From positions 1,707,501-1,771,500 of the forward strand of contig NZ_OY762653.1 in the NCBI RefSeq assembly GCF_963666195.1: 64,000 nt of DNA, written 5' to 3'. The DNA is from Trichococcus shcherbakoviae (GTDB lineage Bacteria; Bacillota; Bacilli; Lactobacillales; Aerococcaceae). The notes below the pieces were generated by a model. The model was not told the origin of the DNA. It worked only from the letters and a program-made list of their open reading frames with translations, and ran no database searches. Made by a program: the position numbers and the translations under genes. This document shows positions 1 through 64,000 of this stretch, one piece after another (position 1 is the stretch's first letter; every line of letters starts with the position of its first letter).

Positions 1-2609
<2,609 letters not shown>

Positions 2610-2701
2610 AATTTTTAAAAAGATGAAAACTCAAGCGGTGTTTTCGGGTTCCCTTTAATTTTGTAGATTCAGTTTTGAGAGAACAACGTTCTCTTGAAAA
2701 A

Positions 2702-2819
2702 TGTGCGGTGACGATGGCAAGAAGGTCACACCTGTTCCCATCTCGAACACAGAAGTTAAGCTTCTTAGCGCCGATTGTAGTGAAGGGTTTCCCTTTGTGA
2801 GAGTAGGACGTTGCCGCGC
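2702..2819 (+). rRNA. rrf: 5S ribosomal RNA, copy 1
   Basis: A 118-base 5S sequence with the typical central CCCATCTCGAACACAGAAG stretch. The terminal helix I is formed by the TGTGCGG 5' end and the CCGCGC 3' end. It lies about 90 bases after the 23S gene. A run of ten T residues (2820-2829) follows the closing helix directly, so helix I plus the T tract could act as a partial terminator. It differs from copy 2 at only two positions, C2712 and G2810, which pair with each other in helix I. Confidence 0.96.
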
Positions 2820-2858
2820 TTTTTTTTTTGAAATAAAACTTATATATCAGAATCACCA

Positions 2859-2976
2859 TGTGCGGTGATGATGGCAAGAAGGTCACACCTGTTCCCATCT
2901 CGAACACAGAAGTTAAGCTTCTTAGCGCCGATTGTAGTGAAGGGTTTCCCTTTGTGAGAGTAGGACATTGCCGCGC
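2859..2976 (+). rRNA. rrf: 5S ribosomal RNA, copy 2
   Basis: A second 118-base 5S gene, 39 bases after copy 1 in the same orientation. The two differences from copy 1 are T2869 and A2967; these sit at the same offsets as C2712 and G2810 in copy 1, so the helix I pair is C-G in one copy and U-A in the other. No separate promoter is visible in the spacer, so it is probably transcribed by read-through of the rrn operon. Confidence 0.96.
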
Positions 2977-2998
2977 ATGTTTTTATATAAATATTCAG

Positions 2999-3040
2999 AA
3001 GGCTGTTGACATAAATGTCGATAGCCTTTTTTGATTTTTT
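2999..3040 (+). terminator. rrn operon terminator
   Basis: An imperfect hairpin with AAGGCT and AGCCTT outer arms and GTTGACA/TGTCGAT inner arms (with G-T pairs), followed by two T runs. It ends the 23S-5S-5S unit. Confidence 0.85.
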
Positions 3041-3142
3041 TAGTTCGGTGCCTGGCCGATGGAGTCGATTTATTGTATATAATCGAGGAACCGTGCTAAA
3101 CTATGTTTAAGGATAGTTGTCAGAAGGTGAGGGGAGTAAAGC

Positions 3143-3427
3143 ATGGAAGATTTTGTTAAGACCAAAAATGGCTTCGTTTTGAATGATGAAAACGAATGTA
3201 TGATAGCTGAAATTACTTACGTACCTTATGGTGAAGATAAAGTCATTGCCAACCATACTTATGTTGATTCCTCATTAAGAGGGCAAGGCATCGCTGAGAT
3301 GTTACTCGACCGCCTTGTTGAAGAAATGCGGGCTGAAGGCAAGAAAATTGTTCCGCGTTGCTCATATGTTGTGGCGATGTTCGATCGCAAACGCGAAAAG
3401 TATGCCGATATCAAGGCAGAAATATAA
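3143..3427 (+). CDS. GNAT-type N-acetyltransferase (YjdJ-like), 94 aa
   Basis: A small protein of the short, single-domain GNAT group (YjdJ/GCN5-related). The acetyl-CoA binding signature shows as a beta strand followed by SSLRGQGIAEMLLDRLVEEMR at about residues 43-63, with the R-G-Q-G-I-A loop that holds the pyrophosphate. The C-terminal part (KIVPRCSYVV, residues 68-77) is typical of this subgroup. The start ATG is preceded by GGGGAG at 6-base spacing. It is a single-gene unit: the rrn terminator lies before it and its own terminator after it. The substrate is unknown; members of this subfamily are mostly uncharacterised. At 94 residues it is full length for the group. Confidence 0.85.
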   Translation: MEDFVKTKNGFVLNDENECMIAEITYVPYGEDKVIANHTYVDSSLRGQGIAEMLLDRLVEEMRAEGKKIVPRCSYVVAMFDRKREKYADIKAEI

Positions 3428-3460
3428 AACTGTTCTCTCTTATTTTAATATAGATGAGAG

Positions 3461-3506
3461 TAGCGGGTCGGAATTAGGGGAAGTAGTTCCGGCCTGCTAT
3501 TTTTTT
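3461..3506 (+). terminator. terminator after the GNAT gene
   Basis: A 13-base stem, TAGCGGGTCGGAA with TTCCGGCCTGCTA (two G-T pairs), with a 13-base loop and a run of seven or more T. Confidence 0.85.
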
Positions 3507-3577
3507 GCTGTCGAGAACTTCGGCAAAGATGGCGAACCTGTTTTCCGTTGACGTTCAGTGGTGATCGATTTTACCTA

Positions 3578-3606
3578 TTGACAAGATTAAGAAATGATGA
3601 TAATTT
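3578..3606 (+). promoter_or_regulatory. promoter of the metA T-box transcript
   Basis: TTGACA at 3578-3583 and TAATTT at 3601-3606 with a 17-base spacer, about 35 bases before the first T-box stem. Called by consensus only. Confidence 0.6.
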
Positions 3607-3643
3607 AATTATATTAATGCAAGTCGTATCTGACAATAGAATG

Positions 3644-3932
3644 GGCAGCGATGAGAAGAGTAACTTTGGGAAGTACGTAAAGAGAGCTCCTGTTTTGGTG
3701 AAAGGGAGCGTATCGGAACAGAGTGAAGATGGTCTTGGAGCCTTTAATCGGGTGAATAATCAGCTCGATTACGTACGCAGGCGATATTCTGCAGAGTATA
3801 AAAAAGGATATGCGATCACGCAATCACTTTATGTACTTTTTGAGGTAGGGATTGTGAAGTCCTTATAAAAATGGGTGGTAACGCGAAGCTTTCGTCCCAT
3901 GGTCGCAAGACTGTGGTGAGGAGAGCTTTTTT
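3644..3932 (+). promoter_or_regulatory. T-box leader, methionine-specific, controls metA
   Basis: Classical T-box architecture. Stem I begins GCGATGAGAAGAGTAAC with the GA-rich turn. AGAGAGCTCC and GGGAGC flank the distal loop. The specifier loop reads GTGAAGATGGTC, giving ATG (Met) at 3729-3731 as the specifier triplet. The conserved antiterminator T-box sequence GGGTGGTAACGCG lies near 3872, followed by CGTCCCA and a competing terminator that ends in AGAGCTTTTTT at about 3930. Uncharged initiator or elongator tRNA-Met is expected to pair with ATG and allow read-through into metA. The open frame at 3548-3868 lies within this RNA and is not a gene. Confidence 0.9.
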
Positions 3933-3994
3933 GTGCATAAGCGAGCTGTTGAAGAGTCTAGAGGAACTGTTTTAATTATAAAGGAGTGGAAAAT

Positions 3995-4939
3995 ATGCCG
4001 ATTAAAGTATCGAAGGATTTGCCCGCCATCAAAGAGTTGGCCAAAGAGAATATCTTCGTCATGGACGAGCTGAGGGCCGTCACGCAGGATATCCGCCCAT
4101 TAAAAATCATCATCGTGAATCTGATGCCTACAAAACAAGCCACGGAAACCCAGTTCATCCGTTTGCTTTCGAACACGTCCCTGCAAGTGGAAGTGACCTT
4201 ATTGAGGATGGAAAGCTATGATTCCAAGCATGTTTCGGAAGAATACTTGGACTATTTCTACAAGACCTTTTCGGATATCAAGGATCAATACTTTGATGGC
4301 ATGATCATTACGGGTGCACCTGTGGAGAATCTTGCCTTTGAAGAGGTGGAATATTGGCCGGAATTGGTGTCCATCATGGAATGGTCCGCCAGCCATGTTT
4401 TCTCAACGATGCATATCTGTTGGGGAGCCCAAGCGGGTCTGTATCATCACTACAATATCGGGAAGTACCCTCTGAGGGAAAAACTGTTCGGTGTGTTCAA
4501 GCACAGGATCACTGACAGCAGAACGATGCTGCTCCGCGGTTTTGATGATGAGTTTTTCATGCCGCATTCCCGCCATACGGATGTCCACAAAGCGGATATA
4601 GAGGCCTGCAGTGAGCTTGAAATCCTGGCGACATCCGAAGAGGCAGGGGTCAGCGTTGTCCGCAGCAGGGACAACCGTTTCGTGTTTGTGACGGGTCATG
4701 CCGAATATGATTTTGATACGCTCGATAAGGAATACAAGCGTGACGTCGCTTTGAATCGGCCCATAAATATTCCTATCAATTACTACCCTGATGACGATCC
4801 GAGCAAGCGTCCGGTGGTACGTTGGCGCGGTCATGCCAATATCCTCTTCGTGAATTGGCTGAATTACTTCGTTTATCAAGAAACGCCATATGATTTGCAG
4901 CGCATCCATGAATTAAGGAATAAACCTGCTCAAGATTAA
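3995..4939 (+). CDS. metA: homoserine O-acetyltransferase (MetA type), 314 aa
   Basis: First committed enzyme of methionine synthesis: it acylates L-homoserine in the cytoplasm. The MetA family fold is clear. The nucleophile Cys142 lies in HICWGAQAG and the family motif NLMPTKQATETQF is at residues 42-54. Residue 111 is Glu (TGAPVE). In this family Glu111 goes with acetyl-CoA use and Gly111 with succinyl-CoA use, so the product should be O-acetylhomoserine despite the frequent name succinyltransferase. An upstream in-frame GTG (3986) exists, but AAGGAG at 3981-3986 is 8 bases before ATG 3995, which is the better start. It is a single gene under the Met T-box. Confidence 0.95.
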   Translation: MPIKVSKDLPAIKELAKENIFVMDELRAVTQDIRPLKIIIVNLMPTKQATETQFIRLLSNTSLQVEVTLLRMESYDSKHVSEEYLDYFYKTFSDIKDQYFDGMIITGAPVENLAFEEVEYWPELVSIMEWSASHVFSTMHICWGAQAGLYHHYNIGKYPLREKLFGVFKHRITDSRTMLLRGFDDEFFMPHSRHTDVHKADIEACSELEILATSEEAGVSVVRSRDNRFVFVTGHAEYDFDTLDKEYKRDVALNRPINIPINYYPDDDPSKRPVVRWRGHANILFVNWLNYFVYQETPYDLQRIHELRNKPAQD

Positions 4940-4999
4940 AATTTTTGATGGAAGCTGTTGTTGTCGTGCTGACCTCTGCAAAGGGATTTCTACAGGTAT

Positions 5000-5041
5000 G
5001 TAAAGAGGGCAATTTCAATTTGATGAAATTGCCCTCTTTAC
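5000..5041. terminator. long hairpin after metA
   Basis: A perfect 18-base inverted repeat (arms 5000-5017 and 5024-5041) with a 6-base loop. There is no long T run after it, but the right arm ends in CTTTA. It probably ends metA transcription. Its right arm overlaps the -35 element of the tRNA-Thr promoter. Confidence 0.7.
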
Positions 5042-5065
5042 AAATCGACAAAATTTATTTATAAT
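5037..5065 (+). promoter_or_regulatory. promoter of tRNA-Thr
   Basis: TTTACA at 5037-5042, a 17-base spacer, and TATAAT at 5060-5065, about 43 bases before the tRNA. Confidence 0.65.
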
Positions 5066-5107
5066 TTATTGTGTTGTGGCTCACTTAAAGAGTGAATCCC
5101 TCGCAAG

Positions 5108-5180
5108 GCCGGCTTAGCTCAGTTGGTAGAGCATCGCACTCGTAACGCGGAGGTCACAGGTTCAAATCCTGCAGCCGGCA
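5108..5180 (+). tRNA. tRNA-Thr (anticodon CGT)
   Basis: A 73-base cloverleaf. The acceptor arms GCCGGCT and AGCCGGC pair fully, the discriminator is A and CCA is not encoded. The D arm is GCTC-AGTTGGTA-GAGC. The anticodon loop is CTCGTAA, so CGT reads ACG (Thr). Two A-C oppositions are visible: positions 31/39 at the base of the anticodon loop, and 49/65 at the base of the T stem. A single-tRNA unit with its own promoter and terminator. Confidence 0.95.
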
Positions 5181-5193
5181 TAATCATTTTTTC

Positions 5194-5238
5194 AGATACA
5201 TCAAGTCTCTCGGGATACTTGATGTATCTATTTTTTTT
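5194..5238 (+). terminator. terminator of tRNA-Thr
   Basis: A 13-base perfect stem, AGATACATCAAGT with ACTTGATGTATCT, with a 10-base loop and an eight-T tail. Confidence 0.9.
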
Positions 5239-5338
5239 GGACATTTTTAGCAAAAAAAATTCATATTCGTTGAAAAAGAAATTGCCTCCAGAATACGTAT
5301 CTATTGAGTGAATGGCATTTATGAAGGAGGCAGCAAAT

Positions 5339-5992
5339 TTGGGAAAAAATGATCAGCAGCACTTACTGGTTAACATGGGCAAGAAAAAAATCATGGAACC
5401 GACCCGACTGACTTGGGCAGGGGATAGCACGATTACAGGAATGGCTGCAACGCATCCGCAGTTGGGCAATCCTTTTCAGTATGTGGTGTTCCAATTGTTG
5501 ATGGACGAATGGAAAGGCGACAGGATCACCTTGGTTGTCGATTCCAAAGAAGTAAGAGAGTACTTGCTGAAGGAAGAGAAGTATGCGTTCTACGAGGGAT
5601 ACAAGAAAAAATTGTTGCGCCGGAACCGGAAAGAAGCTGGGAAAGATGTTGTCTCGATTGATCCATCCGAAATTGTCCGCTGGAAGAAACAGTGGGGGGA
5701 GTTCATCAACCAGTACGTGCTGATCAATTATGATTCGCATTTGTTCATGACCATCGATCGCCGTTTGTTTAAGCGCACGAAAAACTTGATGCCTTATTTT
5801 GTTCTGGCTCAAGCGGAAGAACAAGCCGAACAAGAGGGCAGTTGGGCTGGAAATAGAATCGGTATCGAGCCGATCGATACGGAAACCTTCGACAGTGATG
5901 TTTATTTCGAAATGTTCCGGATGATAGGGGATAAATCAGCTTGTCAACTGGGAGTCGAAGATTTTCATCGGCGCCATGGCGGAATGAACTAG
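5339..5992 (+). CDS. uncharacterised protein, 217 aa
   Basis: I do not recognise the family. A soluble, charged protein with no signal peptide or membrane segment. Notable features are a hydrophobic run QYVVFQLLMDEW near residues 46-57, a very basic patch GYKKKLLRRNRKEAGK near 85-100, and an acidic C-terminal third. The start is taken as TTG 5339, because AAGGAGG at 5324-5330 is exactly 8 bases upstream; an in-frame ATG at 5312 has no ribosome site. It stands alone between the tRNA-Thr terminator and a strong bidirectional terminator. Composition matches its neighbours, so it is probably a core gene of the lineage. Confidence 0.75.
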   Translation: MGKNDQQHLLVNMGKKKIMEPTRLTWAGDSTITGMAATHPQLGNPFQYVVFQLLMDEWKGDRITLVVDSKEVREYLLKEEKYAFYEGYKKKLLRRNRKEAGKDVVSIDPSEIVRWKKQWGEFINQYVLINYDSHLFMTIDRRLFKRTKNLMPYFVLAQAEEQAEQEGSWAGNRIGIEPIDTETFDSDVYFEMFRMIGDKSACQLGVEDFHRRHGGMN

Positions 5993-6042
5993 TATTCAGA
6001 AAAGCGTGCATTGCGCCTCTGATGCGCGGTATCGTTGGCCAT

Positions 6043-6102
6043 TAAAAATTGAACAGTTCCCATCTATGCGCGTATGCAAAGGTGGGAACTGTTCAATTTT
6101 TA
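6043..6102. terminator. bidirectional terminator
   Basis: A 20-base stem (left arm from 6043, right arm ending about 6102) built on TTGAACAGTTCCCA and its complement, with A and T runs at both ends. It ends the 5339-5992 gene. Confidence 0.85.
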
Positions 6103-6164
6103 GGCTTCTTCCTTTCGGAGGAGGTTGACAGAAGCGGTAGCGCCAAAATAAGCAAAAAATTAAA

Positions 6165-6200
6165 AAGCATGCCCCGTTTGATCATTTTCCTGAGCGGGGC
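6165..6200 (-). terminator. probable terminator of the PTS IIB gene
   Basis: GCCCCG at 6171-6176 pairs with CGGGGC at 6195-6200. On the minus strand it is followed by CTTTTTAATTTTTT, about 35 bases past the end of the PTS IIB gene. Confidence 0.55.
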
Positions 6201-6233
6201 GGCTGAATAGTCAGTCTGTAGTTCTTAGATTTT

Positions 6234-6641
6234 TCAGGAAACATTGCTTCGGCGGTAGGCCACAGATCGCCTGACGCGCATGACGTTTTCTTCTCCCGGG
6301 AAATGGACAGGGTTGATGGGACTCCGGCTGTAGATTTCGAGTACATCCAGGACATCTGTCGACAATTCGCGGATGTCGATCAGGCCGTACATGCGCGGCG
6401 GCAGAATGTAGATGGGTTTGTCGGGGTTGGCGTTTTTGACCATCTTTTTGACGTCATAGGTCAGGTGCGGGCAACAGACGACGATATCGAACCGGTCCAT
6501 TTTTTCTTGGGCAATCATGAACGGTGAGAATTCAATTTCAAATTGGTCTTCCAACTGGTATTGCTGGATGTCTTTTTTTACTTTGGCAGCTAGTGCGCTG
6601 GATGAAAATCCGCCGCCGCAACATAACAGGATATGGATCAT
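6234..6641 (-). CDS. PTS sugar transporter IIB subunit (lactose/cellobiose type), 135 aa
   Basis: Cytoplasmic phosphocarrier of the lactose/cellobiose IIB fold. The N terminus MIHILLCCGGGFSSSALAAK gives the strand, Cys (8 or 9) and phosphate-loop arrangement of the family; one of these Cys is the likely phosphorylation site. FDIVVCCPHLTYDV (about residues 52-65) matches the second conserved strand. The C-terminal 30 residues after the domain are longer than usual. No IIA or IIC gene is next to it, so it is an orphan that must work with subunits encoded elsewhere, or it has a regulatory role. ATG follows GGAGG at 7-base spacing. A cre-like site lies just upstream. Confidence 0.8.
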   Translation of the reverse strand: MIHILLCCGGGFSSSALAAKVKKDIQQYQLEDQFEIEFSPFMIAQEKMDRFDIVVCCPHLTYDVKKMVKNANPDKPIYILPPRMYGLIDIRELSTDVLDVLEIYSRSPINPVHFPGEENVMRVRRSVAYRRSNVS

Positions 6642-6684
6642 ATGCTTTCCTCCATTTTTTTGATAGGTACATCATAGCAATCAA

Positions 6685-6698
6685 TGGAAGCGCTTGAA
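6685..6698 (-). promoter_or_regulatory. cre-like site upstream of the PTS IIB gene
   Basis: On the minus strand TTCAAGCGCTTCCA fits the CcpA operator consensus TGNAANCGNNNNCA at all but one position. It lies 44-57 bases before the IIB start codon, as expected for catabolite control. Confidence 0.4.
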
Positions 6699-6823
6699 AT
6701 GTTTTTTTACTTTTCCGGAAAGGGGATCCTTTTTTTGCATACCATATTTTTTTCAATGGAAGGGGCCTGTGGTATGGATGAAGGAAACAAAAAATAGGAT
6801 TTTTCCTGAGAGGGGTGAGGGAT

Positions 6824-8044
6824 GTGCTACAGGCACTCCGATTGACGTTTGAAGAAAAACGGATGTGGATGACTTTGGGCGGCAGCGTCCTCTTTGCGTT
6901 CGTGCTGGCGATCGGTGTCATTCTGCTCGACACGCGGTTGATCACGGCGCTTGATTATTTTCCGGCCTTTTTGCTTACGAGCGTCAACTTGGCCAAATCA
7001 ATACTGAGCCTGTTGGCGGGGTCCCTCTTCTCAGTGGCTACCTTCACGTTTGCTACGATGCTGTCCGTCATTTCCTTCTACTCCTCCAACTTCAGTCCGC
7101 GGACGGTGGAAAATTTTCTTCTGCACAAGACCTCCATGCAGACATTGGGCATTTTTCTCGGAGGATTCATCTACTGTCTCTCCTCCTTGTTCTTTATGCG
7201 CAGTTCGGAAAACGAACAGCTGGTCATTTCCGCGACGGTCGCCCTCGTCTATGCAATGGCCTGTGTCGTCTACTTCATAAAGTTCGTCTATAATGTCGCA
7301 ACGTCCGTGCAATTGGAAAAACTGGTGAATAAAATCTACAAAGAGGCGGATACGATAGTCGATGAGACGATCGCGTACTTTCAGGAGAAGCCGGTGTTTG
7401 ACCATCTGCCTCAATTAGAGACTTTGCATCAGTACACGGTCCATGCTGATAGGAATGGTTATGTGGAATATATCAACTTCGAGCGTTTGGTGGAGCTGAG
7501 CACAGAATTTGAGGGGACTATGGTATTGCGCTTCAGGGTGGGGGAATTCCTTTCCGCCAATGAACCGCTGGCCATTTTTTACACGAATCGGAAATTGGAG
7601 GACGAGCCGCGGCTGCAAGAAGTGCTGAACCGCAGCTTGACATACGAAACGGAGCCCTCCACGATGTTCGATCCGAATTTTGCCCGTAAAAAATTGGTGG
7701 AGATCGCGTTGCGGGCAGTTTCGCCGGGCATCAACGATCCGAATACGGCGATTCACATCCTGCATTACAAGGCTTTATTGGATGCCAAATTTGCCCGTCT
7801 GCCTGGAAGATTCGTTTTGATGGGAGAGGAAAAGAAGGACTTCGACGAGGAAACATTGCGTTACAGCGGCTGCGTATTCTATGACTTCAATAATTTTTCC
7901 AAAGACTTATATGAAAGCTATTGGCAGCTGATCCACTACATGAAGACGGATATTTCCGGAGTTGTGGCCCTGTTTGATTCGTTGCTGACGGTCGCTTATG
8001 CCGCTCATCCGAAGAAATTGAGCTATATAATGCCTGCTGAATAA
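6824..8044 (+). CDS. DUF2254 family membrane protein, 406 aa
   Basis: Predicted membrane protein of the DUF2254 family; function unknown. There are four hydrophobic segments in the N-terminal 160 residues (near 17-40, 55-80, 100-125 and 130-155), then a soluble domain. The family signature ALRAVSPGINDPNTA is present near residues 286-300. The start is uncertain. GTG 6824 has AGGGG at 8-base spacing and is chosen; GTG 6815 is in frame and would add three residues but has no ribosome site. Single-gene unit. Confidence 0.85.
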   Translation: MLQALRLTFEEKRMWMTLGGSVLFAFVLAIGVILLDTRLITALDYFPAFLLTSVNLAKSILSLLAGSLFSVATFTFATMLSVISFYSSNFSPRTVENFLLHKTSMQTLGIFLGGFIYCLSSLFFMRSSENEQLVISATVALVYAMACVVYFIKFVYNVATSVQLEKLVNKIYKEADTIVDETIAYFQEKPVFDHLPQLETLHQYTVHADRNGYVEYINFERLVELSTEFEGTMVLRFRVGEFLSANEPLAIFYTNRKLEDEPRLQEVLNRSLTYETEPSTMFDPNFARKKLVEIALRAVSPGINDPNTAIHILHYKALLDAKFARLPGRFVLMGEEKKDFDEETLRYSGCVFYDFNNFSKDLYESYWQLIHYMKTDISGVVALFDSLLTVAYAAHPKKLSYIMPAE

Positions 8045-8091
8045 TTCAGAAACCTTGCTATGATAGCTATCGTTCTACAATTTTCCCAGGA

Positions 8092-8137
8092 TAAGTGCAA
8101 GGAAAATGGACAAAAATCGTAAAAATCCTTGCACTTA
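8092..8137. repeat. inverted repeat after the DUF2254 gene
   Basis: Perfect 12-base arms TAAGTGCAAGGA (8092-8103) and TCCTTGCACTTA (8126-8137) with a 22-base loop. No T tail. Possibly a weak terminator or an mRNA 3' stabiliser. Confidence 0.5.
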
Positions 8138-8268
8138 CTCCGTTGCCTCCGGGCAATCAAATCGATAAAAATGGATTTTTCATCAAAAAAAATTCTGAAG
8201 GTTCAGGTTTAGGGTCATATCATCAAAAAAATAAGCTATTTTCCCACATTTTTTATAGGTTTGTACAA

Positions 8269-8430
8269 ATGAGACTGAGTGGCCTATTATTCAGTAGCCA
8301 TTATATAAAGGATTACAGCAACTATTTGTTCAATTTGACGAGTCCGAATTTCACGGAAAGATTGGACAGGCAAAATATCGAGGAGCGTCAAGAGCATATT
8401 CTGGGGATCACCCGCGACGAAGAAAAATAA
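8269..8430 (+). CDS. possible small protein, 53 aa
   Basis: Doubtful gene. The ATG has only a weak ribosome site (ATAGGT), but the frame reads like protein in its second half (residues 24-53, charged, with NIEERQEHILGITRDEEK), and its stop codon lies at the left arm of a strong terminator, as is usual for real genes. A longer in-frame reading begins at GTG 8095 but has no ribosome site. No family recognised. Confidence 0.3.
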   Translation: MRLSGLLFSSHYIKDYSNYLFNLTSPNFTERLDRQNIEERQEHILGITRDEEK

Positions 8431-8473
8431 AGAAGAGGAATTCGAGCGTGCTCGAGTTCCTCTTCTTTATTTT
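8426..8473. terminator. strong bidirectional terminator
   Basis: An arm of about 20 bases built on AATAAAGAAGAGGAA and TCGAG pairs with its complement around a 3-base loop, with A and T runs at the ends. It separates the plus-strand unit from the converging AGCS gene. Confidence 0.85.
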
Positions 8474-8505
8474 GTAAGGCATCACTGAATAGTTGTCCCA
8501 AGCAT

Positions 8506-9921
8506 TCATTTCCCGTTCTTGCCGGAAAGGTGGTGGTTTTTGATTTGAAGGAGAGATGCATAGGATTGACCCTTCGGCCGGATTGTTTTCGGATCAGCGA
8601 AAAAATCGTTCGTCAATGCGACGATAGGTCCGACCAGGCCGATCAAAGCGATCAGGTTCGGGATGGCCATCAGTCCGTTGAACAGGTCAGAAATCTCCCA
8701 GACGACATCCAGCGTCGCGACTGCGCCATAGACGATGGAGCCGATGAAAAAGATTCGATAGACAAAGATGGCTTTTTGGCCGGCGATGTATTCGATTGCT
8801 TTTTCGGAATAATAATACCAAGCGATGATGGTCGCGAAGGCGAACAGGACGATGCCGATGGAAATGATGTATTCCCCGCCCGGAATGACAGCGCTGAATG
8901 CCCGGTTGGACATTTCTGTGCCATCGATTGAGGCGTCCTTCCAGGTTCCGCTGATGATGATCACCAAAGCGGTGATGGTGCACATGATGATCGTATCGAA
9001 GAAGACTTCGAAAGCCCCCCAACAGCCTTGGCGCGCCGGATGGTCGGTGTTGGCGGTGGAGTGGGCAATCGGAGCGCTGCCGAGACCCGCTTCATTTGTG
9101 AACACTCCCCGGGCGACACCAATTCGGGCTGCATACATCAGTGAAGCCCCCGTAAAGCCGCCGACGGCTGCCGTGCCGGTGAAGGCGTCCGTGAAAATCG
9201 TGGCAAGAGCGGAGGGGATTTGGCTGCGCTGCACAATCAGGATGAAGATGGCTGCGCCTGTATAGATCAGCGACATGAAGGGAATCAATTTCTCCGCTAC
9301 GCTTGCGATCCGCTTGATGCCCCCCACCACGACCAAGGCCACAAAGAAAGCCAAGAGCAGACCGGTTGCCAAGGCAGGTATGGAAACGGCGTCCTTCAAA
9401 CTGCCGGCTACGGCATTCGCCTGGACGATGTTGCCGCCGCCGATCGAGGAAAAGGCCGTCAACAGGCAGAAAAGATAGGCCAGTTTGGGAAAACCCAGGC
9501 CTTTGCTGATGTAGTACATCGGGCCGCCCACATATTCACCCTTTGCGTTTTTCTCGCGGTAGGCAAGCGCTAGAGTGGTTTCCGCATATTTCGTGACCAT
9601 ACCGAGGACAGCGGAGGTCCACATCCAAAAGATGGCACCTGGTCCGCCGACACTGATGGCAACTGCCACGCCGACGATGTTGCCTGTCCCGATCGTTCCG
9701 GCCAGCGCCGTGCAGACTGCTTGGATGGGGGTGATCGTGCCGACTTCGATTTCCTTCGGCTTCCGGAACACCGTCTTCAGCGTGTTGGCCATCACTGTCC
9801 CGAAGCGAGTGAAGATGACGGCTCTGGTTCTGAAAGTCAGATACAGTCCTGTCCCCAGCATCAGGACCAGCATCGGGATTCCCCAGATGATCGTGTCATT
9901 GAGCCATTTTACGATTTCCAT
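8506..9921 (-). CDS. alanine/glycine:cation symporter (AGCS family), 471 aa
   Basis: Sodium- or proton-coupled amino-acid symporter in the cytoplasmic membrane, most likely for alanine or glycine. The full AGCS family pattern is seen: the conserved TALAGTIGTGNIVGVA (about residues 72-87), GGPMYYI (about 132-138), the MYAARIGVARGVFTNEAGLGSAP stretch (about 261-283) that is the family hallmark, and about ten membrane segments. The length is typical. ATG follows AAAGGAGG at 8-base spacing. It is transcribed toward a shared terminator at 8426-8473. The MFS gene just upstream has the same orientation with an 80-base gap that contains a TATAAT-like element, so the two may be separate units. Confidence 0.93.
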   Translation of the reverse strand: MEIVKWLNDTIIWGIPMLVLMLGTGLYLTFRTRAVIFTRFGTVMANTLKTVFRKPKEIEVGTITPIQAVCTALAGTIGTGNIVGVAVAISVGGPGAIFWMWTSAVLGMVTKYAETTLALAYREKNAKGEYVGGPMYYISKGLGFPKLAYLFCLLTAFSSIGGGNIVQANAVAGSLKDAVSIPALATGLLLAFFVALVVVGGIKRIASVAEKLIPFMSLIYTGAAIFILIVQRSQIPSALATIFTDAFTGTAAVGGFTGASLMYAARIGVARGVFTNEAGLGSAPIAHSTANTDHPARQGCWGAFEVFFDTIIMCTITALVIIISGTWKDASIDGTEMSNRAFSAVIPGGEYIISIGIVLFAFATIIAWYYYSEKAIEYIAGQKAIFVYRIFFIGSIVYGAVATLDVVWEISDLFNGLMAIPNLIALIGLVGPIVALTNDFFADPKTIRPKGQSYASLLQIKNHHLSGKNGK

Positions 9922-10000
9922 TTTGATTGCCTCCTTTGTCGGAGTGCCGGCAGGAACAATAAGCGCTTCAGCGGAAGGATAAATTTCTCCATATTATAAT

Positions 10001-11221
10001 TTACATTACTTTATTTTTGCGCCCGTACAGACTGCTGACGGTGAGCGAGGTGCCGATCAAGCCCAAAATGATGATGTAGCCAGCGATGAAACCGGCCGAG
10101 ATGTACCCGCTGAGCGTCAATGCAAAAGCGGCCAACAGGTCAGCGCCTTGGTAAGAGAGCGAGCTGAAGGCCAGATAAGAAGCTTGCTTATCTTCAGGGA
10201 CAAGGTCGACTTTTCGGGCATTGATGTTTGGCGAGGAAGCCAACTCGCCGATGGTCGCCAAGATCATCAATGGAATCAGGATGTAAATGTTGTTCATGAC
10301 GGCAATCAAACCATAGCTGACGACATAGATCACAAGGCCGTAAAGGATCGTGGCCTTTTCGGATCTCTTTTCAGTGAAGCGCGAGACCAAGAAAGTGAAC
10401 CCGACGACAAGCAGCGTGTTGAGGACCTGCAGCAGACTGAGCATCCTGACGCCATCGATCGGAACCGTGAAGAGTGTCAGCGTTTCGAACTCCTTCGAAA
10501 GCCGAACGGCAGTGTAGGTCTTCAGCGAAAATTCAGCCGTATTGAACAGCGCCATACCCAGGATCAAAAAGAGCCAACGGGTATCTCTCGCTGCGATGCT
10601 GTAGTTCGAAAAGAGGTCCTTCAGTCTGTTGTTATGCTGTTTCTGCGCTGTGGCATTCGTGTAGTCCAACTGGCTCCGAAACAAAAGGGCCATCGCCAGT
10701 TGCGCTATCCCGGCCACCAGAAACAGTTGGAACAGAAAGTGCTGAAAAAGGAACCCGCCGAGCGAAAAGCCCAGCGCCATCGACAAATTGAAGGTCCAAT
10801 ATTGCCATTGGTAAGCCTGTTTCCGATTTTCGACTGTGGTGCAGTCCATCAGCACGGCATCGTAAGCAGGTGAATAGAGATTGAAGGAAATGCCGCAGAC
10901 GAGGTAACCGAGAATCAGCCACCCGTCAGCCGAAAGCAGGCCTAAAAATCTGAGGGCGATCAAAAGCAAAGAGCCCCCATACAGGCTCTGGAAAATATAC
11001 AGGATTTTCTTTCTTTGAAAATTATCCGCTAGATAGCCACCAACGATGCCGGCCAAGAAGCTGACGACCACATTTGTCATGACGAGCAGGCCGGTCAGCT
11101 GCGCATTGAAGATGCCGGCCAGATAGATGACCAGGAATGGGATCGTGCAAGAATAAATCAAACTGTTTATGAAAGAACTGGCCAAAGTCGATCGGATGTT
11201 CTTTGAGAATGTTGTTGCCAT
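10001..11221 (-). CDS. MFS transporter, 406 aa
   Basis: Major facilitator superfamily permease with about twelve membrane segments. Motif A-like loops are visible between segments 2 and 3 (GGYLADNFQRKKILY, about residues 61-75). The segment-4 region YSPAYDAVLMDCT (about 116-128) is typical of the drug/unknown MFS group of Firmicutes. Substrate unknown. The start at 11221 has AGGTGA about five bases upstream. It diverges from the VTT-domain gene across a 348-base gap. Confidence 0.85.
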   Translation of the reverse strand: MATTFSKNIRSTLASSFINSLIYSCTIPFLVIYLAGIFNAQLTGLLVMTNVVVSFLAGIVGGYLADNFQRKKILYIFQSLYGGSLLLIALRFLGLLSADGWLILGYLVCGISFNLYSPAYDAVLMDCTTVENRKQAYQWQYWTFNLSMALGFSLGGFLFQHFLFQLFLVAGIAQLAMALLFRSQLDYTNATAQKQHNNRLKDLFSNYSIAARDTRWLFLILGMALFNTAEFSLKTYTAVRLSKEFETLTLFTVPIDGVRMLSLLQVLNTLLVVGFTFLVSRFTEKRSEKATILYGLVIYVVSYGLIAVMNNIYILIPLMILATIGELASSPNINARKVDLVPEDKQASYLAFSSLSYQGADLLAAFALTLSGYISAGFIAGYIIILGLIGTSLTVSSLYGRKNKVM

Positions 11222-11352
11222 AAATCACCTATCTTATTTAAATTTCTATACACTGAAAGTATCACAGCCGGCGGGATTTTTCCAGCCGGAGCCGCCTTCA
11301 GCGCAACACGGACTTACTTTTTGCTGCTAAGAAAATCTTAATTTTCTTTTTA

Positions 11353-11381
11353 TGGACAAAATGTCAGGAAGTGTTTATAAT
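11353..11381 (+). promoter_or_regulatory. possible promoter in the gap between the MFS and VTT genes
   Basis: TGGACA at 11353-11358, a 17-base spacer, and TATAAT at 11376-11381. A second TATAAT followed by CGG lies at 11523-11528, closer to the gene, so the promoter actually used is uncertain. I see nothing else in the 11222-11569 gap. Confidence 0.4.
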
Positions 11382-11569
11382 CGGGGAAGAAAATCCGACT
11401 TTAGTCAGAGGTAGGCGCACACTGTTTGCGTTATACTGAAGGTACAGAAAAGGAAGCGTTGTCAATGAGTGGGGTTCATGGAATCGATAAGGTAAATTCA
11501 CAAAAAATTTATGTTTGTCAGGTATAATCGGAAATAAGGCAGCACCAAAAAGTGATAAGAGGTGAAAAA

Positions 11570-12232
11570 GTGGAATTGGAGAACACCACCCATCAAGGGA
11601 TTGCATTGAACCGTAAGATCGTCCAGATTTCGACGGTAGTGGGAACAGTCGCGACACTTCTCTTAGGCATTTGGATCTATCGGACAGGCTTTTTCGAAGC
11701 TGAAGGCAGTTTGAAAGCGTTGTTGGCCGGAATGGGCATTTATGCTCCAGTCATTTTTTTGCTGATCCAAATCATCCAGGTCGTCTATCCCATCATTCCG
11801 GGCGGAGTGACGGTCGTGGTGGCTCCACTGGTGTTCGGTCCGCTGTGGGGATTCACATACAGTTTCATCGGCGTATTGATCGGTTCGATCATCAATTTCA
11901 TCTTGGCCCGAAAATACGGCAAGACATTCGTAAGAGCGTTCGTTTCGGAAGAAACCTACAGAAAATATTATGGTTGGCTGATAAAAGGGAATCGTTTCGA
12001 ATGGCTGATGGCATCAGCCTTTGCCCTTCCCGGCTTTCCGGATGATTTTCTCTGCATGGTTGCCGGACTGACGAAAATGTCCATGAAGCGTTTCCTGGTC
12101 ATTTTTCTCCTGTTCAAGCCGATCACCCTTTACTTCTATGGCATCGGCGGGGCTTCGATTGTGACTTGGGTGTTCCTGAACATGCCGACCCTCATCAAAG
12201 GTTGGCTTGCCATCCAACCGGTATTGCAGTGA
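11570..12232 (+). CDS. TVP38/TMEM64 family (VTT domain) membrane protein, 220 aa
   Basis: Integral membrane protein of the VTT/SNARE-associated (formerly DedA-like) family, relatives of which are linked to lipid scrambling or membrane homeostasis. About five hydrophobic segments are visible. The core VTT motif reads FGPLWGFTYSFIGVLIGSIINFILARKYGK (about residues 91-120), and FALPGFPDDFLCMVAGLTKMSMKRF (about 151-175) is the second conserved block. GTG 11570 is preferred because AGAGGTG lies five bases upstream; an in-frame GTG at 11552 would add six residues. A terminator follows directly. Confidence 0.88.
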   Translation: MELENTTHQGIALNRKIVQISTVVGTVATLLLGIWIYRTGFFEAEGSLKALLAGMGIYAPVIFLLIQIIQVVYPIIPGGVTVVVAPLVFGPLWGFTYSFIGVLIGSIINFILARKYGKTFVRAFVSEETYRKYYGWLIKGNRFEWLMASAFALPGFPDDFLCMVAGLTKMSMKRFLVIFLLFKPITLYFYGIGGASIVTWVFLNMPTLIKGWLAIQPVLQ

Positions 12233-12242
12233 AATACAAAAT

Positions 12243-12276
12243 AAAAACGATGAGCCACGGAGGCTCATCGTTTTTT
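12243..12276. terminator. terminator between the VTT and ECF S genes
   Basis: AAAACGATGAGCC and GGCTCATCGTTTT arms around ACGGA with a T run. It serves the VTT gene and, on the other strand, the converging ECF gene. Confidence 0.9.
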
Positions 12277-12278
12277 GC

Positions 12279-12866
12279 TTATTTTCTTCTGACCTTCATC
12301 AATGCTTTGGCGATGAATGGCGCGATCAAACCAGCTGCGACAGCTTCGCCGATTCCGTTGGTTGCGACGATGCCGGCCAGCACCTTCAACAGGTTGGAGG
12401 GATCCACATTCAGGGCTGTTGCGTATTCATTGCCATAGAAAAGGGCGATGAATCCCAACACAAGCACTGTGTTGGTCAAGGATCCCAAAACTGCAGCGAT
12501 GACCATCCCGCGTTTTTCCTGTTTGCGTTTCAGGAAAGCATGGAAAATTAGTCCTGCCACAAGCCCTACCATCACGCGCGGCACGACTGCGATGACCGGA
12601 TTGGTCCAGAGCAGCAGATCCAATGGGGAAGCCGGCAGTGTGTAGGCTTTGACCATGCGCGCCAAGCCCCAGACGAGTCCAACAAGCATGCCGTCCTTCG
12701 TGCTCAGGACGAAAGCGGCCACGATGACCGTGATGTGGATGATTGTCGGATTCAATGGCGGAATCGGAATATTTCCAAGGAAGGGAACGAATGTCTGGAT
12801 GATGATGAACGCAGACAGAATGCCCAGAATGGCGATGCGGTACGTTTTATTTTTTTGTGTTTGCAT
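12279..12866 (-). CDS. ECF transporter substrate-binding (S) component, possibly PanT-like, 195 aa
   Basis: Membrane S component of an energy-coupling-factor vitamin transporter; it would share the general EcfA/A'/T module encoded elsewhere. Six hydrophobic segments. The N-terminal part IIQTFVPFLGNIPIPPLNPTIIHITVI (about residues 22-48), followed by TNPVIAVVPRVMVGLVAGL, resembles S components assigned to pantothenate (PanT) in Lactobacillales, so pantothenate is my best guess. No vitamin riboswitch is visible upstream, in line with a non-riboswitch S component. ATG is preceded by GAGGT at 9 bases. Confidence 0.8.
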   Translation of the reverse strand: MQTQKNKTYRIAILGILSAFIIIQTFVPFLGNIPIPPLNPTIIHITVIVAAFVLSTKDGMLVGLVWGLARMVKAYTLPASPLDLLLWTNPVIAVVPRVMVGLVAGLIFHAFLKRKQEKRGMVIAAVLGSLTNTVLVLGFIALFYGNEYATALNVDPSNLLKVLAGIVATNGIGEAVAAGLIAPFIAKALMKVRRK

Positions 12867-13046
12867 TTCAGCTCAACCTCTTTTTATATATGCATTTCGG
12901 CAAGTGCCGATATATAGGTATTCTACCAAATAGTTCCGGAAAAAAATAGCGGCAGCGGAAGTCCTTTTATTTTCGGGATACGGTATTATTTTATTTTAGG
13001 GAGAAAAAGGGTAAAATAGCAGTATAGAGCCAGAAAGGAAGCCGCC

Positions 13047-13328
13047 ATGAAGAAAATTTTTATAGGTTTGATACGTGGTTATCAGAAATTTATATCGCCA
13101 CTGTTCCCGCCGAGCTGCCGGTATTATCCGACCTGCTCGAACTATTCAGTCCAAGCCATCCAAAAACACGGCGCAATCAAGGGCAGCCTAATGGGCATCG
13201 CACGCATTCTCAGATGTCATCCTTTCGTCAAAGGCGGGTACGATCCGGTTCCGGAACAATTCAGTATCCGCCGCAACAAAGAAGACGAACACAGCCACTC
13301 GGAGCATGAACATTTCCACGAGCACTAA
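13047..13328 (+). CDS. yidD: membrane protein insertion efficiency factor YidD, 93 aa
   Basis: Small amphipathic protein that assists YidC-dependent membrane insertion. The family signature is intact: [31 protein letters not shown] (about residues 8-38), including the three conserved Cys (25, 31 and a later one in ILRCHPF). The C-terminal His/Glu-rich tail ([12 protein letters not shown]) is a lineage-specific extension. AAGGA lies nine bases before ATG. Followed at 45 bases by the phasin-like gene. Confidence 0.95.
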
Positions 13329-13373
13329 GATTTTTCGGATTTTCCCATTTCAACAATCAAAGGAGAGATTAAA

Positions 13374-13655
13374 ATGGATGAATTAAAGAAGATTTTCTTA
13401 GCAGGTGTCGGCATCACTTCCACTTCGATCGAAAAGGCTGAAAAGCTGATCAATGAGATGGTCGAAAAAGGGCGCGTTACGGTCCAAGAAGGAAAAGAAC
13501 TGCAGACGGAGTTGACCCGGAAAGCCTCGGGTATCGTGCCGGCGACGAAAGCGGAACTCGATAATCTGCCGTTCGCCAAAAAAGAGGATGTGAAGGCGTT
13601 GGAAGCCAAGATGGACGCAATCAACGCCAAACTGGATCAATTGTTGAGCAAATAA
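13374..13655 (+). CDS. phasin-like coiled-coil protein, 93 aa
   Basis: Small helical protein of the phasin-related group found widely in Firmicutes. The N-terminal part (KIFLAGVGITSTSIEKAEKLINEMVEKGRVT, residues 5-35) is an amphipathic helix, and a heptad-rich C terminus (KKEDVKALEAKMDAINAKLDQLLSK, 69-93) is a likely coiled coil. It lies 30 bases before the UbiB-like gene with its own AGGAG site. This pairing of a phasin-like protein with an AarF/UbiB kinase recurs in this phylum, so a functional link is likely. Its precise role is unknown. Confidence 0.75.
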   Translation: MDELKKIFLAGVGITSTSIEKAEKLINEMVEKGRVTVQEGKELQTELTRKASGIVPATKAELDNLPFAKKEDVKALEAKMDAINAKLDQLLSK

Positions 13656-13685
13656 GCAATCGCAAAAGTTGAAGGAGGGATCAGG

Positions 13686-15269
13686 ATGGCAAGAGACGAA
13701 CGGTTGCATGAAATAGTCAGGATCCTGTCCTCCTACGGGCTTCAATTCCTCTACCATAACCAGGTGAAGCCGAGCCGAAAAGATCAAGATCCAGAGAACC
13801 TTCGTCTTGCTTTCGAAAAACTGGGGCCAAGCTTCATCAAAATCGGCCAGATCCTTTCCACGCGGATCGATATTCTCCCGCAAGCTTTCGTCGAAGAACT
13901 GGCGCATCTTCAGGACAAGGCGCCGGAATTTCCTTTTGCGGAAGTCGAACGCATCTTTATGGAAGAAACCAAACTTTCCTTAGGCGAAGCTTTCCTTTCC
14001 ATCGATGAAAAACCGCTCGCTAGTGCGTCGATTGCCCAGGTCCATCGGGCGGTTCTCCGGACAGGGGAGGAAGTAGTCGTGAAAGTGCAGCGCCCGATCA
14101 TCGATGATCTGTTGATCCGGGATTTGGACATCCTGATCCGGCTCAGCGGAAAGATTCCGAAGGAACTGGTTGAGGTGGTCGACCCCAAAGAGGCATTGGA
14201 GCAAGTGAAGGCGAACACCTTGATCGAACTGGATTTCCGCAATGAAGCGCAGCTCTTGCAGCGCTTCCGGGACCTCAATGCCAACATCGCCTGTGTCGGC
14301 GTCCCGAAAATCTATTCGGGACTGACGACGCGCAGGGTATTGGTGGAAGAGTACATCGAAGGCACCAAAATCACCAACCGCGAACAGTTGGATTTGCTTG
14401 GCTATGATTCGGATGACATCAGCCGCAAATTGATGCTGGCGTATCTGAAACAAGTCTTCCACGACGGCTTTTTCCACGGGGATCCCCATCCGGGCAACCT
14501 GATCATCAAAGAAGGCAAAATTTATTTTATCGATTTCGGCATCATGGGGGATCTGTCGGAGACCACGAAAAAATCCCTTAATGATATTCTCCAGGGCTTG
14601 GCCTCGAAAGATCTGGATCGGATGGTGAAAGTCTGTCTGGAATTGGGGACGCCGAAAGGGCGGGTTGATAAACGCAATCTGTACGCCGATGTCGAGATGT
14701 TGTTCGATATGTACCTTTCGAACAATATGCTGAACGTGAACCTGGGGACGTTCATCACCGATTTCATCAGAATGTTCAAACGGCATAACATCGCCATTCC
14801 GAGCGATCTCACGATCCTCGCGAAGTCTTTGTCGATACTCGAAGGCGTTTTTCTGGAAATTTCCCCTGAATTGAACCTGATTTCGATCGCGAAGGACTAT
14901 CTGAAGGAAAGTTTTACGCTTACGACGCTGATGCAGAAATTTTCTGCGGAAAAGTTGGCTTTGCGGGGCTATGCTTTCATCAAGGACAGCAGCGAAATCC
15001 CAAGCAGTCTGCTGGCCCTGCTGAAGCAAACGGCAAGCGGCAGGACCATGCTGCGGATCGACGTCGATCAGCTGGATGACAAGTGGAAGGACGTCAAAAA
15101 GATGTCCAACCGCGTCGTCATCTCTTTGATTGTTGCCGGATTACTGCTGTCATCAGCCATCATGTCCGGTACGCCGGGAGGGCAATTCTTGGGGCAAGCG
15201 GGCTTTGTGATCGCCGGCCTGTTCAGCATCTGGTTGCTGATTTCCATTTTCCGTTCGGGGAACCTATGA
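13686..15269 (+). CDS. ABC1/AarF/UbiB family atypical kinase, 527 aa
   Basis: Atypical protein-kinase-like ATPase of the UbiB/ADCK family; in relatives it supports ubiquinone or lipid metabolism at the membrane. All core motifs are present. The KxGQ motif is in [19 protein letters not shown] (about residues 48-66), the A-rich nucleotide loop is [10 protein letters not shown] (about 113-122), and the catalytic [25 protein letters not shown] is near 265-289. Two C-terminal membrane helices (about residues 470-490 and 500-522) anchor it. GGAGG is seven bases before ATG. It probably forms a unit with the phasin-like gene. No quinone gene is nearby, so the substrate remains open. Confidence 0.9.
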
Positions 15270-15336
15270 GTGCAAAAGTTTGTTTTTTTCAGAGTTGCCG
15301 CCTCATTAAAAACTGTTAAAAATTGAATTGTACCTC

Positions 15337-15365
15337 TTGAAAATCGATTGCCTCTGTTATATTAT
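15337..15365 (+). promoter_or_regulatory. promoter of the tRNA-Tyr/tRNA-Gln unit
   Basis: TTGAAA at 15337-15342, a 17-base spacer, and TATTAT at 15360-15365, 31 bases before the first tRNA. Confidence 0.65.
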
Positions 15366-15395
15366 ATATTGGTCAGCTTTTTAAGGAAAGCTTAC

Positions 15396-15479
15396 GGAGG
15401 GATAGCGAAGTGGCTAAACGCGGCGGACTGTAAATCCGCTCTTTCGGGTTCGGCAGTTCGAATCTGCCTCCCTCCACCA
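15396..15479 (+). tRNA. tRNA-Tyr (anticodon GTA)
   Basis: Class II tRNA with a long variable arm. Acceptor arms GGAGGGA and TCCCTCC pair fully, the discriminator is A, and CCA is encoded at 15477-15479. The anticodon GTA is at 15430-15432. Adjacent to tRNA-Gln. Confidence 0.97.
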
Positions 15480-15480
15480 T

Positions 15481-15552
15481 TGGGCTATCGCCAAGCGGTA
15501 AGGCAACAGACTTTGACTCTGTCATTCGTTGGTTCGAATCCAGCTAGCCCAG
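15481..15552 (+). tRNA. tRNA-Gln (anticodon TTG)
   Basis: A 72-base tRNA: acceptor arms TGGGCTA and TAGCCCA, anticodon stem ACAGA/TCTGT, loop CTTTGAC with TTG at 15513-15515, discriminator G, no encoded CCA. It lies one base after tRNA-Tyr and is co-transcribed. Confidence 0.97.
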
Positions 15553-15596
15553 TCAAACGAGCTTATGAAGCTCATTGGAAACGAATAGTTTATCTA

Positions 15597-15645
15597 AAAA
15601 GACGTTCCTGAAATCATTTTTATAGTGATTCAGGGGTGTCTTTTT
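15597..15645 (+). terminator. terminator of the tRNA-Tyr/Gln unit
   Basis: AAGACGTTCCTGAAATCA pairs with TGATTCAGGGGTGTCTT (with one G-T pair), followed by a T run. Confidence 0.85.
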
Positions 15646-15787
15646 GCATTCTGCGGCATTGATTCCTACTTTTGAGATAAAAGTTCATAATTTGGAAAAA
15701 TGTTTCATCAGAAAAACGTGATATGATGGATGAGGCGTATGTTTCAAAAAAATAGACAATTATCGAAGAGAAAGCAGGGGAAATACA

Positions 15788-15988
15788 ATGGCTAAATGCA
15801 CAGATTGCAACGTTGATTTGATTGAAGGGCTGGGTTTGTATTCGCAAGGGGTTTATCTTGTTGAATTGGCGAAGGAGAAAACATTGAACGGACACACAAA
15901 AGCGGCTTTGGAAGCAGCGGCATGCCCGCAATGCGGCAAAGTATCGTTCTACTTGCCTGAAGAAGAATTAGCGAAACTGGTTGATTGA
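15788..15988 (+). CDS. small zinc-ribbon-like protein, 66 aa
   Basis: Two Cys pairs, KCTDCN (Cys4 and Cys7) and CPQCGK (about Cys46 and Cys49), suggest a single four-Cys zinc site. The part between them is amphipathic. No known name; many Firmicutes carry similar short Cys-rich proteins with unassigned roles. AGGGGA lies seven bases before ATG and a strong terminator comes directly after the gene. Confidence 0.75.
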   Translation: MAKCTDCNVDLIEGLGLYSQGVYLVELAKEKTLNGHTKAALEAAACPQCGKVSFYLPEEELAKLVD

Positions 15989-16001
15989 TTCTGAAGAATA
16001 A

Positions 16002-16042
16002 AAAAATGAGCCCGGGAATAATTCCTGGGCTCATTTTATTTT
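16002..16042. terminator. terminator between the zinc-ribbon and cupin genes
   Basis: AAAATGAGCCCGGGAAT and TCCTGGGCTCATTTT arms with an AT-rich tail on both sides; it serves both converging genes. Confidence 0.9.
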
Positions 16043-16048
16043 TCTTAT

Positions 16049-16471
16049 TTAATGTTCGTTTGGGTCGTTTTTTGCATCTTCATGGGTCGGGTGGACAGTT
16101 CCGGGAACATGGTCAGGGCCTGCGTAGATTGTATACAGTTTAAGTGGTTTGTCCCCTGTGTTGGTGATGTTGTGCCATTTGTCGGCAGGGACAAAGACAG
16201 CATCATCATCGGATACGTTCTGTTTGAAGTACAGGTCGTCCTCTGAGTCGCCCATCACGCACACGCCGTCGCCTTCTTCGATGCGGATGAATTGGTCGAT
16301 GCCATGGTGGACTTCCAATCCGATGTCATCGTTCGGTTGGATCGTCATCACAGTCACCTGTAATTTTTCACCGGTCCAGATCGTTGTGCGATAGTTTTCG
16401 TTCTGCAGGGTTGCGTCCTCGATGTTCACTACGTAAGGTTTTTCGCCGTGATCCTTAAAATCGATACTCAT
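16049..16471 (-). CDS. cupin-domain protein, 140 aa
   Basis: A single cupin barrel. The metal-binding motif 1 is seen as EVHHGIDQFIRIEEGDG (about residues 53-69, with two His and one Glu position), and motif 2 as VFVPADKWHNITNTG (about 92-106, with the third His). The C terminus ends in an acidic tail with His. Such small cupins are often mannose-6-phosphate-isomerase-like or unassigned; the substrate cannot be told. Start ATG at 16471 with AGGAG upstream. Converges on the zinc-ribbon gene. Confidence 0.85.
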   Translation of the reverse strand: MSIDFKDHGEKPYVVNIEDATLQNENYRTTIWTGEKLQVTVMTIQPNDDIGLEVHHGIDQFIRIEEGDGVCVMGDSEDDLYFKQNVSDDDAVFVPADKWHNITNTGDKPLKLYTIYAGPDHVPGTVHPTHEDAKNDPNEH

Positions 16472-16650
16472 TTGAATTCCTCCTAATTTAAATTAATTAT
16501 CTTATTGTAATAACTATAAACTAAGTGTAGCAAAGTGAGCCGGATTTGCAAACGATATGCTTCCTGTGTGATCGATTGCCCATCTGCTTCCATTGTAACG
16601 CTCCTGAAGCGCTTTCTCAAGGAATCAATGCCATTCGGCCGGATTATTTG

Positions 16651-16659
16651 TGATATAAT
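16651..16659 (+). promoter_or_regulatory. extended -10 promoter of cdaA
   Basis: TG at 16651-16652, one base, then TATAAT at 16654-16659, about 33 bases before the cdaA start. No convincing -35 box; the TGn extension would compensate. Confidence 0.5.
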
Positions 16660-16692
16660 TGACGATATAACTTTGAACGTGGAGGTGCGCAT

Positions 16693-17535
16693 GTGTCAAT
16701 CGATTGGGGAGAAATGATCACCTGGAGCAATGCCTTTGATATAGTTGATATCCTGTTGGTATGGTACCTGGTCTACAAGCTGATCATGATTTTAAAAGGT
16801 ACGCGTTCTATTCAATTGCTGAAAGGGATCGGGATCATCGTGCTGATCAAACTGGCTGCGGTCACGCTTCAGTTGCAGACCATAGATTGGATCATGAACC
16901 GTGTCATCCAATGGGGTGTCGTGGCGGTCATTATCGTATTTCAGCCGGAAATCAGAAGGGGTTTGGAGCATCTGGGGAAAACAGGCTTCAGAAAGAAGGC
17001 CAAACGCTCGGTCAATATGAGCGAACGTCTGGTGACGGAGTTGGATAAGGCTGTCCAATATATGGCAAAGCGGAAAATCGGGGCGTTGATATCCATCGAG
17101 CAGCAAGGATTGCTGGATGAGTATGCTGCTACGGGGATAAGAATCGGCGGAGAGGTGACAAACCAGCTGCTGATCAATATTTTCATCCCGAACACGCCCT
17201 TACATGATGGAGCGGTCATCATCCAGGATTACAAAATCGCGACAGCGGCCAGTTATCTGCCGTTATCAGAAAGTTCCTTCATCCCGAAAGAGCTGGGAAC
17301 AAGGCATCGTGCCGCAATCGGGCTCTGTGAAGTCAGTGATGCCATCACCATCATCGTTTCGGAGGAGACCGGGGGCGTCAGCATTGCCCACAAGACGAGC
17401 TTGTTGCGTGAAATGAACCGTGATGATTTTGTCGCCTACCTGACGGATCAGCTGGTCGTGGAGGAAGAGGAAGAAAAGACTACCAATTTCATTCAAGATT
17501 TCTTTGACAATACGAAGTGGGGTGGTTCTGAATGA
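16693..17535 (+). CDS. cdaA: diadenylate cyclase CdaA, 280 aa
   Basis: Makes the essential second messenger c-di-AMP from two ATP at the membrane. Three N-terminal membrane helices (about residues 10-30, 38-57 and 64-80) are followed by the DisA_N cyclase domain with the DGA motif (TPLHDGAVII, near residues 170-179) and the RHR motif (LGTRHRAAIG, near 202-211). GTG start at 16693 with GGAGG seven bases upstream; ATG 16691 is out of frame. First gene of the conserved cdaA-cdaR-glmM operon. Its stop overlaps the cdaR start by four bases. Confidence 0.97.
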   Translation: MSIDWGEMITWSNAFDIVDILLVWYLVYKLIMILKGTRSIQLLKGIGIIVLIKLAAVTLQLQTIDWIMNRVIQWGVVAVIIVFQPEIRRGLEHLGKTGFRKKAKRSVNMSERLVTELDKAVQYMAKRKIGALISIEQQGLLDEYAATGIRIGGEVTNQLLINIFIPNTPLHDGAVIIQDYKIATAASYLPLSESSFIPKELGTRHRAAIGLCEVSDAITIIVSEETGGVSIAHKTSLLREMNRDDFVAYLTDQLVVEEEEEKTTNFIQDFFDNTKWGGSE

Positions 17536-18641
17536 GAAAGCAGCAAGACGATAAGTTTTTGGAAAACAAGTGGGTCGTCAGAGGCCTCTCTTTCGTGATT
17601 TCCTTATTGTTGTTCGCCTATGTTTACTCAGAAAACTATGGCTGGTCCACGAGCACCAGCAACAGTTCCATCAGCACAAGCAAGCGGGAAACCATTTCCA
17701 ATGTCCCAATTCAAGTGAATATCGATACGGATGAGTATTTCATTTCAGGATTGCCGGAAACGGTCGTGTTGACCCTGACCGGACCGGAGAGTGTACTCGT
17801 GCAGACGATTTCCGCTGCGGATTACCGCATCGTCACAGAAGACCTGGACGAATTGGGGCCGGGGACCCACACGATCCAATTGACGGCCGAGAATCTATCG
17901 AATGAAATCGATTATGCAATTACGCCATCGCGAGTGAATGTCGTCATTGAAGAGCGGGTTGCAATCGAGAGCCCGGTGGAAGTCCGCTTCGATGAATCTT
18001 TGGTCGATCCGCAATATCTGGCAGGTATTCCGGAACTGAGTGAGGATACCGTGACGTTGACCGGACCGGCCTCGACCATAAGCCGTGTGGATAGTGTTTA
18101 CGTGACGGTTGCGGCTGAAAATGGCTTGACAAATACTGTGAATATGAATACTGTAATACAAGTAGTGGATGCAGGTGGGAATAAGTTGAATGTTTCCGTC
18201 GATCCGCAGGAAATTTCCGTCAGGATTCCAATTTCTCTTTACGGGAAAGAAGTGCCTTTGGTCATTCAACAAATCGGTGTTCCGCTTGAAGGCAAAATCT
18301 ATACGATTGAAGTGGATGGGGAATCCAGTGTGACCTTGACAGGCGATAAGTCTGTGCTTGCCGAGATTGATGAAGTGATTCTGCCGGTCAGTGTCACGGG
18401 AGTAGAGAGCAACACCACCCAAACAATCACAATTCCGGTCCCTAATGATACTTTGACGGCTACGCCTACCAGTATCAAGGTGAATATCCGCGTGTCGGAT
18501 GCTGCCGAAGCCGCAGCCGATTCGGATACGACCGCTGATGAAGGGGAATCATCCTCTTCCGCCGATGAAAGCAACGCCATCGCATCTTCGGCTTCGGACA
18601 GTCTGGACAGCGAAGCGGATCAATCGGAGAGCAGCTCATAA
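17532..18641 (+). CDS. cdaR: CdaA regulator CdaR (YbbR domains), 369 aa
   Basis: Membrane-anchored regulator of CdaA. One N-terminal helix (about residues 19-36) is followed by an extracytoplasmic part made of YbbR repeats: TLTGPESVL (near 86), TLTGPASTI (near 175) and TLTGDKSVLAEIDEV (near 276) mark three to four repeats. The tail (about residues 325-369) is very rich in Ser, Glu and Asp. ATGA overlap with cdaA points to coupled translation. In relatives CdaR interacts with CdaA and modulates c-di-AMP output. Confidence 0.95.
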   Translation: MRKQQDDKFLENKWVVRGLSFVISLLLFAYVYSENYGWSTSTSNSSISTSKRETISNVPIQVNIDTDEYFISGLPETVVLTLTGPESVLVQTISAADYRIVTEDLDELGPGTHTIQLTAENLSNEIDYAITPSRVNVVIEERVAIESPVEVRFDESLVDPQYLAGIPELSEDTVTLTGPASTISRVDSVYVTVAAENGLTNTVNMNTVIQVVDAGGNKLNVSVDPQEISVRIPISLYGKEVPLVIQQIGVPLEGKIYTIEVDGESSVTLTGDKSVLAEIDEVILPVSVTGVESNTTQTITIPVPNDTLTATPTSIKVNIRVSDAAEAAADSDTTADEGESSSSADESNAIASSASDSLDSEADQSESSS

Positions 18642-18698
18642 AATTAAACAAATCCATGCAAAGAAAATAAATGAAAAATCTAAAGGAGATTACAGGTA

Positions 18699-20051
18699 AT
18701 GGGTAAATATTTTGGAACAGACGGTGTCAGAGGCGTTGCGAACAGCGAATTGACGCCGGAATTAGCTTTCAAATTAGGCCGTTTTGGAGGGTATGTCCTA
18801 AGACAGCATGCTAAAGATATCGCGCATCCGCTTGTGCTGGTAGCGCGTGATACGAGAATTTCAGGACAATTGTTGGAGTATGCATTGGTTTCCGGCTTGT
18901 TGTCGGTAGGTATCGAAGTGCTGCAATTGGGAGTCATCCCGACACCCGGCGTCGCTTATCTGACGCGCATTCAAGGTGCCGTTGCTGGAGTCATGATCTC
19001 TGCATCGCATAATCCTGCAGGCGACAACGGCATCAAATTCTTCGGAGCTGACGGTTTCAAATTGTCGGATGAACAGGAATACGAAATCGAAGCCTATTTG
19101 GATCAAGAAGGGGACGATTTACCGAGACCTTCCGCAGACGGCTTGGGTACGGTGGATGAATATCCTGAAGGCGTCCTGAAATATGCACAGTACCTGCAGA
19201 CGACTATCCCAGATGACCTTTCCGGCATTACGGTCTGTCTGGATGCGGCAAATGGGGCAGCATCGCCGGTAGTCAATCGTTTATTCGCGGACTTGGAAAC
19301 AGACTTCTATACAATGGGTGCAAATCCGGACGGCATCAACATCAACAAAGGCGTTGGTTCCACGCATCCGGATGTCCTAGGTAAATTTGTCGTTGAGAAA
19401 AAAGCGGATGTCGGCTTGGCATTCGATGGCGACGCCGACCGCTGTATCGCTGTGGATGAAAATGGGCGCATCATTGACGGCGACCGAATCATGTTCATCT
19501 GTGGTAAATATTTGAAAGAGCGCAATAAATTGAATCAAAACACAATCGTCTCAACTGTCATGAGTAACCTGGGCTTCCATTTAGCTGTGGAAGCTGAAGG
19601 CATGACTGCCTTGAAGACGCAAGTCGGCGACCGTTATGTCGTGGAAGAAATGCGCAAAAATGGCTACAATTTGGGCGGAGAGCAATCCGGACACGTTGTC
19701 TTCCTCGAAATGAACACGACTGGGGATGGCCTTTTGACGGGTATCCAATTGTTGAACGTCATGAAACAGACCGGCAAAAAACTTTCCGAGTTGGCTGATG
19801 AAGTGACCCTTTACCCGCAAGAATTGGTGAACGTACGCGTCTCCGAAAAAGACGGCGTAATGGAGATTCCGGCTGTGAAAGCTGTCATCGAAGAAGTTGA
19901 AGCCGAAATGGCAGGCAAAGGCCGCATTTTGGTTCGTCCGAGCGGAACAGAACCGTTGTTGCGCGTTATGGCTGAAGCTGAAACGGATGAAAAATGTCAT
20001 GAGTACGTTATGCGCATCGTAGATGTCGTAAAAGCGGAAATCGGCATCTAA
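18699..20051 (+). CDS. glmM: phosphoglucosamine mutase GlmM, 450 aa
   Basis: Converts glucosamine-6-phosphate to glucosamine-1-phosphate for UDP-GlcNAc and cell-wall synthesis. The active-site serine lies in [18 protein letters not shown] (about residues 98-115), the magnesium loop is DGDADRC (near 243-249), and the phosphate-binding [12 protein letters not shown] is near 412-423. Full length for the family. AAAGGAG lies upstream of ATG. GlmM protein also binds and inhibits CdaA in several Firmicutes, in keeping with the operon. GlmS, the preceding enzyme, lies 8.5 kb downstream behind the mannitol genes. Confidence 0.98.
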
Positions 20052-20078
20052 GCTAGAGAGTCTGTAAAACATTTTAGG

Positions 20079-20120
20079 GTCGTGGAGCACTGCTGTAAGG
20101 GCGCTTCACGGCTTTTTTGT
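20079..20120 (+). terminator. terminator of the cdaA-cdaR-glmM operon
   Basis: GTCGTGGAGC and GCTTCACGGC arms (two G-T pairs) around a spacer of about 14 bases, followed by seven T. Confidence 0.8.
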
Positions 20121-20296
20121 TTTCATTGTTCATTGATGCCTGGATCCGACAGGGTGTCTGCATCCATCATTCAGGATAATGATTGCAAATGTACACAACC
20201 GTATGATTATATGTATAATGAGTTGGAAACATCCGCTATAATGTAAGCGAAATCAAAGGCGGGTATGCTTGAGGAACAGGGGAAGGAAGTGTGACC

Positions 20297-21988
20297 ATGA
20301 TCAGATCAAAACGATCCTACGCGAAGGAAGCATCGTTTGATTTGCTGAAAATAAGGCGGTTTGGTCATTACCTCAGCGGAATGATCATGCCGAACGTCAG
20401 CGTCTTCATTACTTGGGGAATCATTACGACTCTCATTCAATATTTTCAGGGTCCGCTCCAACAATCCTTTATTGAAATGGATCAGCTCATGATTCAATTT
20501 CTCCTCCCTGTTCTGATTGCCTATACCGGGGGAAGATTGATCGAAAAACGGGCCGGAGTCGTAGCGGCCATCGCGGTTATTGGCATGCTCGTGGATTCTG
20601 AAGATCCGCAAATATTGGGAGCCATGGTGATAGGTCCGCTGACTGGCTGGAACGTTTTTCTCTTCGATAAATATATTTTTCCGAAGGTCAAGGCAGGTTA
20701 TGAAATGCTCGTCCGTAATTTTTCGGCAGGGATCATCGGCATGCTGCTCGGCTATTTGAGTTTGGTCTTCATCGGGCCGTTCATAGCGGGAGTCACGCAA
20801 CAAATCAGTCTGCTTGTCGGCTGGTTGATCCAGCGCAATCTGCTTTTGCTGACGAACATTTTCATAGAGCCGCTGAAGGTCTTGTTCTTGAATAATACGC
20901 TCAACCATGGCATTTTGACGCCATTGGGGATCGAACAGACGGAGGCAGCCGGAACATCGTTGCTGTTTCTGATCGAAACCAACCCCGGACCAGGCTTGGG
21001 TGTTCTGCTGGCTTTCATTCTGTTCAGCCGGAAAGAACTGAAGGCCAGCGCCAGTGGGGCCTTTATGATCCATCTGATCGGCGGGATCCATGAGATTTAC
21101 TTTCCGTTCGTTTTGTTGAATACCAGGTTGTTTGCAGCAGTCATTTTAAGCGGGATGAGCGGCACGCTGATTTTCGAGTTGTTTCAAGTGGGCTTGAAAG
21201 CGCCAGCCTCCCCCGGATCGATTGTGACGATTTTGGCGAATACGCCGCAGGAGATGCTGCTGGGGGTTGCCTGCGGCATTGCGGTAAGTACGCTGGTGAG
21301 TTTTTTGTTGGCTACCCTCGTGATCAGGAAAGATCAGACAAAAAAAGAAATTTCAGAGAAGGTGACGAAAGTGACGGAAATTCAGAAAATTTTATTCGCT
21401 TGCGACGCGGGCATGGGATCAAGTGCCATGGGGGCCAGCATTATGCGACGGCAATTGGAAGAGAGCGGCGTTTCGATTCCCGTGGACTACACTTCCATTT
21501 ACCGCGTGCAGGATGATCCCCACCTGTTGCTGATTACCCAGAATGAGTTGAAGCGTTTGGCCGAAACACAAGCCCCGCACGCCCAAATCGTCACAATCGG
21601 AAACTTCTTGGATCGGACAGAGTACACGAAAGTTGTCGCGATGCTGACTGATGAACAAGAAAATGAAATGATTCCGGAAGCGATTGGAGAAAAGCTGCCG
21701 TACCAGAAAGTCGTCTTCTTGTATGTGGATGGTGTGCGTGGTTCGCAGACGATGGCCATGCAAGCATTTCGGAACTTAGCGGAAAAGCATAATGTGAGGG
21801 TCGACATCGAAAAGCAGCCATTGGAACAGCTGATTGCGGACAAAAGAAATCTGTACATCGTCACTGAAGCTTTTGCAGCTGAGAATGTCCTGCCGGAGTG
21901 TCCGCTGCTGGTCGTCGGGCATCTTATCGCTACGAATAAATACGAGAAACTATTAAGGGGAGATTTGTCAGATGTTTCTAACTCCTAG
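20297..21988 (+). CDS. mtlA: PTS mannitol-specific IICB component 1, 563 aa
   Basis: Imports and phosphorylates mannitol. The IIC domain spans roughly residues 15-345 with multiple membrane segments and the family motif [16 protein letters not shown] (near 200-215) plus [12 protein letters not shown] (near 260-271). The IIB domain begins near 360 with the phospho-Cys at residue 369 ([15 protein letters not shown]). A second, IIB-like unit (about 470-560) follows with VDGVRGS in place of the Cys loop. ATG 20297 is nine bases after AAGGA; the upstream GTG 20291 is too close. TATAAT at 20237 has no -35 partner, which fits activator-dependent expression. Overlaps mtlR by 17 bases. Confidence 0.93.
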   Translation: MIRSKRSYAKEASFDLLKIRRFGHYLSGMIMPNVSVFITWGIITTLIQYFQGPLQQSFIEMDQLMIQFLLPVLIAYTGGRLIEKRAGVVAAIAVIGMLVDSEDPQILGAMVIGPLTGWNVFLFDKYIFPKVKAGYEMLVRNFSAGIIGMLLGYLSLVFIGPFIAGVTQQISLLVGWLIQRNLLLLTNIFIEPLKVLFLNNTLNHGILTPLGIEQTEAAGTSLLFLIETNPGPGLGVLLAFILFSRKELKASASGAFMIHLIGGIHEIYFPFVLLNTRLFAAVILSGMSGTLIFELFQVGLKAPASPGSIVTILANTPQEMLLGVACGIAVSTLVSFLLATLVIRKDQTKKEISEKVTKVTEIQKILFACDAGMGSSAMGASIMRRQLEESGVSIPVDYTSIYRVQDDPHLLLITQNELKRLAETQAPHAQIVTIGNFLDRTEYTKVVAMLTDEQENEMIPEAIGEKLPYQKVVFLYVDGVRGSQTMAMQAFRNLAEKHNVRVDIEKQPLEQLIADKRNLYIVTEAFAAENVLPECPLLVVGHLIATNKYEKLLRGDLSDVSNS

Positions 21989-24005
21989 AGAGACCATCAT
22001 TTTAAAAGAATTGCTGCATTCCGCCTCGCCGGTTACCGTGGAACGCTTGATGAGCCTGCTGAAAGTCAGCAAGCGTACGGTTTACCGCGAGTTGGCAAAT
22101 CTCGAGCTTTCTTTGGAAGCCATCGGGGCAAAGCTGGAGAAAGAAAGCCGGGGCCGTTTCCGCTTGATTGCGGAGGATGCCGCCAAAGCAAAAATCCTTT
22201 CCATCGTGTCTGAGGATGAACCTTCTGAATTATCCGCCACCGAACGCCAACATGCAATTTTGCTGCAGCTGTTGAACAGCGACGAGCCGATCAGCATGCA
22301 GACGTTCTTGGATGAATACTTGATCAGCAACACCACGTTCTTTGCCGACATCAAACAGTTGGAGCTTCGTTTGGCGCGCTTGCCCTTGACGATCACGAGA
22401 AACCGCGGCTATGAACTTGCCGGCAGCGAAAAATATCGCCGGCTCCTGTTGGCCAATATTTTGGGAATAGAGATCAACGAGTACCACTTCTTCCACTTTT
22501 CGGAATTAGAGGATAAAGAAAGTTTCTTTCTGCAATTCGTCAACCAGGAGCAGCTGCTGTTTGCCCAAAAACTGGTGCGGGAAATCGTCGAGCCGCGCTT
22601 TTCCGACTTGAGTGACCGGAAACTGGAGTTTTTGATTTTGATGCTGACGATCTCCATGGATCGCGTCCCGCGAGGCTGCCAACTGGTGGAGGATTCCTAT
22701 GCGGGTCAAATCAATAAGGAACTCTTGGATTTGGCGAAGCAAATTTTTGCCAAAATAGCGGCGCATACGAAGCAATTGTACGCGGTCAGCGAAGTCGTCT
22801 TCTTCGCTAATCTGTTGGGTGATTTCTTCAGTGACTTGGACAGCGATTTTTTTAACGAAAGCTTTGATCCGCGCTTGGCTTATCAAGTGAAGCAATTGAT
22901 CGAAAACGTCAGCCGCGATGCGGAAGTCAATTTCTTTGAGGACAGCAATCTGTACAAAATGCTCTTGACGCATCTTTCCGCGGCGTTGAGCCGCGCCATC
23001 CTGAATCAAGGAAACCTCAATAATCCCATCCTGGAGCGGATCATGGCGCAATACTCGGAAGTTGCCGGTGCGATCCGCAAGGCCTTGCCGAAGGTGTTTC
23101 CGCAGCAGGAATTCTCCGAAGAGGAGATTGCCTATATGGTGCTGCATTTCGCCAATTCGCTGGAACGCAGCCCGAAAGTCATTGCGGTGGATATTGCCGG
23201 TATCTCCCCAAGCGGCTTGGCTTCGACGCGTATGCTGGAAATGCGTTTGCGGAAACATTTTCCTTTCATCAATGAGATCGTCTTTTTCCGGATAGCCGAC
23301 CTAGGGAAACTCAATCTGGAAGAAAAGTTTGATTTGACCATCTCCACTTCACTGTTGCCGGGATACAGCGGGAAATATTTGCTGGTTTCCCCGTTGCTTT
23401 TGGAGGACGAAATCAAGCAGCTCAAAGAGGCGTTCCGCGCGATCGATCATACGAAGCGGCATGTTCCACCCGCAGCGAAGCCGAGTCTGCCCGAAAATGA
23501 TGACTATCAGGAGGTCATGACGTTCATCGATGAAATCAACCAGTTGCTGAAGCACTTTTTCGTCAAGCCGCTGGAAAACAGCTCCAGTATTGCCGAAACC
23601 GTCGCTTTGGCTGTAAACAATATTTCAACTGAAATCGTCTCGGATTCGGCAAAAGTCCGGGATAAATTGATGAACCGCTATCAGCAAGCGCCGATTGGGA
23701 TACCAAATACCCATTTTGCTTTGTTCCACGCCTCCCACGCAGCTGTCCTAGAGCCTTGTTTTTGTGTCTTTGATCTGCAGACGCCACTGGAAATAGTCGG
23801 GATGGACAAAGAGATGATGACTTTAACGCGGATGCTGGTCATGCTGGCCCCCGATCCGATCGAAGAGAATGTCGCAAAGATGCTGGGGAAAATCAGTGGA
23901 GCGATCATCATGAACGATCTGGGGATGGAGATTTTCAATTCCGGCAATGAAGCGATCATCTACCAACTTTTGTCGGCGCTCCTGATCGAAGAAGTCAAAA
24001 AGTAA
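21972..24005 (+). CDS. mtlR: mannitol operon activator MtlR (PRD-containing, BglG/DeoR type), 677 aa
   Basis: Multidomain PTS-controlled activator. An N-terminal helix-turn-helix (VERLMSLLKVSKRTVYRELANLE, about residues 18-40) is followed by a second HTH/Mga-like part (to about 170), PRD1 and PRD2 (about 185-400), a IIB-like domain (about 398-490) and a mannitol-type IIA domain (about 535-677, with HFALFHASH). The IIB-like loop reads DIAGISPSGLASTRML, so the regulatory Cys known in Bacillus MtlR (Cys419) is absent. Overlaps the end of mtlA1 and precedes the IIA gene, so the three form one unit. Confidence 0.93.
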   Translation: MFLTPRETIILKELLHSASPVTVERLMSLLKVSKRTVYRELANLELSLEAIGAKLEKESRGRFRLIAEDAAKAKILSIVSEDEPSELSATERQHAILLQLLNSDEPISMQTFLDEYLISNTTFFADIKQLELRLARLPLTITRNRGYELAGSEKYRRLLLANILGIEINEYHFFHFSELEDKESFFLQFVNQEQLLFAQKLVREIVEPRFSDLSDRKLEFLILMLTISMDRVPRGCQLVEDSYAGQINKELLDLAKQIFAKIAAHTKQLYAVSEVVFFANLLGDFFSDLDSDFFNESFDPRLAYQVKQLIENVSRDAEVNFFEDSNLYKMLLTHLSAALSRAILNQGNLNNPILERIMAQYSEVAGAIRKALPKVFPQQEFSEEEIAYMVLHFANSLERSPKVIAVDIAGISPSGLASTRMLEMRLRKHFPFINEIVFFRIADLGKLNLEEKFDLTISTSLLPGYSGKYLLVSPLLLEDEIKQLKEAFRAIDHTKRHVPPAAKPSLPENDDYQEVMTFIDEINQLLKHFFVKPLENSSSIAETVALAVNNISTEIVSDSAKVRDKLMNRYQQAPIGIPNTHFALFHASHAAVLEPCFCVFDLQTPLEIVGMDKEMMTLTRMLVMLAPDPIEENVAKMLGKISGAIIMNDLGMEIFNSGNEAIIYQLLSALLIEEVKK

Positions 24006-24038
24006 AGAAGTAATGCAGTAAGGGAGTGAAGAATCCGT

Positions 24039-24473
24039 ATGATTACGATCAAAGATGAACATATTCTGCTGGATCAAACGTACAGCAACGCCGAAGCCGC
24101 GATCACCGCCGCAGGGGAATTTCTGGTGGCGCAAGGCCTGGTATCTCCGCCTTACATCCAATCGATGCTGGCGCGCCACCGCAAAGTGAGTGTTTACGTC
24201 GGGAATTTTGTCGCTTTGCCTCACGGTGACAGTGACGGACACCCACATATTGAAGAAGAAGGCATCTGTTTGATCCAAGTGCCGGACGGCGTCAACTTCG
24301 GCAGTGGACAGAAAGCGCAAATCGCGACCATTCTTTTTGTGGTGGCCCTGAAGGAAAAACAATTGGAAGCTTTGCAGGACATCGCTTTTTTCTGCTCGGA
24401 TATCGAAAACGTGATGGCATTGAGCGATGCCAAAGATCTTCAGGCAGTCAAAACCATTCTCCAAAACAGCTAA
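24039..24473 (+). CDS. mtlF: PTS mannitol-specific IIA component 1, 144 aa
   Basis: Cytoplasmic phosphocarrier that passes phosphate from HPr to the IIB domain of MtlA. The active His is residue 62 in VYVGNFVALPHGDS. The whole fold aligns by eye with the second copy at 26540-26977, His62 included. GGGAG upstream of ATG. 34 bases after mtlR; a terminator follows. Confidence 0.95.
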   Translation: MITIKDEHILLDQTYSNAEAAITAAGEFLVAQGLVSPPYIQSMLARHRKVSVYVGNFVALPHGDSDGHPHIEEEGICLIQVPDGVNFGSGQKAQIATILFVVALKEKQLEALQDIAFFCSDIENVMALSDAKDLQAVKTILQNS

Positions 24474-24496
24474 TAGGCATAAATCGAATTAAATTC

Positions 24497-24544
24497 AAAA
24501 AGCAAGCAGCATCCCACCTGGTGGGAGGTTGCTTGCTTTTTTTG
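24497..24544 (+). terminator. terminator of the mtlA1-mtlR-mtlF1 unit
   Basis: AAAAGCAAGCA and TGCTTGCTTTT outer arms, with an inner CCCACC-TGGTGGG hairpin, then a T run. Confidence 0.9.
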
Positions 24545-24590
24545 TTTTCGTGCGCCCGCTTATCGGAGGTCACAAGCAGAATGTGGGCCG

Positions 24591-24623
24591 AACTCCGGCG
24601 AAGCCTCCGTTCCCCGGAGAAGA
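24591..24623. repeat. intergenic stem-loop repeat, copy A
   Basis: AACTCCGG and CCCGGAG arms enclose GAAGCCTCCG. The 19-base string AACTCCGGCGAAGCCTCC reappears inverted near 40676-40695. The rest of the 24545-24774 gap holds the mtlA2 promoter region. Confidence 0.45.
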
Positions 24624-24676
24624 GTAGAGCGGATACCTGCAACGGCAACGGCGCTACGAATACGAGTAGCAAGACA

Positions 24677-24711
24677 TGGCACAAATAAACGTGCCAAAGC
24701 ACGACTATAAA
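24677..24711 (+). promoter_or_regulatory. candidate MtlR operator and -10 box before mtlA2
   Basis: Inverted repeat TGGCAC-N8-GTGCCA at 24677-24696 overlaps the expected -35 position of a TATAAA box at 24706-24711. A dyad placed at -35 with no good -35 box fits binding of an activator such as MtlR. Inference from position only. Confidence 0.45.
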
Positions 24712-24774
24712 CCAAGTAGGGAAGCGCATACAATAAAGACATCAAAAGAAACAGTTTGAAGGGAGAAACAAAAG

Positions 24775-26523
24775 ATGGAACAGACACAACAAGCCTCGCT
24801 GAAGGCAAAGGTTCAAAAGTTAGGCAGTACGCTCTCAAGCATGGTGATGCCGAATATAGGGGCACTGATCGCCTGGGGAGTTTTAACAGCGTTATTTATC
24901 CCGGATGGCTACTTGCCGAATGAATCCTTCGCTTCGATGGTCGGCCCGATGCTAACGTATTTAATCCCTCTGTTGGTCGGTTATACAGGAGGTAAAGTGA
25001 TTGCAGGCGAACGCGGTGCGGTTGTCGGCGCCATCGCCACAATGGGTGTGATCGTAGGGACAGAAATTCCGATGATCATGGGTGCCATGATTATGGGGCC
25101 GTTGGGCGGTTTCACGATCAAGAAATTCGATGCGATGTTCCAGAGCAAAATCAAGACCGGTTTTGAAATGCTCGTCAACAATTTCTCGGCAGGCTTGATC
25201 GGATTCGCTTTGGCACTTGTGGGGTTCCAAGCAATCGGACCAGTGGTTGACCGTTTGACACAAGCAATGGCAGCCGGGGTTGAAACGATCCTGAACGCAC
25301 AATTGATTCCTTTAACAAATATCTTCATCGAACCAGCAAAAATTCTTTTCCTGAACAATGCAATCAACCACGGAATTTTGACACCGTTAGGAACGGAACA
25401 AGTCAGCGAGACTGGTCGTTCGATCCTCTTCCTGCTTGAAGCAAATCCTGGTCCTGGTTTGGGCGTGTTGTTGGCTTTCACCCTGTTCGGCAAAGGTTCA
25501 GCAAAATCGACAGCGCCGGGCGCGATGATCATCCACTTCTTGGGTGGTATCCACGAAATCTATTTTCCTTACGTAATGATGAAACCGTTATTATTCCTGG
25601 CAGTCATCTCGGGTGGTGTTTCCGGAAGCTTTGTGTTCCAACTTTTAGGCGCTGGTTTGCGGGCTCCGGCTTCACCAGGTTCGATCATCGCGATTTTGGC
25701 TATGACGCCGATGGGTTCTTACTTGCCAGTCATTTTGGGGGTTGTCGCCGGTGCAGCAGCATCTTTTGCAGTAGCAACGGTCATTTTGAAGGCAGACTCC
25801 AAAGAAACAGTCGATAATTTCGAAGAAAGCGTAAAAGCAACCCAAGCAGCAAAATTAAGCGCAAAAGGCTCAGCAGGACAAACAAGTCTTACAAACATGT
25901 CAGGCATCCAACACATCATTTTTGCTTGCGACGCAGGGATGGGATCCAGCGCAATGGGCGCTTCTATCCTGCGCAAAAAAATCAATGCAGCCGGGTTACC
26001 GCAAGACGTCACCAACCGCGCCATCAATAATCTGACGGATGCAGCCAACACGTTGATCGTAACCCAGGAAGAACTGAAGAATCGGGCCCAACAGAAAGCA
26101 CCGAATGCAACTTTTGTAGCGATCGAGAATTTCCTGAACTCGCCAAAATACGATGAAATCGTAGCTACGCTGTCCGGAACCGATCTGAAAGAAACAGTCG
26201 TTGCACCTGCAGCATCACGCCTTGACGTTGACTTGGAGAACATCAATGAAATCGTCTTGGTCCATGATGACCGCAAAGGCTCCGCCACGATGGGACAAAA
26301 AGTAGTGGAACGGATTTTGGAGAGGGAAGCGCTGGATATACCTTTAAGAAAAATGCACATTGACGAGCTGAAGGCATCTCCGCAAACATTGGTGATCAGC
26401 AAAAACAGTCTGACGCAAGCGGCCCAGCAAAAAGTTCCTGCAGCGGTTCATCTGTCAGTAGACAGTTTGATCACGACATCGAAATACGAGAGCGTCGTCG
26501 CCAACTTGAAGCAAATAGCGTAA
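24775..26523 (+). CDS. mtlA: PTS mannitol-specific IICB component 2, 582 aa
   Basis: Second mannitol permease with the same design as the 20297-21988 copy. IIC occupies about residues 15-350 with [16 protein letters not shown] and [15 protein letters not shown] has phospho-Cys385 in [17 protein letters not shown]-terminal IIB-like repeat (about 490-580) has DDRKGSA in place of the Cys loop. AGGGAG precedes ATG. Directly followed by a IIA gene and mtlD, so this set is likely the main catabolic operon. Codon choice and GC match the neighbours. Confidence 0.95.
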
Positions 26524-26539
26524 AGAGAGGAAGAATAAG

Positions 26540-26977
26540 ATGAATAATTTAGATAAAGAAATGATCGTTTTGAATAAAGCGTTCGCTTCAAAAGAAGAAG
26601 CTATTCGTTTCTGCGGCCAAAAATTAGTGGACGCAGGCTGTGTGGATTCGGATTATGTGGAGGCTATGGTGCAACGCGATCGGATGTTGTCAGTGTATAT
26701 GGGGAATTTCATCGCGATTCCCCATGGTACCGATGCAGCCAAAGAGCACGTGAAAAAATCAGGCATTTGTGTGGTGCAAGTGCCTGACGGGGTCGATTTC
26801 GGCGACGAGCAGGAAGAAAAAGTGGCAACCGTTTTGTTCGGCATCGCAGGAGTCGGCGATGACCACTTGGAATTGATCCAAAAAATCGCGCTGTATTGCA
26901 GCGACGTGGATAACGTCGTTACTTTGGCGGACGCTTTGACAAAAGATGAGATCACTGGCAGCTTAGCCATTGCATAA
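26540..26977 (+). CDS. mtlF: PTS mannitol-specific IIA component 2, 145 aa
   Basis: Phosphocarrier partner of the second MtlA; active His62 in [19 protein letters not shown] lies upstream of ATG, 16 bases after the permease gene. Six bases separate it from mtlD, a tight operon. Confidence 0.95.
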
Positions 26978-26983
26978 GGAGAG

Positions 26984-28138
26984 ATGAAAATGAAAGCAGT
27001 ACATTTTGGTGCCGGAAATATCGGCCGCGGCTTTATCGGGGAAATTTTGAATCACAACGGGTATGCAATCACTTTTGTGGATGTGAACGATACAATCATC
27101 GAAGCATTGAAAGCGCGAGGCAGCTATACAATCGAATTGGCTGACGAATCACGCGAACAGATCCAAATCCAGAACGTCACAGGCTTGAACAATGCCAAGG
27201 AAGCAGACAAAGTCGTTGAAGCGATCGTAGAAGCGGATCTCCTCACGACTGCCATCGGTCCGAATATTTTGCCTAGAATCGCGCAATTGATCGCGCAAGG
27301 GATCGAGGCGCGTGCTGCCCGGAACATCCAGCAGCCCATCGACATCATCGCCTGCGAAAACATGATCGGCGGCTCGACTTTCCTGGCAGAGGAAGTCAAG
27401 AAACATTTCACGGATACGGCATATCTTGACCAATACGTCGGATTTCCTGATGCGGCGGTGGACCGTATCGTGCCGATGCAGCAACATGCGGATCCGCTCT
27501 TTGTGCAAGTGGAGCCATTCAGCGAGTGGGTCGTTCAAGGGACTGCCTGCAAAAGCCCGATCCGACTGGAAGGCGTTGCCTATGTGAACGACCTGGAGCC
27601 TTATATCGAACGCAAATTGTTCAGCGTCAATACAGGGCATGCTACGGTAGCCTATACAGGCGCTCTGCAAGGCTATGAAACAATCGATGAAGCGATGCAG
27701 GATAATCTGGTCGTCATCCAACTGCGCTCCGTATTGCATGAGACAGGCAAATTGTTGATCGCTAAATGGGGATTCGATGCAGCGGAACACGAGAAATATA
27801 TCGAGAAAATCATCGGCCGTTTCCAAAACAAATACATTTCCGATGCCATCTCCCGTGTGGCGCGTACGCCTTTAAGAAAATTGGGCAACCATGAGCGCTT
27901 CATCCGTCCGATGGTTGAATTGACCCAAATCGACGAGATGCCTTTCCACTTGCTGGAAACGATCGGCATGGTCTTCAATTACTTCGACCCGGAAGATGAA
28001 CAGTGCCAAGAACTGAAGGAAATGATCCTGCAAAAAGGCTTGGATAAAATCATTTCGGAAGTAACCGGGATAGACAATCAAAAAATCTTGGGCAGCATCA
28101 AACAGAACGTCGAGAAATACGCCTATAAGGTGGCTTGA
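26984..28138 (+). CDS. mtlD: mannitol-1-phosphate 5-dehydrogenase, 384 aa
   Basis: Oxidises mannitol-1-phosphate to fructose-6-phosphate with NAD. N-terminal nucleotide-binding loop FGAGNIGRGFIG (about residues 7-18), the conserved CENMIGGST (about 124-132), and the catalytic Lys/Asn/His region near KLFSVNTGHATVAYTG (about 211-226). Full length. AAGGAG is eight bases before ATG. Alternative start at 26990 (second Met) is possible but less likely. Last gene of mtlA2-mtlF2-mtlD. Confidence 0.97.
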   Translation: MKMKAVHFGAGNIGRGFIGEILNHNGYAITFVDVNDTIIEALKARGSYTIELADESREQIQIQNVTGLNNAKEADKVVEAIVEADLLTTAIGPNILPRIAQLIAQGIEARAARNIQQPIDIIACENMIGGSTFLAEEVKKHFTDTAYLDQYVGFPDAAVDRIVPMQQHADPLFVQVEPFSEWVVQGTACKSPIRLEGVAYVNDLEPYIERKLFSVNTGHATVAYTGALQGYETIDEAMQDNLVVIQLRSVLHETGKLLIAKWGFDAAEHEKYIEKIIGRFQNKYISDAISRVARTPLRKLGNHERFIRPMVELTQIDEMPFHLLETIGMVFNYFDPEDEQCQELKEMILQKGLDKIISEVTGIDNQKILGSIKQNVEKYAYKVA

Positions 28139-28166
28139 TCACTGCCTTTCAATCAGTAACTTTCAA

Positions 28167-28250
28167 CTATGCCCGTTGTGCCGATCAAGAGACCATTTGA
28201 TGCATCTTGATGAAATCAAACGGCACAACGAGTATAAGTTTTTCTTAAAT
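28167..28250 (+). terminator. long-looped inverted repeat after mtlD
   Basis: CCCGTTGTGCCG and CGGCACAACGAG arms with flanking TAT/ATA pairs and a loop of about 38 bases, then GTTTTTCTT. A plausible though unusual terminator. Confidence 0.5.
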
Positions 28251-28295
28251 AGCGCTCCAAACCAGCGTTACAAGTGAAACCGAACCAAAAACGCT

Positions 28296-28325
28296 TTGAC
28301 AATGTCACTGTTTGTAGGATAAAAT
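28296..28325 (+). promoter_or_regulatory. glmS promoter
   Basis: TTGACA at 28296-28301, an 18-base spacer, and TAAAAT at 28320-28325. Transcription would start about 45 bases before the ribozyme cleavage site. Confidence 0.7.
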
Positions 28326-28379
28326 GCATGTATTCTGGAAAATATACAGCTAGGAGGATAGAGGAAGAACAAATGGATA

Positions 28380-28545
28380 GCGCCAGACTTCAGGGAGCAC
28401 AGGAACATTGGCCCTGAAGTGACGAGGATTGGGTTTATCGAAGGATTCGGCGGATGACCCAAGGCAAGTGTAGTCTACAGGATTGAAGCAAAAAAGACCC
28501 TTATGCGGCTGCAGAGCCCGAAACGGTCTTACAGAGATCAATCCC
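28380..28545 (+). promoter_or_regulatory. glmS ribozyme-riboswitch
   Basis: Self-cleaving RNA that senses glucosamine-6-phosphate. The conserved core is seen in order: AGCGCCAGACTT at the cleavage site (cut just before G28380), P1/P2 closed by GAAGTGACGAGG, GGGTTTATCGA, then TTCGGCGGATGACCC of the double pseudoknot, followed by the less conserved P3-P4 part (AAGACC pairs with GGTCTT). Cleavage exposes the mRNA to decay and lowers GlmS when amino sugar is plentiful. Ends about 45 bases before the glmS start. Confidence 0.95.
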
Positions 28546-28589
28546 CACACCCAGAAAAAATCGAGATAATAAAGGGGATTTTTACGCTT

Positions 28590-30398
28590 ATGTGTGGAAT
28601 AGTTGGATATGTAGGAAAAGGCAATGTACAAGAGGTATTGTTGCATGGATTAGAGAAATTGGAATACCGTGGTTATGATTCAGCCGGTATTTTTGTCGTA
28701 GATGCTGAAAACCAAGGTCATGTGTTCAAGGAAAAAGGTCGCATCGCTGATTTGCGTGCGATCGTCGACAGACAGGTTGAAGCGCATACAGGCATCGGAC
28801 ACACAAGATGGGCAACGCATGGCGTGCCGAGCGCAGAGAATGCACACCCGCACCAATCTGCGGATGGACGTTTCACATTGGTCCATAATGGCGTCATCGA
28901 AAACTTCAAAGAAATCAAAGACGAGTATCTGCAGGACGTTAATTTTGTTAGCCAAACAGATACAGAAATCGTTGTGCAGCTGATCGGAAAAATCGCTGCC
29001 GAAGAAAACCTGAACGGAAAAGAAGCTTTGCGCCGCGCTTTGTCGATCGTAAGAGGCTCTTACGCTTTCGCTTTAGTGGATGCACAAGCACCGGACGTCT
29101 TTTACGCAGCCAAAAACAAAAGCCCAATGTTGATCGGTTTGGGTGATGACTTCAACGTCGTTGCCAGCGATGCGATGGCTACTGTTCAGATCACGAACCA
29201 ATATGTGGAAATCCACGATGGCGAAATGATCACATTGACGGCTGATGGCGTCACAATCGAAAAAATGGACGGAAAAACGGTAACACGTAATCCGTATACG
29301 GCCCAAATCGATGCCAGCGACCTGGAAAAAGGGACATACCCTTACTACATGTTGAAAGAAATCGATGAGCAGCCTGCTGTTATGCGTAACATCATCCAAA
29401 AATACCAAAATGCAGAAGGTCGCCTGACGGTTCCTGAAGAATTGACCACTGCTATGTTGGAAGCTGACCGCATCCATATCGTGGCTTGCGGAACGAGCTA
29501 CCATTCCGGTTGGGTAGGCAAACACTATCTGGAAAAAATTGCACAGATCCCGACAGAAGTGCATGTCGCCAGCGAATTCTCCTACAACCCGCCGCTATTG
29601 AAAGGCAATCCGTTCTTTATCTTCCTTACCCAAAGTGGGGAGACTGCGGATAGCCGCCAAGTATTGGTGAAAGTAAAAGAATGGGGATACCCAGCTTTGA
29701 CGATCACAAACGTGGCTGGTTCGACTTTATCGCGTGAAGCGGACTACACATTGCTGTTGCATGCAGGTCCAGAGATCGCAGTCGCTTCAACGAAAGCTTA
29801 CACTGCACAGATCGCTGTCTTGGCTGTCTTGTCGGATGCGTTAGGCGCGAGAATGGGTCATGATATGGGAATCGACATGGTCCATGAATTGGGGATCGTC
29901 GCAAATGCGATGGAAGCGGTCATCGATGACAAAGAGCGCATCGCTGAATTGGCTGACATCTACTTGCCGAACACCCGCAATGCTTTCTACATCGGACGCG
30001 GTTTGGATTACTTCGTATCGATGGAAGCTGCATTGAAACTGAAAGAAATTTCTTATATCCAAACAGAAGGTTTTGCTGCCGGAGAATTGAAGCACGGCAC
30101 AATCGCCTTGATTGAAGAAGGAACTCCGGTTTTGGCTATCATTACCCAAGCTGATGTTGCCAGCCATACCCGTGGAAACGTTGAAGAAGTGCGTTCGCGC
30201 GGAGCAAACACTTGCGTATTTGCAATGGAAGGTTTGGCTAATGAGAACGACCAAATCATCTTGCCGGCTGTTCACCCAGCCTTGGCTCCACTGATGACAG
30301 TCGTTCCGACCCAATTGATGGCTTACTACGCAACGCTTCACCGTGGCTATGACGTCGACAAGCCAAGAAACTTGGCGAAATCCGTTACGGTTGAGTAA
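28590..30398 (+). CDS. glmS: glutamine-fructose-6-phosphate aminotransferase GlmS, 602 aa
   Basis: Makes glucosamine-6-phosphate, entry to amino-sugar and peptidoglycan synthesis. The true start is ATG 28590, because catalytic Cys2 must be exposed (MCGIVGYVG); an upstream in-frame ATG lies inside the ribozyme. The glutaminase domain runs to about residue 230 (HTRWATHG near 77-84), then two SIS sugar-isomerase domains (CGTSYHSG near 300, TQSGETADS near 347, [11 protein letters not shown] near 485, KSVTVE at the C terminus). Full length. AAAGGGG lies upstream at rather long spacing. A strong terminator follows. Confidence 0.98.
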
Positions 30399-30418
30399 AA
30401 TTCATTAAATACATACTT

Positions 30419-30469
30419 ATAACATCCATTCGCTTATCATTGAATAAGCGAATGGATGTTTTTTTTGCG
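30419..30469 (+). terminator. glmS terminator
   Basis: AACATCCATTCGCTTAT and its complement around CATTGA, followed by eight T. The remaining 300 bases up to the sorbitol operon hold no gene that I can see; a -10-like TATACT lies at about 30740. Confidence 0.92.
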
Positions 30470-30781
30470 TTTGAATAGGTCCGATTAGTTCAAAGATAAT
30501 AGCACTGCAGTGAAGGGATGGTTGCACTAATTCGCTTTTTTCACTGGGAAAAGTTTTGCTGCTCCTGAAACCGCAGGCGTAAAAAATCAGTTTTTCCCAG
30601 TCGCGGCGCGCTTTTTCCGTTTTCGGATACATAAATATGATTGTTATCCCATCCCTCCAAATTCCAGCAATTTAATTAGTTCAAAAATTGGACACCTTTT
30701 CCGGTTCGAGGACTGTATTAATTTATTTTTTATTTGGTCTATACTCTGGACTATAGAGATTGAAAGGGGATACAAAAAATT

Positions 30782-31585
30782 ATGGCAAACAACTGGTTGG
30801 AATTAGACGGAAAAACGGTTATCGTTACAGGAGGAAATTCAGGGATCGGATTACACATCGCGGATCACTTGAAAGAACAAGGCGCAAACGTCGTTGTAGC
30901 TGATTTAAGTGTTGAAACGGGAACTAGTGTATATGGTAAACTGAATGTGAAGACAGATGTGACTTCTATCGAGAGCATCGAGGCAATGGTCGAAAAAGCT
31001 GTTGAGAAATTTGGAAAAATCGACGTTTTGGTCAATAATGCAGGTATGAACTTGCCGCGTTTGTTGGTGGATGTCTACAGTGACGAAAGAAACTACGAAA
31101 TCGATGAAGCCTCATTCGACAAAATGACAGCAGTCAATCAAAAAGGAATGGTATTCACTACACAAGCCGTCGTCAGAAACATGCTGAAGAACAAAGTGGA
31201 AGGAACGATCATCAATATCTCTTCCGAATCCGGCATGGAAGGTTCGGTCGGTCAAAGCATCTATTCAGCCACAAAAGGCGCTACAAATTCTTACACGCGT
31301 TCATGGGCAAAAGAACTTGGAAAATTTGGCATCAAAGTCGTCGGTATCGCACCGGGGATCAACGAAAAAACAGGATTGACAACTCCTGCCTACAATGAAG
31401 CATTGGCTTACACAAGAAACATACCGGTTGAGCAATTGGACACAGGGTATGAAAAGAGCATTCCACTGGGACGCGTCGGAAAATTGGATGAAATCGGCTA
31501 CTTGGTGGCATTCTTATCTTCCAACAAATCCGCTTATATCACTGGTACAACAATCAACATTACAGGCGGGAAATCTAGAGGATAG
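30782..31585 (+). CDS. srlD: sorbitol-6-phosphate 2-dehydrogenase (SDR family), 267 aa
   Basis: Oxidises glucitol-6-phosphate to fructose-6-phosphate. Short-chain dehydrogenase: NAD-binding TGGNSGIG (about residues 17-24), NNAG (about 86-89), catalytic Ser in NISSESG (about 142-148), YSATKG with Tyr and Lys (about 161-166), and the C-terminal GGKSRG. The function is assigned from this sequence style plus its place at the head of a full sorbitol PTS operon. AAAGGGGA lies upstream of ATG. Followed at 15 bases by the PRD regulator gene. Confidence 0.92.
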   Translation: MANNWLELDGKTVIVTGGNSGIGLHIADHLKEQGANVVVADLSVETGTSVYGKLNVKTDVTSIESIEAMVEKAVEKFGKIDVLVNNAGMNLPRLLVDVYSDERNYEIDEASFDKMTAVNQKGMVFTTQAVVRNMLKNKVEGTIINISSESGMEGSVGQSIYSATKGATNSYTRSWAKELGKFGIKVVGIAPGINEKTGLTTPAYNEALAYTRNIPVEQLDTGYEKSIPLGRVGKLDEIGYLVAFLSSNKSAYITGTTINITGGKSRG

Positions 31586-31600
31586 TATGGGGGCATTGAG

Positions 31601-33481
31601 ATGTCAACGGCAAGCGATAGAGAAGTTTTGCTGAGAAGTTTACTTTCAAATAAAGAAATGGATGTTCAAAGTCTCGAGGAAGCGTCGGGAAAAAACAAAT
31701 ACCAGATCAAAACGATCATTTCGGAATTGAACGATGTCTACGAGGGGTTCTTAAAAATCCAACAAAAGGATGAATCCAAAGTAGGCATCGTCAGAAAGGA
31801 GGGGGTGAACATATTCAACACACTTCATTACAATATCCATCAAGACTTCAATAAAGTAGAATGCAGGATCGCGTATCTGTTGTACCGCTTGATATGTACA
31901 GAGGAGTACCTGAATATCGGAGACCTCTCCGAAGAAATGAGTGTAAGCAGGAGCACGGTGAACAACGACCTCAAAAAGCTGAAGCAGCTTTTGGAGAAAT
32001 ACAATGCGAAAGTCGTCGGAATCCCGAACAAAGGCATCACCTTCCAGTGCAGCGAATTCGGCACCCGCTTGGTCCTGATTTACGAAGTATTCGAGTTGCT
32101 GCAGATGACTTTTCTGCCGGACCAAGAAATCCAGGATGCGCTTGACGGACTCGTCCGGGACTACAAGCTGGATGAGCAAGCGAAAGAACTGCTTTATAAG
32201 GCGTTGGCTGTAAGCGTACACAGGTTGGCGCATGGGCATACGATAGATTCCGAAATTCCGATGTACAAAAACTTTGAGGCGGACTCGGCAAATATCATCG
32301 CCTATACCCAACTGCTGCAAAAGAAATTTGCAGTTGCCTTGAATGACCATGAAATTGCGTTTCTTGCTTTCCCGATCAACACAAGGAACTCCGCCTACGT
32401 GAAAGGGAGCGAAAATTCCGAAAACGAAGAAGTTCTGAGACAAGTCGTTTCCAGTATGCTGAAAACGGTAAGGGATCAAGTCATGATCGAAATCGATGAA
32501 GAAGCCTTCTTTGATAAAGTCAAATATCACTTGCTTTTCCTGATAAACAGGCTGGTCTTCCGGATTCCGAACACGGATCTGTATCTGGAGCAGATCAAGC
32601 TCAAATACCCTTTGGCCTTCGAGCTGGCGAAGATTTCGCTGTCGGAATTGAATCGCCTTTACCAATTGCGTGCAAGCGCGGACGACATCAGCTATCTGGC
32701 TGTCTATTACGCACTGATGCTGGACGAAAGGCAAGCGAATGATTCCAAAGGGAAAAGCACAAAGGATGTAGGCATCATCACCAACCTTGGGAGAGGGAGT
32801 TTTGAGCTGATCAGCAGACAGATCAAAGAGATCGTCGGGAATGAGATGAATATTGTCCACCTCAACACCGATAGCCTGCCGAAAGAAAAACTGAAGCGGT
32901 TCCGACTGCTTTTCACAACCGAAGAGATTTCCGTGGACACCGAAGTCCCTGTCATCAAGATCGACAGATTGGTCAGCCCGGACGATTTGGCCCAAAAGAT
33001 CTATGCCGTGGAAAAAGATCAATACAACATCAAATACCTGACAAACGAGGACATCAGTTATCACCTCGTCAATCTGAAGGGTCAAATGGGTTACTTCGAT
33101 TATGTGGAAGAAATCACGTCCTACCTTTCCAGAAGATACCGTCTGTCCGAAGATATCCTGGACCGGTTCGTGGAAAAAGAAGAAAGACACACAATGATTT
33201 ATGAAAACAAGGTAGCTTTCCCGCATTTGACCGACCCAAACATCAACAAGTTGGTGTTTGTCCTGGGGAACATCACGATGGCCAACCGCAACGACGCGTT
33301 TTCCTTGATGTTATTTCTAGTGACACCCGAGAAAATTTCTGAGCAGCAAGAGAGAATCTTGATGCAGGTATATGATTTTGTCTTTAAGGTCATCAATGAT
33401 CCTACTCTGATCAATGATCTGAAAAAAGTGGATGATGCACAAGGACTTATTGAGATGCTGGAGAAAAGAGGTACGAAATAG
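31601..33481 (+). CDS. gutR: PRD-domain transcriptional activator of the sorbitol operon (GutR type), 626 aa
   Basis: BglG/MtlR-type regulator. HTH near residues 105-135 (NIGDLSEEMSVSRSTVNNDLKKLKQLLEKY), two PRDs (about 180-285 and 295-400, with conserved His such as VHRLAHGHT and LNDHEIAF), a IIB-like region (about 410-500) and a C-terminal IIA domain (about 510-626) with the His in FPHLTDP. The protein should sense PTS phosphorylation and switch on the operon it sits in. An N-terminal HTH (about 5-60) is less certain. It ends directly before gutM (stop and start adjacent). Confidence 0.9.
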   Translation: MSTASDREVLLRSLLSNKEMDVQSLEEASGKNKYQIKTIISELNDVYEGFLKIQQKDESKVGIVRKEGVNIFNTLHYNIHQDFNKVECRIAYLLYRLICTEEYLNIGDLSEEMSVSRSTVNNDLKKLKQLLEKYNAKVVGIPNKGITFQCSEFGTRLVLIYEVFELLQMTFLPDQEIQDALDGLVRDYKLDEQAKELLYKALAVSVHRLAHGHTIDSEIPMYKNFEADSANIIAYTQLLQKKFAVALNDHEIAFLAFPINTRNSAYVKGSENSENEEVLRQVVSSMLKTVRDQVMIEIDEEAFFDKVKYHLLFLINRLVFRIPNTDLYLEQIKLKYPLAFELAKISLSELNRLYQLRASADDISYLAVYYALMLDERQANDSKGKSTKDVGIITNLGRGSFELISRQIKEIVGNEMNIVHLNTDSLPKEKLKRFRLLFTTEEISVDTEVPVIKIDRLVSPDDLAQKIYAVEKDQYNIKYLTNEDISYHLVNLKGQMGYFDYVEEITSYLSRRYRLSEDILDRFVEKEERHTMIYENKVAFPHLTDPNINKLVFVLGNITMANRNDAFSLMLFLVTPEKISEQQERILMQVYDFVFKVINDPTLINDLKKVDDAQGLIEMLEKRGTK

Positions 33482-33934
33482 ATGAATAATATGCTTGCAT
33501 TGGGTATTCTGGTTGTCAGCGCTTTTTTGATCCAAAGCGCACTGGGATTTTTTCAGATCAAACATTTCGGCAATGAATACAACGAATTGAAGGCGGACGG
33601 CAGAGTTGCGATAGGCAAACGGGCAGGGAAGCTGACTTCCGGAACGATCATCATGTTCCAACTGGACAGCAACGGCATGATCGTCAGAGGCAAAAAGCTG
33701 CAGGGGACCACAATCTTGGCCAGGTTCAAACCATACAACAATTTCAACGGCAGACTGATCGAAGCCATCAAGGCAGAGGATCCGGATGTGCTGGCTGAAA
33801 TCAAGATCACCCGCAAAACCATCATGAATGCGGTCACTAATTACCGGATGTTCATAAACGGAGAAATCATTCCGGAGAAAGAATCTCCCTTTAAGGAATT
33901 GACCAAAAAAATTACAAACATTAAGTTCGGTTAA
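33482..33934 (+). CDS. gutM: glucitol operon activator protein GutM, 150 aa
   Basis: Auxiliary activator of glucitol operons. A single N-terminal membrane-like segment (residues 5-24, LGILVVSAFLIQSALGFFQI) precedes the conserved GutM domain with GKRAGKLTSGTIIMFQLD (about 42-59) and ARFKPYNNFNGR (about 79-90). Start codon ATG directly follows the gutR stop, so translation is coupled. In Enterobacteria the homologue acts with GutR on the promoter; in this lineage its exact mechanism is unproven. Confidence 0.93.
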   Translation: MNNMLALGILVVSAFLIQSALGFFQIKHFGNEYNELKADGRVAIGKRAGKLTSGTIIMFQLDSNGMIVRGKKLQGTTILARFKPYNNFNGRLIEAIKAEDPDVLAEIKITRKTIMNAVTNYRMFINGEIIPEKESPFKELTKKITNIKFG

Positions 33935-33974
33935 ATCGTGTCAGAAATAATACATATAATAAGGAGTGTTAAAT

Positions 33975-34526
33975 ATGGACTTTCTAGTTAAAGGTGCAGA
34001 AAGCTTTATCGGATTATTTCAATTAGGTGCTAATACATTTATGAGCTGGATGACCGGCATCGTTCCAATCGTCTTGATGCTGATGGTATTCATGAACGTC
34101 GTGATCAAACTGATCGGTGAGGAAAGAATCAACGGCCTCGCACAACGCTTCTCGAAATATTCCTTGGTCAGAAACTGTATCCTACCTTTCTTGGCAGCCT
34201 TCATGTTGGGGAACCCCGCATCATTCACCCTAGGGAGATTTTTGCCGGAATTCTACAAACCAAGTTTCTATGCGGCACTTGCACAATACAACCACACGAG
34301 TAACGGCCTTTTCCCACATATCAATGCAGGTGAATTGTTCGTATTCCTGGGAATCGCGTCAGGTGTTGAAACGTTAGGATTGAGCACCACGCCATTGGCT
34401 ATCCGTTATCTGCTTGTCGGGCTTGTGATGAATGCTGTAGGCGCATATGTAACCGACTTCACAACTGCTTATGTCTGCAAAAAATCCGGAATCCAATTGA
34501 GCAAAACAGCGAAAGTTCAATACTAA
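33975..34526 (+). CDS. srlA: PTS glucitol/sorbitol IIC component (IIC2), 183 aa
   Basis: Membrane permease part of the glucitol PTS. Four or more hydrophobic segments; typical motifs are NCILPFLAAFMLGNPASFTLGRFLPE (about residues 73-98) and GLFPHINAGELFVFLGIASG (about 115-134). AAGGAG at 33961-33966 is eight bases before ATG 33975, which is chosen over the in-frame GTG 33966 inside the ribosome site. Together with the next gene it forms the split IIC used by this PTS family. Confidence 0.93.
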   Translation: MDFLVKGAESFIGLFQLGANTFMSWMTGIVPIVLMLMVFMNVVIKLIGEERINGLAQRFSKYSLVRNCILPFLAAFMLGNPASFTLGRFLPEFYKPSFYAALAQYNHTSNGLFPHINAGELFVFLGIASGVETLGLSTTPLAIRYLLVGLVMNAVGAYVTDFTTAYVCKKSGIQLSKTAKVQY

Positions 34527-34586
34527 CGACCAAGAAGATGTTGCATTAAACAAATAGAATGCATGAGAACGAGAGGGGTATTCATT

Positions 34587-35594
34587 ATGACAAAATATAA
34601 CAGCATCAAAGTCGAAAAAGGTTCCGGCGGCTGGGGCGGACCACTGATCATCACACCAACAGAGCAAAAACATAAATTCATCTACATCGTAGGCGGCGGA
34701 GAAAAACCTGCCATCGTCGACAGAATCGCTGAACTTACAGGTATGGAAGCCGTAAACGGATTCAAAACATCCATTCCGGATGATGAAACAGCCTTGGCTA
34801 TCATCGACTGCGGCGGAACATTGAGATGCGGCATCTATCCTCAAAAAGGCATCCCGACAATCAACGTTGTTGCCACCGGTAAATCTGGTCCTTTGGCTAA
34901 ATACATCACCGAAGACATTTACGTTTCAAATGTTGGCTTGAATCAGATCCAAGTAACTGGCGAGACAGCAAATGTAGCGGCAGCAAGCGTAGCAACTGCA
35001 GAACCAGTGGCAGAAGAGAAAGTCGCTTACACTACAGACAAAAAACTGACGCAACAAAATGCCGAAAAAGGCAGCGTAGTGGCAAAAATCGGTTTGGCTG
35101 CAGGTAAAGGGATCGCTATCATGCTGCAATCAGCCCGTGAAGCGGTGCAGACAGTCTTGCAGACAATCATCCCGTTCATGGCCTTTGTAGCGATGCTGAT
35201 CGGTATTATCCAAGGCAGCGGAATCGGCAATCTGTTCGCGAAAATGATGATTCCATTGGCAGGTAATGTCTGGGGCTTGATGGTCATTGGGTTCATCTGC
35301 TCCTTGCCGATCCTTTCTCCGCTATTGGGACCTGGTGCTGTAATCGCGCAAGTTATCGGAACATTAATCGGTGTTGAAATCGGCAAAGGCAATATCGAAC
35401 CAAGCTTAGCTTTACCGGCTTTGTTCGCCATCAACACACAAAATGCTTGCGATTTCATTCCAGTCGGGTTAGGCTTGCAAGAAGCAGAAGCCAAAACAGT
35501 AGAAGTCGGCGTACCATCCGTTCTTTATTCTCGATTCCTGAACGGTGTGCCCCGCGTATTCGTCGCTTGGTTAGCAAGCTTCGGACTATATTAA
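34587..35594 (+). CDS. srlE: PTS glucitol/sorbitol IIBC component, 335 aa
   Basis: N-terminal IIB domain with the phospho-Cys at residue 75 ([17 protein letters not shown]), an Ala-rich linker (about residues 130-155), then a membrane IIC1 domain (about 175-335) with [18 protein letters not shown] and [23 protein letters not shown] 34587 has AGGGG at eight bases; an in-frame ATG 34563 has no ribosome site. Works with SrlA and SrlB. Confidence 0.94.
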
Positions 35595-35603
35595 AAAAGA
35601 AGA

Positions 35604-35624
35604 AAAGCGGGACAAGCCCGCTTT
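35604..35624 (+). repeat. intercistronic hairpin between srlE and srlB
   Basis: AAAGCGGG and CCCGCTTT arms around ACAAG, with only a short T stretch. It may lower or protect distal operon mRNA rather than stop transcription fully. Confidence 0.55.
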
Positions 35625-35666
35625 GCCTCGTAAATAAAAAGTAATAATCGGAAAAGGTGAAGAAAA

Positions 35667-36035
35667 ATGTCAATTTATTCAACGGTAGTCACAGAAATCG
35701 GACCTAACGCTAAGGAGTTTTTAGCTGAGGATATGATGGTATTGTTCGGAGACGATGCTCCGGAAGCATTGCGGCCATATTGCTTCCTGATCGAACAAAA
35801 TGCACTGGAGCAGGATATTCAACTAGGACACGCGTTGGTTATCGGCGACGATAGTTATCGCGTCACAGCAGTGGGTGATGTGGTCAACAAAAACCTCAGG
35901 GATCTGGGGCACATCACCATTAACTTCAGCGGAGAAACAGTCGCTGAATTGGCAGGCTCGCTGTATGTTGAACACAAAACAGTGAACGAAATCGCGGAAG
36001 GCACCATCATCAAAATCACTGAAACTGTGGGGTAG
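35667..36035 (+). CDS. srlB: PTS glucitol/sorbitol IIA component, 122 aa
   Basis: Cytoplasmic phosphocarrier of the glucitol PTS. The active His is in LRDLGHITINFSG (about residue 86), and the fold motif LVIGDDSYRVTAVGDVVNKNL (about 56-76) is characteristic. AAGGTG lies upstream of ATG. Six bases before the aldolase gene. Confidence 0.94.
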   Translation: MSIYSTVVTEIGPNAKEFLAEDMMVLFGDDAPEALRPYCFLIEQNALEQDIQLGHALVIGDDSYRVTAVGDVVNKNLRDLGHITINFSGETVAELAGSLYVEHKTVNEIAEGTIIKITETVG

Positions 36036-36041
36036 TAGCGT

Positions 36042-36704
36042 ATGTACATAGATTCGAACGACATCAAAGCAATCGGAAGTTTTTTGAAAAGCGGATTTCT
36101 GAAAGGAGTCACCACCAACCCGACGATTTTGTCGACTGGTTCCGGCAGTCGCTTCAAACAATTACAAGATTTATTGGCTTTGGAGCCGACGGAACTTTTT
36201 GTACAATTGCTGGGTACGACTTCTGAAGAAATGTTTGCCGATTATGAAGCAATAAAGACATTTGATGCAAATCACCGACTTTCGATAAAGATTCCCGTTA
36301 CACAAGCAGGCTTGGAAACAATCAAAAAAGTGAAAGAGGACGATCCGGAAAGAGCGATCCTGGGGACACTGATCTATTCTGCGGACCAGGGGATCCTGGC
36401 CGCCGCAGCCGGATGCGATTATCTGGCACCGTATGTGAACAGGATGCTGAACAATGCGATCGATCCCTTCAAGGCGATCCGTTCCATGCGGACGTTCATC
36501 GATGCCAGAGGCTACAAGACCAAAATCATGGCAGCGAGCTTCAAAAATTCCCAACAAGTCATCGATTCTTTGGAGTCGGGCGCGCATACTGCCACGATCC
36601 CTCCGGATGTCCTGAATAACATGATGAACAAGGATTTGGCGCTGCAGGCATTGCAGGTTTTTGAAGCAGACGGACAAGCGTTGTTGGCTGCATATGGTGA
36701 ATAA
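36042..36704 (+). CDS. fructose-6-phosphate aldolase/transaldolase-like protein, 220 aa
   Basis: Class I aldolase of the small transaldolase (TalC/FSA) group. Schiff-base Lys lies in LSIKIPVT (about residue 87), the TTNP motif in GVTTNPTI (about 23-30), the Tyr in YLAPYVNRM (about 127-135), and AASFKN (about 165-170). It has Gln (ELFVQLLGTT) where the FSA subgroup has Gln and true transaldolases have Glu, so an aldolase acting on fructose-6-phosphate or related sugars is more likely. As last gene of the sorbitol operon it would process the fructose-6-phosphate made by SrlD. Confidence 0.85.
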   Translation: MYIDSNDIKAIGSFLKSGFLKGVTTNPTILSTGSGSRFKQLQDLLALEPTELFVQLLGTTSEEMFADYEAIKTFDANHRLSIKIPVTQAGLETIKKVKEDDPERAILGTLIYSADQGILAAAAGCDYLAPYVNRMLNNAIDPFKAIRSMRTFIDARGYKTKIMAASFKNSQQVIDSLESGAHTATIPPDVLNNMMNKDLALQALQVFEADGQALLAAYGE

Positions 36705-36741
36705 ATACAAGAAACGGTAACGTTTCGTGCAACAGAACGAG

Positions 36742-36769
36742 TTGACTTCCGGAAAAATTATGATACGAT
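36742..36769 (+). promoter_or_regulatory. promoter of the TPP-regulated operon
   Basis: TTGACT at 36742-36747, a 16-base spacer, and TACGAT at 36764-36769. A short dyad GAAACG-GTAA-CGTTTC lies just upstream (about 36711-36726) and may end the sorbitol transcript. Confidence 0.5.
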
Positions 36770-36802
36770 TAGAACAATAGCAAATGAACTGAATATTCTT
36801 TT

Positions 36803-36916
36803 TACCACTAGGGGTGCTTTACCGGCGGATGACTGTCCGCCAAAAAGCTGAGATCGAAGTAGGACTTCGAGACCCTTAGAACCTGATCTGGTTTGTACCA
36901 GCGTAGGGAAGTGGCA
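36803..36916 (+). promoter_or_regulatory. TPP riboswitch (THI element)
   Basis: Thiamine-pyrophosphate sensor with all conserved blocks: ACTAGGGGTGC, the variable P3 hairpin (GGCGGATGACTGTCCGCC), GCTGAGATC, ACCCTTAGAACCTGATCTGG, TACCAGCGTAGGGAAGTGG. A downstream terminator (36960-36998) can form when TPP binds. Controls tenA-ykoEDC. Confidence 0.97.
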
Positions 36917-36959
36917 GCCTCTTTTGGCTAAGTAAGTCCCTATTGCATAAGGAACATAC

Positions 36960-36998
36960 AACCACTTTTTTCCGTTGGGAAGAGAGTGGTTTTTTTGT
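36960..36998 (+). terminator. regulated terminator of the TPP riboswitch
   Basis: AACCACT and AGTGGTT arms (with T-rich and A-rich inner parts) followed by seven T, between the aptamer and tenA. Fits transcriptional attenuation. Confidence 0.8.
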
Positions 36999-37073
36999 TT
37001 GCAAAAATCAAGAGCGGCCGTTCGGATAAGTCGGGACCCTTGCGGAGCGCTCACAGCATATGGAGGGAAAGCA

Positions 37074-37748
37074 ATGACATTTTCAGCACAAATCCGCCAA
37101 GCGGTAGAACCGATCTGGGCAGCCAGCATGGAGCATCCGTTTGTGAAAGGGATCGGGGACGGCACCTTGCCGTTGGAGAATTTCCGTTTTTACATCCAGC
37201 AGGATTCCTATTACCTGACGCGCTTCGCCAAAATTTTGGCGCTCGGCGCAGCCAAAGCACCGGATATTGCGACGACCAACCAGTTCGCCGACTTCGCGAA
37301 GCATACGTACAGCGCCGAAATCGGCCTGCATGAACAATTTTCGAAAAGGCTGGGCATCACCGCGGAAGAAAAAGAGTGTTTCAAACCCGCGCCCACAACA
37401 TACGCCTACACGTCCCATCTCTATCATGCCGGCCACTCGGGGCATTTGGGGGATGTGATCGCCGCCGTTCTGCCTTGCTACTGGCTTTATGCCGAAATCG
37501 GCGACGCCTTCATTGACGCGGCACCTGAAGAACCGATCTATCAGGAATGGATCGCTACCTATGGCGGGAAGGATTTTCAGGACCGGGTGGATGAACAGAT
37601 TGCGCATCTGGATAAGATCGCTACATCTGCAACCGAAGCGGACCGTGAAAGGATGAAAGAACATTTCATCATCAGCAGCCAGTACGAATACGCATTTTGG
37701 GAAATGGCCTATCGCATGGAAACATGGCCGGTACCGTTGGAGAACTGA
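37074..37748 (+). CDS. tenA: aminopyrimidine aminohydrolase / thiaminase II TenA, 224 aa
   Basis: Salvages thiamine breakdown products by hydrolysing aminopyrimidines to HMP. The active-site Cys lies in VLPCYWLYAEIG (about residue 136), with Asp in IQQDSYYL (about 43-50) and the Tyr/Glu region SSQYEYAFWEMAYRMETWP near the C terminus. ATG 37074 follows GGAGGG; a longer in-frame reading from 36975 starts inside the terminator and is not used. It heads the thiamine-precursor operon, behind the TPP riboswitch. Confidence 0.96.
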   Translation: MTFSAQIRQAVEPIWAASMEHPFVKGIGDGTLPLENFRFYIQQDSYYLTRFAKILALGAAKAPDIATTNQFADFAKHTYSAEIGLHEQFSKRLGITAEEKECFKPAPTTYAYTSHLYHAGHSGHLGDVIAAVLPCYWLYAEIGDAFIDAAPEEPIYQEWIATYGGKDFQDRVDEQIAHLDKIATSATEADRERMKEHFIISSQYEYAFWEMAYRMETWPVPLEN

Positions 37749-37783
37749 GCGACAAAATCAAACGCAAAGAGGAGACAGAGAAA

Positions 37784-38362
37784 ATGAAAAAAGAATTGAA
37801 GCTTACAGATATTTTGGTGACGATCGTCATCGCCATCGCTTTCGGGATCGTCTACATCCTGTGGGGAACGGTTTATTACGCGGTGCAGCCGTTGGGTCTG
37901 CATCTTGATCAGCTGCTGTACGGCATGTGGTTCATCGCCGGTACCTTCGCCTATTTCATCATCCGCAAACCGGGTGTGGCGCTGTTGGCGGAAATCGCTG
38001 CGGCTTCAGGTGAATTCCTTTTGGGGTCGCCATGGGGTCTGACCGTCTTGCTTTCCGGCGTGGTGCAAGGATTGTTTGCGGAATTAGTGTTCATGGCCTT
38101 CCGTTACAAACGTTTTGACCTGAAGGTTGCCGCTTTGGCAGCTTCGGCATCTTGCGTGGGTTCGCTAGTGGTGGATGCGTTGAACGGGCAGATTGCTGAG
38201 TTGGCTGCTTGGAACTTGGCGCTGTATTTGTTGGCCCGTTTTGCCGGCTCGATTTTCTTTGCCGGGGTGCTGGCCTACTACTTGGCGGAAGTCCTGGAGG
38301 ATACCGGCGTGACGAACCTTGTCCGTCCGCTTTCGACTGAAGATTTCACAGATATGGATTAA
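37784..38362 (+). CDS. ykoE: ECF S component YkoE (thiamine precursor), 192 aa
   Basis: Membrane substrate-binding subunit of the YkoEDC vitamin transporter, thought to carry hydroxymethylpyrimidine or thiamine-like compounds. Six hydrophobic segments. The family motif runs through IVYILWGTVYYAVQPLG (about residues 22-38), LAEIAAASGEFLLGSPWG (about 68-85) and LFAELVFMAFRYKRFD (about 96-111). ATG 37784 is ten bases after GAGGAG; the reading from 37697 overlaps tenA. Confidence 0.93.
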   Translation: MKKELKLTDILVTIVIAIAFGIVYILWGTVYYAVQPLGLHLDQLLYGMWFIAGTFAYFIIRKPGVALLAEIAAASGEFLLGSPWGLTVLLSGVVQGLFAELVFMAFRYKRFDLKVAALAASASCVGSLVVDALNGQIAELAAWNLALYLLARFAGSIFFAGVLAYYLAEVLEDTGVTNLVRPLSTEDFTDMD

Positions 38363-38376
38363 GGAGGATGGCGGAA

Positions 38377-39864
38377 ATGGAGCAGCGAGCGTATGTGGAA
38401 AAGCTGAAGTTGAAGTTTCCCGGCGACGCCGATTTGTTGTTCAAGGACCTTTCCTTTTCGGTGGCTGAAGGCGAAAAAGTGCTGCTTTTGGGGCCGTCCG
38501 GCTGCGGCAAATCCACGCTGCTGCAGGTGTTGAGCGGGCTGATTCCGCAATCGATCGAAGTGCCGATGAAGGCCGAAAAGCTCGTGACGCCGGCTTCCTG
38601 GGGCTATGTTTTTCAGGACCCGGACAGCCAATTCTGCATGCCCTATGTCGATGAAGAACTCGCTTTTGTGCTCGAAAATCTGGCGGTTCCGCGCGAAGAG
38701 ATGGCTGCCAAAATAGACTTTGCGCTCCGGCAAGTGGGTTTGGAGCTGGCGGACAGCCATATCCCCATCGAAAGCCTTTCCGGAGGGATGAAGCAACGGC
38801 TGGCGATCGCCTCGGTATTGGTGTTGGATCCGGAAGTGCTCTTTTTGGATGAGCCCTCCGCCATGCTGGATCCGGAAGGAACGGAAGCGATCTGGGAGGT
38901 CCTGCAGGATGTCTGCAAGGACAAAACGGTCATCATTGTGGAACACAAAATCGATCATGTGCTGGCATTCGCCGAACGGCTCGTGTTGTTCGATGCATCC
39001 GGCCGCATCATCGCCGATGGACCGAACGAAGAAATCTTCTCGGCCCACAAGGACGAGATGAAGGAGCAGGGCATCTGGTTTCCGGGGGTGTGGGACCGGC
39101 ATCTGGCAGAAACGCCGTTGCAACGGGAGCAAAAGTCCTTTAGATTGCAAAGCCCGCTGATGGAATTGCGTGATTTCAAAGGCTTCCGTAATGGGGAAAT
39201 AAAGATTCAAGGAGCCGGGCTGGCGGCCTATCCGGGTGAATGGATCATCATCCGCGGCCAAAATGGAGCCGGGAAAAGTACTTTCCTGCATGCCGTCATG
39301 CAGTTCATCAAAACGAGCGGGGACTACGAGTTGGAGGGGAAACCGATCAAAAAAGTGAAAAAGCTGGCTGATCGGGTCGCTTTCGTTTTCCAGAATCCGG
39401 AGTACCAGTTCGTGGCGAATACGGTCCATGAAGAGATGGCCTATTCGCTGCGGCTGGACGGAAAGGGAAATTCGGATATCGAGAAGCTTGTGGAGGAATA
39501 TCTGGAGCTTTTCCAATTGAGCGGGCAGCGGGAGAAAAATCCTTTCCAACTTTCGATGGGGCAAAAGCGCCGCCTGAGTGTAGCGGCGACGATCATCCAA
39601 GGACAGCGATTGATACTCTTGGATGAACCGACTTTCGGGTTGGATTCCAAAAACACCTTTGCCTTGCTGGAATTTTTGGAGAGTTACCGGAAAAAGGGCG
39701 CCGTCATCCTGATGGTGACCCACGATGAAACACTCTCCCGGAACTACGGGACAACTTTTTGGACGGTTGCCGACGGTGAAATCAGGGATACCACGGAATC
39801 GGCTACTGACATGCGGACTGCGTTCTCCGCGGAACTGCAGCTGGAAGGGAGAATGTGCGGATGA
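38377..39864 (+). CDS. ykoD: ECF ATPase YkoD, two ATP-binding domains, 495 aa
   Basis: Energising subunit with two fused ABC ATPase domains. Domain 1: Walker A GPSGCGKST (about residues 36-44), signature LSGGMKQRLAIA (about 136-147), Walker B VLFLDEPSAMLD. Domain 2: Walker A GQNGAGKST (about 296-304), signature LSMGQKRRLSVA (about 390-401), Walker B LILLDEPTFGLD. The second signature has Met in place of the usual Gly. ATG 38377 is nine bases after AAGGAGG; ATG 38368 touches it and is less likely. Overlaps ykoC by four bases. Confidence 0.95.
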   Translation: MEQRAYVEKLKLKFPGDADLLFKDLSFSVAEGEKVLLLGPSGCGKSTLLQVLSGLIPQSIEVPMKAEKLVTPASWGYVFQDPDSQFCMPYVDEELAFVLENLAVPREEMAAKIDFALRQVGLELADSHIPIESLSGGMKQRLAIASVLVLDPEVLFLDEPSAMLDPEGTEAIWEVLQDVCKDKTVIIVEHKIDHVLAFAERLVLFDASGRIIADGPNEEIFSAHKDEMKEQGIWFPGVWDRHLAETPLQREQKSFRLQSPLMELRDFKGFRNGEIKIQGAGLAAYPGEWIIIRGQNGAGKSTFLHAVMQFIKTSGDYELEGKPIKKVKKLADRVAFVFQNPEYQFVANTVHEEMAYSLRLDGKGNSDIEKLVEEYLELFQLSGQREKNPFQLSMGQKRRLSVAATIIQGQRLILLDEPTFGLDSKNTFALLEFLESYRKKGAVILMVTHDETLSRNYGTTFWTVADGEIRDTTESATDMRTAFSAELQLEGRMCG

Positions 39865-40631
39865 GGGAATGGGAATTAGTCAAAGAGACCTGGCTTCACC
39901 GTGTCAACCCCAGCCTGAAATTGGGCATGTCGCTGCTGCTATGCATCGCAATTATGTTTGTCCGCAACCTTGAAATCATGGCCTTCATCGGCAGCGGGCT
40001 TTTGGTCCTGTTCCTGCTGTTTACGGGACAGCCGTTGAAGCGGATCTTATTGTTGTTGATTCCTTTCTGCGCCATTTTCGTGTCGACAGCCAGCTCCATG
40101 ATCCTGTTCGGGAAAGGCGAAACGCTTTGGTTCGAATGGGGGCTGATCCGCATCACCGAGGAAAGTTTCTTGCGGGGGATGCTGATTGGCCTGCGCGCAT
40201 TGGTCTTCGCTGTTTTGGGCTTGACCTTCGCATTGACGACGAGGCCGGTCAACTTGTTTTATTCGTTGATGCAACAGCTTCGGCTGGATCCTAAATATGC
40301 CTACAGCTTCATGGCTGCGCTGCGGTTGATCCCGATCATGACGGAAGAATTCGAAACGATCCGCAATGCCCGCAAGGTGCGCGGCAGCGAAAGGGTGAAA
40401 GGCTTGCAGGGTATCCTCTTCAAGATGAAGGTCTACACGATTCCGTTGCTGTCAGGAAGCATCCGGCGGGCGCACCGCATCGCCGTGGCGATGGAAGCGA
40501 AACGCTTTTCCGGAAATGAGAGCCGGACCTATTATTATAAGATAGGTTTTTCCGGCAACGATTTTGTTTTCCTCGCGTACATGACGCTGCTTGCGGTCAT
40601 GAGTTATGGGGCGAAGCATTGGATAGGTTGA
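39861..40631 (+). CDS. ykoC: ECF transmembrane (T) component YkoC, 256 aa
   Basis: Integral T component that links the S component to the ATPase. Four or more membrane segments, plus the coupling-helix signatures ARKVRGSERVKG (about residues 172-183) and RRAHRIAVAMEAKRFSG (about 202-218). Start ATG 39861 overlaps the ykoD stop as ATGA; the GTG 39855 in frame is an alternative. Completes the dedicated YkoE-D-C transporter. Confidence 0.95.
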   Translation: MREWELVKETWLHRVNPSLKLGMSLLLCIAIMFVRNLEIMAFIGSGLLVLFLLFTGQPLKRILLLLIPFCAIFVSTASSMILFGKGETLWFEWGLIRITEESFLRGMLIGLRALVFAVLGLTFALTTRPVNLFYSLMQQLRLDPKYAYSFMAALRLIPIMTEEFETIRNARKVRGSERVKGLQGILFKMKVYTIPLLSGSIRRAHRIAVAMEAKRFSGNESRTYYYKIGFSGNDFVFLAYMTLLAVMSYGAKHWIG

Positions 40632-40659
40632 GGAGTTTTTGCTTGGAGAAGTAGTGGGG

Positions 40660-40830
40660 CTGCCCAACTCCGGCTAAGGAGGCTTCGCCGGAGTTGCTCT
40701 CACATTCAGATGCCGTCCTCCGACCAGCTAAAGCTGCATCGGAGAAGAGCCCAGTTATTTACCGGCTCCTCCGGCGAACGAAAGCCTGGCCGGAGCTGGC
40801 GGGTATGTTTTTGCAGTCTTGTTCTCTCGA
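40660..40830. repeat. intergenic stem-loop repeat region, copy B
   Basis: A non-coding stretch after ykoC. AACTCCGGC and GCCGGAGTT form a hairpin (about 40666-40695), and further CTCCGGC/GCCGGAG pairs follow (about 40766-40796). It shares, in inverted order, an 18-19 base string with 24591-24610 and also the string GGAGAAGAG. Looks like a dispersed hairpin-rich repeat of this genome. Confidence 0.45.
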
Positions 40831-40865
40831 TCTGTGGGATTTCAGCTGCAAAAGTGGAATACGCA

Positions 40866-40906
40866 CAAAAAGGGGCGATCTCATTGCGAGACCGCCCCTT
40901 TTGTTG
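40866..40906. terminator. bidirectional terminator
   Basis: AAAAAGGGGCG and CGCCCCTTTT arms with an inner GATCTC/GAGACC pairing. Serves the ykoC transcript and the converging secreted-protein gene. Confidence 0.85.
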
Positions 40907-40955
40907 CGGTGCCTTCATATCGAAGTGCAATGCGATTTACTTGGCTGGTTGACTG

Positions 40956-41312
40956 TTATTCAGCTTGGCAAGATTGATCGCGGACGCCGTTTTTGCCGTC
41001 ATTGTCCGTTTCATCCGCACCGTACTGGTTGCCGTCGCCGTCTGCTTCGCCCGTAGCGTTTTGGTTACCATCCTGATTGGCTTGCGTACCCGTTCCATCG
41101 CACGTGCCGCTTTTCTCGCGGGCACGTTTCATGGTTGCCTCTTCATTGCCTTGTTTTTTTGCTCCTTCATTTGTGCATTCGCCTGACTTGATTTGCTCTT
41201 GGGTCATCGTGCCGTTCTGGGCTGCCGTGTCGCTCGCTGCCAGTACCGGTGCTGCACCTCCAACAAATAAGCCTGCAACGGATAGGATGGTCATGATTCT
41301 TGTCTTGTTCAT
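40956..41312 (-). CDS. small secreted acidic protein with DGDGN-type repeats, 118 aa
   Basis: N-terminal signal peptide (MNKTRIMTILSVAGLFVGGAAPVLAA, residues 1-26) and a mature part rich in Asp, Asn, Gln, Glu and Gly. The second half repeats short units of the form D/N-x-N-Q/D-G (DGNQNATG, DGDGNQYG, DNDGKNG), loosely like calcium-loop or thrombospondin-3 repeats. Two Cys (about 46 and 70) and one near the C terminus. ATG at 41312 has AGGGGG nine bases upstream; the longer reading would overlap the regulator gene. Divergent from the two-component genes, which may control it. Function unknown. Confidence 0.75.
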   Translation of the reverse strand: MNKTRIMTILSVAGLFVGGAAPVLAASDTAAQNGTMTQEQIKSGECTNEGAKKQGNEEATMKRAREKSGTCDGTGTQANQDGNQNATGEADGDGNQYGADETDNDGKNGVRDQSCQAE

Positions 41313-41478
41313 TTTTGTTTCCCCCTGGTATGATTTTTTGTTATTTCTTACTGACCTAAGAATAATCAAAAAGTATGGCAGAAGCGTGTTTTTAAAGGCA
41401 CATTTGTGTGGTATTATCGGGGTGAAAACATAATCTTGCCATATTTTTGCAGTATGATTTCCCCGAGGAGGGAGTACG

Positions 41479-42180
41479 ATGGTAAAGCTATTGATTGCGG
41501 ATGATAATAAACAAATAACATCCATCCTGAAGGAGTATTCAGAAAAGGATGGCTACGAGGCGGTCGTCGCCTATGATGGCGAACAGGCGCTGCAGGAATT
41601 CGGGAAAGACAAATTCGATTTGATTTTGCTGGATGTGATGATGCCGAAAAAGGATGGCTTCGAAGTGTGCAGGGAAATCCGGAAAGTTTCCTCGATTCCC
41701 ATCATCATGGTGACCGCCAGAGGGGAAGATTTTGAACGGATCATGGGCTTGGATATCGGAGCGGACGACTACATCGTCAAGCCTTTTTCGCCGGGTGAAG
41801 TGATGGCGCGCATTCGGGCAATCCTACGGCGGTTGGATCAGACATCGGACAACAAGGATCACCATAAACTCTACGTCCATGAAAACCTGGAAATCCGTCT
41901 CGATGAGTTCATCGTGAAGGTCGCTGGGCATCAGGTCCATCTCACGAAAAAAGAGATCGAGCTGCTTTGGATTTTGGCGACGAACAAGAACAAGGTGTTC
42001 AGCCGTGACAACTTACTGGATAGCGTCTGGGGCTACGACTATTTCGGCGATAATCGGACGGTCGACTCGCACATCAAACGGCTGCGGGCAAAAGTCGATC
42101 AAATTCCCCATCCGTCGTGGGACATCAAAACCGTTTGGGGCATCGGCTATAAGTTTGAGGTGAATCCGGATGAAGTATAA
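41479..42180 (+). CDS. OmpR-family response regulator, 233 aa
   Basis: Receiver domain with the acidic pair DD (about residues 8-9), phospho-Asp in ILLDVMMPK (about 53), Thr in MVTARG and Lys in VKPFSPGE; then a winged-helix DNA-binding domain (about 135-228, LTKKEIELLWILATNKNKVFSRDNLLDSVWG). GAGGGAG lies upstream of ATG. The kinase gene overlaps its end by 11 bases. Target genes cannot be told; the divergent secreted protein is the nearest candidate. Confidence 0.94.
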   Translation: MVKLLIADDNKQITSILKEYSEKDGYEAVVAYDGEQALQEFGKDKFDLILLDVMMPKKDGFEVCREIRKVSSIPIIMVTARGEDFERIMGLDIGADDYIVKPFSPGEVMARIRAILRRLDQTSDNKDHHKLYVHENLEIRLDEFIVKVAGHQVHLTKKEIELLWILATNKNKVFSRDNLLDSVWGYDYFGDNRTVDSHIKRLRAKVDQIPHPSWDIKTVWGIGYKFEVNPDEV

Positions 42181-43711
42181 GATTACCCGCAAGCTGGTCC
42201 TCTATTTCACATCCGTCATCCTGCTGTTTTCCGTGGTTGTCGGAGGGGCCTTCCTGTTGCTGTTCACCCGGCATACCGAAGAGATTTATCGGGCGGATAT
42301 GCAGGAACGGGCTGAGGCGATCGCGGCCGGCGTAGCCGATTATCTGGAAGACGGGAGTCCCGCTTTAGATTCGGCTGCGCCCACTGCGAATGGTAATGCT
42401 ACCGGCAAGCAAATCGAAAATAGTAGCCTGCTCGTACAAAGTGGTGCCACGGGTACGACCGGGCGCAAAAATGTGAACGGATACAACGCCTATATCACGG
42501 CCATTCAGGATATCGCGATGGGCGAGGTGTGGATTGTCGATCAATCCGCGGAGACGATCAGTGTCGGGACCGGCAAAAAAGAGATCATCTATGGGGAACT
42601 ACCAGGCGCTGCACTGGCGCTTGTCGATGAGGTGTTCGAAGGGGACGTCGCCTTCAGCGAAGGCTTCAGCCCGTTATTGGAGGATACCTCCATCACGGTC
42701 GGTGCGCCGGTGCTCTCCGCAGAAGGGGAGGTTATCGCTGCGGTCCTTTTGCACGACTATATCGCAAACATGCAGGCTGCCGTGCGGTCGGGATTTTCGA
42801 CTTTGGGAATCAGCTTGGCTTTGGCTTTGATCGCCGCGGTCGGGATAGCGGTCCTGTTGGCGAAACGGTTCATCCAGCCGCTGAAGAGGATGGAAGAAAC
42901 GACACAGCAGTTGGCGGATAACCATTACGAAACCCATACGGGGATCATCCAAAATGATGAAATGGGTTCGCTTGCCGCCAACATCGATATTCTGGCGGAC
43001 AAGTTGGCTGAGGCTGCGCAAGAAAGCGCCAAGTTGGATAAGATGCGCAAGGATTTCATCACGAGCATTTCCCATGAATTGCGCACGCCGGTCACGGTCA
43101 TCCGCGGCTCGCTGGAGGCCTTGAACGATCATGTCGTCGAGGATCCCGCCAAAATCGATGAATACTACCAACAGATGTTGACCGAAAGCATCCATCTGGA
43201 GCGGATGATCAACGATCTGCTGGAGCTGTCGCGGCTGCAGAACCCGGACTATCAAATGGAGATGAGTTCCTTGAATTTTGTGGATGTCGTGGAGAATGCC
43301 ATCCGTTCCGTGCGCTATATCGCCAGGGAAAAGGGGATTACGCTGACTTTCTCGAAAGAGCCGTTGGCGTTCATGCTGATGGGGGATTATACCCGGCTGC
43401 GGCAGATGCTGCTTGCCGTGATGGAAAATGCCGTCAAATTTTCAGCCGAAAAGAGCGAAATCCGGATCACGTTGACTGGCGCAGGTGAGGGCTGCCGATT
43501 GGCTATCACTGACAACGGGCCAGGAATCCCGGAAAAGGATCAACCGTACATCTTCGAAAAGTTCTTCAAATCAAACGAAGAAAGCAACAAGCAAGGCACA
43601 GGTCTGGGTTTGGCCGTCGCCAAGCAGATAGCCGATCGCCACGGCATCGTTTTGTCGGTCGAAAGCACACCGGGAAAAGGCTCTACCTTTCTTTTTGATC
43701 TGAACCAATAA
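42170..43711 (+). CDS. sensor histidine kinase with HAMP domain, 513 aa
   Basis: Class I membrane kinase. Membrane segments at about residues 10-30 and 205-230 flank an extracytoplasmic sensor of about 170 residues; a HAMP linker follows. The H box is SISHELRTPVTVIRGSLEAL (His near residue 303), the N box MENAVKFS (near 420), the G boxes DNGPGIPEKD and GTGLGLAVAKQ. Partner of the overlapping response regulator. Signal unknown; the architecture resembles envelope-stress kinases. Confidence 0.94.
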   Translation: MKYKITRKLVLYFTSVILLFSVVVGGAFLLLFTRHTEEIYRADMQERAEAIAAGVADYLEDGSPALDSAAPTANGNATGKQIENSSLLVQSGATGTTGRKNVNGYNAYITAIQDIAMGEVWIVDQSAETISVGTGKKEIIYGELPGAALALVDEVFEGDVAFSEGFSPLLEDTSITVGAPVLSAEGEVIAAVLLHDYIANMQAAVRSGFSTLGISLALALIAAVGIAVLLAKRFIQPLKRMEETTQQLADNHYETHTGIIQNDEMGSLAANIDILADKLAEAAQESAKLDKMRKDFITSISHELRTPVTVIRGSLEALNDHVVEDPAKIDEYYQQMLTESIHLERMINDLLELSRLQNPDYQMEMSSLNFVDVVENAIRSVRYIAREKGITLTFSKEPLAFMLMGDYTRLRQMLLAVMENAVKFSAEKSEIRITLTGAGEGCRLAITDNGPGIPEKDQPYIFEKFFKSNEESNKQGTGLGLAVAKQIADRHGIVLSVESTPGKGSTFLFDLNQ

Positions 43712-43755
43712 AAAATCAGCTGCAGTGTTTAACGCTCTGCAGCTGATTTTTTTGT
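43709..43755 (+). terminator. terminator of the two-component operon
   Basis: AAAAATCAGCTGCAG and CTGCAGCTGATTTTT arms around TGTTTAACGCT, then a T run. Confidence 0.92.
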
Positions 43756-43790
43756 TTGTTTTCTAGTATATGTTCTATGAGTCCAGTAGT

Positions 43791-43827
43791 GTTTGTGGCA
43801 AGATAAACGTACATACTTGCCACAAAC
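43791..43827. repeat. perfect 12-base inverted repeat at the island edge
   Basis: GTTTGTGGCAAG (43791-43802) and CTTGCCACAAAC (43816-43827) with a 13-base spacer and no T tail. Not a terminator in either direction. It sits where the base composition shifts to A+T-rich. Confidence 0.6.
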
Positions 43828-43925
43828 AGAAAGAGAGTATTATGATTATGAGCTACTATTCGGCCAATGCGCAAATGAATTTGATATATAAAATCAATTT
43901 ATGGGTAATACTTGCCGTTTTTACT

Positions 43926-43955
43926 CAGGTTAGAATTCAGGTAACATAGTATACT
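43926..43955 (+). promoter_or_regulatory. direct-repeat element and -10 box before the secreted-protein gene
   Basis: CAGGTTA (43926) and CAGGTAA (43938), 12 bases apart, end six bases before TATACT (43950-43955). They occupy the -35 position, as sites for an activator often do. No standard -35 box. Confidence 0.4.
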
Positions 43956-44067
43956 AATTTCAAGTTGAAAAAGTATGAATCATTCAGGATTACAATCCGA
44001 TGTTTTTTTGATTTATTAGTACACCACAATTTTTTCTATATTAAACTCATGGAGGCGATTTTAGATT

Positions 44068-44670
44068 ATGTTCAAGAAAAATATATTATTAGGGGTGCTC
44101 TCTCTCTCATTGCTTACTTCAAACACTATAGTTCCCTTGTCTGTAATGGCTGCTGCGGCAGAAATAGAACCTTCCCGCTCGTTAGTAACAAATAGCACTT
44201 CGATTTTAGAAAAAATAAATAGTAATTATACGCCCACAAGTACTTTGGAAAAAGATTTGAATACTGTAGAAGAGAATTATATTATTTCTTCTGAGGATTT
44301 AGCAGCTCTAAATGCTCAATTGTTTCCAACTCAACCAGGCAAATTCTCCACGATGTATGTTGGAGGAGATTACCCCAAAAGCACAGTCAGAGTATTATCG
44401 GGAAAGGTAAACCTCTCAACAGTTTCAGCTTTAGCTGCATTTCTCGTTACTAAAGGTAATTTGAAGTATGCTGCTGCCATAGAAGTTGCTAACATTGTAT
44501 TTGGTACAAACCTCCCCTCTGTTTATTACACTGTAAACCAAACAACTTGGAGGACGAACGGTATAACTTATGTTGAAGTGAAGACCACAGTCTGGAAATA
44601 CAGCAACTTTACTGGATATATTGGTCAGGGGATATCTTTAAAAACCTATTCAGATAACGGAATGGATTGA
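44068..44670 (+). CDS. unknown secreted protein, 200 aa
   Basis: I do not recognise the family. It has a clear signal peptide (residues 1-30, KKNILLGVLSLSLLTSNTIVPLSVMAAA, with a likely cut after AxA). The mature part is not strongly charged, has a Ser/Thr-rich stretch (about 36-60), an Ala-rich helix (VSALAAFLVTKGNLKYAAAIEVANIVFG, about 116-143) and a beta-rich C terminus (YTVNQTTWRTNGITYVEVKTTVWKYS). No Cys, no LPxTG, no lipobox. GGAGG lies 12 bases before ATG. It is A+T-rich compared with the preceding two-component genes, and overlaps or abuts the next gene, so the two are likely expressed together. Confidence 0.75.
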   Translation: MFKKNILLGVLSLSLLTSNTIVPLSVMAAAAEIEPSRSLVTNSTSILEKINSNYTPTSTLEKDLNTVEENYIISSEDLAALNAQLFPTQPGKFSTMYVGGDYPKSTVRVLSGKVNLSTVSALAAFLVTKGNLKYAAAIEVANIVFGTNLPSVYYTVNQTTWRTNGITYVEVKTTVWKYSNFTGYIGQGISLKTYSDNGMD

Positions 44671-44675
44671 TAATA

Positions 44676-44909
44676 TTGAAAAGAAAATTTAATCGCTTCT
44701 ATGGGCTTATATTTATAAGCTTAATTCTTTGTGAGTATGCTGATACACCTTGCATCCGCTGGGTACAATACCTTTTAGGAGCAGTATTTTTAGGATTACT
44801 GATTTTGGAAATATTCTATACAAAGAAAAGAGAAAATAGGATTAAAATAGATTCCATCATCATTCTCGCTATTTTTTTAATCTTAGCTTTTGTTTTTGGA
44901 ATCAAGTAA
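44676..44909 (+). CDS. small membrane protein, 77 aa
   Basis: Two or three hydrophobic segments (about residues 8-22, 29-46 and 58-75) separated by a charged loop KKRENRIK. It begins within a few bases of the end of the secreted-protein gene. The start is uncertain: TTG 44676 has a weak AATGGA site at nine bases; TTG 44667 in frame is an alternative. A small membrane protein right after a secreted protein is the arrangement of many toxin/immunity or bacteriocin/immunity pairs, but nothing in the sequence proves this. Confidence 0.55.
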   Translation: MKRKFNRFYGLIFISLILCEYADTPCIRWVQYLLGAVFLGLLILEIFYTKKRENRIKIDSIIILAIFLILAFVFGIK

Positions 44910-45131
44910 CTCAACTTTACTACATTTGAACGAAATAAGGTTTACCTCTCGCGAGTGCGGTTATTTCTCAATGCGCTTGGTCAACCAACAAATCCGGGAA
45001 GGGCAAAAATTTGTGATGCGGATGGATCACCAGAACTTAAAGCATTATTCCAGCCAGCTTTCTGTCGGGAAGGACATGCCCATAAAAAGCTTGTTTTTAA
45101 ATATTTTAAATTTACTGGGAGGGTGTTGAGA

Positions 45132-45935
45132 ATGATGAAAAAAACAATGGTAGCAACAGTATCTTTCCTTTCAAGTATTCTGGTGTTAAGTGGGTGTGGG
45201 TCTTCTACCTCCTCCACTATGAGCATTGTGCAATCCATCGAGAGCGCGGCGGAGAAGAATGCGGAACTGGATAATGCCCGCTTTGAGATACTTTTCTCTA
45301 CAAAAGGTGGTCCGGAACAAATCAATCAAACTTCAGAAGGATCCTTCTTGAAAAAAACGGATTCTGATTATGATTGGTATCAAAAAACTTCTTTTGGAGG
45401 AGAAAATACTACAGAAGTAACGCAGATTAATGGAAAGCAATACCAGAAAATCCGTTTGACTGGGCAAGAGGAAGCGCCATGGGTAGAGACTTCTTCAACT
45501 TGGTTCCCTTTACAAGACCTTCTAGATCCGCTATTTGAGAACGACTTAGTTGAATTCGAAATAACAGAGAGCCAAGTAGAGGAACAGGAAGAAGGTACGT
45601 CATATAAGCTCATTCTGAGCGACACCTATGCCGACAGACTAAAAGCGAGAAATGTGGAAGAAATCCAGCGAAGCATAGGCGAATTGAAGCAGGAAAATGA
45701 AGAGGTAACGGTTATCCAGGAGCTGGAAACACAGCTGCAGGAGATAAAGAATACTGATTATCAGGATCTAACCATTACCTATGAAATCAATGATGAGGAT
45801 TTTCTGACGGTTGTCCACTCCGAATCTACCGTGGTACCGTCAACCGGCGAAGCATATACCTTTGTCACCCGTTTTTCTCTGACAGAATATAATCTGAGCG
45901 ACACGGACAACCTCTTACCTCAAATCACGGAGTAA
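45132..45935 (+). CDS. putative lipoprotein, 267 aa
   Basis: Lipoprotein signal with lipobox LVLSGC (Cys near residue 21), then a Ser/Thr-rich linker and a soluble domain of about 230 residues that is acidic. The layout, with KTDSDYDWYQKTSFGGE and a long middle helix (about 170-210, Glu/Gln-rich), resembles DUF6612/LppX-like lipoproteins, but I am not sure of the family. ATG 45132 is eight bases after GGGAGGG. A longer in-frame reading from 44955 has no ribosome site. Less A+T-rich than its left neighbours. Confidence 0.8.
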   Translation: MMKKTMVATVSFLSSILVLSGCGSSTSSTMSIVQSIESAAEKNAELDNARFEILFSTKGGPEQINQTSEGSFLKKTDSDYDWYQKTSFGGENTTEVTQINGKQYQKIRLTGQEEAPWVETSSTWFPLQDLLDPLFENDLVEFEITESQVEEQEEGTSYKLILSDTYADRLKARNVEEIQRSIGELKQENEEVTVIQELETQLQEIKNTDYQDLTITYEINDEDFLTVVHSESTVVPSTGEAYTFVTRFSLTEYNLSDTDNLLPQITE

Positions 45936-46064
45936 GGAAGGGAACGCCTAAACATACCAAACGAACAGATCCGCTTGAGACTGCTTTTTTTATTTTTCTA
46001 AGATATTATCAATGAAGTATAACCGTAAACCCGCATTTCAGCTCTTTTAGAAAAAAATCAAACA

Positions 46065-46110
46065 AAAAAGAAGTGTCCAGAAATGAACCATTTTCTGGAT
46101 ACTTCTTTTC
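46065..46110. terminator. terminator between the lipoprotein and comA-like genes
   Basis: AAAAGAAGTGTCCAGAAA and TTTCTGGATACTTCTTTT arms (one G-T pair) around TGAACCA, A and T runs on both sides. Serves the comX-Q-P-A transcript, and perhaps the lipoprotein gene. Confidence 0.85.
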
Positions 46111-46128
46111 CTTTTCCAACGGATAGCA

Positions 46129-46731
46129 TTATTGTAGACGAACATTAATAATGCCCAATTCAATCGCTTTAATTACTGATTCAACAACAGTATTCGTTTG
46201 TAGCTTCTCACTCACAGAATACATATGATTTCGAACGGTCCTTTCCGAAATTCCCAGCTCAGATGCAACCGCGGTTTGTTTAACTCCTTGAGAGATCAGT
46301 TGTAAAATTTCTTTTTCTCTGTCTGTTAAAAGGATACGCCCTTTAGCCTTAAATTCAGGAAAAATTTTCTTGTTTTCAAATTGAATGATTTTCAGATTAT
46401 CCACTAAATCATCTGCTTCGATGTGTTTATCAAAAAAACCATGAGCACCAATCTTAAAAGCTCTCTCCTTATATTCTATCAGGCTAAAGCCTGACAAAAA
46501 AACCAGTTTTACCGGGTATTTTTGTAGTATTTGGCTCCCGATTTCTAGTCCGTTGTGTTCGCCCATGTGAATATCCATTAAGATGATGGATGGCATGTAG
46601 GAATCTACAACTTCGAGGGCTTTCTTTGGATCAGATAGGTAAAAAAAATCTGATATTTCAGAATAACTTTTGAGCGATATCTCCAGACTTCTTCCGATTA
46701 AGTGATGATCGTCAATTAATAGTATTCTCAT
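46129..46731 (-). CDS. ComA-like response regulator (NarL/LuxR family), 200 aa
   Basis: Receiver domain with DDHH (residues 7-10), phospho-Asp in ILMDIHMGE (about 55), Ser in VFLSGFS and Lys in FFDKHI. The C-terminal LuxR-type helix-turn-helix is LLTDREKEILQLISQGVKQTAVASELGISERTVRNHMYSV (about 133-172). The start overlaps the kinase stop by four bases (ATGA), so they are co-translated. Same domain layout and gene position as ComA of the ComQXPA system. It should act when phosphorylated by the kinase; its DNA targets are unknown. Confidence 0.9.
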   Translation of the reverse strand: MRILLIDDHHLIGRSLEISLKSYSEISDFFYLSDPKKALEVVDSYMPSIILMDIHMGEHNGLEIGSQILQKYPVKLVFLSGFSLIEYKERAFKIGAHGFFDKHIEADDLVDNLKIIQFENKKIFPEFKAKGRILLTDREKEILQLISQGVKQTAVASELGISERTVRNHMYSVSEKLQTNTVVESVIKAIELGIINVRLQ

Positions 46732-48692
46732 AAGGCTTCACCTTTTTCAAAAGGAATGTTTATTTCTATGATGGTTCCAGAGTTAACTGTTTCCATTGGA
46801 GAAATCTCAAAAGATCCATTTAACCACTTTAAATCATTTTTTATAGAAAGAAGTCCGATATGTTCTTTCCCCTTAAATAAATTTTTTTCAATTTTAAAGT
46901 AATCATGTATTCCTTTTCCATTATCTTCAATGACTATTGATAGAATATTTTTTTTGTTGAGTATTTTGGTTATTCCATAAGTAGCTTGTGAGTGTTTCCC
47001 AATATTTTCGTTGAGCTCTTTAATGACTCTATATACAGGAGCTACTAAGTGTTTGGGTAGTTCCCCATTTAACTGATAAATTAATAAATACTCAATTTCA
47101 GGATACTTGTGATTGAAATCTTCTATTAGAATTTGAATGTTTTCCTCAAAACTTAAATAATATAATGTAGATGGCGAAATATTAAAAACTTCATCTCGTA
47201 TAGATCGAATTAATTTTGAAAACTCTATGCGTACTAAGGATTCTATTTCATCATCTCCATGAAGATTTGAGACAAGGGTATGTAATCCGATAACGGACTG
47301 TAGGACGCTATCGTGCAAGTAATGCGTATATTTTGTTTTTTCTTTTTCAAGATTATTGAATAGTTTTGCTTGTAGTAATTCGGTTGTTCCTAGTGATGAA
47401 TCAATATATTTTTGCTGGTTAGTATGCATTTTCCTGATAGTCGTAATAATCCCTTCGTATTGATGAAGGATATCTTCTATATGATCTAAATCAACCGAAT
47501 AGTCTGTTTTTTCTATAAAGACAAATAACTTTTCGTGAAATCTTGAAACGGATAAATAATGGTAAGTGTTTCCACGTATAGTTACTTCTTGCTTTGAAGA
47601 GAGCGACGAAAAGAGTTCTTTTTTTATTGCTCGAGAAATTCTGTTTCCGGACTGACAGAGTACAAATCTTTGATTGTTCGATTGCATCATAACTAATATT
47701 GTCGAACTGTTTGTTTCACCTTTCAATCGATTCAGCAGTAAATTGGACACGCTATTCATAAAATTAGAGTACGTAACCTGATTCAGGAGTTCTATTTTTT
47801 CATTATTCAACTCTTCAATATTTTTTTCGGCTCTCATTTTTTTAAAGTGCTGAATAAATTGAATCAAAAAGTGAGAGAGATAACAAAAGAAATAAAAAAG
47901 CAGCGTGACTATCAGTTTGTTTTGCAAAGAAACTTCCAACCAACTGATGATTATAAAAAAACAAAAGCTTAAAATATTGATTGCCATATTCAAAATAAGG
48001 TTATCCGGTAACGAAATCGTCTTCATGTAACTCAAGATACAGGCAATGCACGTCGGAAATACCAAAACTAGTAAAGCTGTCCTCGGATCGCCCAATACGC
48101 CAGACGAAAAGACCGCTGGCAAAGAATAACTAACGATGAATGGAATAAAGGCCAACAGAACAGAAAAACTTAAAAATTTAAAACTTAATGAACTAAAGAA
48201 CAGTTTACGTTCCTTATATATAGTTATATAGCTTGTAGTGGTTGAAATAGATAACAGTAACAGCAAGGTGAATTCCGGATAAATTTTGAGAATAAAAGAA
48301 AAAAAAGAATAAATTGAACTACCTGTTAAAATTAACATACTTATTTTAAATAGTTTTCTATTTTCTGATTGAATAAATGAATATAGAAATAAATAAAGCG
48401 AAACTGGGCAAAGACACAAAAGCAATAACCCAGTAAAATTAAGCCAAGGGACGTTAGAGTAAATAAACAAGAACATCAAAGCCATAATCGTAGTTAAATT
48501 ATAAAACCTGGATGAGGAAGGATAGTCGGGTATATTTAAATAAATAAAACTGCCTAACGAAAAAATATAGGCGCCAATAAAGAGATAAATAAAATCCGTT
48601 TGTTCCATTGCGGTTAGGTAATAAAATATATAGGTCAGTATAATAAGCCAAGGCATTGTAACGCTAGCTATTTTCATTATTTTCAAATCCAT
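46728..48692 (-). CDS. ComP-like sensor histidine kinase, 654 aa
   Basis: N-terminal half has eight to ten membrane segments (residues about 10-290), a hallmark of ComP, followed by a GAF-like region (about 300-420) and a HisKA_3 kinase core: H box HYLHDSVLQSVIGLHTLV (His near residue 465), N box ELNENIGKHSQ, G box IEDNGKGIHDY and HIGLLSIKNDLKWLNGSFEI. HDxxxQ and the atypical ATPase mark the NarX/DegS/ComP group. B. subtilis ComP is longer (about 770). Start ATG one base after the comQ-like stop, with AAGGAG inside the end of that gene. Expected to sense the modified ComX-like peptide. Confidence 0.9.
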   Translation of the reverse strand: MDLKIMKIASVTMPWLIILTYIFYYLTAMEQTDFIYLFIGAYIFSLGSFIYLNIPDYPSSSRFYNLTTIMALMFLFIYSNVPWLNFTGLLLLCLCPVSLYLFLYSFIQSENRKLFKISMLILTGSSIYSFFSFILKIYPEFTLLLLLSISTTTSYITIYKERKLFFSSLSFKFLSFSVLLAFIPFIVSYSLPAVFSSGVLGDPRTALLVLVFPTCIACILSYMKTISLPDNLILNMAINILSFCFFIIISWLEVSLQNKLIVTLLFYFFCYLSHFLIQFIQHFKKMRAEKNIEELNNEKIELLNQVTYSNFMNSVSNLLLNRLKGETNSSTILVMMQSNNQRFVLCQSGNRISRAIKKELFSSLSSKQEVTIRGNTYHYLSVSRFHEKLFVFIEKTDYSVDLDHIEDILHQYEGIITTIRKMHTNQQKYIDSSLGTTELLQAKLFNNLEKEKTKYTHYLHDSVLQSVIGLHTLVSNLHGDDEIESLVRIEFSKLIRSIRDEVFNISPSTLYYLSFEENIQILIEDFNHKYPEIEYLLIYQLNGELPKHLVAPVYRVIKELNENIGKHSQATYGITKILNKKNILSIVIEDNGKGIHDYFKIEKNLFKGKEHIGLLSIKNDLKWLNGSFEISPMETVNSGTIIEINIPFEKGEAL

Positions 48693-48693
48693 G

Positions 48694-49641
48694 TTACTCC
48701 TTTAAATAGCTCTTTAATAAGGTAAAAACTTCTACAGAAATGTTAGAATTATTCTTTAGAATTTGAAAAGCTTCTTCAAAGTAAAGCGAGGCAGCTCTTA
48801 AACAATATTCAACCGCACCGCATTCTTCCATATAAAAGGCTAAGAAAGCTAGAGAATCCTCATCAGTTATTCGATGCTCAATAATAGTGAGAAACCTTTT
48901 ATCGGTGTTTATGCGTGCGTATTCAAGGGCCTTTGTAAAGGGAAGCGTTTCCTTGAATAAAACCAAATCCGACTTGCTCGTGTCCATGCAGTCTAGCGCA
49001 TCGTTTTGCAGTTGAAAAGCAGTAGAGAGATTTTGTGCGCAGTCTTTCCAAATAAGTTCATTATCAGGACAAGCAAGGTAGAAGACCAGTTGAACTAAAG
49101 GAGTAGATTTCTGCAGCATCTTAGAAAAATAAACTTCTGCAGAGGAATCTTCTGAAAGTGTTGAATAAAAATCGAAACGCTCTCCGTTTACTGATTCTGT
49201 AAGAAAAAATAATATCTTAGAGGTATCAAGATAGTTTTTGGTGAGTTCACAAAGCTCTCCTATACTTATAAAAAGCAGAGACATAGCATTAATGAGCAAC
49301 TCATTTTTTGGCAAAGCAATCACACTGTCCCCGTCTAAAATATCATCAAGGTAATCACACAAAATAAAAAGAATATCCAGTCTGACCGCAATCTGATTCT
49401 TTGTTGGAAGGGACTGTGGTTTATTTTGATCCAAAGAAAGAAACAAATAAACTTTCCCTAACGACAATCTGTCCGTACTTTTTTTTGACAACTCCATTTG
49501 CACGAGATCCACAAAGGAAGAGGGGAAATTCTTCTTAAATTCTGATAAGTAGGAAGTTAAAGCTACACCATATTCCTCTTCAATTTTATAAGGTCCCATA
49601 TTCTTGTATATCAATTTTTCGAACCCAGTTATTTTCACCAT
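48694..49641 (-). CDS. ComQ-like polyprenyl synthetase family protein, 315 aa
   Basis: Isoprenyl-synthetase fold. The first Asp-rich motif is intact in LCDYLDDILDGDS (DDILD, about residues 95-105); the second is degenerate, LQNDALDCMD, as in ComQ, where NDxxD replaces DDxxD. ComQ attaches a farnesyl or geranyl group to a Trp of ComX and trims the peptide. The start overlaps the comX-like gene by 56 bases and has no clear ribosome site, so its translation is probably coupled; ATG 49599 is an alternative start. No other isoprenoid genes are nearby, which argues against a housekeeping role. Confidence 0.85.
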   Translation of the reverse strand: MVKITGFEKLIYKNMGPYKIEEEYGVALTSYLSEFKKNFPSSFVDLVQMELSKKSTDRLSLGKVYLFLSLDQNKPQSLPTKNQIAVRLDILFILCDYLDDILDGDSVIALPKNELLINAMSLLFISIGELCELTKNYLDTSKILFFLTESVNGERFDFYSTLSEDSSAEVYFSKMLQKSTPLVQLVFYLACPDNELIWKDCAQNLSTAFQLQNDALDCMDTSKSDLVLFKETLPFTKALEYARINTDKRFLTIIEHRITDEDSLAFLAFYMEECGAVEYCLRAASLYFEEAFQILKNNSNISVEVFTLLKSYLKE

Positions 49642-49753
49642 TCAACGAGAAGGATACATTTCCATTTTTCCCGATGTCAAACAATGGGTTCTTTCTCTTT
49701 AACAGTATCTCCTCCTCAATTTTTTTCAACTTCTCTTCGATTACTTTATCCAT
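49586..49753 (-). CDS. ComX-like pheromone precursor, 55 aa
   Basis: Begins at ATG 49753, seven bases after AGGAG; a longer in-frame ATG (49774) overlaps that site. The product is 55 residues, the length of B. subtilis ComX. The N-terminal 22 residues are a charged helix (KVIEEKLKKIEEEILLKRK), then NPLFDIG, and the only Trp is residue 43 in NGENNWVRK. The C-terminal tail after Trp is 12 residues, longer than the known pheromones (about 3-7). In the known system Trp is isoprenylated by ComQ. Identification rests on size, the single Trp and the neighbouring comQ-, comP- and comA-like genes, not on sequence similarity, which is always low among ComX peptides. Confidence 0.7.
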   Translation of the reverse strand: MDKVIEEKLKKIEEEILLKRKNPLFDIGKNGNVSFSLNGENNWVRKIDIQEYGTL

Positions 49754-49805
49754 ACAGCCGCTCCTTTTTTTCATTTTACGTTCAGTATGTAGTCTTCCAA
49801 TAAAT

Positions 49806-49835
49806 ATTCTATCTTTTCAAAGATGAGTATGTCCA
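49806..49835 (-). promoter_or_regulatory. candidate promoter of the comX-Q-P-A-like operon
   Basis: On the minus strand TGGACA (49835-49830), an 18-base spacer, and TAGAAT (49811-49806), about 45 bases before the peptide start. Confidence 0.45.
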
Positions 49836-50202
49836 TGAATACATAGGGGGTTGCCGGTTTTACTCATACCTCTCGATACAGGAATCATTTAAACTGACTT
49901 TAGGAACATGGGCTTTCTGAAGTCTTGTTAATGTCAATTTGAAACGGAGATATTGGTTTATGTAAATGTTATATCACCATTATTTTCCTATGAAGATAAA
50001 GCCGAGAAAAATGCTGGTTGCTGCTTAACAAACTAAAAGCGTTAAGGAGGAGGCTCACTGCACTTTTTTGAGCCTTCAGCTGTTATTATAGCACTTTTTT
50101 TACAGAATAATGCGTGAGTATCTCAATAAAATTATATATTAAGAATGGACTCCGACTCCCGGGATAAAATCCAACAACAAATCAAGAAAGGAAGGCACTT
50201 AT
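49836..50202. other. divergent intergenic region between the quorum-sensing and exporter operons
   Basis: About 370 A+T-rich bases with no gene. GCACTTTTTT occurs twice in direct orientation (50060 and 50091, 31 bases apart, about three helix turns), a possible regulator site. GGCTC/GAGCC short arms lie near 50052-50074. I see no ComA-type TTGCGG-N4-CCGCAA box. Confidence 0.4.
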
Positions 50203-50475
50203 ATGAAAATTTCAGAGGTAATGCTTTTTTTCGCATTGCTAGCTACTTTTTTTCTGATTTATTTGGACTTTCAAGTTAATAGACTTGATTATCGATTAAT
50301 ATTAGTATGCATTTGTTTGATAGTCATGCTGATCATCAATCGAAATAGTATCACTACAAGTTTAATGGCTCTGACGATGATTGTTTTACTGTCCAGGCTG
50401 CAGTTTAACTTAATCGCATTTATGGTACTTACGATATTCTTTGGAACATACTTCTTTTTAAAAAATGAAAGCTAA
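50203..50475 (+). CDS. small membrane protein, 90 aa
   Basis: Three to four hydrophobic segments (about residues 5-23, 33-46, 52-65 and 68-85) with short polar loops (FQVNRLDYR, NRNSITTS). No family recognised. GGAAGG lies nine bases before ATG. First gene of the plus-strand operon that diverges from the quorum-sensing genes; the next gene is about 85 bases on. Confidence 0.65.
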   Translation: MKISEVMLFFALLATFFLIYLDFQVNRLDYRLILVCICLIVMLIINRNSITTSLMALTMIVLLSRLQFNLIAFMVLTIFFGTYFFLKNES

Positions 50476-50561
50476 TCCATGCGGCGGACCTTGAAATCAG
50501 TAATGGTAACTGTCATCAACCAAATATCAAAATATATCAATGAAAAGGTGTGTATCTAAAA

Positions 50562-51059
50562 ATGAAAACAAAAGACAAACCGCATTATCTTAAAAAGGCT
50601 AAAAATTGGAATATGGTGTTATTAGTTTTAAAAGCTCTGGGGCTGCTTACGTCAATTGTAGGGCTACGGGGAATTTTAAATCCTGACAAAGCACTCTACA
50701 CAGAAGCTGTTTACGGATCTTCAGCCACGCAATTATATGAACAAGCAAATAGTATCGGAACAAAAGCTTATGCCGTTATCGGCGTCATCTTCTCGATTGC
50801 AATCCTGATCATGCTCATATCTGCACATAAAAAGCTGAAAGAAGGCGTCGCGAGCACAAAAACGCCTTACTACCTCCATTTATTTTGGATCGTAACCGGG
50901 ATCATCTATTCCTTGCTGTTCACTCCCAAAATAGAAATTCAAGGATTTACCGAATTTGCCAGCATGATCTCGATCGTAAGTATTGGTCTACAAGCGCTTG
51001 TTTCCCTACCAGCGATTTTGTCCATAATCTACCTGTTTAAAGCCGAAACAGAGGCGTAA
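50562..51059 (+). CDS. membrane protein of the exporter operon, 165 aa
   Basis: Four hydrophobic segments (about residues 16-36, 66-87, 104-122 and 135-157) with a basic N terminus (MKTKDKPHYLKKAKNW). Resembles unassigned small membrane proteins placed with ABC exporters in Lactobacillales; not a known family to me. ATG 50562 is 11 bases after AAAGGTG; the in-frame GTG 50550 is too close to it. Ends three bases before the adaptor reading frame. Confidence 0.65.
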   Translation: MKTKDKPHYLKKAKNWNMVLLVLKALGLLTSIVGLRGILNPDKALYTEAVYGSSATQLYEQANSIGTKAYAVIGVIFSIAILIMLISAHKKLKEGVASTKTPYYLHLFWIVTGIIYSLLFTPKIEIQGFTEFASMISIVSIGLQALVSLPAILSIIYLFKAETEA

Positions 51060-51113
51060 GGAATGAAGAGAGACAAGGCAAAGGAAGAACAAACGAATAA
51101 AAAAGGATTTAAA

Positions 51114-52307
51114 ATGAAACCACTGTCCAAAAAGAAACGCATAATCTTTAGTGCCGTATGGGGAGTGATCGCCATTTTAGCGATCAGTGCGGCATTTTTT
51201 TTCAAACAAAAACAGCAGCAGGAACCTGCAGTGGCCTCCTATGAGTCGGTAACGATAGAAAAAGCCGATGATTTAATTTTTAATGGATCCGTTGCGGCTC
51301 AAAACGTAGAGGAATTCTATTATGATCAGACAAAGGGCGAGGTTTCCGACATTTTAGTAACAAATAATCAAGAAATCAGTGCAGACACGGTGGTTTTGGT
51401 CTATCAAAACGAAACCGTACAAGATCAAATAACGGAACAGCAACAAACGCTCGATAAACTAACTTTAGCAGTGAATAATGCACAAGAAAATCTGGACAAT
51501 ACGTATATAAAAAAACAAACTATTCAAAATAGTTTGAATGAAGCATTAAGTACATTCAATAATGCAGATGCCGATTCAATGGAAGGTCAAGCCATTCGCC
51601 AAGAAGAACAACCTAAAATGGATCAGTATAAAGAAGCTATCTCTTCCCAGGAAGAAGTCATCTCACAAGCGCAGCAGGCACTAGATTCCGCAAACTTGGA
51701 TTTATCCACTGCCACTCAAAATATCGAACTTGCCAAGAATAAAATTACAACAAATGTTGCAGCAACAACTGACGGAACCGCCATTGTGGAACCAAAAGGG
51801 AAAACAAATGCGAGTGTTCCCGTTATTAAAATTTTAGGCAAAGACACAATCATAAAAGCATTAGTTTCCGAGTATGATTACAGACACTTAGCAACAGATC
51901 AAGCTGTGGAAATCCAATTGCTGAACAGTAATAAAAAAATCGCAGGTACGATCACAGAAGTCAGTATATTGCCGGAATCTACGGCTACTGAGGGGACTGC
52001 AACTGCACAATCTAATGTGGCAAATTATTCCTTCAAAGTAAAACCATCAGAAAATTTACAATATGGGTATAGTTGCCAAATTTATGTACCCGTTAATGAA
52101 CTGCGTATACCCGAAAAGGCAATCCTGAACGAAGAGGATAAGCAGTATGTTTTTGTCTATTCCAAAGGAACTGTCAAAAAACAGCCAATCCTGTCAGAAA
52201 ATAGAGACGGTGTTTTTGTTGTCACAGAGGGATTAAAAGAAAAGGATCGAATTATTTCCAATCCGTCCCAAGATTTAAAAGACGGCCAAGAAGTGATGGT
52301 GAATTAG
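51114..52307 (+). CDS. efflux periplasmic-adaptor-type (MacA/HlyD) subunit, 397 aa
   Basis: Membrane-fusion-type protein: one N-terminal helix (about residues 10-28), a long coiled coil (about 100-215, many Gln/Glu/Asn/Ala heptads) that splits a lipoyl/barrel-sandwich part, then a beta-barrel domain (about 240-330) and a C-terminal domain (LRIPEKAILNEEDKQYVFVY...GLKEKDRIISNPSQDLKDGQEVMV). ATG 51114 has AAAGGA at six bases; ATG 51063 is in frame but has AAGGA touching it. In Gram-positives such adaptors work with MacB-type ATPase/permease pairs to export peptides or antimicrobials. Confidence 0.85.
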   Translation: MKPLSKKKRIIFSAVWGVIAILAISAAFFFKQKQQQEPAVASYESVTIEKADDLIFNGSVAAQNVEEFYYDQTKGEVSDILVTNNQEISADTVVLVYQNETVQDQITEQQQTLDKLTLAVNNAQENLDNTYIKKQTIQNSLNEALSTFNNADADSMEGQAIRQEEQPKMDQYKEAISSQEEVISQAQQALDSANLDLSTATQNIELAKNKITTNVAATTDGTAIVEPKGKTNASVPVIKILGKDTIIKALVSEYDYRHLATDQAVEIQLLNSNKKIAGTITEVSILPESTATEGTATAQSNVANYSFKVKPSENLQYGYSCQIYVPVNELRIPEKAILNEEDKQYVFVYSKGTVKKQPILSENRDGVFVVTEGLKEKDRIISNPSQDLKDGQEVMVN

Positions 52308-52991
52308 ATGATCAGTTTGGTTAATGTGAATAAATACTATAAGAACGATGAAGAAAGCCTGCATGTCCTAAAAAATATTAATCTGGCGATTGCTCCAGGT
52401 GAAATGATTGCCATTATGGGTCCATCGGGATCGGGCAAATCAACCTTAATTAATTTACTGGGATTCATCGATAAACAATTCGAAGGGCAATACTTATTTG
52501 AGGGAAAGACGTTATTGACTTCTTCCGATGAAACCCTCTCAAAAATCCGGAATCAAACTGTGGGCTTTGTGTTTCAAAATTTCAGCTTGATCGAGAATAA
52601 TACTGTTTTTGAAAACGTTGAATTACCCTTGCTTTACAATGGCTATAAATTTCACCAAACAAAAGAAAAGGTAATGGCTGTTTTGAAGAAAGTGGGTCTT
52701 TCCGATAAGGCGGATAAACACCTGAAACAGTTATCAGGCGGCCAACAGCAGCGCGTGGCAATTGCCAGAGCGTTAATTAACCAACCTAAATTCCTCATCG
52801 CAGACGAACCGACGGGGGCATTGGATTCGCATACTTCTGAGGAGATTATGAAGTTATTTGTGGATTTGAATACCCAAGATCAGGTTACGATTATTCTCGT
52901 TACACATAACCCTGATATGGTCCCGTATTGTTCAAGATTAATAAGTATTCGCGATGGTGAGATTATTGAAGATAAGGCGTTACGCCCATGA
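52308..52991 (+). CDS. ABC transporter ATP-binding protein (MacB/LolD type), 227 aa
   Basis: ABC ATPase of the MacB/LolD group. Walker A GPSGSGKST (about residues 38-46), Q loop FVFQNFSLIENNTVFENVELPLLY, signature LSGGQQQRVAIARAL (about 142-156), Walker B FLIADEPTGALDS (about 161-173) and the switch His in VTHNPDM. Its ATG directly follows the adaptor stop. The permease start overlaps its end by four bases. Confidence 0.94.
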   Translation: MISLVNVNKYYKNDEESLHVLKNINLAIAPGEMIAIMGPSGSGKSTLINLLGFIDKQFEGQYLFEGKTLLTSSDETLSKIRNQTVGFVFQNFSLIENNTVFENVELPLLYNGYKFHQTKEKVMAVLKKVGLSDKADKHLKQLSGGQQQRVAIARALINQPKFLIADEPTGALDSHTSEEIMKLFVDLNTQDQVTIILVTHNPDMVPYCSRLISIRDGEIIEDKALRP

Positions 52992-54187
52992 ACATATATG
53001 TTAATTGGCGAACCGCTACTAAAGCAATCTTAAAAAACAGAAAACGAAGCCTGTTAACCATATTTGGCATTGTGATTGGGATTGCCTCCGTCATCACTAT
53101 TTTATCAATCGGCCGCGGATTTGAGAAAGAAACGTTAAGGAATTTAACCAATGGTGAATCGGATGAAGTGAACATACAAGTAAATTATGCCCCAAGTAAC
53201 GATAGTCTGAGCTACAGCAGTTTGGATTATTTCACTGATGTGGACATTGCAACCGTAAAGCAAGTTGCGGGAGTGAAATCCGCAAATTACCCTGACCCAG
53301 ATTATTCGAACATTTATAAAGGCATTTACATCAAAGGCAAAAAACAGAATAAACAAGTTTCTTTAATAAATGATCTAGGTAAGGATCCCATTGTCGGACG
53401 TCAGCTAACATCGTATGAAAACGAAACGCTGGATAAAGTAGCTATGATAGATTCCGTTACCGCAAAAGAGATGTATGGAAGTGCTGAAAACGCAATGGAT
53501 CGTGGTATTGAATTAGATGGCCATTTATTCAAAATAATCGGGATTTATCAAGGCTCGGAGTCAGAAAGTATGTTTTCTATGCCAGAAAGCAACATTCAAA
53601 TTCCCAAAAAAACATATTTGCACTATTTCAATGACACGGCTGAAAAATCTTCCTTAACAGTGACATTAGAAAAGGGAGCCACGCCTAGTTCCGTGACGAC
53701 GGATGTGATTGAACAACTCGAGGAAAAGGGTGCAATGAAAGCTTTTGGTGAGTATCAAGTATTCGATACCGCCTTATTAACTGACGGGATCAGTAAAATC
53801 CTCCGCACGATCACAGTATTTATTTCAGCTGTTGCCGGAATATCACTATTTATTGCAGGTGTAGGGGTAATGAATATGATGTACATTTCTGTCTCGGAAA
53901 GGACAAAAGAGATTGGGATTCGACGTGCGCTGGGAGCGACCCAAAATTCCATTCGGATGCAATTTCTTTTGGAGGGCGTCACACTGACCTTGTTTGGAGG
54001 GATTGTGGGCTATATTGTAGGCATCAGTTTGGCTTACATAATTGGATCCATCATTGACATTCCAATTTCAATTGAATTTTCAACTGTGTTTTTAGCCATA
54101 AGTGTATCGACTGGTATAGGGTTAATTTTCTCTGTCATGCCTGCTTCAGCAGCTGCTAAAAAAGACCTGATCGAAACATTAAGATAA
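52988..54187 (+). CDS. ABC transporter permease (MacB/FtsX type), 399 aa
   Basis: Typical MacB permease topology: helix 1 (about residues 19-40), a large extracytoplasmic MacB-PCD domain (about 45-265), then three helices (about 270-295, 325-350, 360-385). Signature GVGVMNMMYISVSERTKEIGIRRALGA (about 289-315) is present. ATGA overlap with the ATPase gene. The three genes form one exporter, in the island beside the ComQXPA-like locus. Cargo unknown. Confidence 0.93.
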   Translation: MNIYVNWRTATKAILKNRKRSLLTIFGIVIGIASVITILSIGRGFEKETLRNLTNGESDEVNIQVNYAPSNDSLSYSSLDYFTDVDIATVKQVAGVKSANYPDPDYSNIYKGIYIKGKKQNKQVSLINDLGKDPIVGRQLTSYENETLDKVAMIDSVTAKEMYGSAENAMDRGIELDGHLFKIIGIYQGSESESMFSMPESNIQIPKKTYLHYFNDTAEKSSLTVTLEKGATPSSVTTDVIEQLEEKGAMKAFGEYQVFDTALLTDGISKILRTITVFISAVAGISLFIAGVGVMNMMYISVSERTKEIGIRRALGATQNSIRMQFLLEGVTLTLFGGIVGYIVGISLAYIIGSIIDIPISIEFSTVFLAISVSTGIGLIFSVMPASAAAKKDLIETLR

Positions 54188-54236
54188 TCCAAGAGGTGCC
54201 ATTTTAGGTGACACTGAATATTTGGAGGTATGACGT

Positions 54237-54428
54237 ATGAAAAAATCACTTTATACAATCGTTAATTTTATATTTGGAATAGTGTTCATTTCAGTAGTTT
54301 TTATTTTTTTCTTAGATTTCTCTGAAAACGTAAGTAAGAATACTTATGTTTTAGGAGGAATATTATTGATGTTGGGAATAGTGTTTAATTGGTATATGTT
54401 TATTAGGATAGTCAAAAAAAGAGGGTAG
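54237..54428 (+). CDS. small membrane protein, 63 aa
   Basis: Two hydrophobic helices (about residues 6-26 and 36-56), basic ends. GGAGG is eight bases before ATG. 49 bases after the permease gene and four bases before the 29-residue ORF, so probably the same operon. No family recognised. Confidence 0.65.
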   Translation: MKKSLYTIVNFIFGIVFISVVFIFFLDFSENVSKNTYVLGGILLMLGIVFNWYMFIRIVKKRG

Positions 54429-54432
54429 ACAC

Positions 54433-54522
54433 ATGGAGAATAGACGAAAAAAATTAGGGTTATTAGTAAGTCTATGCTGTGCTTTATTTATAATATTTTT
54501 ATCATTTTTCTTAAATAAATAG
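54433..54522 (+). CDS. single-helix membrane micropeptide, 29 aa
   Basis: ATG at 54433 has GAGGG at about six bases upstream, inside the end of the previous gene. The product is MENRRKKLG followed by a 16-residue hydrophobic helix (LLVSLCCALFIIFLSFF) and LNK: basic N terminus, one membrane span. Too short for usual gene callers. Could be a regulator of the exporter or a small immunity/toxin-like peptide; evidence is the ribosome site and operon position. Confidence 0.5.
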   Translation: MENRRKKLGLLVSLCCALFIIFLSFFLNK

Positions 54523-54556
54523 AGTGACTACTTTACAAACGGAAGCTGATTTTATG

Positions 54557-55138
54557 TTATTTATTCAAGTCTGCACCTGTGAAGGCCCATTGCATGTGGT
54601 CATAGACATGCCCGCTCAATATCCGCTCGGAAACTGTCCGGAAGCCGACTTTTTCGTAAAGTTTTTTTGCCTGCAGATTGTCCTTTTCGCAATTCAGGCC
54701 GATGACGGTTTCACCCGCAACTGAGGCGAGTGCCGGCAGTGCTTGCAGCAATTGGTAAGCGACACCTTTTCCACGAGCTGACTGCTTCGTCACAATGGAA
54801 TCCAAATACCATTCTCCGGCAAATGTTTCGCTGTCGGGGAAAAGTCTGGGCGCCGTGACGTGCATTTCCTCAAAAGCGGTCCGGAGTGCGGCATCGATGA
54901 TGGGTTCGGAAGCTCCCGGATAGCCAAAGCAACAGCCGAGGATTTCGCCGTTTTCTTCATAGACAAGGCCATTACGGTAACTGAACCGGTAGACGTCCGC
55001 CTGCATGGCTCGAACTATCGCGGCTTTCAGGACATCCGGTTCCAACAGATCGAGCAGCGGCAATTCCATATCAACGAAAATTTCGTGAATCAGGTCGTAG
55101 AGTTCCGGACAGTCCTCTTTTCGGGCTTTGCGTATCAT
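54557..55138 (-). CDS. GNAT family N-acetyltransferase, 193 aa
   Basis: Full-size GNAT domain. The acetyl-CoA loop is seen as SIVTKQSARGKGVAYQLLQALPAL (about residues 114-137; the Q/R-x-x-G-x-G/A pattern), followed by GLNCEKDNLQAKKLYEKVGFRTV (about 146-168), the C-terminal strand-helix typical for the family. Substrate unknown. GGAAGGA upstream of ATG. Composition returns to that of the chromosome here, marking the right edge of the A+T-rich island. Confidence 0.88.
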   Translation of the reverse strand: MIRKARKEDCPELYDLIHEIFVDMELPLLDLLEPDVLKAAIVRAMQADVYRFSYRNGLVYEENGEILGCCFGYPGASEPIIDAALRTAFEEMHVTAPRLFPDSETFAGEWYLDSIVTKQSARGKGVAYQLLQALPALASVAGETVIGLNCEKDNLQAKKLYEKVGFRTVSERILSGHVYDHMQWAFTGADLNK

Positions 55139-55312
55139 CGTGCATCGTTCCTTCCGTTTTTTTTTAATTCCAGTATACCATTAGTTGCGAAGGCGCATCA
55201 GTTACTGTTCACTGCATTTCTGCTGTGGTAAACTGGTTGATAGAAGAAAATGTCTCGTTCGAATGGAGGGATCGGTTTGGCGAAGATGAAGTACAGCGGG
55301 AGTGGGAAGGCA

Positions 55313-55843
55313 ATGAAACGGATCGTCGTCATCGGATGCAGCGGATCGGGAAAGTCCACTTTTTCGCGCAAGCTTCAGCAAGTGACCGGCAATCCGTTGC
55401 ATCATCTCGATAAACTGTATTGGCTTCCCGGCTGGGAATTGCGCTCTGATGTGGAACAGGACCGGATCCAAAAAGAACGGATCAAAGAGGACAGCTGGAT
55501 AATCGACGGCAATTATCAACGTAGTCTGCCGATCCGGCTGGAGCGCGCCGATACGGTCTTCTTTTTCGACTACCCCAGAAGGTTGTGCCTTTACCGCGCG
55601 TTGAAGCGAATTGTTTCGAATCGCAAGCGCACCCGTCCCGATATGGGGGAAGGCTGCCCGGAGCGCTTCGACTGGGAATTCATGAAATTCATTTGGAACT
55701 TCAACAAAAACAACCGGCCGGGCTTGATTGCTTTACTGGATCAGGCGCCGGCCGGCATCGAAATTCAACATTTTCGCAGACCGCGCGAAGCAAGAGACTA
55801 TTTGCGGGCGTTGGAGGAACAAAAAGAAGAAGAAGTCGCTTAA
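55313..55843 (+). CDS. P-loop kinase-like protein (FlaR/topology modulation type), 176 aa
   Basis: Small AAA/adenylate-kinase-like NTPase of the group annotated as DNA topology modulation protein or FlaR. P-loop GCSGSGKST (about residues 8-16), the conserved HHLDKLYWLPGW (about 30-41), WIIDGNY (about 62-68) and FFFDYPRRLCLYRALKR (about 83-99). The biochemical role of this group is not settled. The start is uncertain; ATG 55313 gives the usual short N terminus before the P-loop, while in-frame ATGs at 55250 and 55286 would add 21 or 9 residues. Its last codons form one arm of a terminator. Confidence 0.82.
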   Translation: MKRIVVIGCSGSGKSTFSRKLQQVTGNPLHHLDKLYWLPGWELRSDVEQDRIQKERIKEDSWIIDGNYQRSLPIRLERADTVFFFDYPRRLCLYRALKRIVSNRKRTRPDMGEGCPERFDWEFMKFIWNFNKNNRPGLIALLDQAPAGIEIQHFRRPREARDYLRALEEQKEEEVA

Positions 55844-55868
55844 AACAGCGGCTTCTTCTTCTTTTTGT
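55820..55868. terminator. terminator whose left arm is coding sequence
   Basis: AAAAAGAAGAAGAAGTCGCT (the last codons of the kinase gene) pairs with AGCGGCTTCTTCTTCTTTTT around TAAAAC. Also serves the converging AraC gene, whose stop lies two bases on. Confidence 0.85.
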
Positions 55869-55869
55869 A

Positions 55870-56682
55870 TTATTGGTTTCCTTGACGACGGTATTGTGAA
55901 GGCGTGCAGTTCGACAATTCGCGGAATGTTTTCGAGAAGTGTGACGGTGACTGGAAGCCGACCAAGTGTGCAATATCGGCGATTGCGATATTGGTGTTGC
56001 GCAACATTTTTTGCGCTTCATCGATACGGATGTGGATCAAGTAGTCGATCGGCGACATGCCGACTTCCTGCTTGAAGATACGGATCAAGTAGAATTTGTT
56101 GATGTGGACCAGATCCACCAAGTCATCCAAAGTGATGTTCTTGTGGTAGTTCACTTTCATGTAATTCTTGACCGTTTGGATTTCTTTGTGGTTCTTCTTG
56201 TTCAGCGAGTTGCGGATTGAGAATTCTTCCAGACGCAACAAGTGGATCAGGATAATCTCGACGAAGCGTTTGCTGACCTCTTCGTAGCCTTGGTTGCGTG
56301 TGCTCATTTCATCCAGCAATAAATTCAGGAAGGTTGCGGTTTCTTTTTCACCGTCGTTGTGGCGGTAATAAGAGAAATCGCTTTCTGCATCCCCGATTTT
56401 TGAGAACTCAAGTCCGTGGATACCGACTTCGATGATCTCTGCTGCTTTATCTCCTGTCAGGTCCCAATAGTACTCTACATTTGGATTCAATAAAATCAAT
56501 TGATCTTTTGAAAGCTTTTCCGTCGTTTCTTTCATTATTAAAGAAACATCCCCAGATGTAACATAGAAAAGTTTAACATAAGGGAATTTTTGGTAGTTAG
56601 TAGGTTGGGCGGCTGTGATTGTATTCTTTTCAGCGAGTACAATCTTCAAGGAGAGGTTTTTTATGTTGGACATGGTATACAT
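55870..56682 (-). CDS. AraC family transcriptional regulator, 270 aa
   Basis: N-terminal cupin-like sensing domain (about residues 15-145, with KFPYVKLFYVTSGDVSLIM) and a C-terminal double helix-turn-helix (about 170-270: NITLDDLVDLVHINKFYLIRIFKQEVGMSPIDYLIHIRIDEAQKMLRNTNIAIADIAHLVGFQSPSHFSKTFRELSNCTPSQYRR), the AraC/XylS signature. ATG 56682 has AGGAGG at six bases; the reading up to 56760 has no ribosome site. It stands alone, with no sugar genes next to it, so its regulon is unknown. Confidence 0.92.
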   Translation of the reverse strand: MYTMSNIKNLSLKIVLAEKNTITAAQPTNYQKFPYVKLFYVTSGDVSLIMKETTEKLSKDQLILLNPNVEYYWDLTGDKAAEIIEVGIHGLEFSKIGDAESDFSYYRHNDGEKETATFLNLLLDEMSTRNQGYEEVSKRFVEIILIHLLRLEEFSIRNSLNKKNHKEIQTVKNYMKVNYHKNITLDDLVDLVHINKFYLIRIFKQEVGMSPIDYLIHIRIDEAQKMLRNTNIAIADIAHLVGFQSPSHFSKTFRELSNCTPSQYRRQGNQ

Positions 56683-57697
56683 ATTTATCCTCCTAACGTA
56701 ATCTATCTGATAGCAACGGTTCGACAATTTGAAAATTAATTGACTCAAATTCCATATCATCCGAACGAGCCAATAACAATAATAATATACTATTTTTTTG
56801 GTTTGTCTAGTATATTTTATAAAAATATCAAAATTTAATCCTTGTCATAAAAAGGCTAGTTTGTAATATGTATGTAATTTAATCTGACATGTACAAACTA
56901 GCTGCTAAAAATGATAAGTTTATTGCACAAATTATGTTGCCGTTAACGAAACCAATTTATTGATGCGACAGAGGTGGCAAATATTTTTCCATCAAAGGGC
57001 ATGAATTGTGGTATCGGCTTCGCTTCTCCCGATCGCGGCCGATTGCAATAAAAGTTTCCGGCTGAAGTGATCACTATCCATTTTTGGTGTGCAATTTAAC
57101 AGCCCCTTTAACATGGATTATCGGTCCCAAGATTGCTAAAAGACTTTCGGATCATAATAGACAGAAACTCTGTTTTTGTTTATTAAAAGTCTTTTAAAAA
57201 ACAAAATAGCTATAGTTGTTTGCACTTAAAAGCTTGTTTATGGGTACTTTTGGTGTGAGAAATTTTTTGATAAAAGCAATATAACTGATGTAAAGATATT
57301 TATTTTATTGGATGCTGGTATTTCTGCTCATCAAAAAGTGAGGGGCGGGAGAGAACAGGAAGGGATGCTTTTCGGAAAATCCTTATAGGTTGGGATTCCT
57401 CAGGCGCTGTGCTATATTTGTACGCGAATGCGACAAACGTCATTTCATGTATAGTATAGCACCATCGCGCGAAAACGTCATCCAATAACTGAACATTTTT
57501 ATATCAACTGAACGGAATTTGTATAAATTTCAATAAACTCAATGTAGGATGTTTGTTTCAGTTTTCAGGTAATCTTACAATTTTCAGTATTTGGCAGCTG
57601 AGTTTGTCGACTTAACGGGCTTTCTTTCTTTGTTTTGTGAGCAATATGGTAAAATGGACTTAGAATTGTAAGGGATTACGTTCCGGAGGTGCAAGCG
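56683..57697. other. long A+T-rich intergenic region
   Basis: About 1 kb with no gene that I can support on either strand. GCTAGTTTGTA (56855-56865) and TACAAACTAGC (56892-56902) form an 11-base inverted repeat with a 26-base spacer, about 170-220 bases before the AraC start; it could be an operator. The strings AAAAGACTTTC and AAAAGTCTTTT near 57138-57196 make a second weak dyad. No tRNA, riboswitch or terminator seen. Confidence 0.5.
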
Positions 57698-59101
57698 ATG
57701 AAAGGTGATTACGACCTGTTTTTTGAGTATTACTACGCGATTTATGATTATGTGCTGGCTGACAAAGTCGTGGTGACAGAGCATACATTGCATGATTTTC
57801 TGCATACGCAACAATACTATCGATTATCCCATGAAACGCAACGTTTTGCGAAGCGGTTTGCCGAAGAAGACATCTCTGTGGATCGGCTGTTGCTGAACGA
57901 ACGCGAAGCGCATGAGTGGTATCTCTTCTATTACAAACAGAATTTTCCAACCGGATATCCTTTCAATCATGCAAATGTGGAATTTATGGAAGGGGAATAT
58001 GAGTTGAAGGACTTTTCGCCGATAATCGGGCCTCTTGGTCACCAGCCCTTGCATGCGGGGATTTTGCGGAAAAGAATGAATGAAGATTATTTTATTTTCC
58101 CTTATTTCAAGAACCAAGCGAAGCTATCACACCTCATTCTCAGACCTATTGTAAACAAATTAATGACAGAGAACAAATATAATGTCAGGAAGTCGATCGA
58201 ACTCGTCCAGTTGTTTGAAGCTGAAGCAATCGGATCGGATTGGGAACCGACCAGAATCAAAGCGCAGATGGAAGAAGTGTTGCGGCAACAGTTACATTAT
58301 CGCGTCAGTTATTCTGACATAAAAAAACTGTGGCTACAGATGATTTTCATCAGCTTCCGTTACGAAAAGGATGAGGCGAGCTATATCCAGTGGGAGCATC
58401 ATGATTATGCGGATACGGTCCGGAAGTTGGAAAATTTTGCGGCGGTTTTGGATGGCAACCCGGACATTCAACTGACTGCTGAAGAAGGCGCATTGCTGAA
58501 ATGGGTCCGTTACGTCGTTTTTCGCTCCCGTGGTATGCATGACAGGGCGAAGGAAGAGGCGCATAAGTTGTTGGAACGCGAAGAATTGGTGGTGGGGGCA
58601 AGCCGCCAACCGTTGTACACCAAATTGGACATTGTGCCCATCAACGATACGTACAAGGATTTGGTTGTCCGTAAACTGTCGATCGATTTTCGGGATATTT
58701 TGGTTTCCTATTTGTTGGACAGCTACATTGCCGATTGTAAATATGAAGCAGCATTCTTCCTGTTGCAGCAGTCCGATCCTTATTTCAAACATTTCATCCC
58801 TCGTTATTACCGGAGTGCCAACCGGAACAAGTGGATGCCGGGGGAAGGAGAAGTTTCCACCGAACAACTTTTCCGGGAGCAGTTCCAACGGGTACGGATT
58901 GTCCTTGGGGATCATTGGGTAGATTCGTTGCACAAAGAAATCGAGGAAGAAACGAAGGAAGGCGTTACACTGAAGAAGGATGCATTTGATTGGTTGGTGC
59001 GATACCTGTACAATGTGATGAGCATTTTCCATGAAATGCAGGAAAGTGAATTGGCCGATCAGATGAACGCCTTTTATGCGCAGATGCGCCTTTCGGAATA
59101 A
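57698..59101 (+). CDS. uncharacterised protein, 467 aa
   Basis: I do not recognise the family. A soluble, charged protein without signal peptide or membrane helix; predicted mostly helical, very rich in Tyr, Phe and Trp in the first 130 residues (YDLFFEYYYAIYDYVL at 4-19). Long charged helices recur (about 170-200, 280-310, 400-450), suggesting a repeat-like or scaffold structure. ATG 57698 is eight bases after GGAGG; an in-frame start at 57689 overlaps it. Single-gene unit with a strong terminator after it. Not an obvious enzyme: no nucleotide-binding or metal-binding motif seen. Confidence 0.75.
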   Translation: MKGDYDLFFEYYYAIYDYVLADKVVVTEHTLHDFLHTQQYYRLSHETQRFAKRFAEEDISVDRLLLNEREAHEWYLFYYKQNFPTGYPFNHANVEFMEGEYELKDFSPIIGPLGHQPLHAGILRKRMNEDYFIFPYFKNQAKLSHLILRPIVNKLMTENKYNVRKSIELVQLFEAEAIGSDWEPTRIKAQMEEVLRQQLHYRVSYSDIKKLWLQMIFISFRYEKDEASYIQWEHHDYADTVRKLENFAAVLDGNPDIQLTAEEGALLKWVRYVVFRSRGMHDRAKEEAHKLLEREELVVGASRQPLYTKLDIVPINDTYKDLVVRKLSIDFRDILVSYLLDSYIADCKYEAAFFLLQQSDPYFKHFIPRYYRSANRNKWMPGEGEVSTEQLFREQFQRVRIVLGDHWVDSLHKEIEEETKEGVTLKKDAFDWLVRYLYNVMSIFHEMQESELADQMNAFYAQMRLSE

Positions 59102-59104
59102 ATC

Positions 59105-59142
59105 AAAAGAAGCAGCCGGCAAAAATCCGGCTGCTTCTTTTG
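59105..59142 (+). terminator. terminator of the 467-residue protein gene
   Basis: AAAAGAAGCAGCCGG and CCGGCTGCTTCTTTT arms around CAAAAAT. Confidence 0.93.
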
Positions 59143-59162
59143 GTTGCTCGTAATGCTCGATT

Positions 59163-59318
59163 TCTAAACGGGATTCATCGTATCCTGTAGTTGAGTTCTG
59201 ATTCGCAGATACCACTACCGTTTCGCACCCCGCGGAGTGAACAAAAGAGGTTCACTTCGTGGGGTACTCCAACGTCCGGTTATCTAAACGCGAATCATCA
59301 CATCCTGAACTTAATCGT
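59163..59318. repeat. degenerate direct repeats flanking a hairpin
   Basis: A 35-base unit starting near 59160 (with TCTAAACGGGATTCATC) recurs near 59281 (with TCTAAACGCGAATCATC), about 26 of 35 bases the same. Between them ACCCCGCGGAGTGAAC and GTTCACTTCGTGGGGT form a 16-base stem (about 59229-59267). The right unit reaches into the end of the ABC gene. The hairpin may be the terminator for that gene. Confidence 0.45.
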
Positions 59319-61332
59319 GTCTTAGGGCTTCTACTGGGTCTAGGCGGGCTGCTTTTTGGGCTGGCATCAGGCCGGCTACCATGCTGATGATCACGCTGGT
59401 GACAATGCCGAACACCGCAAATGCCGGTGTCATATTCAGGATGGCAGTATCAAACAGGTTCTCCACAACAATATTTCCGACGACGGTGATGAGGTAGGCG
59501 ATACCAACACCCAGAATGCCGCTGAACAGACCGATCAGGAAGGACTCAGAAACGAAGATGCGGCGGATATCTTTCTTGCGGCCACCGATTGCTTTGATGA
59601 CACCGATTTCTTGTGTCCGTTCCACTACGCTGATGTAGAGTACCGTCAAAATCATGATGGCGGACACGAACAAGGAGATACCGGCAACCCCGGAAAGGAT
59701 GTAAGTGAAGATATCTAGCATTTGGGTGAACGTGGAAGCCAGGGCATCCGCAGATGAACCACGGTAACCTAGGGCGGCCACTTCATCTTTGATGGCTTGG
59801 GTATTTTCCGGATCATCAGATACCAAGTAGACAACGTTCGGTTCTACTTCCAGATTGTTTTCCGCAGTCAAGGTTTCGAATGATTCCGCCGACATATAGA
59901 CAGATTCAAACGCACCGATAGCTTGGCCGGCTGAATAGATGCCGCTGATGACATAATTTTTTTCCAGAGATTCGCCGTCTATAGTAACATCCACGGTCAC
60001 TTCTTTTCCGATGGCTTCTTCGGCAGTGCCAGCCATCTGATTGGCGACACCTTCTGTGATCAGGATTTCGCCTGCTTCAGGGAAAGCGCCGTAGAGGATG
60101 TTGGAATCGGTCATGCCGGAGGTTGTCCCAAAGTTCATGAAGGCATATTTTTCGCCTTCATAGATGACGTTATCGCTGCCGATCGTAAGCGAAGAGTAGG
60201 CCAGATTGACTTCTGCCACATGCGGAATATTCCGTAGTTTTTCCAGATCTTCTTCTCCGAACGGGTCAGACTGCGTTACCCCGGCAGGAGGACCTGATGG
60301 CGCGGACCCGGCAGGTATCTCAGCACCGGCCGGCGTCATGATCATCTTAGAGGAGTCAGTGTTTTCGCTGTTGTTGGTTTCCATCACGATGGGCATCCGC
60401 ACTTCACTTACGAGCGGATTGACGTTGGCGTTCATCGTTTCGGTCAGGTAGTCATTGACGCCTTCACCAAGGGACAGCATCACGATGATACTCATTATGC
60501 CGATGCTGCCGCCGAGAGCGATCAGGATGTTCCGGGCCAACTTTTCCTTCATATTAAGAAGGGCCAAACGGATTGCCGCAAAAAAAGTGAGATTTTTACT
60601 CTTGGTTTTCTGCTGGATTTCAAGCAAATTTTCGTGTAACGCGATCTCGCCTTGACGGATATCGCCGATGATTTTTCCGTCATCGATTGTGACGACGCGC
60701 GTGGAGCGGGCCGCTACTTTCTCCGAGTGGGTGACCATGATGACAAGTTTGCCGGTTTTGGCGATGTCCTGGATGATGTCCAAAACCTGGTCCGTCGTCT
60801 GTGAGTCCAAGGCTCCGGTAGGTTCATCGGCAATGATGATGTCCGGGTCGTTGACCAACGCGCGGGCGATGGCTACACGCTGCTTTTGCCCGCCGGATAA
60901 CTGGCTCGGTTTCTTTTTGTATTGGTCGTCGAGGCCGAGTTGCTTCAGGACTTCTCTCGCCCTTGCGACCCGCGTTTTTTTGTCGATGTTCGAAAGCGTC
61001 ATTGCCAACGTGACGTTATCCAGCACGCTCAGGTGGGAAACAAGATTGAAACTCTGGAAAACGAAGCCAATTTTCTCTTTATGGTAATTCACGAAATCTT
61101 TTTCCTTGAACGTGCTCATGTTTTGGCCGTCAATGGTTATTTCGCCTGAGAACTGGCTGTCCAGGCCGCCCAACAGATTCATCAAGGTTGATTTACCGCT
61201 GCCGGATTCGCCGACGATTGAGACCAATTCGCCTTTGTCCAAGGAAAGGTTGACGTCCTTCAGTGCCTGGAAATCTTCCGAGCCGCTGATCGGGTAAAAT
61301 TTATTCAGATTTTTTAGTTCCACAAAAGCCAT
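59311..61332 (-). CDS. MacB-type ABC transporter, ATPase fused to permease, 673 aa
   Basis: ATPase domain: Walker A GESGSGKST (about residues 40-48), signature LSGGQKQRVAIARAL (about 145-159), Walker B IIIADEPTGALDS. Then one helix (about 270-295), a large extracytoplasmic MacB-PCD domain with a Pro/Ala/Gly-rich loop (PAGAEIPAGSAPSGPPAG, about 335-352), and three C-terminal helices with VVERTQEIGVIKAIGGRKKDIRR (about 565-587). Likely drug or peptide efflux. Start ATG 61332 lies 12 bases after AAGGAGG, a long gap. Placed under the TetR-family regulator encoded just upstream. Confidence 0.92.
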   Translation of the reverse strand: MAFVELKNLNKFYPISGSEDFQALKDVNLSLDKGELVSIVGESGSGKSTLMNLLGGLDSQFSGEITIDGQNMSTFKEKDFVNYHKEKIGFVFQSFNLVSHLSVLDNVTLAMTLSNIDKKTRVARAREVLKQLGLDDQYKKKPSQLSGGQKQRVAIARALVNDPDIIIADEPTGALDSQTTDQVLDIIQDIAKTGKLVIMVTHSEKVAARSTRVVTIDDGKIIGDIRQGEIALHENLLEIQQKTKSKNLTFFAAIRLALLNMKEKLARNILIALGGSIGIMSIIVMLSLGEGVNDYLTETMNANVNPLVSEVRMPIVMETNNSENTDSSKMIMTPAGAEIPAGSAPSGPPAGVTQSDPFGEEDLEKLRNIPHVAEVNLAYSSLTIGSDNVIYEGEKYAFMNFGTTSGMTDSNILYGAFPEAGEILITEGVANQMAGTAEEAIGKEVTVDVTIDGESLEKNYVISGIYSAGQAIGAFESVYMSAESFETLTAENNLEVEPNVVYLVSDDPENTQAIKDEVAALGYRGSSADALASTFTQMLDIFTYILSGVAGISLFVSAIMILTVLYISVVERTQEIGVIKAIGGRKKDIRRIFVSESFLIGLFSGILGVGIAYLITVVGNIVVENLFDTAILNMTPAFAVFGIVTSVIISMVAGLMPAQKAARLDPVEALRHD

Positions 61333-61375
61333 AGTTATGGGATGCCTCCTTATTATATTAAAAGAAATAACGATG

Positions 61376-61393
61376 AGTGAGTATTTACTCACT
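61376..61393. promoter_or_regulatory. palindromic operator, likely TetR-family site
   Basis: AGTGAGTATTTACTCACT, a perfect 18-base palindrome, between the TetR gene and the ABC gene. On the minus strand it covers the -10 (AATACT, 61385-61380) of a promoter whose -35 is TTGACT (61407-61402), spacing 16. Occupancy would block transcription of the ABC gene. Confidence 0.75.
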
Positions 61394-61431
61394 GTGCGAT
61401 TAGTCAAGTATAGCGATTCGGGAACGGGCTG

Positions 61432-62094
61432 TCAATGCAATTGCTTATCAGGTTTCAGTCCTTTGACGATCTGCTGGGTCAGATAGGCGATTTCGGCTTC
61501 TTTATCGCGCTTTGTATCCGTGAAAAGGACGTAATGGGTCAGGTGATTGCCGAATAGGATACTCATGATGAACTGCCAAATCACGGGATTTGGCCAATCG
61601 ACGATTTCGTTTTTTTCTTTATAGCCGTCAAGGATTGCGTAAATGCCTTCTATCAAGTCCTTAGGGATCATGGTGATGAATTCTTTGTACCGCTGTTTGT
61701 CGTACATCATTTCGCTGATGAAAATTTTACCGGATTGGAAATGCTCTTCAGGCATCATGACGTCCTTGCGCACGATGAATTCCACGAACCGCTCAAACGG
61801 CGCATTCTCTGCAGAATTGCGGAACTGCTGCACTTGGGCGAGCGCTTCCGTTGAGATGATGTCGCGCAGAATCGGGAAAATCGTAGCGTAAAGCAAGTTT
61901 TCCTTGGTCCCGAAGTGCTTGTAGATGGTCCCTTCGGCAACGTTGGCTGCTTTGGCGATGTCCTTTGTGCTGGTGTTGGAGAATCCTTTCGTCGAGAACA
62001 GCACCACGCAAGCATCCAGAATATCCTGCATCTTGGGCGACAAGCCTTCTTTACTGCGAATTTTTTGTTTTAAAGCTTCCACAAACTTTTCCAT
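61432..62094 (-). CDS. TetR family transcriptional regulator, 220 aa
   Basis: N-terminal TetR helix-turn-helix: KMQDILDACVVLFSTKGFSNTSTKDIAKAANVAEGTIYKHFGTKENLLYATIF (about residues 21-73). The C-terminal ligand domain (about 80-215) is not informative. Same strand and directly before the MacB-type ABC gene, with a perfect palindrome between; by family habit it represses that exporter and releases it when a ligand binds. AGAGGAG lies ten bases before ATG. Confidence 0.93.
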   Translation of the reverse strand: MEKFVEALKQKIRSKEGLSPKMQDILDACVVLFSTKGFSNTSTKDIAKAANVAEGTIYKHFGTKENLLYATIFPILRDIISTEALAQVQQFRNSAENAPFERFVEFIVRKDVMMPEEHFQSGKIFISEMMYDKQRYKEFITMIPKDLIEGIYAILDGYKEKNEIVDWPNPVIWQFIMSILFGNHLTHYVLFTDTKRDKEAEIAYLTQQIVKGLKPDKQLH

Positions 62095-62255
62095 TTAACG
62101 TATGCTCCTCTGGGTGATGTTGCTTCCATAGTACTCGGACCGGTGGATTAATGCAACAAGTCGGCGCCATGACTTATCCTCTTTTGCGAAATACGTGTGA
62201 TAAATCGCCGAAAAGGTGCTAAGATGAAAGTATGATGAGAATTGGAGGGGAAAAG

Positions 62256-63239
62256 ATGCACAAAAATAAACTGGTTGTGGTGGGTGTGGGCCACGTAGGG
62301 TCCTATGTGTTGGCTGACGCGATGAAATTGCGGTTATTTGCGGAAATTGCGACGATCGATATTTTGAAGGATGTTGCCCATGGGGAAGCCTTGGATCAGG
62401 CGCATGCGACCGCGTTGACCTATATGTCCAATGTCGATGTACACGCTGGGGATTACGCCGATTGCGCGGATGCGGACGTCATCATCATCGCTGCTGGACC
62501 GAGTGTTCTTAAGGATGATAAGAATCCGAATGCCATCCCGGATCGCGCATCATTGACCGGGAAAAATGCGGCGGTCATCCGTGAAGTCATGGCCGAAATC
62601 ATAAAATATACAAAAGAGGCCATCATCATCCTGATAACGAATCCATTGGACACAGTGACCTATATCGCAGCCAGCGAATTCGATTATCCGGAAGGACGGA
62701 TCTTCGGGACAGGCACGATGTTGGACTCTGCCCGTCTGCGGAAAGTGATTTCGCAACAGTACGGTGTCGATCCCAAGAGTGTGACCGGCTACATGATGGG
62801 CGAGCATGGCTTTACCGCCTTCCCGGTGGTGAGCCGGTTGGCCATAAACGGCATCCGCTATGATGAGTTCGGAACTTATTTCCCGGAAGTGGAGACATTG
62901 GATCCCGAAGCAATCGGGGCGGCGGTCGTGAAGTCGGCCTATGATGTCCTGAATGGGAAAGGCTGGACGAATGCCGGGGTTGCGCAATCTGCGATCACTC
63001 TAGCGCAGGCTGTCCTACTGGATGAAAAGAGCGTCCATCCCGTCTGCACAATTCTGCGCGGACAGTACGGACATGACGGTGATGTGGCTTTGAGCATGCC
63101 TTGCCTGATCGGTCGCAATGGCGTGGAAAAACAATTCGGGGTCGCTTTGGATGAGTGGGAAACTGCCAAACTCAACGCTTCCATCGATTACATCCAATTG
63201 GCGATGAAGGATGCGAAGACGGGTCCGTTCAAAGATTAA
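62256..63239 (+). CDS. L-lactate/2-hydroxyacid dehydrogenase (LDH/MDH superfamily), 327 aa
   Basis: NAD-dependent 2-hydroxyacid dehydrogenase. Rossmann loop VGVGHVGSYV (about residues 9-18), the Asp of TIDILKD binding NAD ribose, NPLDTVTY (about 131-138) with the catalytic-site Asn, and MGEHGFTAF with active His (about 187). The substrate-specificity loop (about 88-105: AAGPSVLKDDKNPNAIPDR) is not that of classical LDH (Gln) or MDH (Arg), so it may be an L-2-hydroxyisocaproate dehydrogenase or similar. ATG 62256 has GGAGGGG at five bases; the longer in-frame start is unlikely. Confidence 0.88.
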   Translation: MHKNKLVVVGVGHVGSYVLADAMKLRLFAEIATIDILKDVAHGEALDQAHATALTYMSNVDVHAGDYADCADADVIIIAAGPSVLKDDKNPNAIPDRASLTGKNAAVIREVMAEIIKYTKEAIIILITNPLDTVTYIAASEFDYPEGRIFGTGTMLDSARLRKVISQQYGVDPKSVTGYMMGEHGFTAFPVVSRLAINGIRYDEFGTYFPEVETLDPEAIGAAVVKSAYDVLNGKGWTNAGVAQSAITLAQAVLLDEKSVHPVCTILRGQYGHDGDVALSMPCLIGRNGVEKQFGVALDEWETAKLNASIDYIQLAMKDAKTGPFKD

Positions 63240-63243
63240 GAAG

Positions 63244-63274
63244 GAGGGCATAGCGGCAAGCTATGCTCTTTTTG
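63244..63274 (+). terminator. terminator of the dehydrogenase gene
   Basis: AGGGCATAGC and GCTATGCTCT arms around GGCAA, five to six T. Confidence 0.85.
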
Positions 63275-63489
63275 AGTGATGGATTTTTTGGTGCTGAGCC
63301 CTTAAAGACATCGCAAAATTTGACAAAGGTGCTCATGAATATCCATAATTAAGATAAGTAAACTGTGCGATTTCATCGGGAATACCTTTAGAAATAACGC
63401 GGGTGCAAAGGATAGGAGCTGGAAGGGGGAAGGTTTCGGAAAAAGAGAATGCTATCCGATCATCCGAATGCCTGAAAGGAGTGGCAAAA

Positions 63490-64000
63490 ATGAAATTCAA
63501 AGAATCATTATGGAAAGCCTACAAAGGAATGGGACGTTCCATCAGTCGTTATCCATTGACCGTACTTTTTTTGATTGCGGTCGCGGTTTTGAACAGCTTC
63601 ATGATCGAAAACCCGCGCGAGGATTATGCCCGCTATCTGTTCACTTTTTTGGTGGGGGCCATGTTGAGCATCGTCGGCCAAATGATTTATGAACGTTTCT
63701 TTACACAACTGAATGCCCGCTATCTGCTGATGGGCGGAGCGGTGTTGCTTGCGACAGGCTACTACTTCGCGGTCGGGCCGCAGACGCTGTACAATATAGC
63801 AATCAGTGTAAAAACAGGTGTGGCACTGTTCGCTCTCATGATCGCGTTTATTTGGATACCTTCAATCAAAAGTGTTAAAGCACCTTTCCACCGGAGTTTT
63901 TTGTCAGCACTGAAAGCCTTCTTTACGACCATACTTTTTTCAGGAGTGTTGGCAGCAGGTATCAGCGCCATTTTTTACGCTACGGATTACCTTCTCTTCA
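63490..64000 (+). CDS. DUF4153-like membrane protein, N-terminal part only
   Basis: The frame from ATG 63490 stays open to the right edge (170 residues seen), so the gene continues outside the window. AAGGAG is eight bases before ATG. Five hydrophobic segments are visible (about residues 21-38, 50-66, 80-95, 105-122 and 145-165). The opening MKFKESLWKAYKGMGRSISRYPLTVLFLIAVAVLNSFMIE is typical of Firmicute DUF4153 proteins, of unknown function. No stop codon is lost; it is simply cut off. Confidence 0.75.
   Translation, partial: MKFKESLWKAYKGMGRSISRYPLTVLFLIAVAVLNSFMIENPREDYARYLFTFLVGAMLSIVGQMIYERFFTQLNARYLLMGGAVLLATGYYFAVGPQTLYNIAISVKTGVALFALMIAFIWIPSIKSVKAPFHRSFLSALKAFFTTILFSGVLAAGISAIFYATDYLLF

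Follow-up and report, generated by a model that had tools for sequence, protein, structure and literature searches.

Four tightly packed genes, here called X, Q, P and A, lie on the minus strand of a 64,000-nucleotide window from a Trichococcus genome (Carnobacteriaceae, Lactobacillales; 2.93 Mb). X (49586-49753, minus strand) encodes a pre-pheromone candidate of 55 amino acids, counted from its ATG, whose single Trp, at residue 43, leaves a tail of 12 residues; a start at the ATG at 49774, which lies upstream in the same frame, would extend it to 62 amino acids. Q (48694-49641, minus strand; 315 amino acids) is a candidate ComQ-type Trp isoprenyltransferase, P (46728-48692, minus strand; 654 amino acids) a polytopic, ComP-like histidine kinase, and A (46129-46731, minus strand; 200 amino acids) a ComA-like response regulator with a LuxR-type HTH. 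All four reading frames are intact in this strain. According to the list of open reading frames, X and Q overlap by 56 bases, Q and P are separated by 1 base, and P and A overlap by 4 bases. This packing, which a sequence-only reading of the DNA had described together with the one-Trp peptide, was confirmed to the base, as was the peptide itself.

The prenyl-synthetase-like character of Q, also claimed in that reading, was borne out by a match to Pfam polyprenyl_synt (33.7 bits, cut-off 27), the only Pfam family detected, and by the motifs DDILD and NDALD at residues 99-103 and 213-217. These correspond to the FARM (DDxxD) and pseudo-SARM (NDxxx or GDxxx) of ComQXPA enzymes, and NDxxx or GDxxx is described as required for Trp isoprenylation, with an N-to-D exchange drastically lowering activity (PMC5331326, in part). 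A phmmer search of Q against the PDB returned two weak octaprenyl synthase matches only, and an AlphaFold2 model built from two rows reached a mean pLDDT of 41. Since the homologues of Q begin approximately 15-20 residues after the start of the 315-residue frame, translation may in fact begin at Met15 (49599), and X and Q would then share 14 bases.

In a tree of Q sequences, 37 ComQ-like rows split from 20 housekeeping rows (100/99), and Q was one of 17 rows forming a clade (98/91) that is sister to canonical ComQ (100/99) and not nested within it. In line with this split, the first residue of the second motif is N in 36/36 ComQ-like rows and D in 20/20 housekeeping rows, while the FARM reads DDxxD in 35 of the 36 ComQ-like rows (DEISD in G298). 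One further row, HK_L087, was labelled housekeeping, yet it has N in the second motif and falls in canonical ComQ. Hence Q neither carries a DDxxD second motif nor groups with the housekeeping farnesyl/heptaprenyl synthetases, a check that had been set beforehand. The 20 housekeeping rows derive from 24 loci offered as such, L002, L113 and L121 having given no frame under the motif filter; L002 is the second synthase of the window genome, so that of its two other synthases only L001 is in the tree. Twelve of 30 ComX loci gave no row: in ten, L028 with its masked stretch among them, X had no complete ComQ frame next to it, and the other two, L039 and L044, were excluded as near copies from the same genus. 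G004 and G021 were omitted because their Q frames are broken, G370 carried the label X-first until an X downstream of A was identified, and G543 and G704 form long branches of uncertain place.

P matches HATPase_c over the Pfam cut-off and carries the H-box LHDSVLQ, as in the polytopic ComP kinases with their LHDxxLQ box. The polytopic kinase predicted from the letters stood. Pfam HisKA_3 (PF07730) was not reported for P at E<=1, so its HisKA_3 label depends on similarity to kinases of the MctS/UhpB/NarX type, for which P scored far under the cut-off of every model. Further, a simple Kyte-Doolittle scan found no loop of approximately 100 residues between TM1 and TM2 of P, whereas the same scan detected this loop in 6/6 canonical-clade kinases, including that of G229; among the 13 new-clade kinases, G111 alone clearly has it, G704 being unclear. 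A tree of P reproduced the split seen for Q, again placing the cassette in the clade next to the canonical systems; it was built without the near copies G001, G004, G006 and G216, without G019, where the P frame is only 254 amino acids long and the contig ends 105 bases beyond, and without an outside kinase. A matches Response_reg and GerE over the cut-offs, as expected for a LuxR-type regulator of the ComA kind, and is 68% identical to its G600 counterpart.

X has no Pfam family match. The ComX model (PF05952) gave no hit at E<=1 in the window X or in 10 relatives, nor was there one in the whole genome; the whole-genome search also gave a hit in 0/14 control genomes including B. subtilis, so its sensitivity is limited. 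X is nevertheless conserved in four Trichococcus genomes and in G600 (34% identical), and in the part before the Q overlap pN was 0.011-0.044 versus a pS of 0.146-0.339, with pS exceeding pN in 6/6 pairs, albeit on small counts. We also searched for micro-ORFs of 45-80 amino acids with a Trp within 11 residues of the end and a stop near the Q start, limits that were set after seeing the loci. Without G004 and G021 (both with a broken Q), 10/13 X-first loci passed, compared with 55/3900 dinucleotide shuffles and 15/204 of the remaining ORFs in the fetched loci. It was the tail of 12 residues after the Trp that excluded the three Trichococcus rows; with the limit raised afterwards to 12, applied to X-first and housekeeping loci only, 13/13 X-first loci passed versus 1/20 housekeeping synthases. 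Purifying selection, together with the recurrence of a Trp-tailed micro-ORF at the start of Q, suggests that X is a real gene. A check fixed in advance asked whether genomes that retain P and A retain the micro-ORF as well; this was so in Trichococcus G001, G004 and G006, and also in G600, where Q is only about 50% identical. The 15 other ORFs that passed include three true canonical ComX genes and one lantibiotic gene.

The 12 residues after the Trp make a long tail. According to PMC5331326, RO-E-2 ComQ needs the Trp second to fourth from the C-terminus, while the natto precursor, with Trp 54 of 73, offers a precedent for a long tail. By eye, an LW near the N-terminus is present in 8/15 other X candidates and absent from the window X.

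A putative operator lies upstream of X (49830..49867, minus strand) and reads ATGAGTAAAACCGGCAA-N14-ATGGACA. It was found by eye and then scanned for, a gapped-dyad enumeration over 14 promoters having given mostly AT-rich words. The site is exact in G004 and G006, has 2 mismatches in G001, and occurs in two exact copies, with the same 14-base spacing, in G600. With up to 2 mismatches to the 17-mer allowed, the whole 2.93-Mb genome has only two sites, separated by 5.9 kb; as the 17-mer was read from the promoters, only the second of them is a test. This second operator-like site (43912..43928, minus strand; 2 mismatches, without the ATGGACA half) is located 140 bases upstream of a secreted-protein gene and is kept in G001 (1 mismatch) and G004 (2 mismatches); in G006 it is not visible, the contig ending there. 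Another word, GTAYATTGTGCAA, is exact in G710, G605, G704 and G370; it was rejected as a Trichococcus X operator, since the region upstream of the Trichococcus X does not contain it even when 2 mismatches are allowed.

The gene next to the second site (44068..44670, plus strand), our candidate cargo, encodes 200 amino acids with a signal-peptide-like N-terminus (by eye) and belongs to no family; phmmer against the PDB gave no match below E 0.17. Directly after it, an apparent small membrane protein of 80 amino acids (44667..44909, plus strand; by eye) may be immunity-like, judging by its position. G001 holds an unrelated secreted-looking protein at the same place, homology between the two having been rejected on comparison. 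None of the window proteins scanned exceeded the cut-off for a bacteriocin family. Bacteriocin genes do occur near three related loci, all counted in the new clade alone: lantibiotics on the Priestia megaterium plasmid pBM700, a LanM with a lichenicidin-type peptide in G704, and two circular bacteriocins in G605. On the other side of the cassette, a divergent ABC operon encodes an HlyD/RND_mfp-like adaptor (51063..52307, plus strand; below the model cut-off), an ATPase (52308..52991, plus strand) and a MacB/FtsX-type permease (52988..54187, plus strand; over both Pfam cut-offs). Its adaptor and ATPase are 42% and 74% identical, respectively, to copies in G605, where the adaptor copy lies near the circular bacteriocins. 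A strict tie between operon and cassette was ruled out: P was found in only 4/13 Trichococcus genomes and the operon in 7/12 (G006 and G007 being incomplete assemblies), so they do not form an obligate pair.

Beyond Trichococcus, Q-P-A synteny recurs across Bacilli, and X-first loci are also present in other Bacilli, including plasmid pBM700. The proposal of a divergent X-Q-P-A system outside the Bacillus group was supported, with the correction that the order is not peculiar to Lactobacillales. X-first loci and loci with a divergent or downstream X form one clade beside canonical ComQ, and so are no stray members of the canonical group: in G710, G605 and G704, X lies on the opposite strand upstream of Q, with Trp-Pro near the C-terminus, and in G370 downstream of A. 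In G229, X is reversed between comQ and comP. Of 15 stretches compared at 1e-5, L136 and L137 matched Q but neither P nor A, and L131 lacked a match to A. A tblastn search of P against plasmids yielded 139 records, 15 of them from Priestia, and among the 20 matches listed none covers 80% of P.

Two relatives, G174 and G399, show a localized divergence. Their DNA identity is 61-69% over Q and the beginning of P, 82-89% in the adjoining windows and mostly 94-98% further out. The first 41 residues of X are identical and its tail has diverged; the first 300 residues of P are 69% identical versus 97% for the rest, and A is 99% identical. At the level of sequence identity, this divergence in X tail, Q and ComP N-terminus is the pattern of Bacillus pherotypes, comQ, comX and the 5' end of comP being reported as poorly conserved in B. 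subtilis in the part of PMC6334282 concerned. A signal and its receptor would be expected to diverge together in this way, the tail of X along with Q and the membrane region of P, and A taking no part. Comparisons among the Trichococcus genomes did not show the pattern.

Taken together, we consider it quite probable that the cassette is an isoprenyl-peptide quorum-sensing system, a sister branch of ComQXPA that probably regulates local secreted or bacteriocin-type cargo. Q would place a prenyl group on the single Trp of X, which would be cleaved, exported and then bound outside the cell by the membrane part of P; P would pass phosphate to A, and A would bind the operator upstream of X, creating positive feedback, as well as the second site upstream of the secreted-protein gene, thereby switching on a bacteriocin-type cargo slot at high density. 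We infer each of these points, namely prenylation, cleavage, export, ligand recognition, binding of A to both sites and an antimicrobial cargo. The locus resembles both the Bacillus subtilis ComQXPA system and the clade of non-subtilis ComQXPA loci, as far as Dogsa et al. 2014 (PMC4008528) describe them, in its four adjacent genes, gene overlaps, DDxxD and NDxxx enzyme, short Trp peptide, polytopic LHDxxLQ kinase, LuxR-type regulator and, in a relative, the pherotype pattern. Against strict membership stand the X-Q-P-A order in place of Q-X-P-A, the sister position, the lack of a match to the Pfam ComX family (PF05952), the kinase without the N-terminal loop and the 12 residues after the Trp.

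An alternative that we regard as unlikely is that X is a prenylated RiPP product and that P and A sense envelope stress or the product for self-protection, with no quorum signal. PalX-PalQ-PalP of Paenibacillus alvei, presented as a RiPP cluster in the sections of PMC10853753 concerned, likewise combines a kinase gene, a peptide with a C-terminal Trp and a prenyltransferase of the isoprene synthase superfamily, and the bacteriocin genes near three related loci fit such a view. PalX, however, has an NHLP-type leader and a strictly C-terminal Trp, neither of which applies to the 55-residue X; PalQ forms its own SSN cluster and is described with D200 and D204 in the SARM, whereas Q has the ComQ-type NDxxD; and the three Pal genes include no response regulator (PMC10853753), so that the system is set apart by its description. 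The co-divergence in G174/G399, in which A takes no part, and the operator-like site upstream of X itself also argue for a signal.

We give still less credence to the idea that the module moved recently, is decaying and has lost its signalling function in this strain. Its patchiness in Trichococcus, its absence from G664 (another genome of the same species), a frameshifted Q in T. collinsii and an interrupted one in G021 would suit that history, as would the 99-100% identity of window positions 46400-48799 to T. collinsii, with flanks falling to 90% in places; the four intact frames and the conservation of X and the operator-like site speak against it. Least credible, and in our judgment very improbable, is an ordinary polyprenyl synthase that just happens to sit next to a two-component pair, with X a spurious ORF on its other side. 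The single Pfam match and the weak hits to general synthase models are what such an enzyme would give, but the genome already has two much stronger synthases (217.6 and 183 bits versus 33.1 for Q), the tree and motif counts set Q apart, and the synteny recurs.

For the quorum-sensing reading, we see even chances of a wider scope: a second isoprenyl-peptide pheromone branch, parallel to ComQXPA, on chromosomes and plasmids of Lactobacillales and other Bacilli, that would act as an exchangeable local regulator of bacteriocin-type slots (class I/II lantibiotics, circular bacteriocins, secreted proteins) and trade places with other regulators in one Trichococcus slot. The cassette would take Trp-isoprenyl signalling into Lactobacillales and raises the possibility that local bacteriocin control, and not competence, is a common use of such signals. 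Natural variants without the kinase N-terminal loop and with long peptide tails could serve to test the ligand needs of ComP and the cleavage and export of ComX, and the clade offers new candidate peptide prenyltransferases. The text of PMC4008528 covered here, apart from Table S1, names no Lactobacillales and no X-first order. The 'unusual' com-like loci in its Fig. 4A share with G710, G605 and G704 an X on the opposite strand; in the published loci the hypothetical comX sits between the comQ and comP genes, an arrangement also seen in G229, whereas that of the three relatives is upstream of Q.

Re-reading of the open reading frames and domain searches confirmed all coordinates, overlaps and motifs that the sequence-only reading had assigned to the minus-strand X-Q-P-A cassette, which encodes a candidate 55-residue Trp peptide (X), a ComQ-type enzyme (Q), a ComP-like kinase (P) and a ComA-like regulator (A). 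The start of Q is uncertain, as homologues in relatives begin approximately 15–20 residues later than the 315-residue frame. The host genome is a single contig of 2.93 Mb, and Trichococcus belongs to the Carnobacteriaceae, Lactobacillales.

Judged by its sequence, Q is a ComQ-like enzyme. A 57-row tree separated 37 ComQ-like sequences from 20 ordinary (housekeeping) polyprenyl synthases with a support of 100/99, and a grouping of Q with the latter, raised earlier as the outcome that would speak against this assignment, was not seen. Window Q fell inside a 17-row clade (98/91; the new clade), adjoining a canonical, Bacillus-type ComQ clade of 19 labelled rows and one orphan mislabelled as housekeeping (100/99); the placement of two long branches, G543 and G704, is uncertain. 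When these rows were aligned, the first residue of the second motif was N in 14/14 rows labelled X-first (X ahead of Q), 3/3 divergent-X rows (X on the opposite strand) and 19/19 canonical rows, versus D in 20/20 housekeeping rows; the first motif read DDxxD in 35 of 36 ComQ-like rows and DEISD in G298. According to the accessible text of the review PMC5331326, Trp isoprenylation needs NDxxx or GDxxx and an N-to-D change drastically lowers activity; that of a second review describes the second motif as repurposed to recognise Trp (PMC13290415).

The P tree showed the same division (14 vs. 6 rows, support 100/100), with an arbitrary root, as the rows comprised no outside kinase. In a simple hydropathy scan, approximately 100 residues separated the first two membrane helices in 6/6 canonical-clade kinases; this loop was absent from window P and, among 13 new-clade kinases, was clear in G111 only.

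X, too, is a gene on the sequence evidence. Conservation of the micro-ORF in related genomes, the lack of which had been named earlier as a refuting outcome, was borne out in three other Trichococcus genomes (G001, G004 and G006) and in the relative G600. Ahead of the overlap with Q, pN was 0.011–0.044 vs. a pS of 0.146–0.339 (six pairs, four Trichococcus genomes), values that derive from small counts of 3–7 synonymous and 1–4 other changes. The G600 X is 34% identical to window X, NG-x-x-x-W-V-R included, at identities of 50% for Q and 57% for P. A frame of 45–80 codons with a Trp at most 12 residues from its end and a stop near the Q start was present in 13/13 tested X-first loci and at 1/20 housekeeping synthases, with limits chosen after the loci had been seen; at an 11-residue limit, 10/13 X-first loci were retained. 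The last Trp is followed by 1–4 residues in 13 of 15 other X candidates (e.g., NEWV, GGLWK, DGPWRK, SKWV), and by 8 in G600, 16 in G021 and 12 in Trichococcus. By eye, LW near the N-terminus was found in 8/15 other candidates and was absent from the Trichococcus and G600 peptides. Separately, a Pfam ComX search matched 0/14 control genomes, Bacillus subtilis among them, so either this model or the initial filter seems to overlook the B. subtilis ComX expected from the literature.

Q was matched in 12/395 Lactobacillales genomes at E ≤ 0.001, two of which, G059 and G480, proved to be housekeeping on both tree and motif, leaving 10. Across Bacilli, 122/398 genomes matched the Q profile at 1e-10, a set in which members of the clade are mixed with canonical ComQ and with housekeeping enzymes, and 15 stretches were examined. 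The X-first order occurs in the window, G001, G006, G004, G600, G019, G543, G365, G298, G111, G174, G399 and G216, as well as on the Priestia megaterium plasmid pBM700; a search with Q also matched 11 further Priestia plasmid records. The P frame of G019 is 254 aa, with the contig stopping just past it, and G021 carries an X-like frame ahead of a broken Q. X is divergent in G710, G605 and G704 (C-termini WPK, WPR and WPN, respectively) and lies downstream of A in G370 (WPM). A Bacillus-like Q-X-P order was found in loci L131–L135 (A detected in 4/5), and Q, reversed X, then P in L130. In the X-first locus of T. collinsii DSM 14526 (G004; L014/L016), Q is frameshifted near its N-terminus, with X, P and A open and intact copies present in relatives; this is possibly a signal-less strain. 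In G370 (L125, 373–5569), the X that lies behind A is followed by an ABC gene and by one whose product matches pitrilysin very weakly, possibly an unrecognised RiPP cluster.

The accessible text of the 2014 census gives the order Q-X-P-A, places comX on the opposite strand in some of the loci, lists no locus beyond the Firmicutes and does not name Lactobacillales (PMC4008528). 'ComXQPA' appears, in the text available, as an alternative name of the B. subtilis system. In searches of non-subscription literature, no paper linked ComQ and ComX to Lactobacillales, or ComQXPA to Priestia megaterium, and no such locus was among the matches listed for ComQXPA with Carnobacterium, Trichococcus with quorum sensing, ComQ/ComX with bacteriocin or with Staphylococcus/Macrococcus, or the term ComXQPA. 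The sequence-only reading had proposed a divergent ComQXPA with the peptide gene first. Its ComQ-like Q and X-first order held; however, the cassette departs from ComQXPA in its gene order, in an X without a Pfam ComX match, in a Q that is not nested among canonical ones and in a kinase without the loop, and family membership therefore gives way to a sister variant. This sister variant very probably functions like ComQXPA.

Between G174 and G399, flanking DNA was mostly 94–98% identical (87% in two windows of 300 bases within a neighbouring gene), dropping to 85% over X and 61–69% from Q into the start of P, and rising to 82–89% deeper in P and 94–98% thereafter. The X peptides share their first 41 residues and diverge around the Trp; protein identity is 59% for Q, 69% for the first 300 residues of P and 97% beyond, and 99% for A. 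The same divergence, a pherotype pattern, is described for B. subtilis in the accessible text of PMC6334282. DNA identity comparison revealed no pherotype-like swap among the Trichococcus genomes. Window positions 46400–48799, which cover most of P plus the 5' half of A, match T. collinsii L016 at 99–100% identity, with neighbouring DNA down to 90% in places, which suggests a recent exchange.

The cassette, scored by P, was present in 4/13 Trichococcus genomes and a divergent HlyD-ATPase-MacB operon in 7/12; the assemblies of G006 and G007 are incomplete. In G005 (L152, 12993–15061), the chromosomal slot of the window's cassette is occupied by a circular bacteriocin of the gassericin type (PF12173, over cut-off), an HTH regulator and a protein just below the SpoIIM cut-off, and in G011 by an Rgg-type regulator (PF21259). 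In G605, two circular bacteriocins stand between Q-P-A and an operon homologue (ATPase 74%, HlyD 42% identical) less than approximately 6 kb away. Further, a lantibiotic cluster on pBM700, LanM and a lichenicidin-type peptide in G704 (over cut-off) and a macrolactam-cyclase-like protein in G710 (well under cut-off) were found in a scan confined to selected neighbours of related loci.

Upstream of X, Trichococcus and G600 share ATGAGTAAAACCGGCAA, 14 bases and ATGGACA (two mismatches in G001); G600 (L057) has a second exact copy at 300, near frames that by eye look transposase-like. A 17-mer pattern, read from the upstream-of-X site itself, gave 12 genome sites at ≤3 mismatches vs. 6 for the reversed control, and at ≤2 only the upstream-of-X site and 43912–43928. 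This second putative site lies 140 bases upstream of a secreted-protein gene, lacks the ATGGACA half and is conserved in G001 and G004; in G001, the gene behind it encodes a protein unrelated to the window's. Two sites and a swapped downstream gene would fit a local regulon with exchangeable cargo. A looser frame, ATGAGTA-N-A-N4-GCAA, was located upstream of Q in G710 and G605 and of X in G370, and was not found in the scanned clade loci L061, L060, L018, L019, L050, L123, L124 and L126–L129. Upstream of X in L123 (G365) and L124 (G298) lies a palindrome, TATTTTCCGCAAT...ATTGCGGAAAATA (CCACAAT/ATTGTGG in G298), resembling the B. subtilis ComA box.
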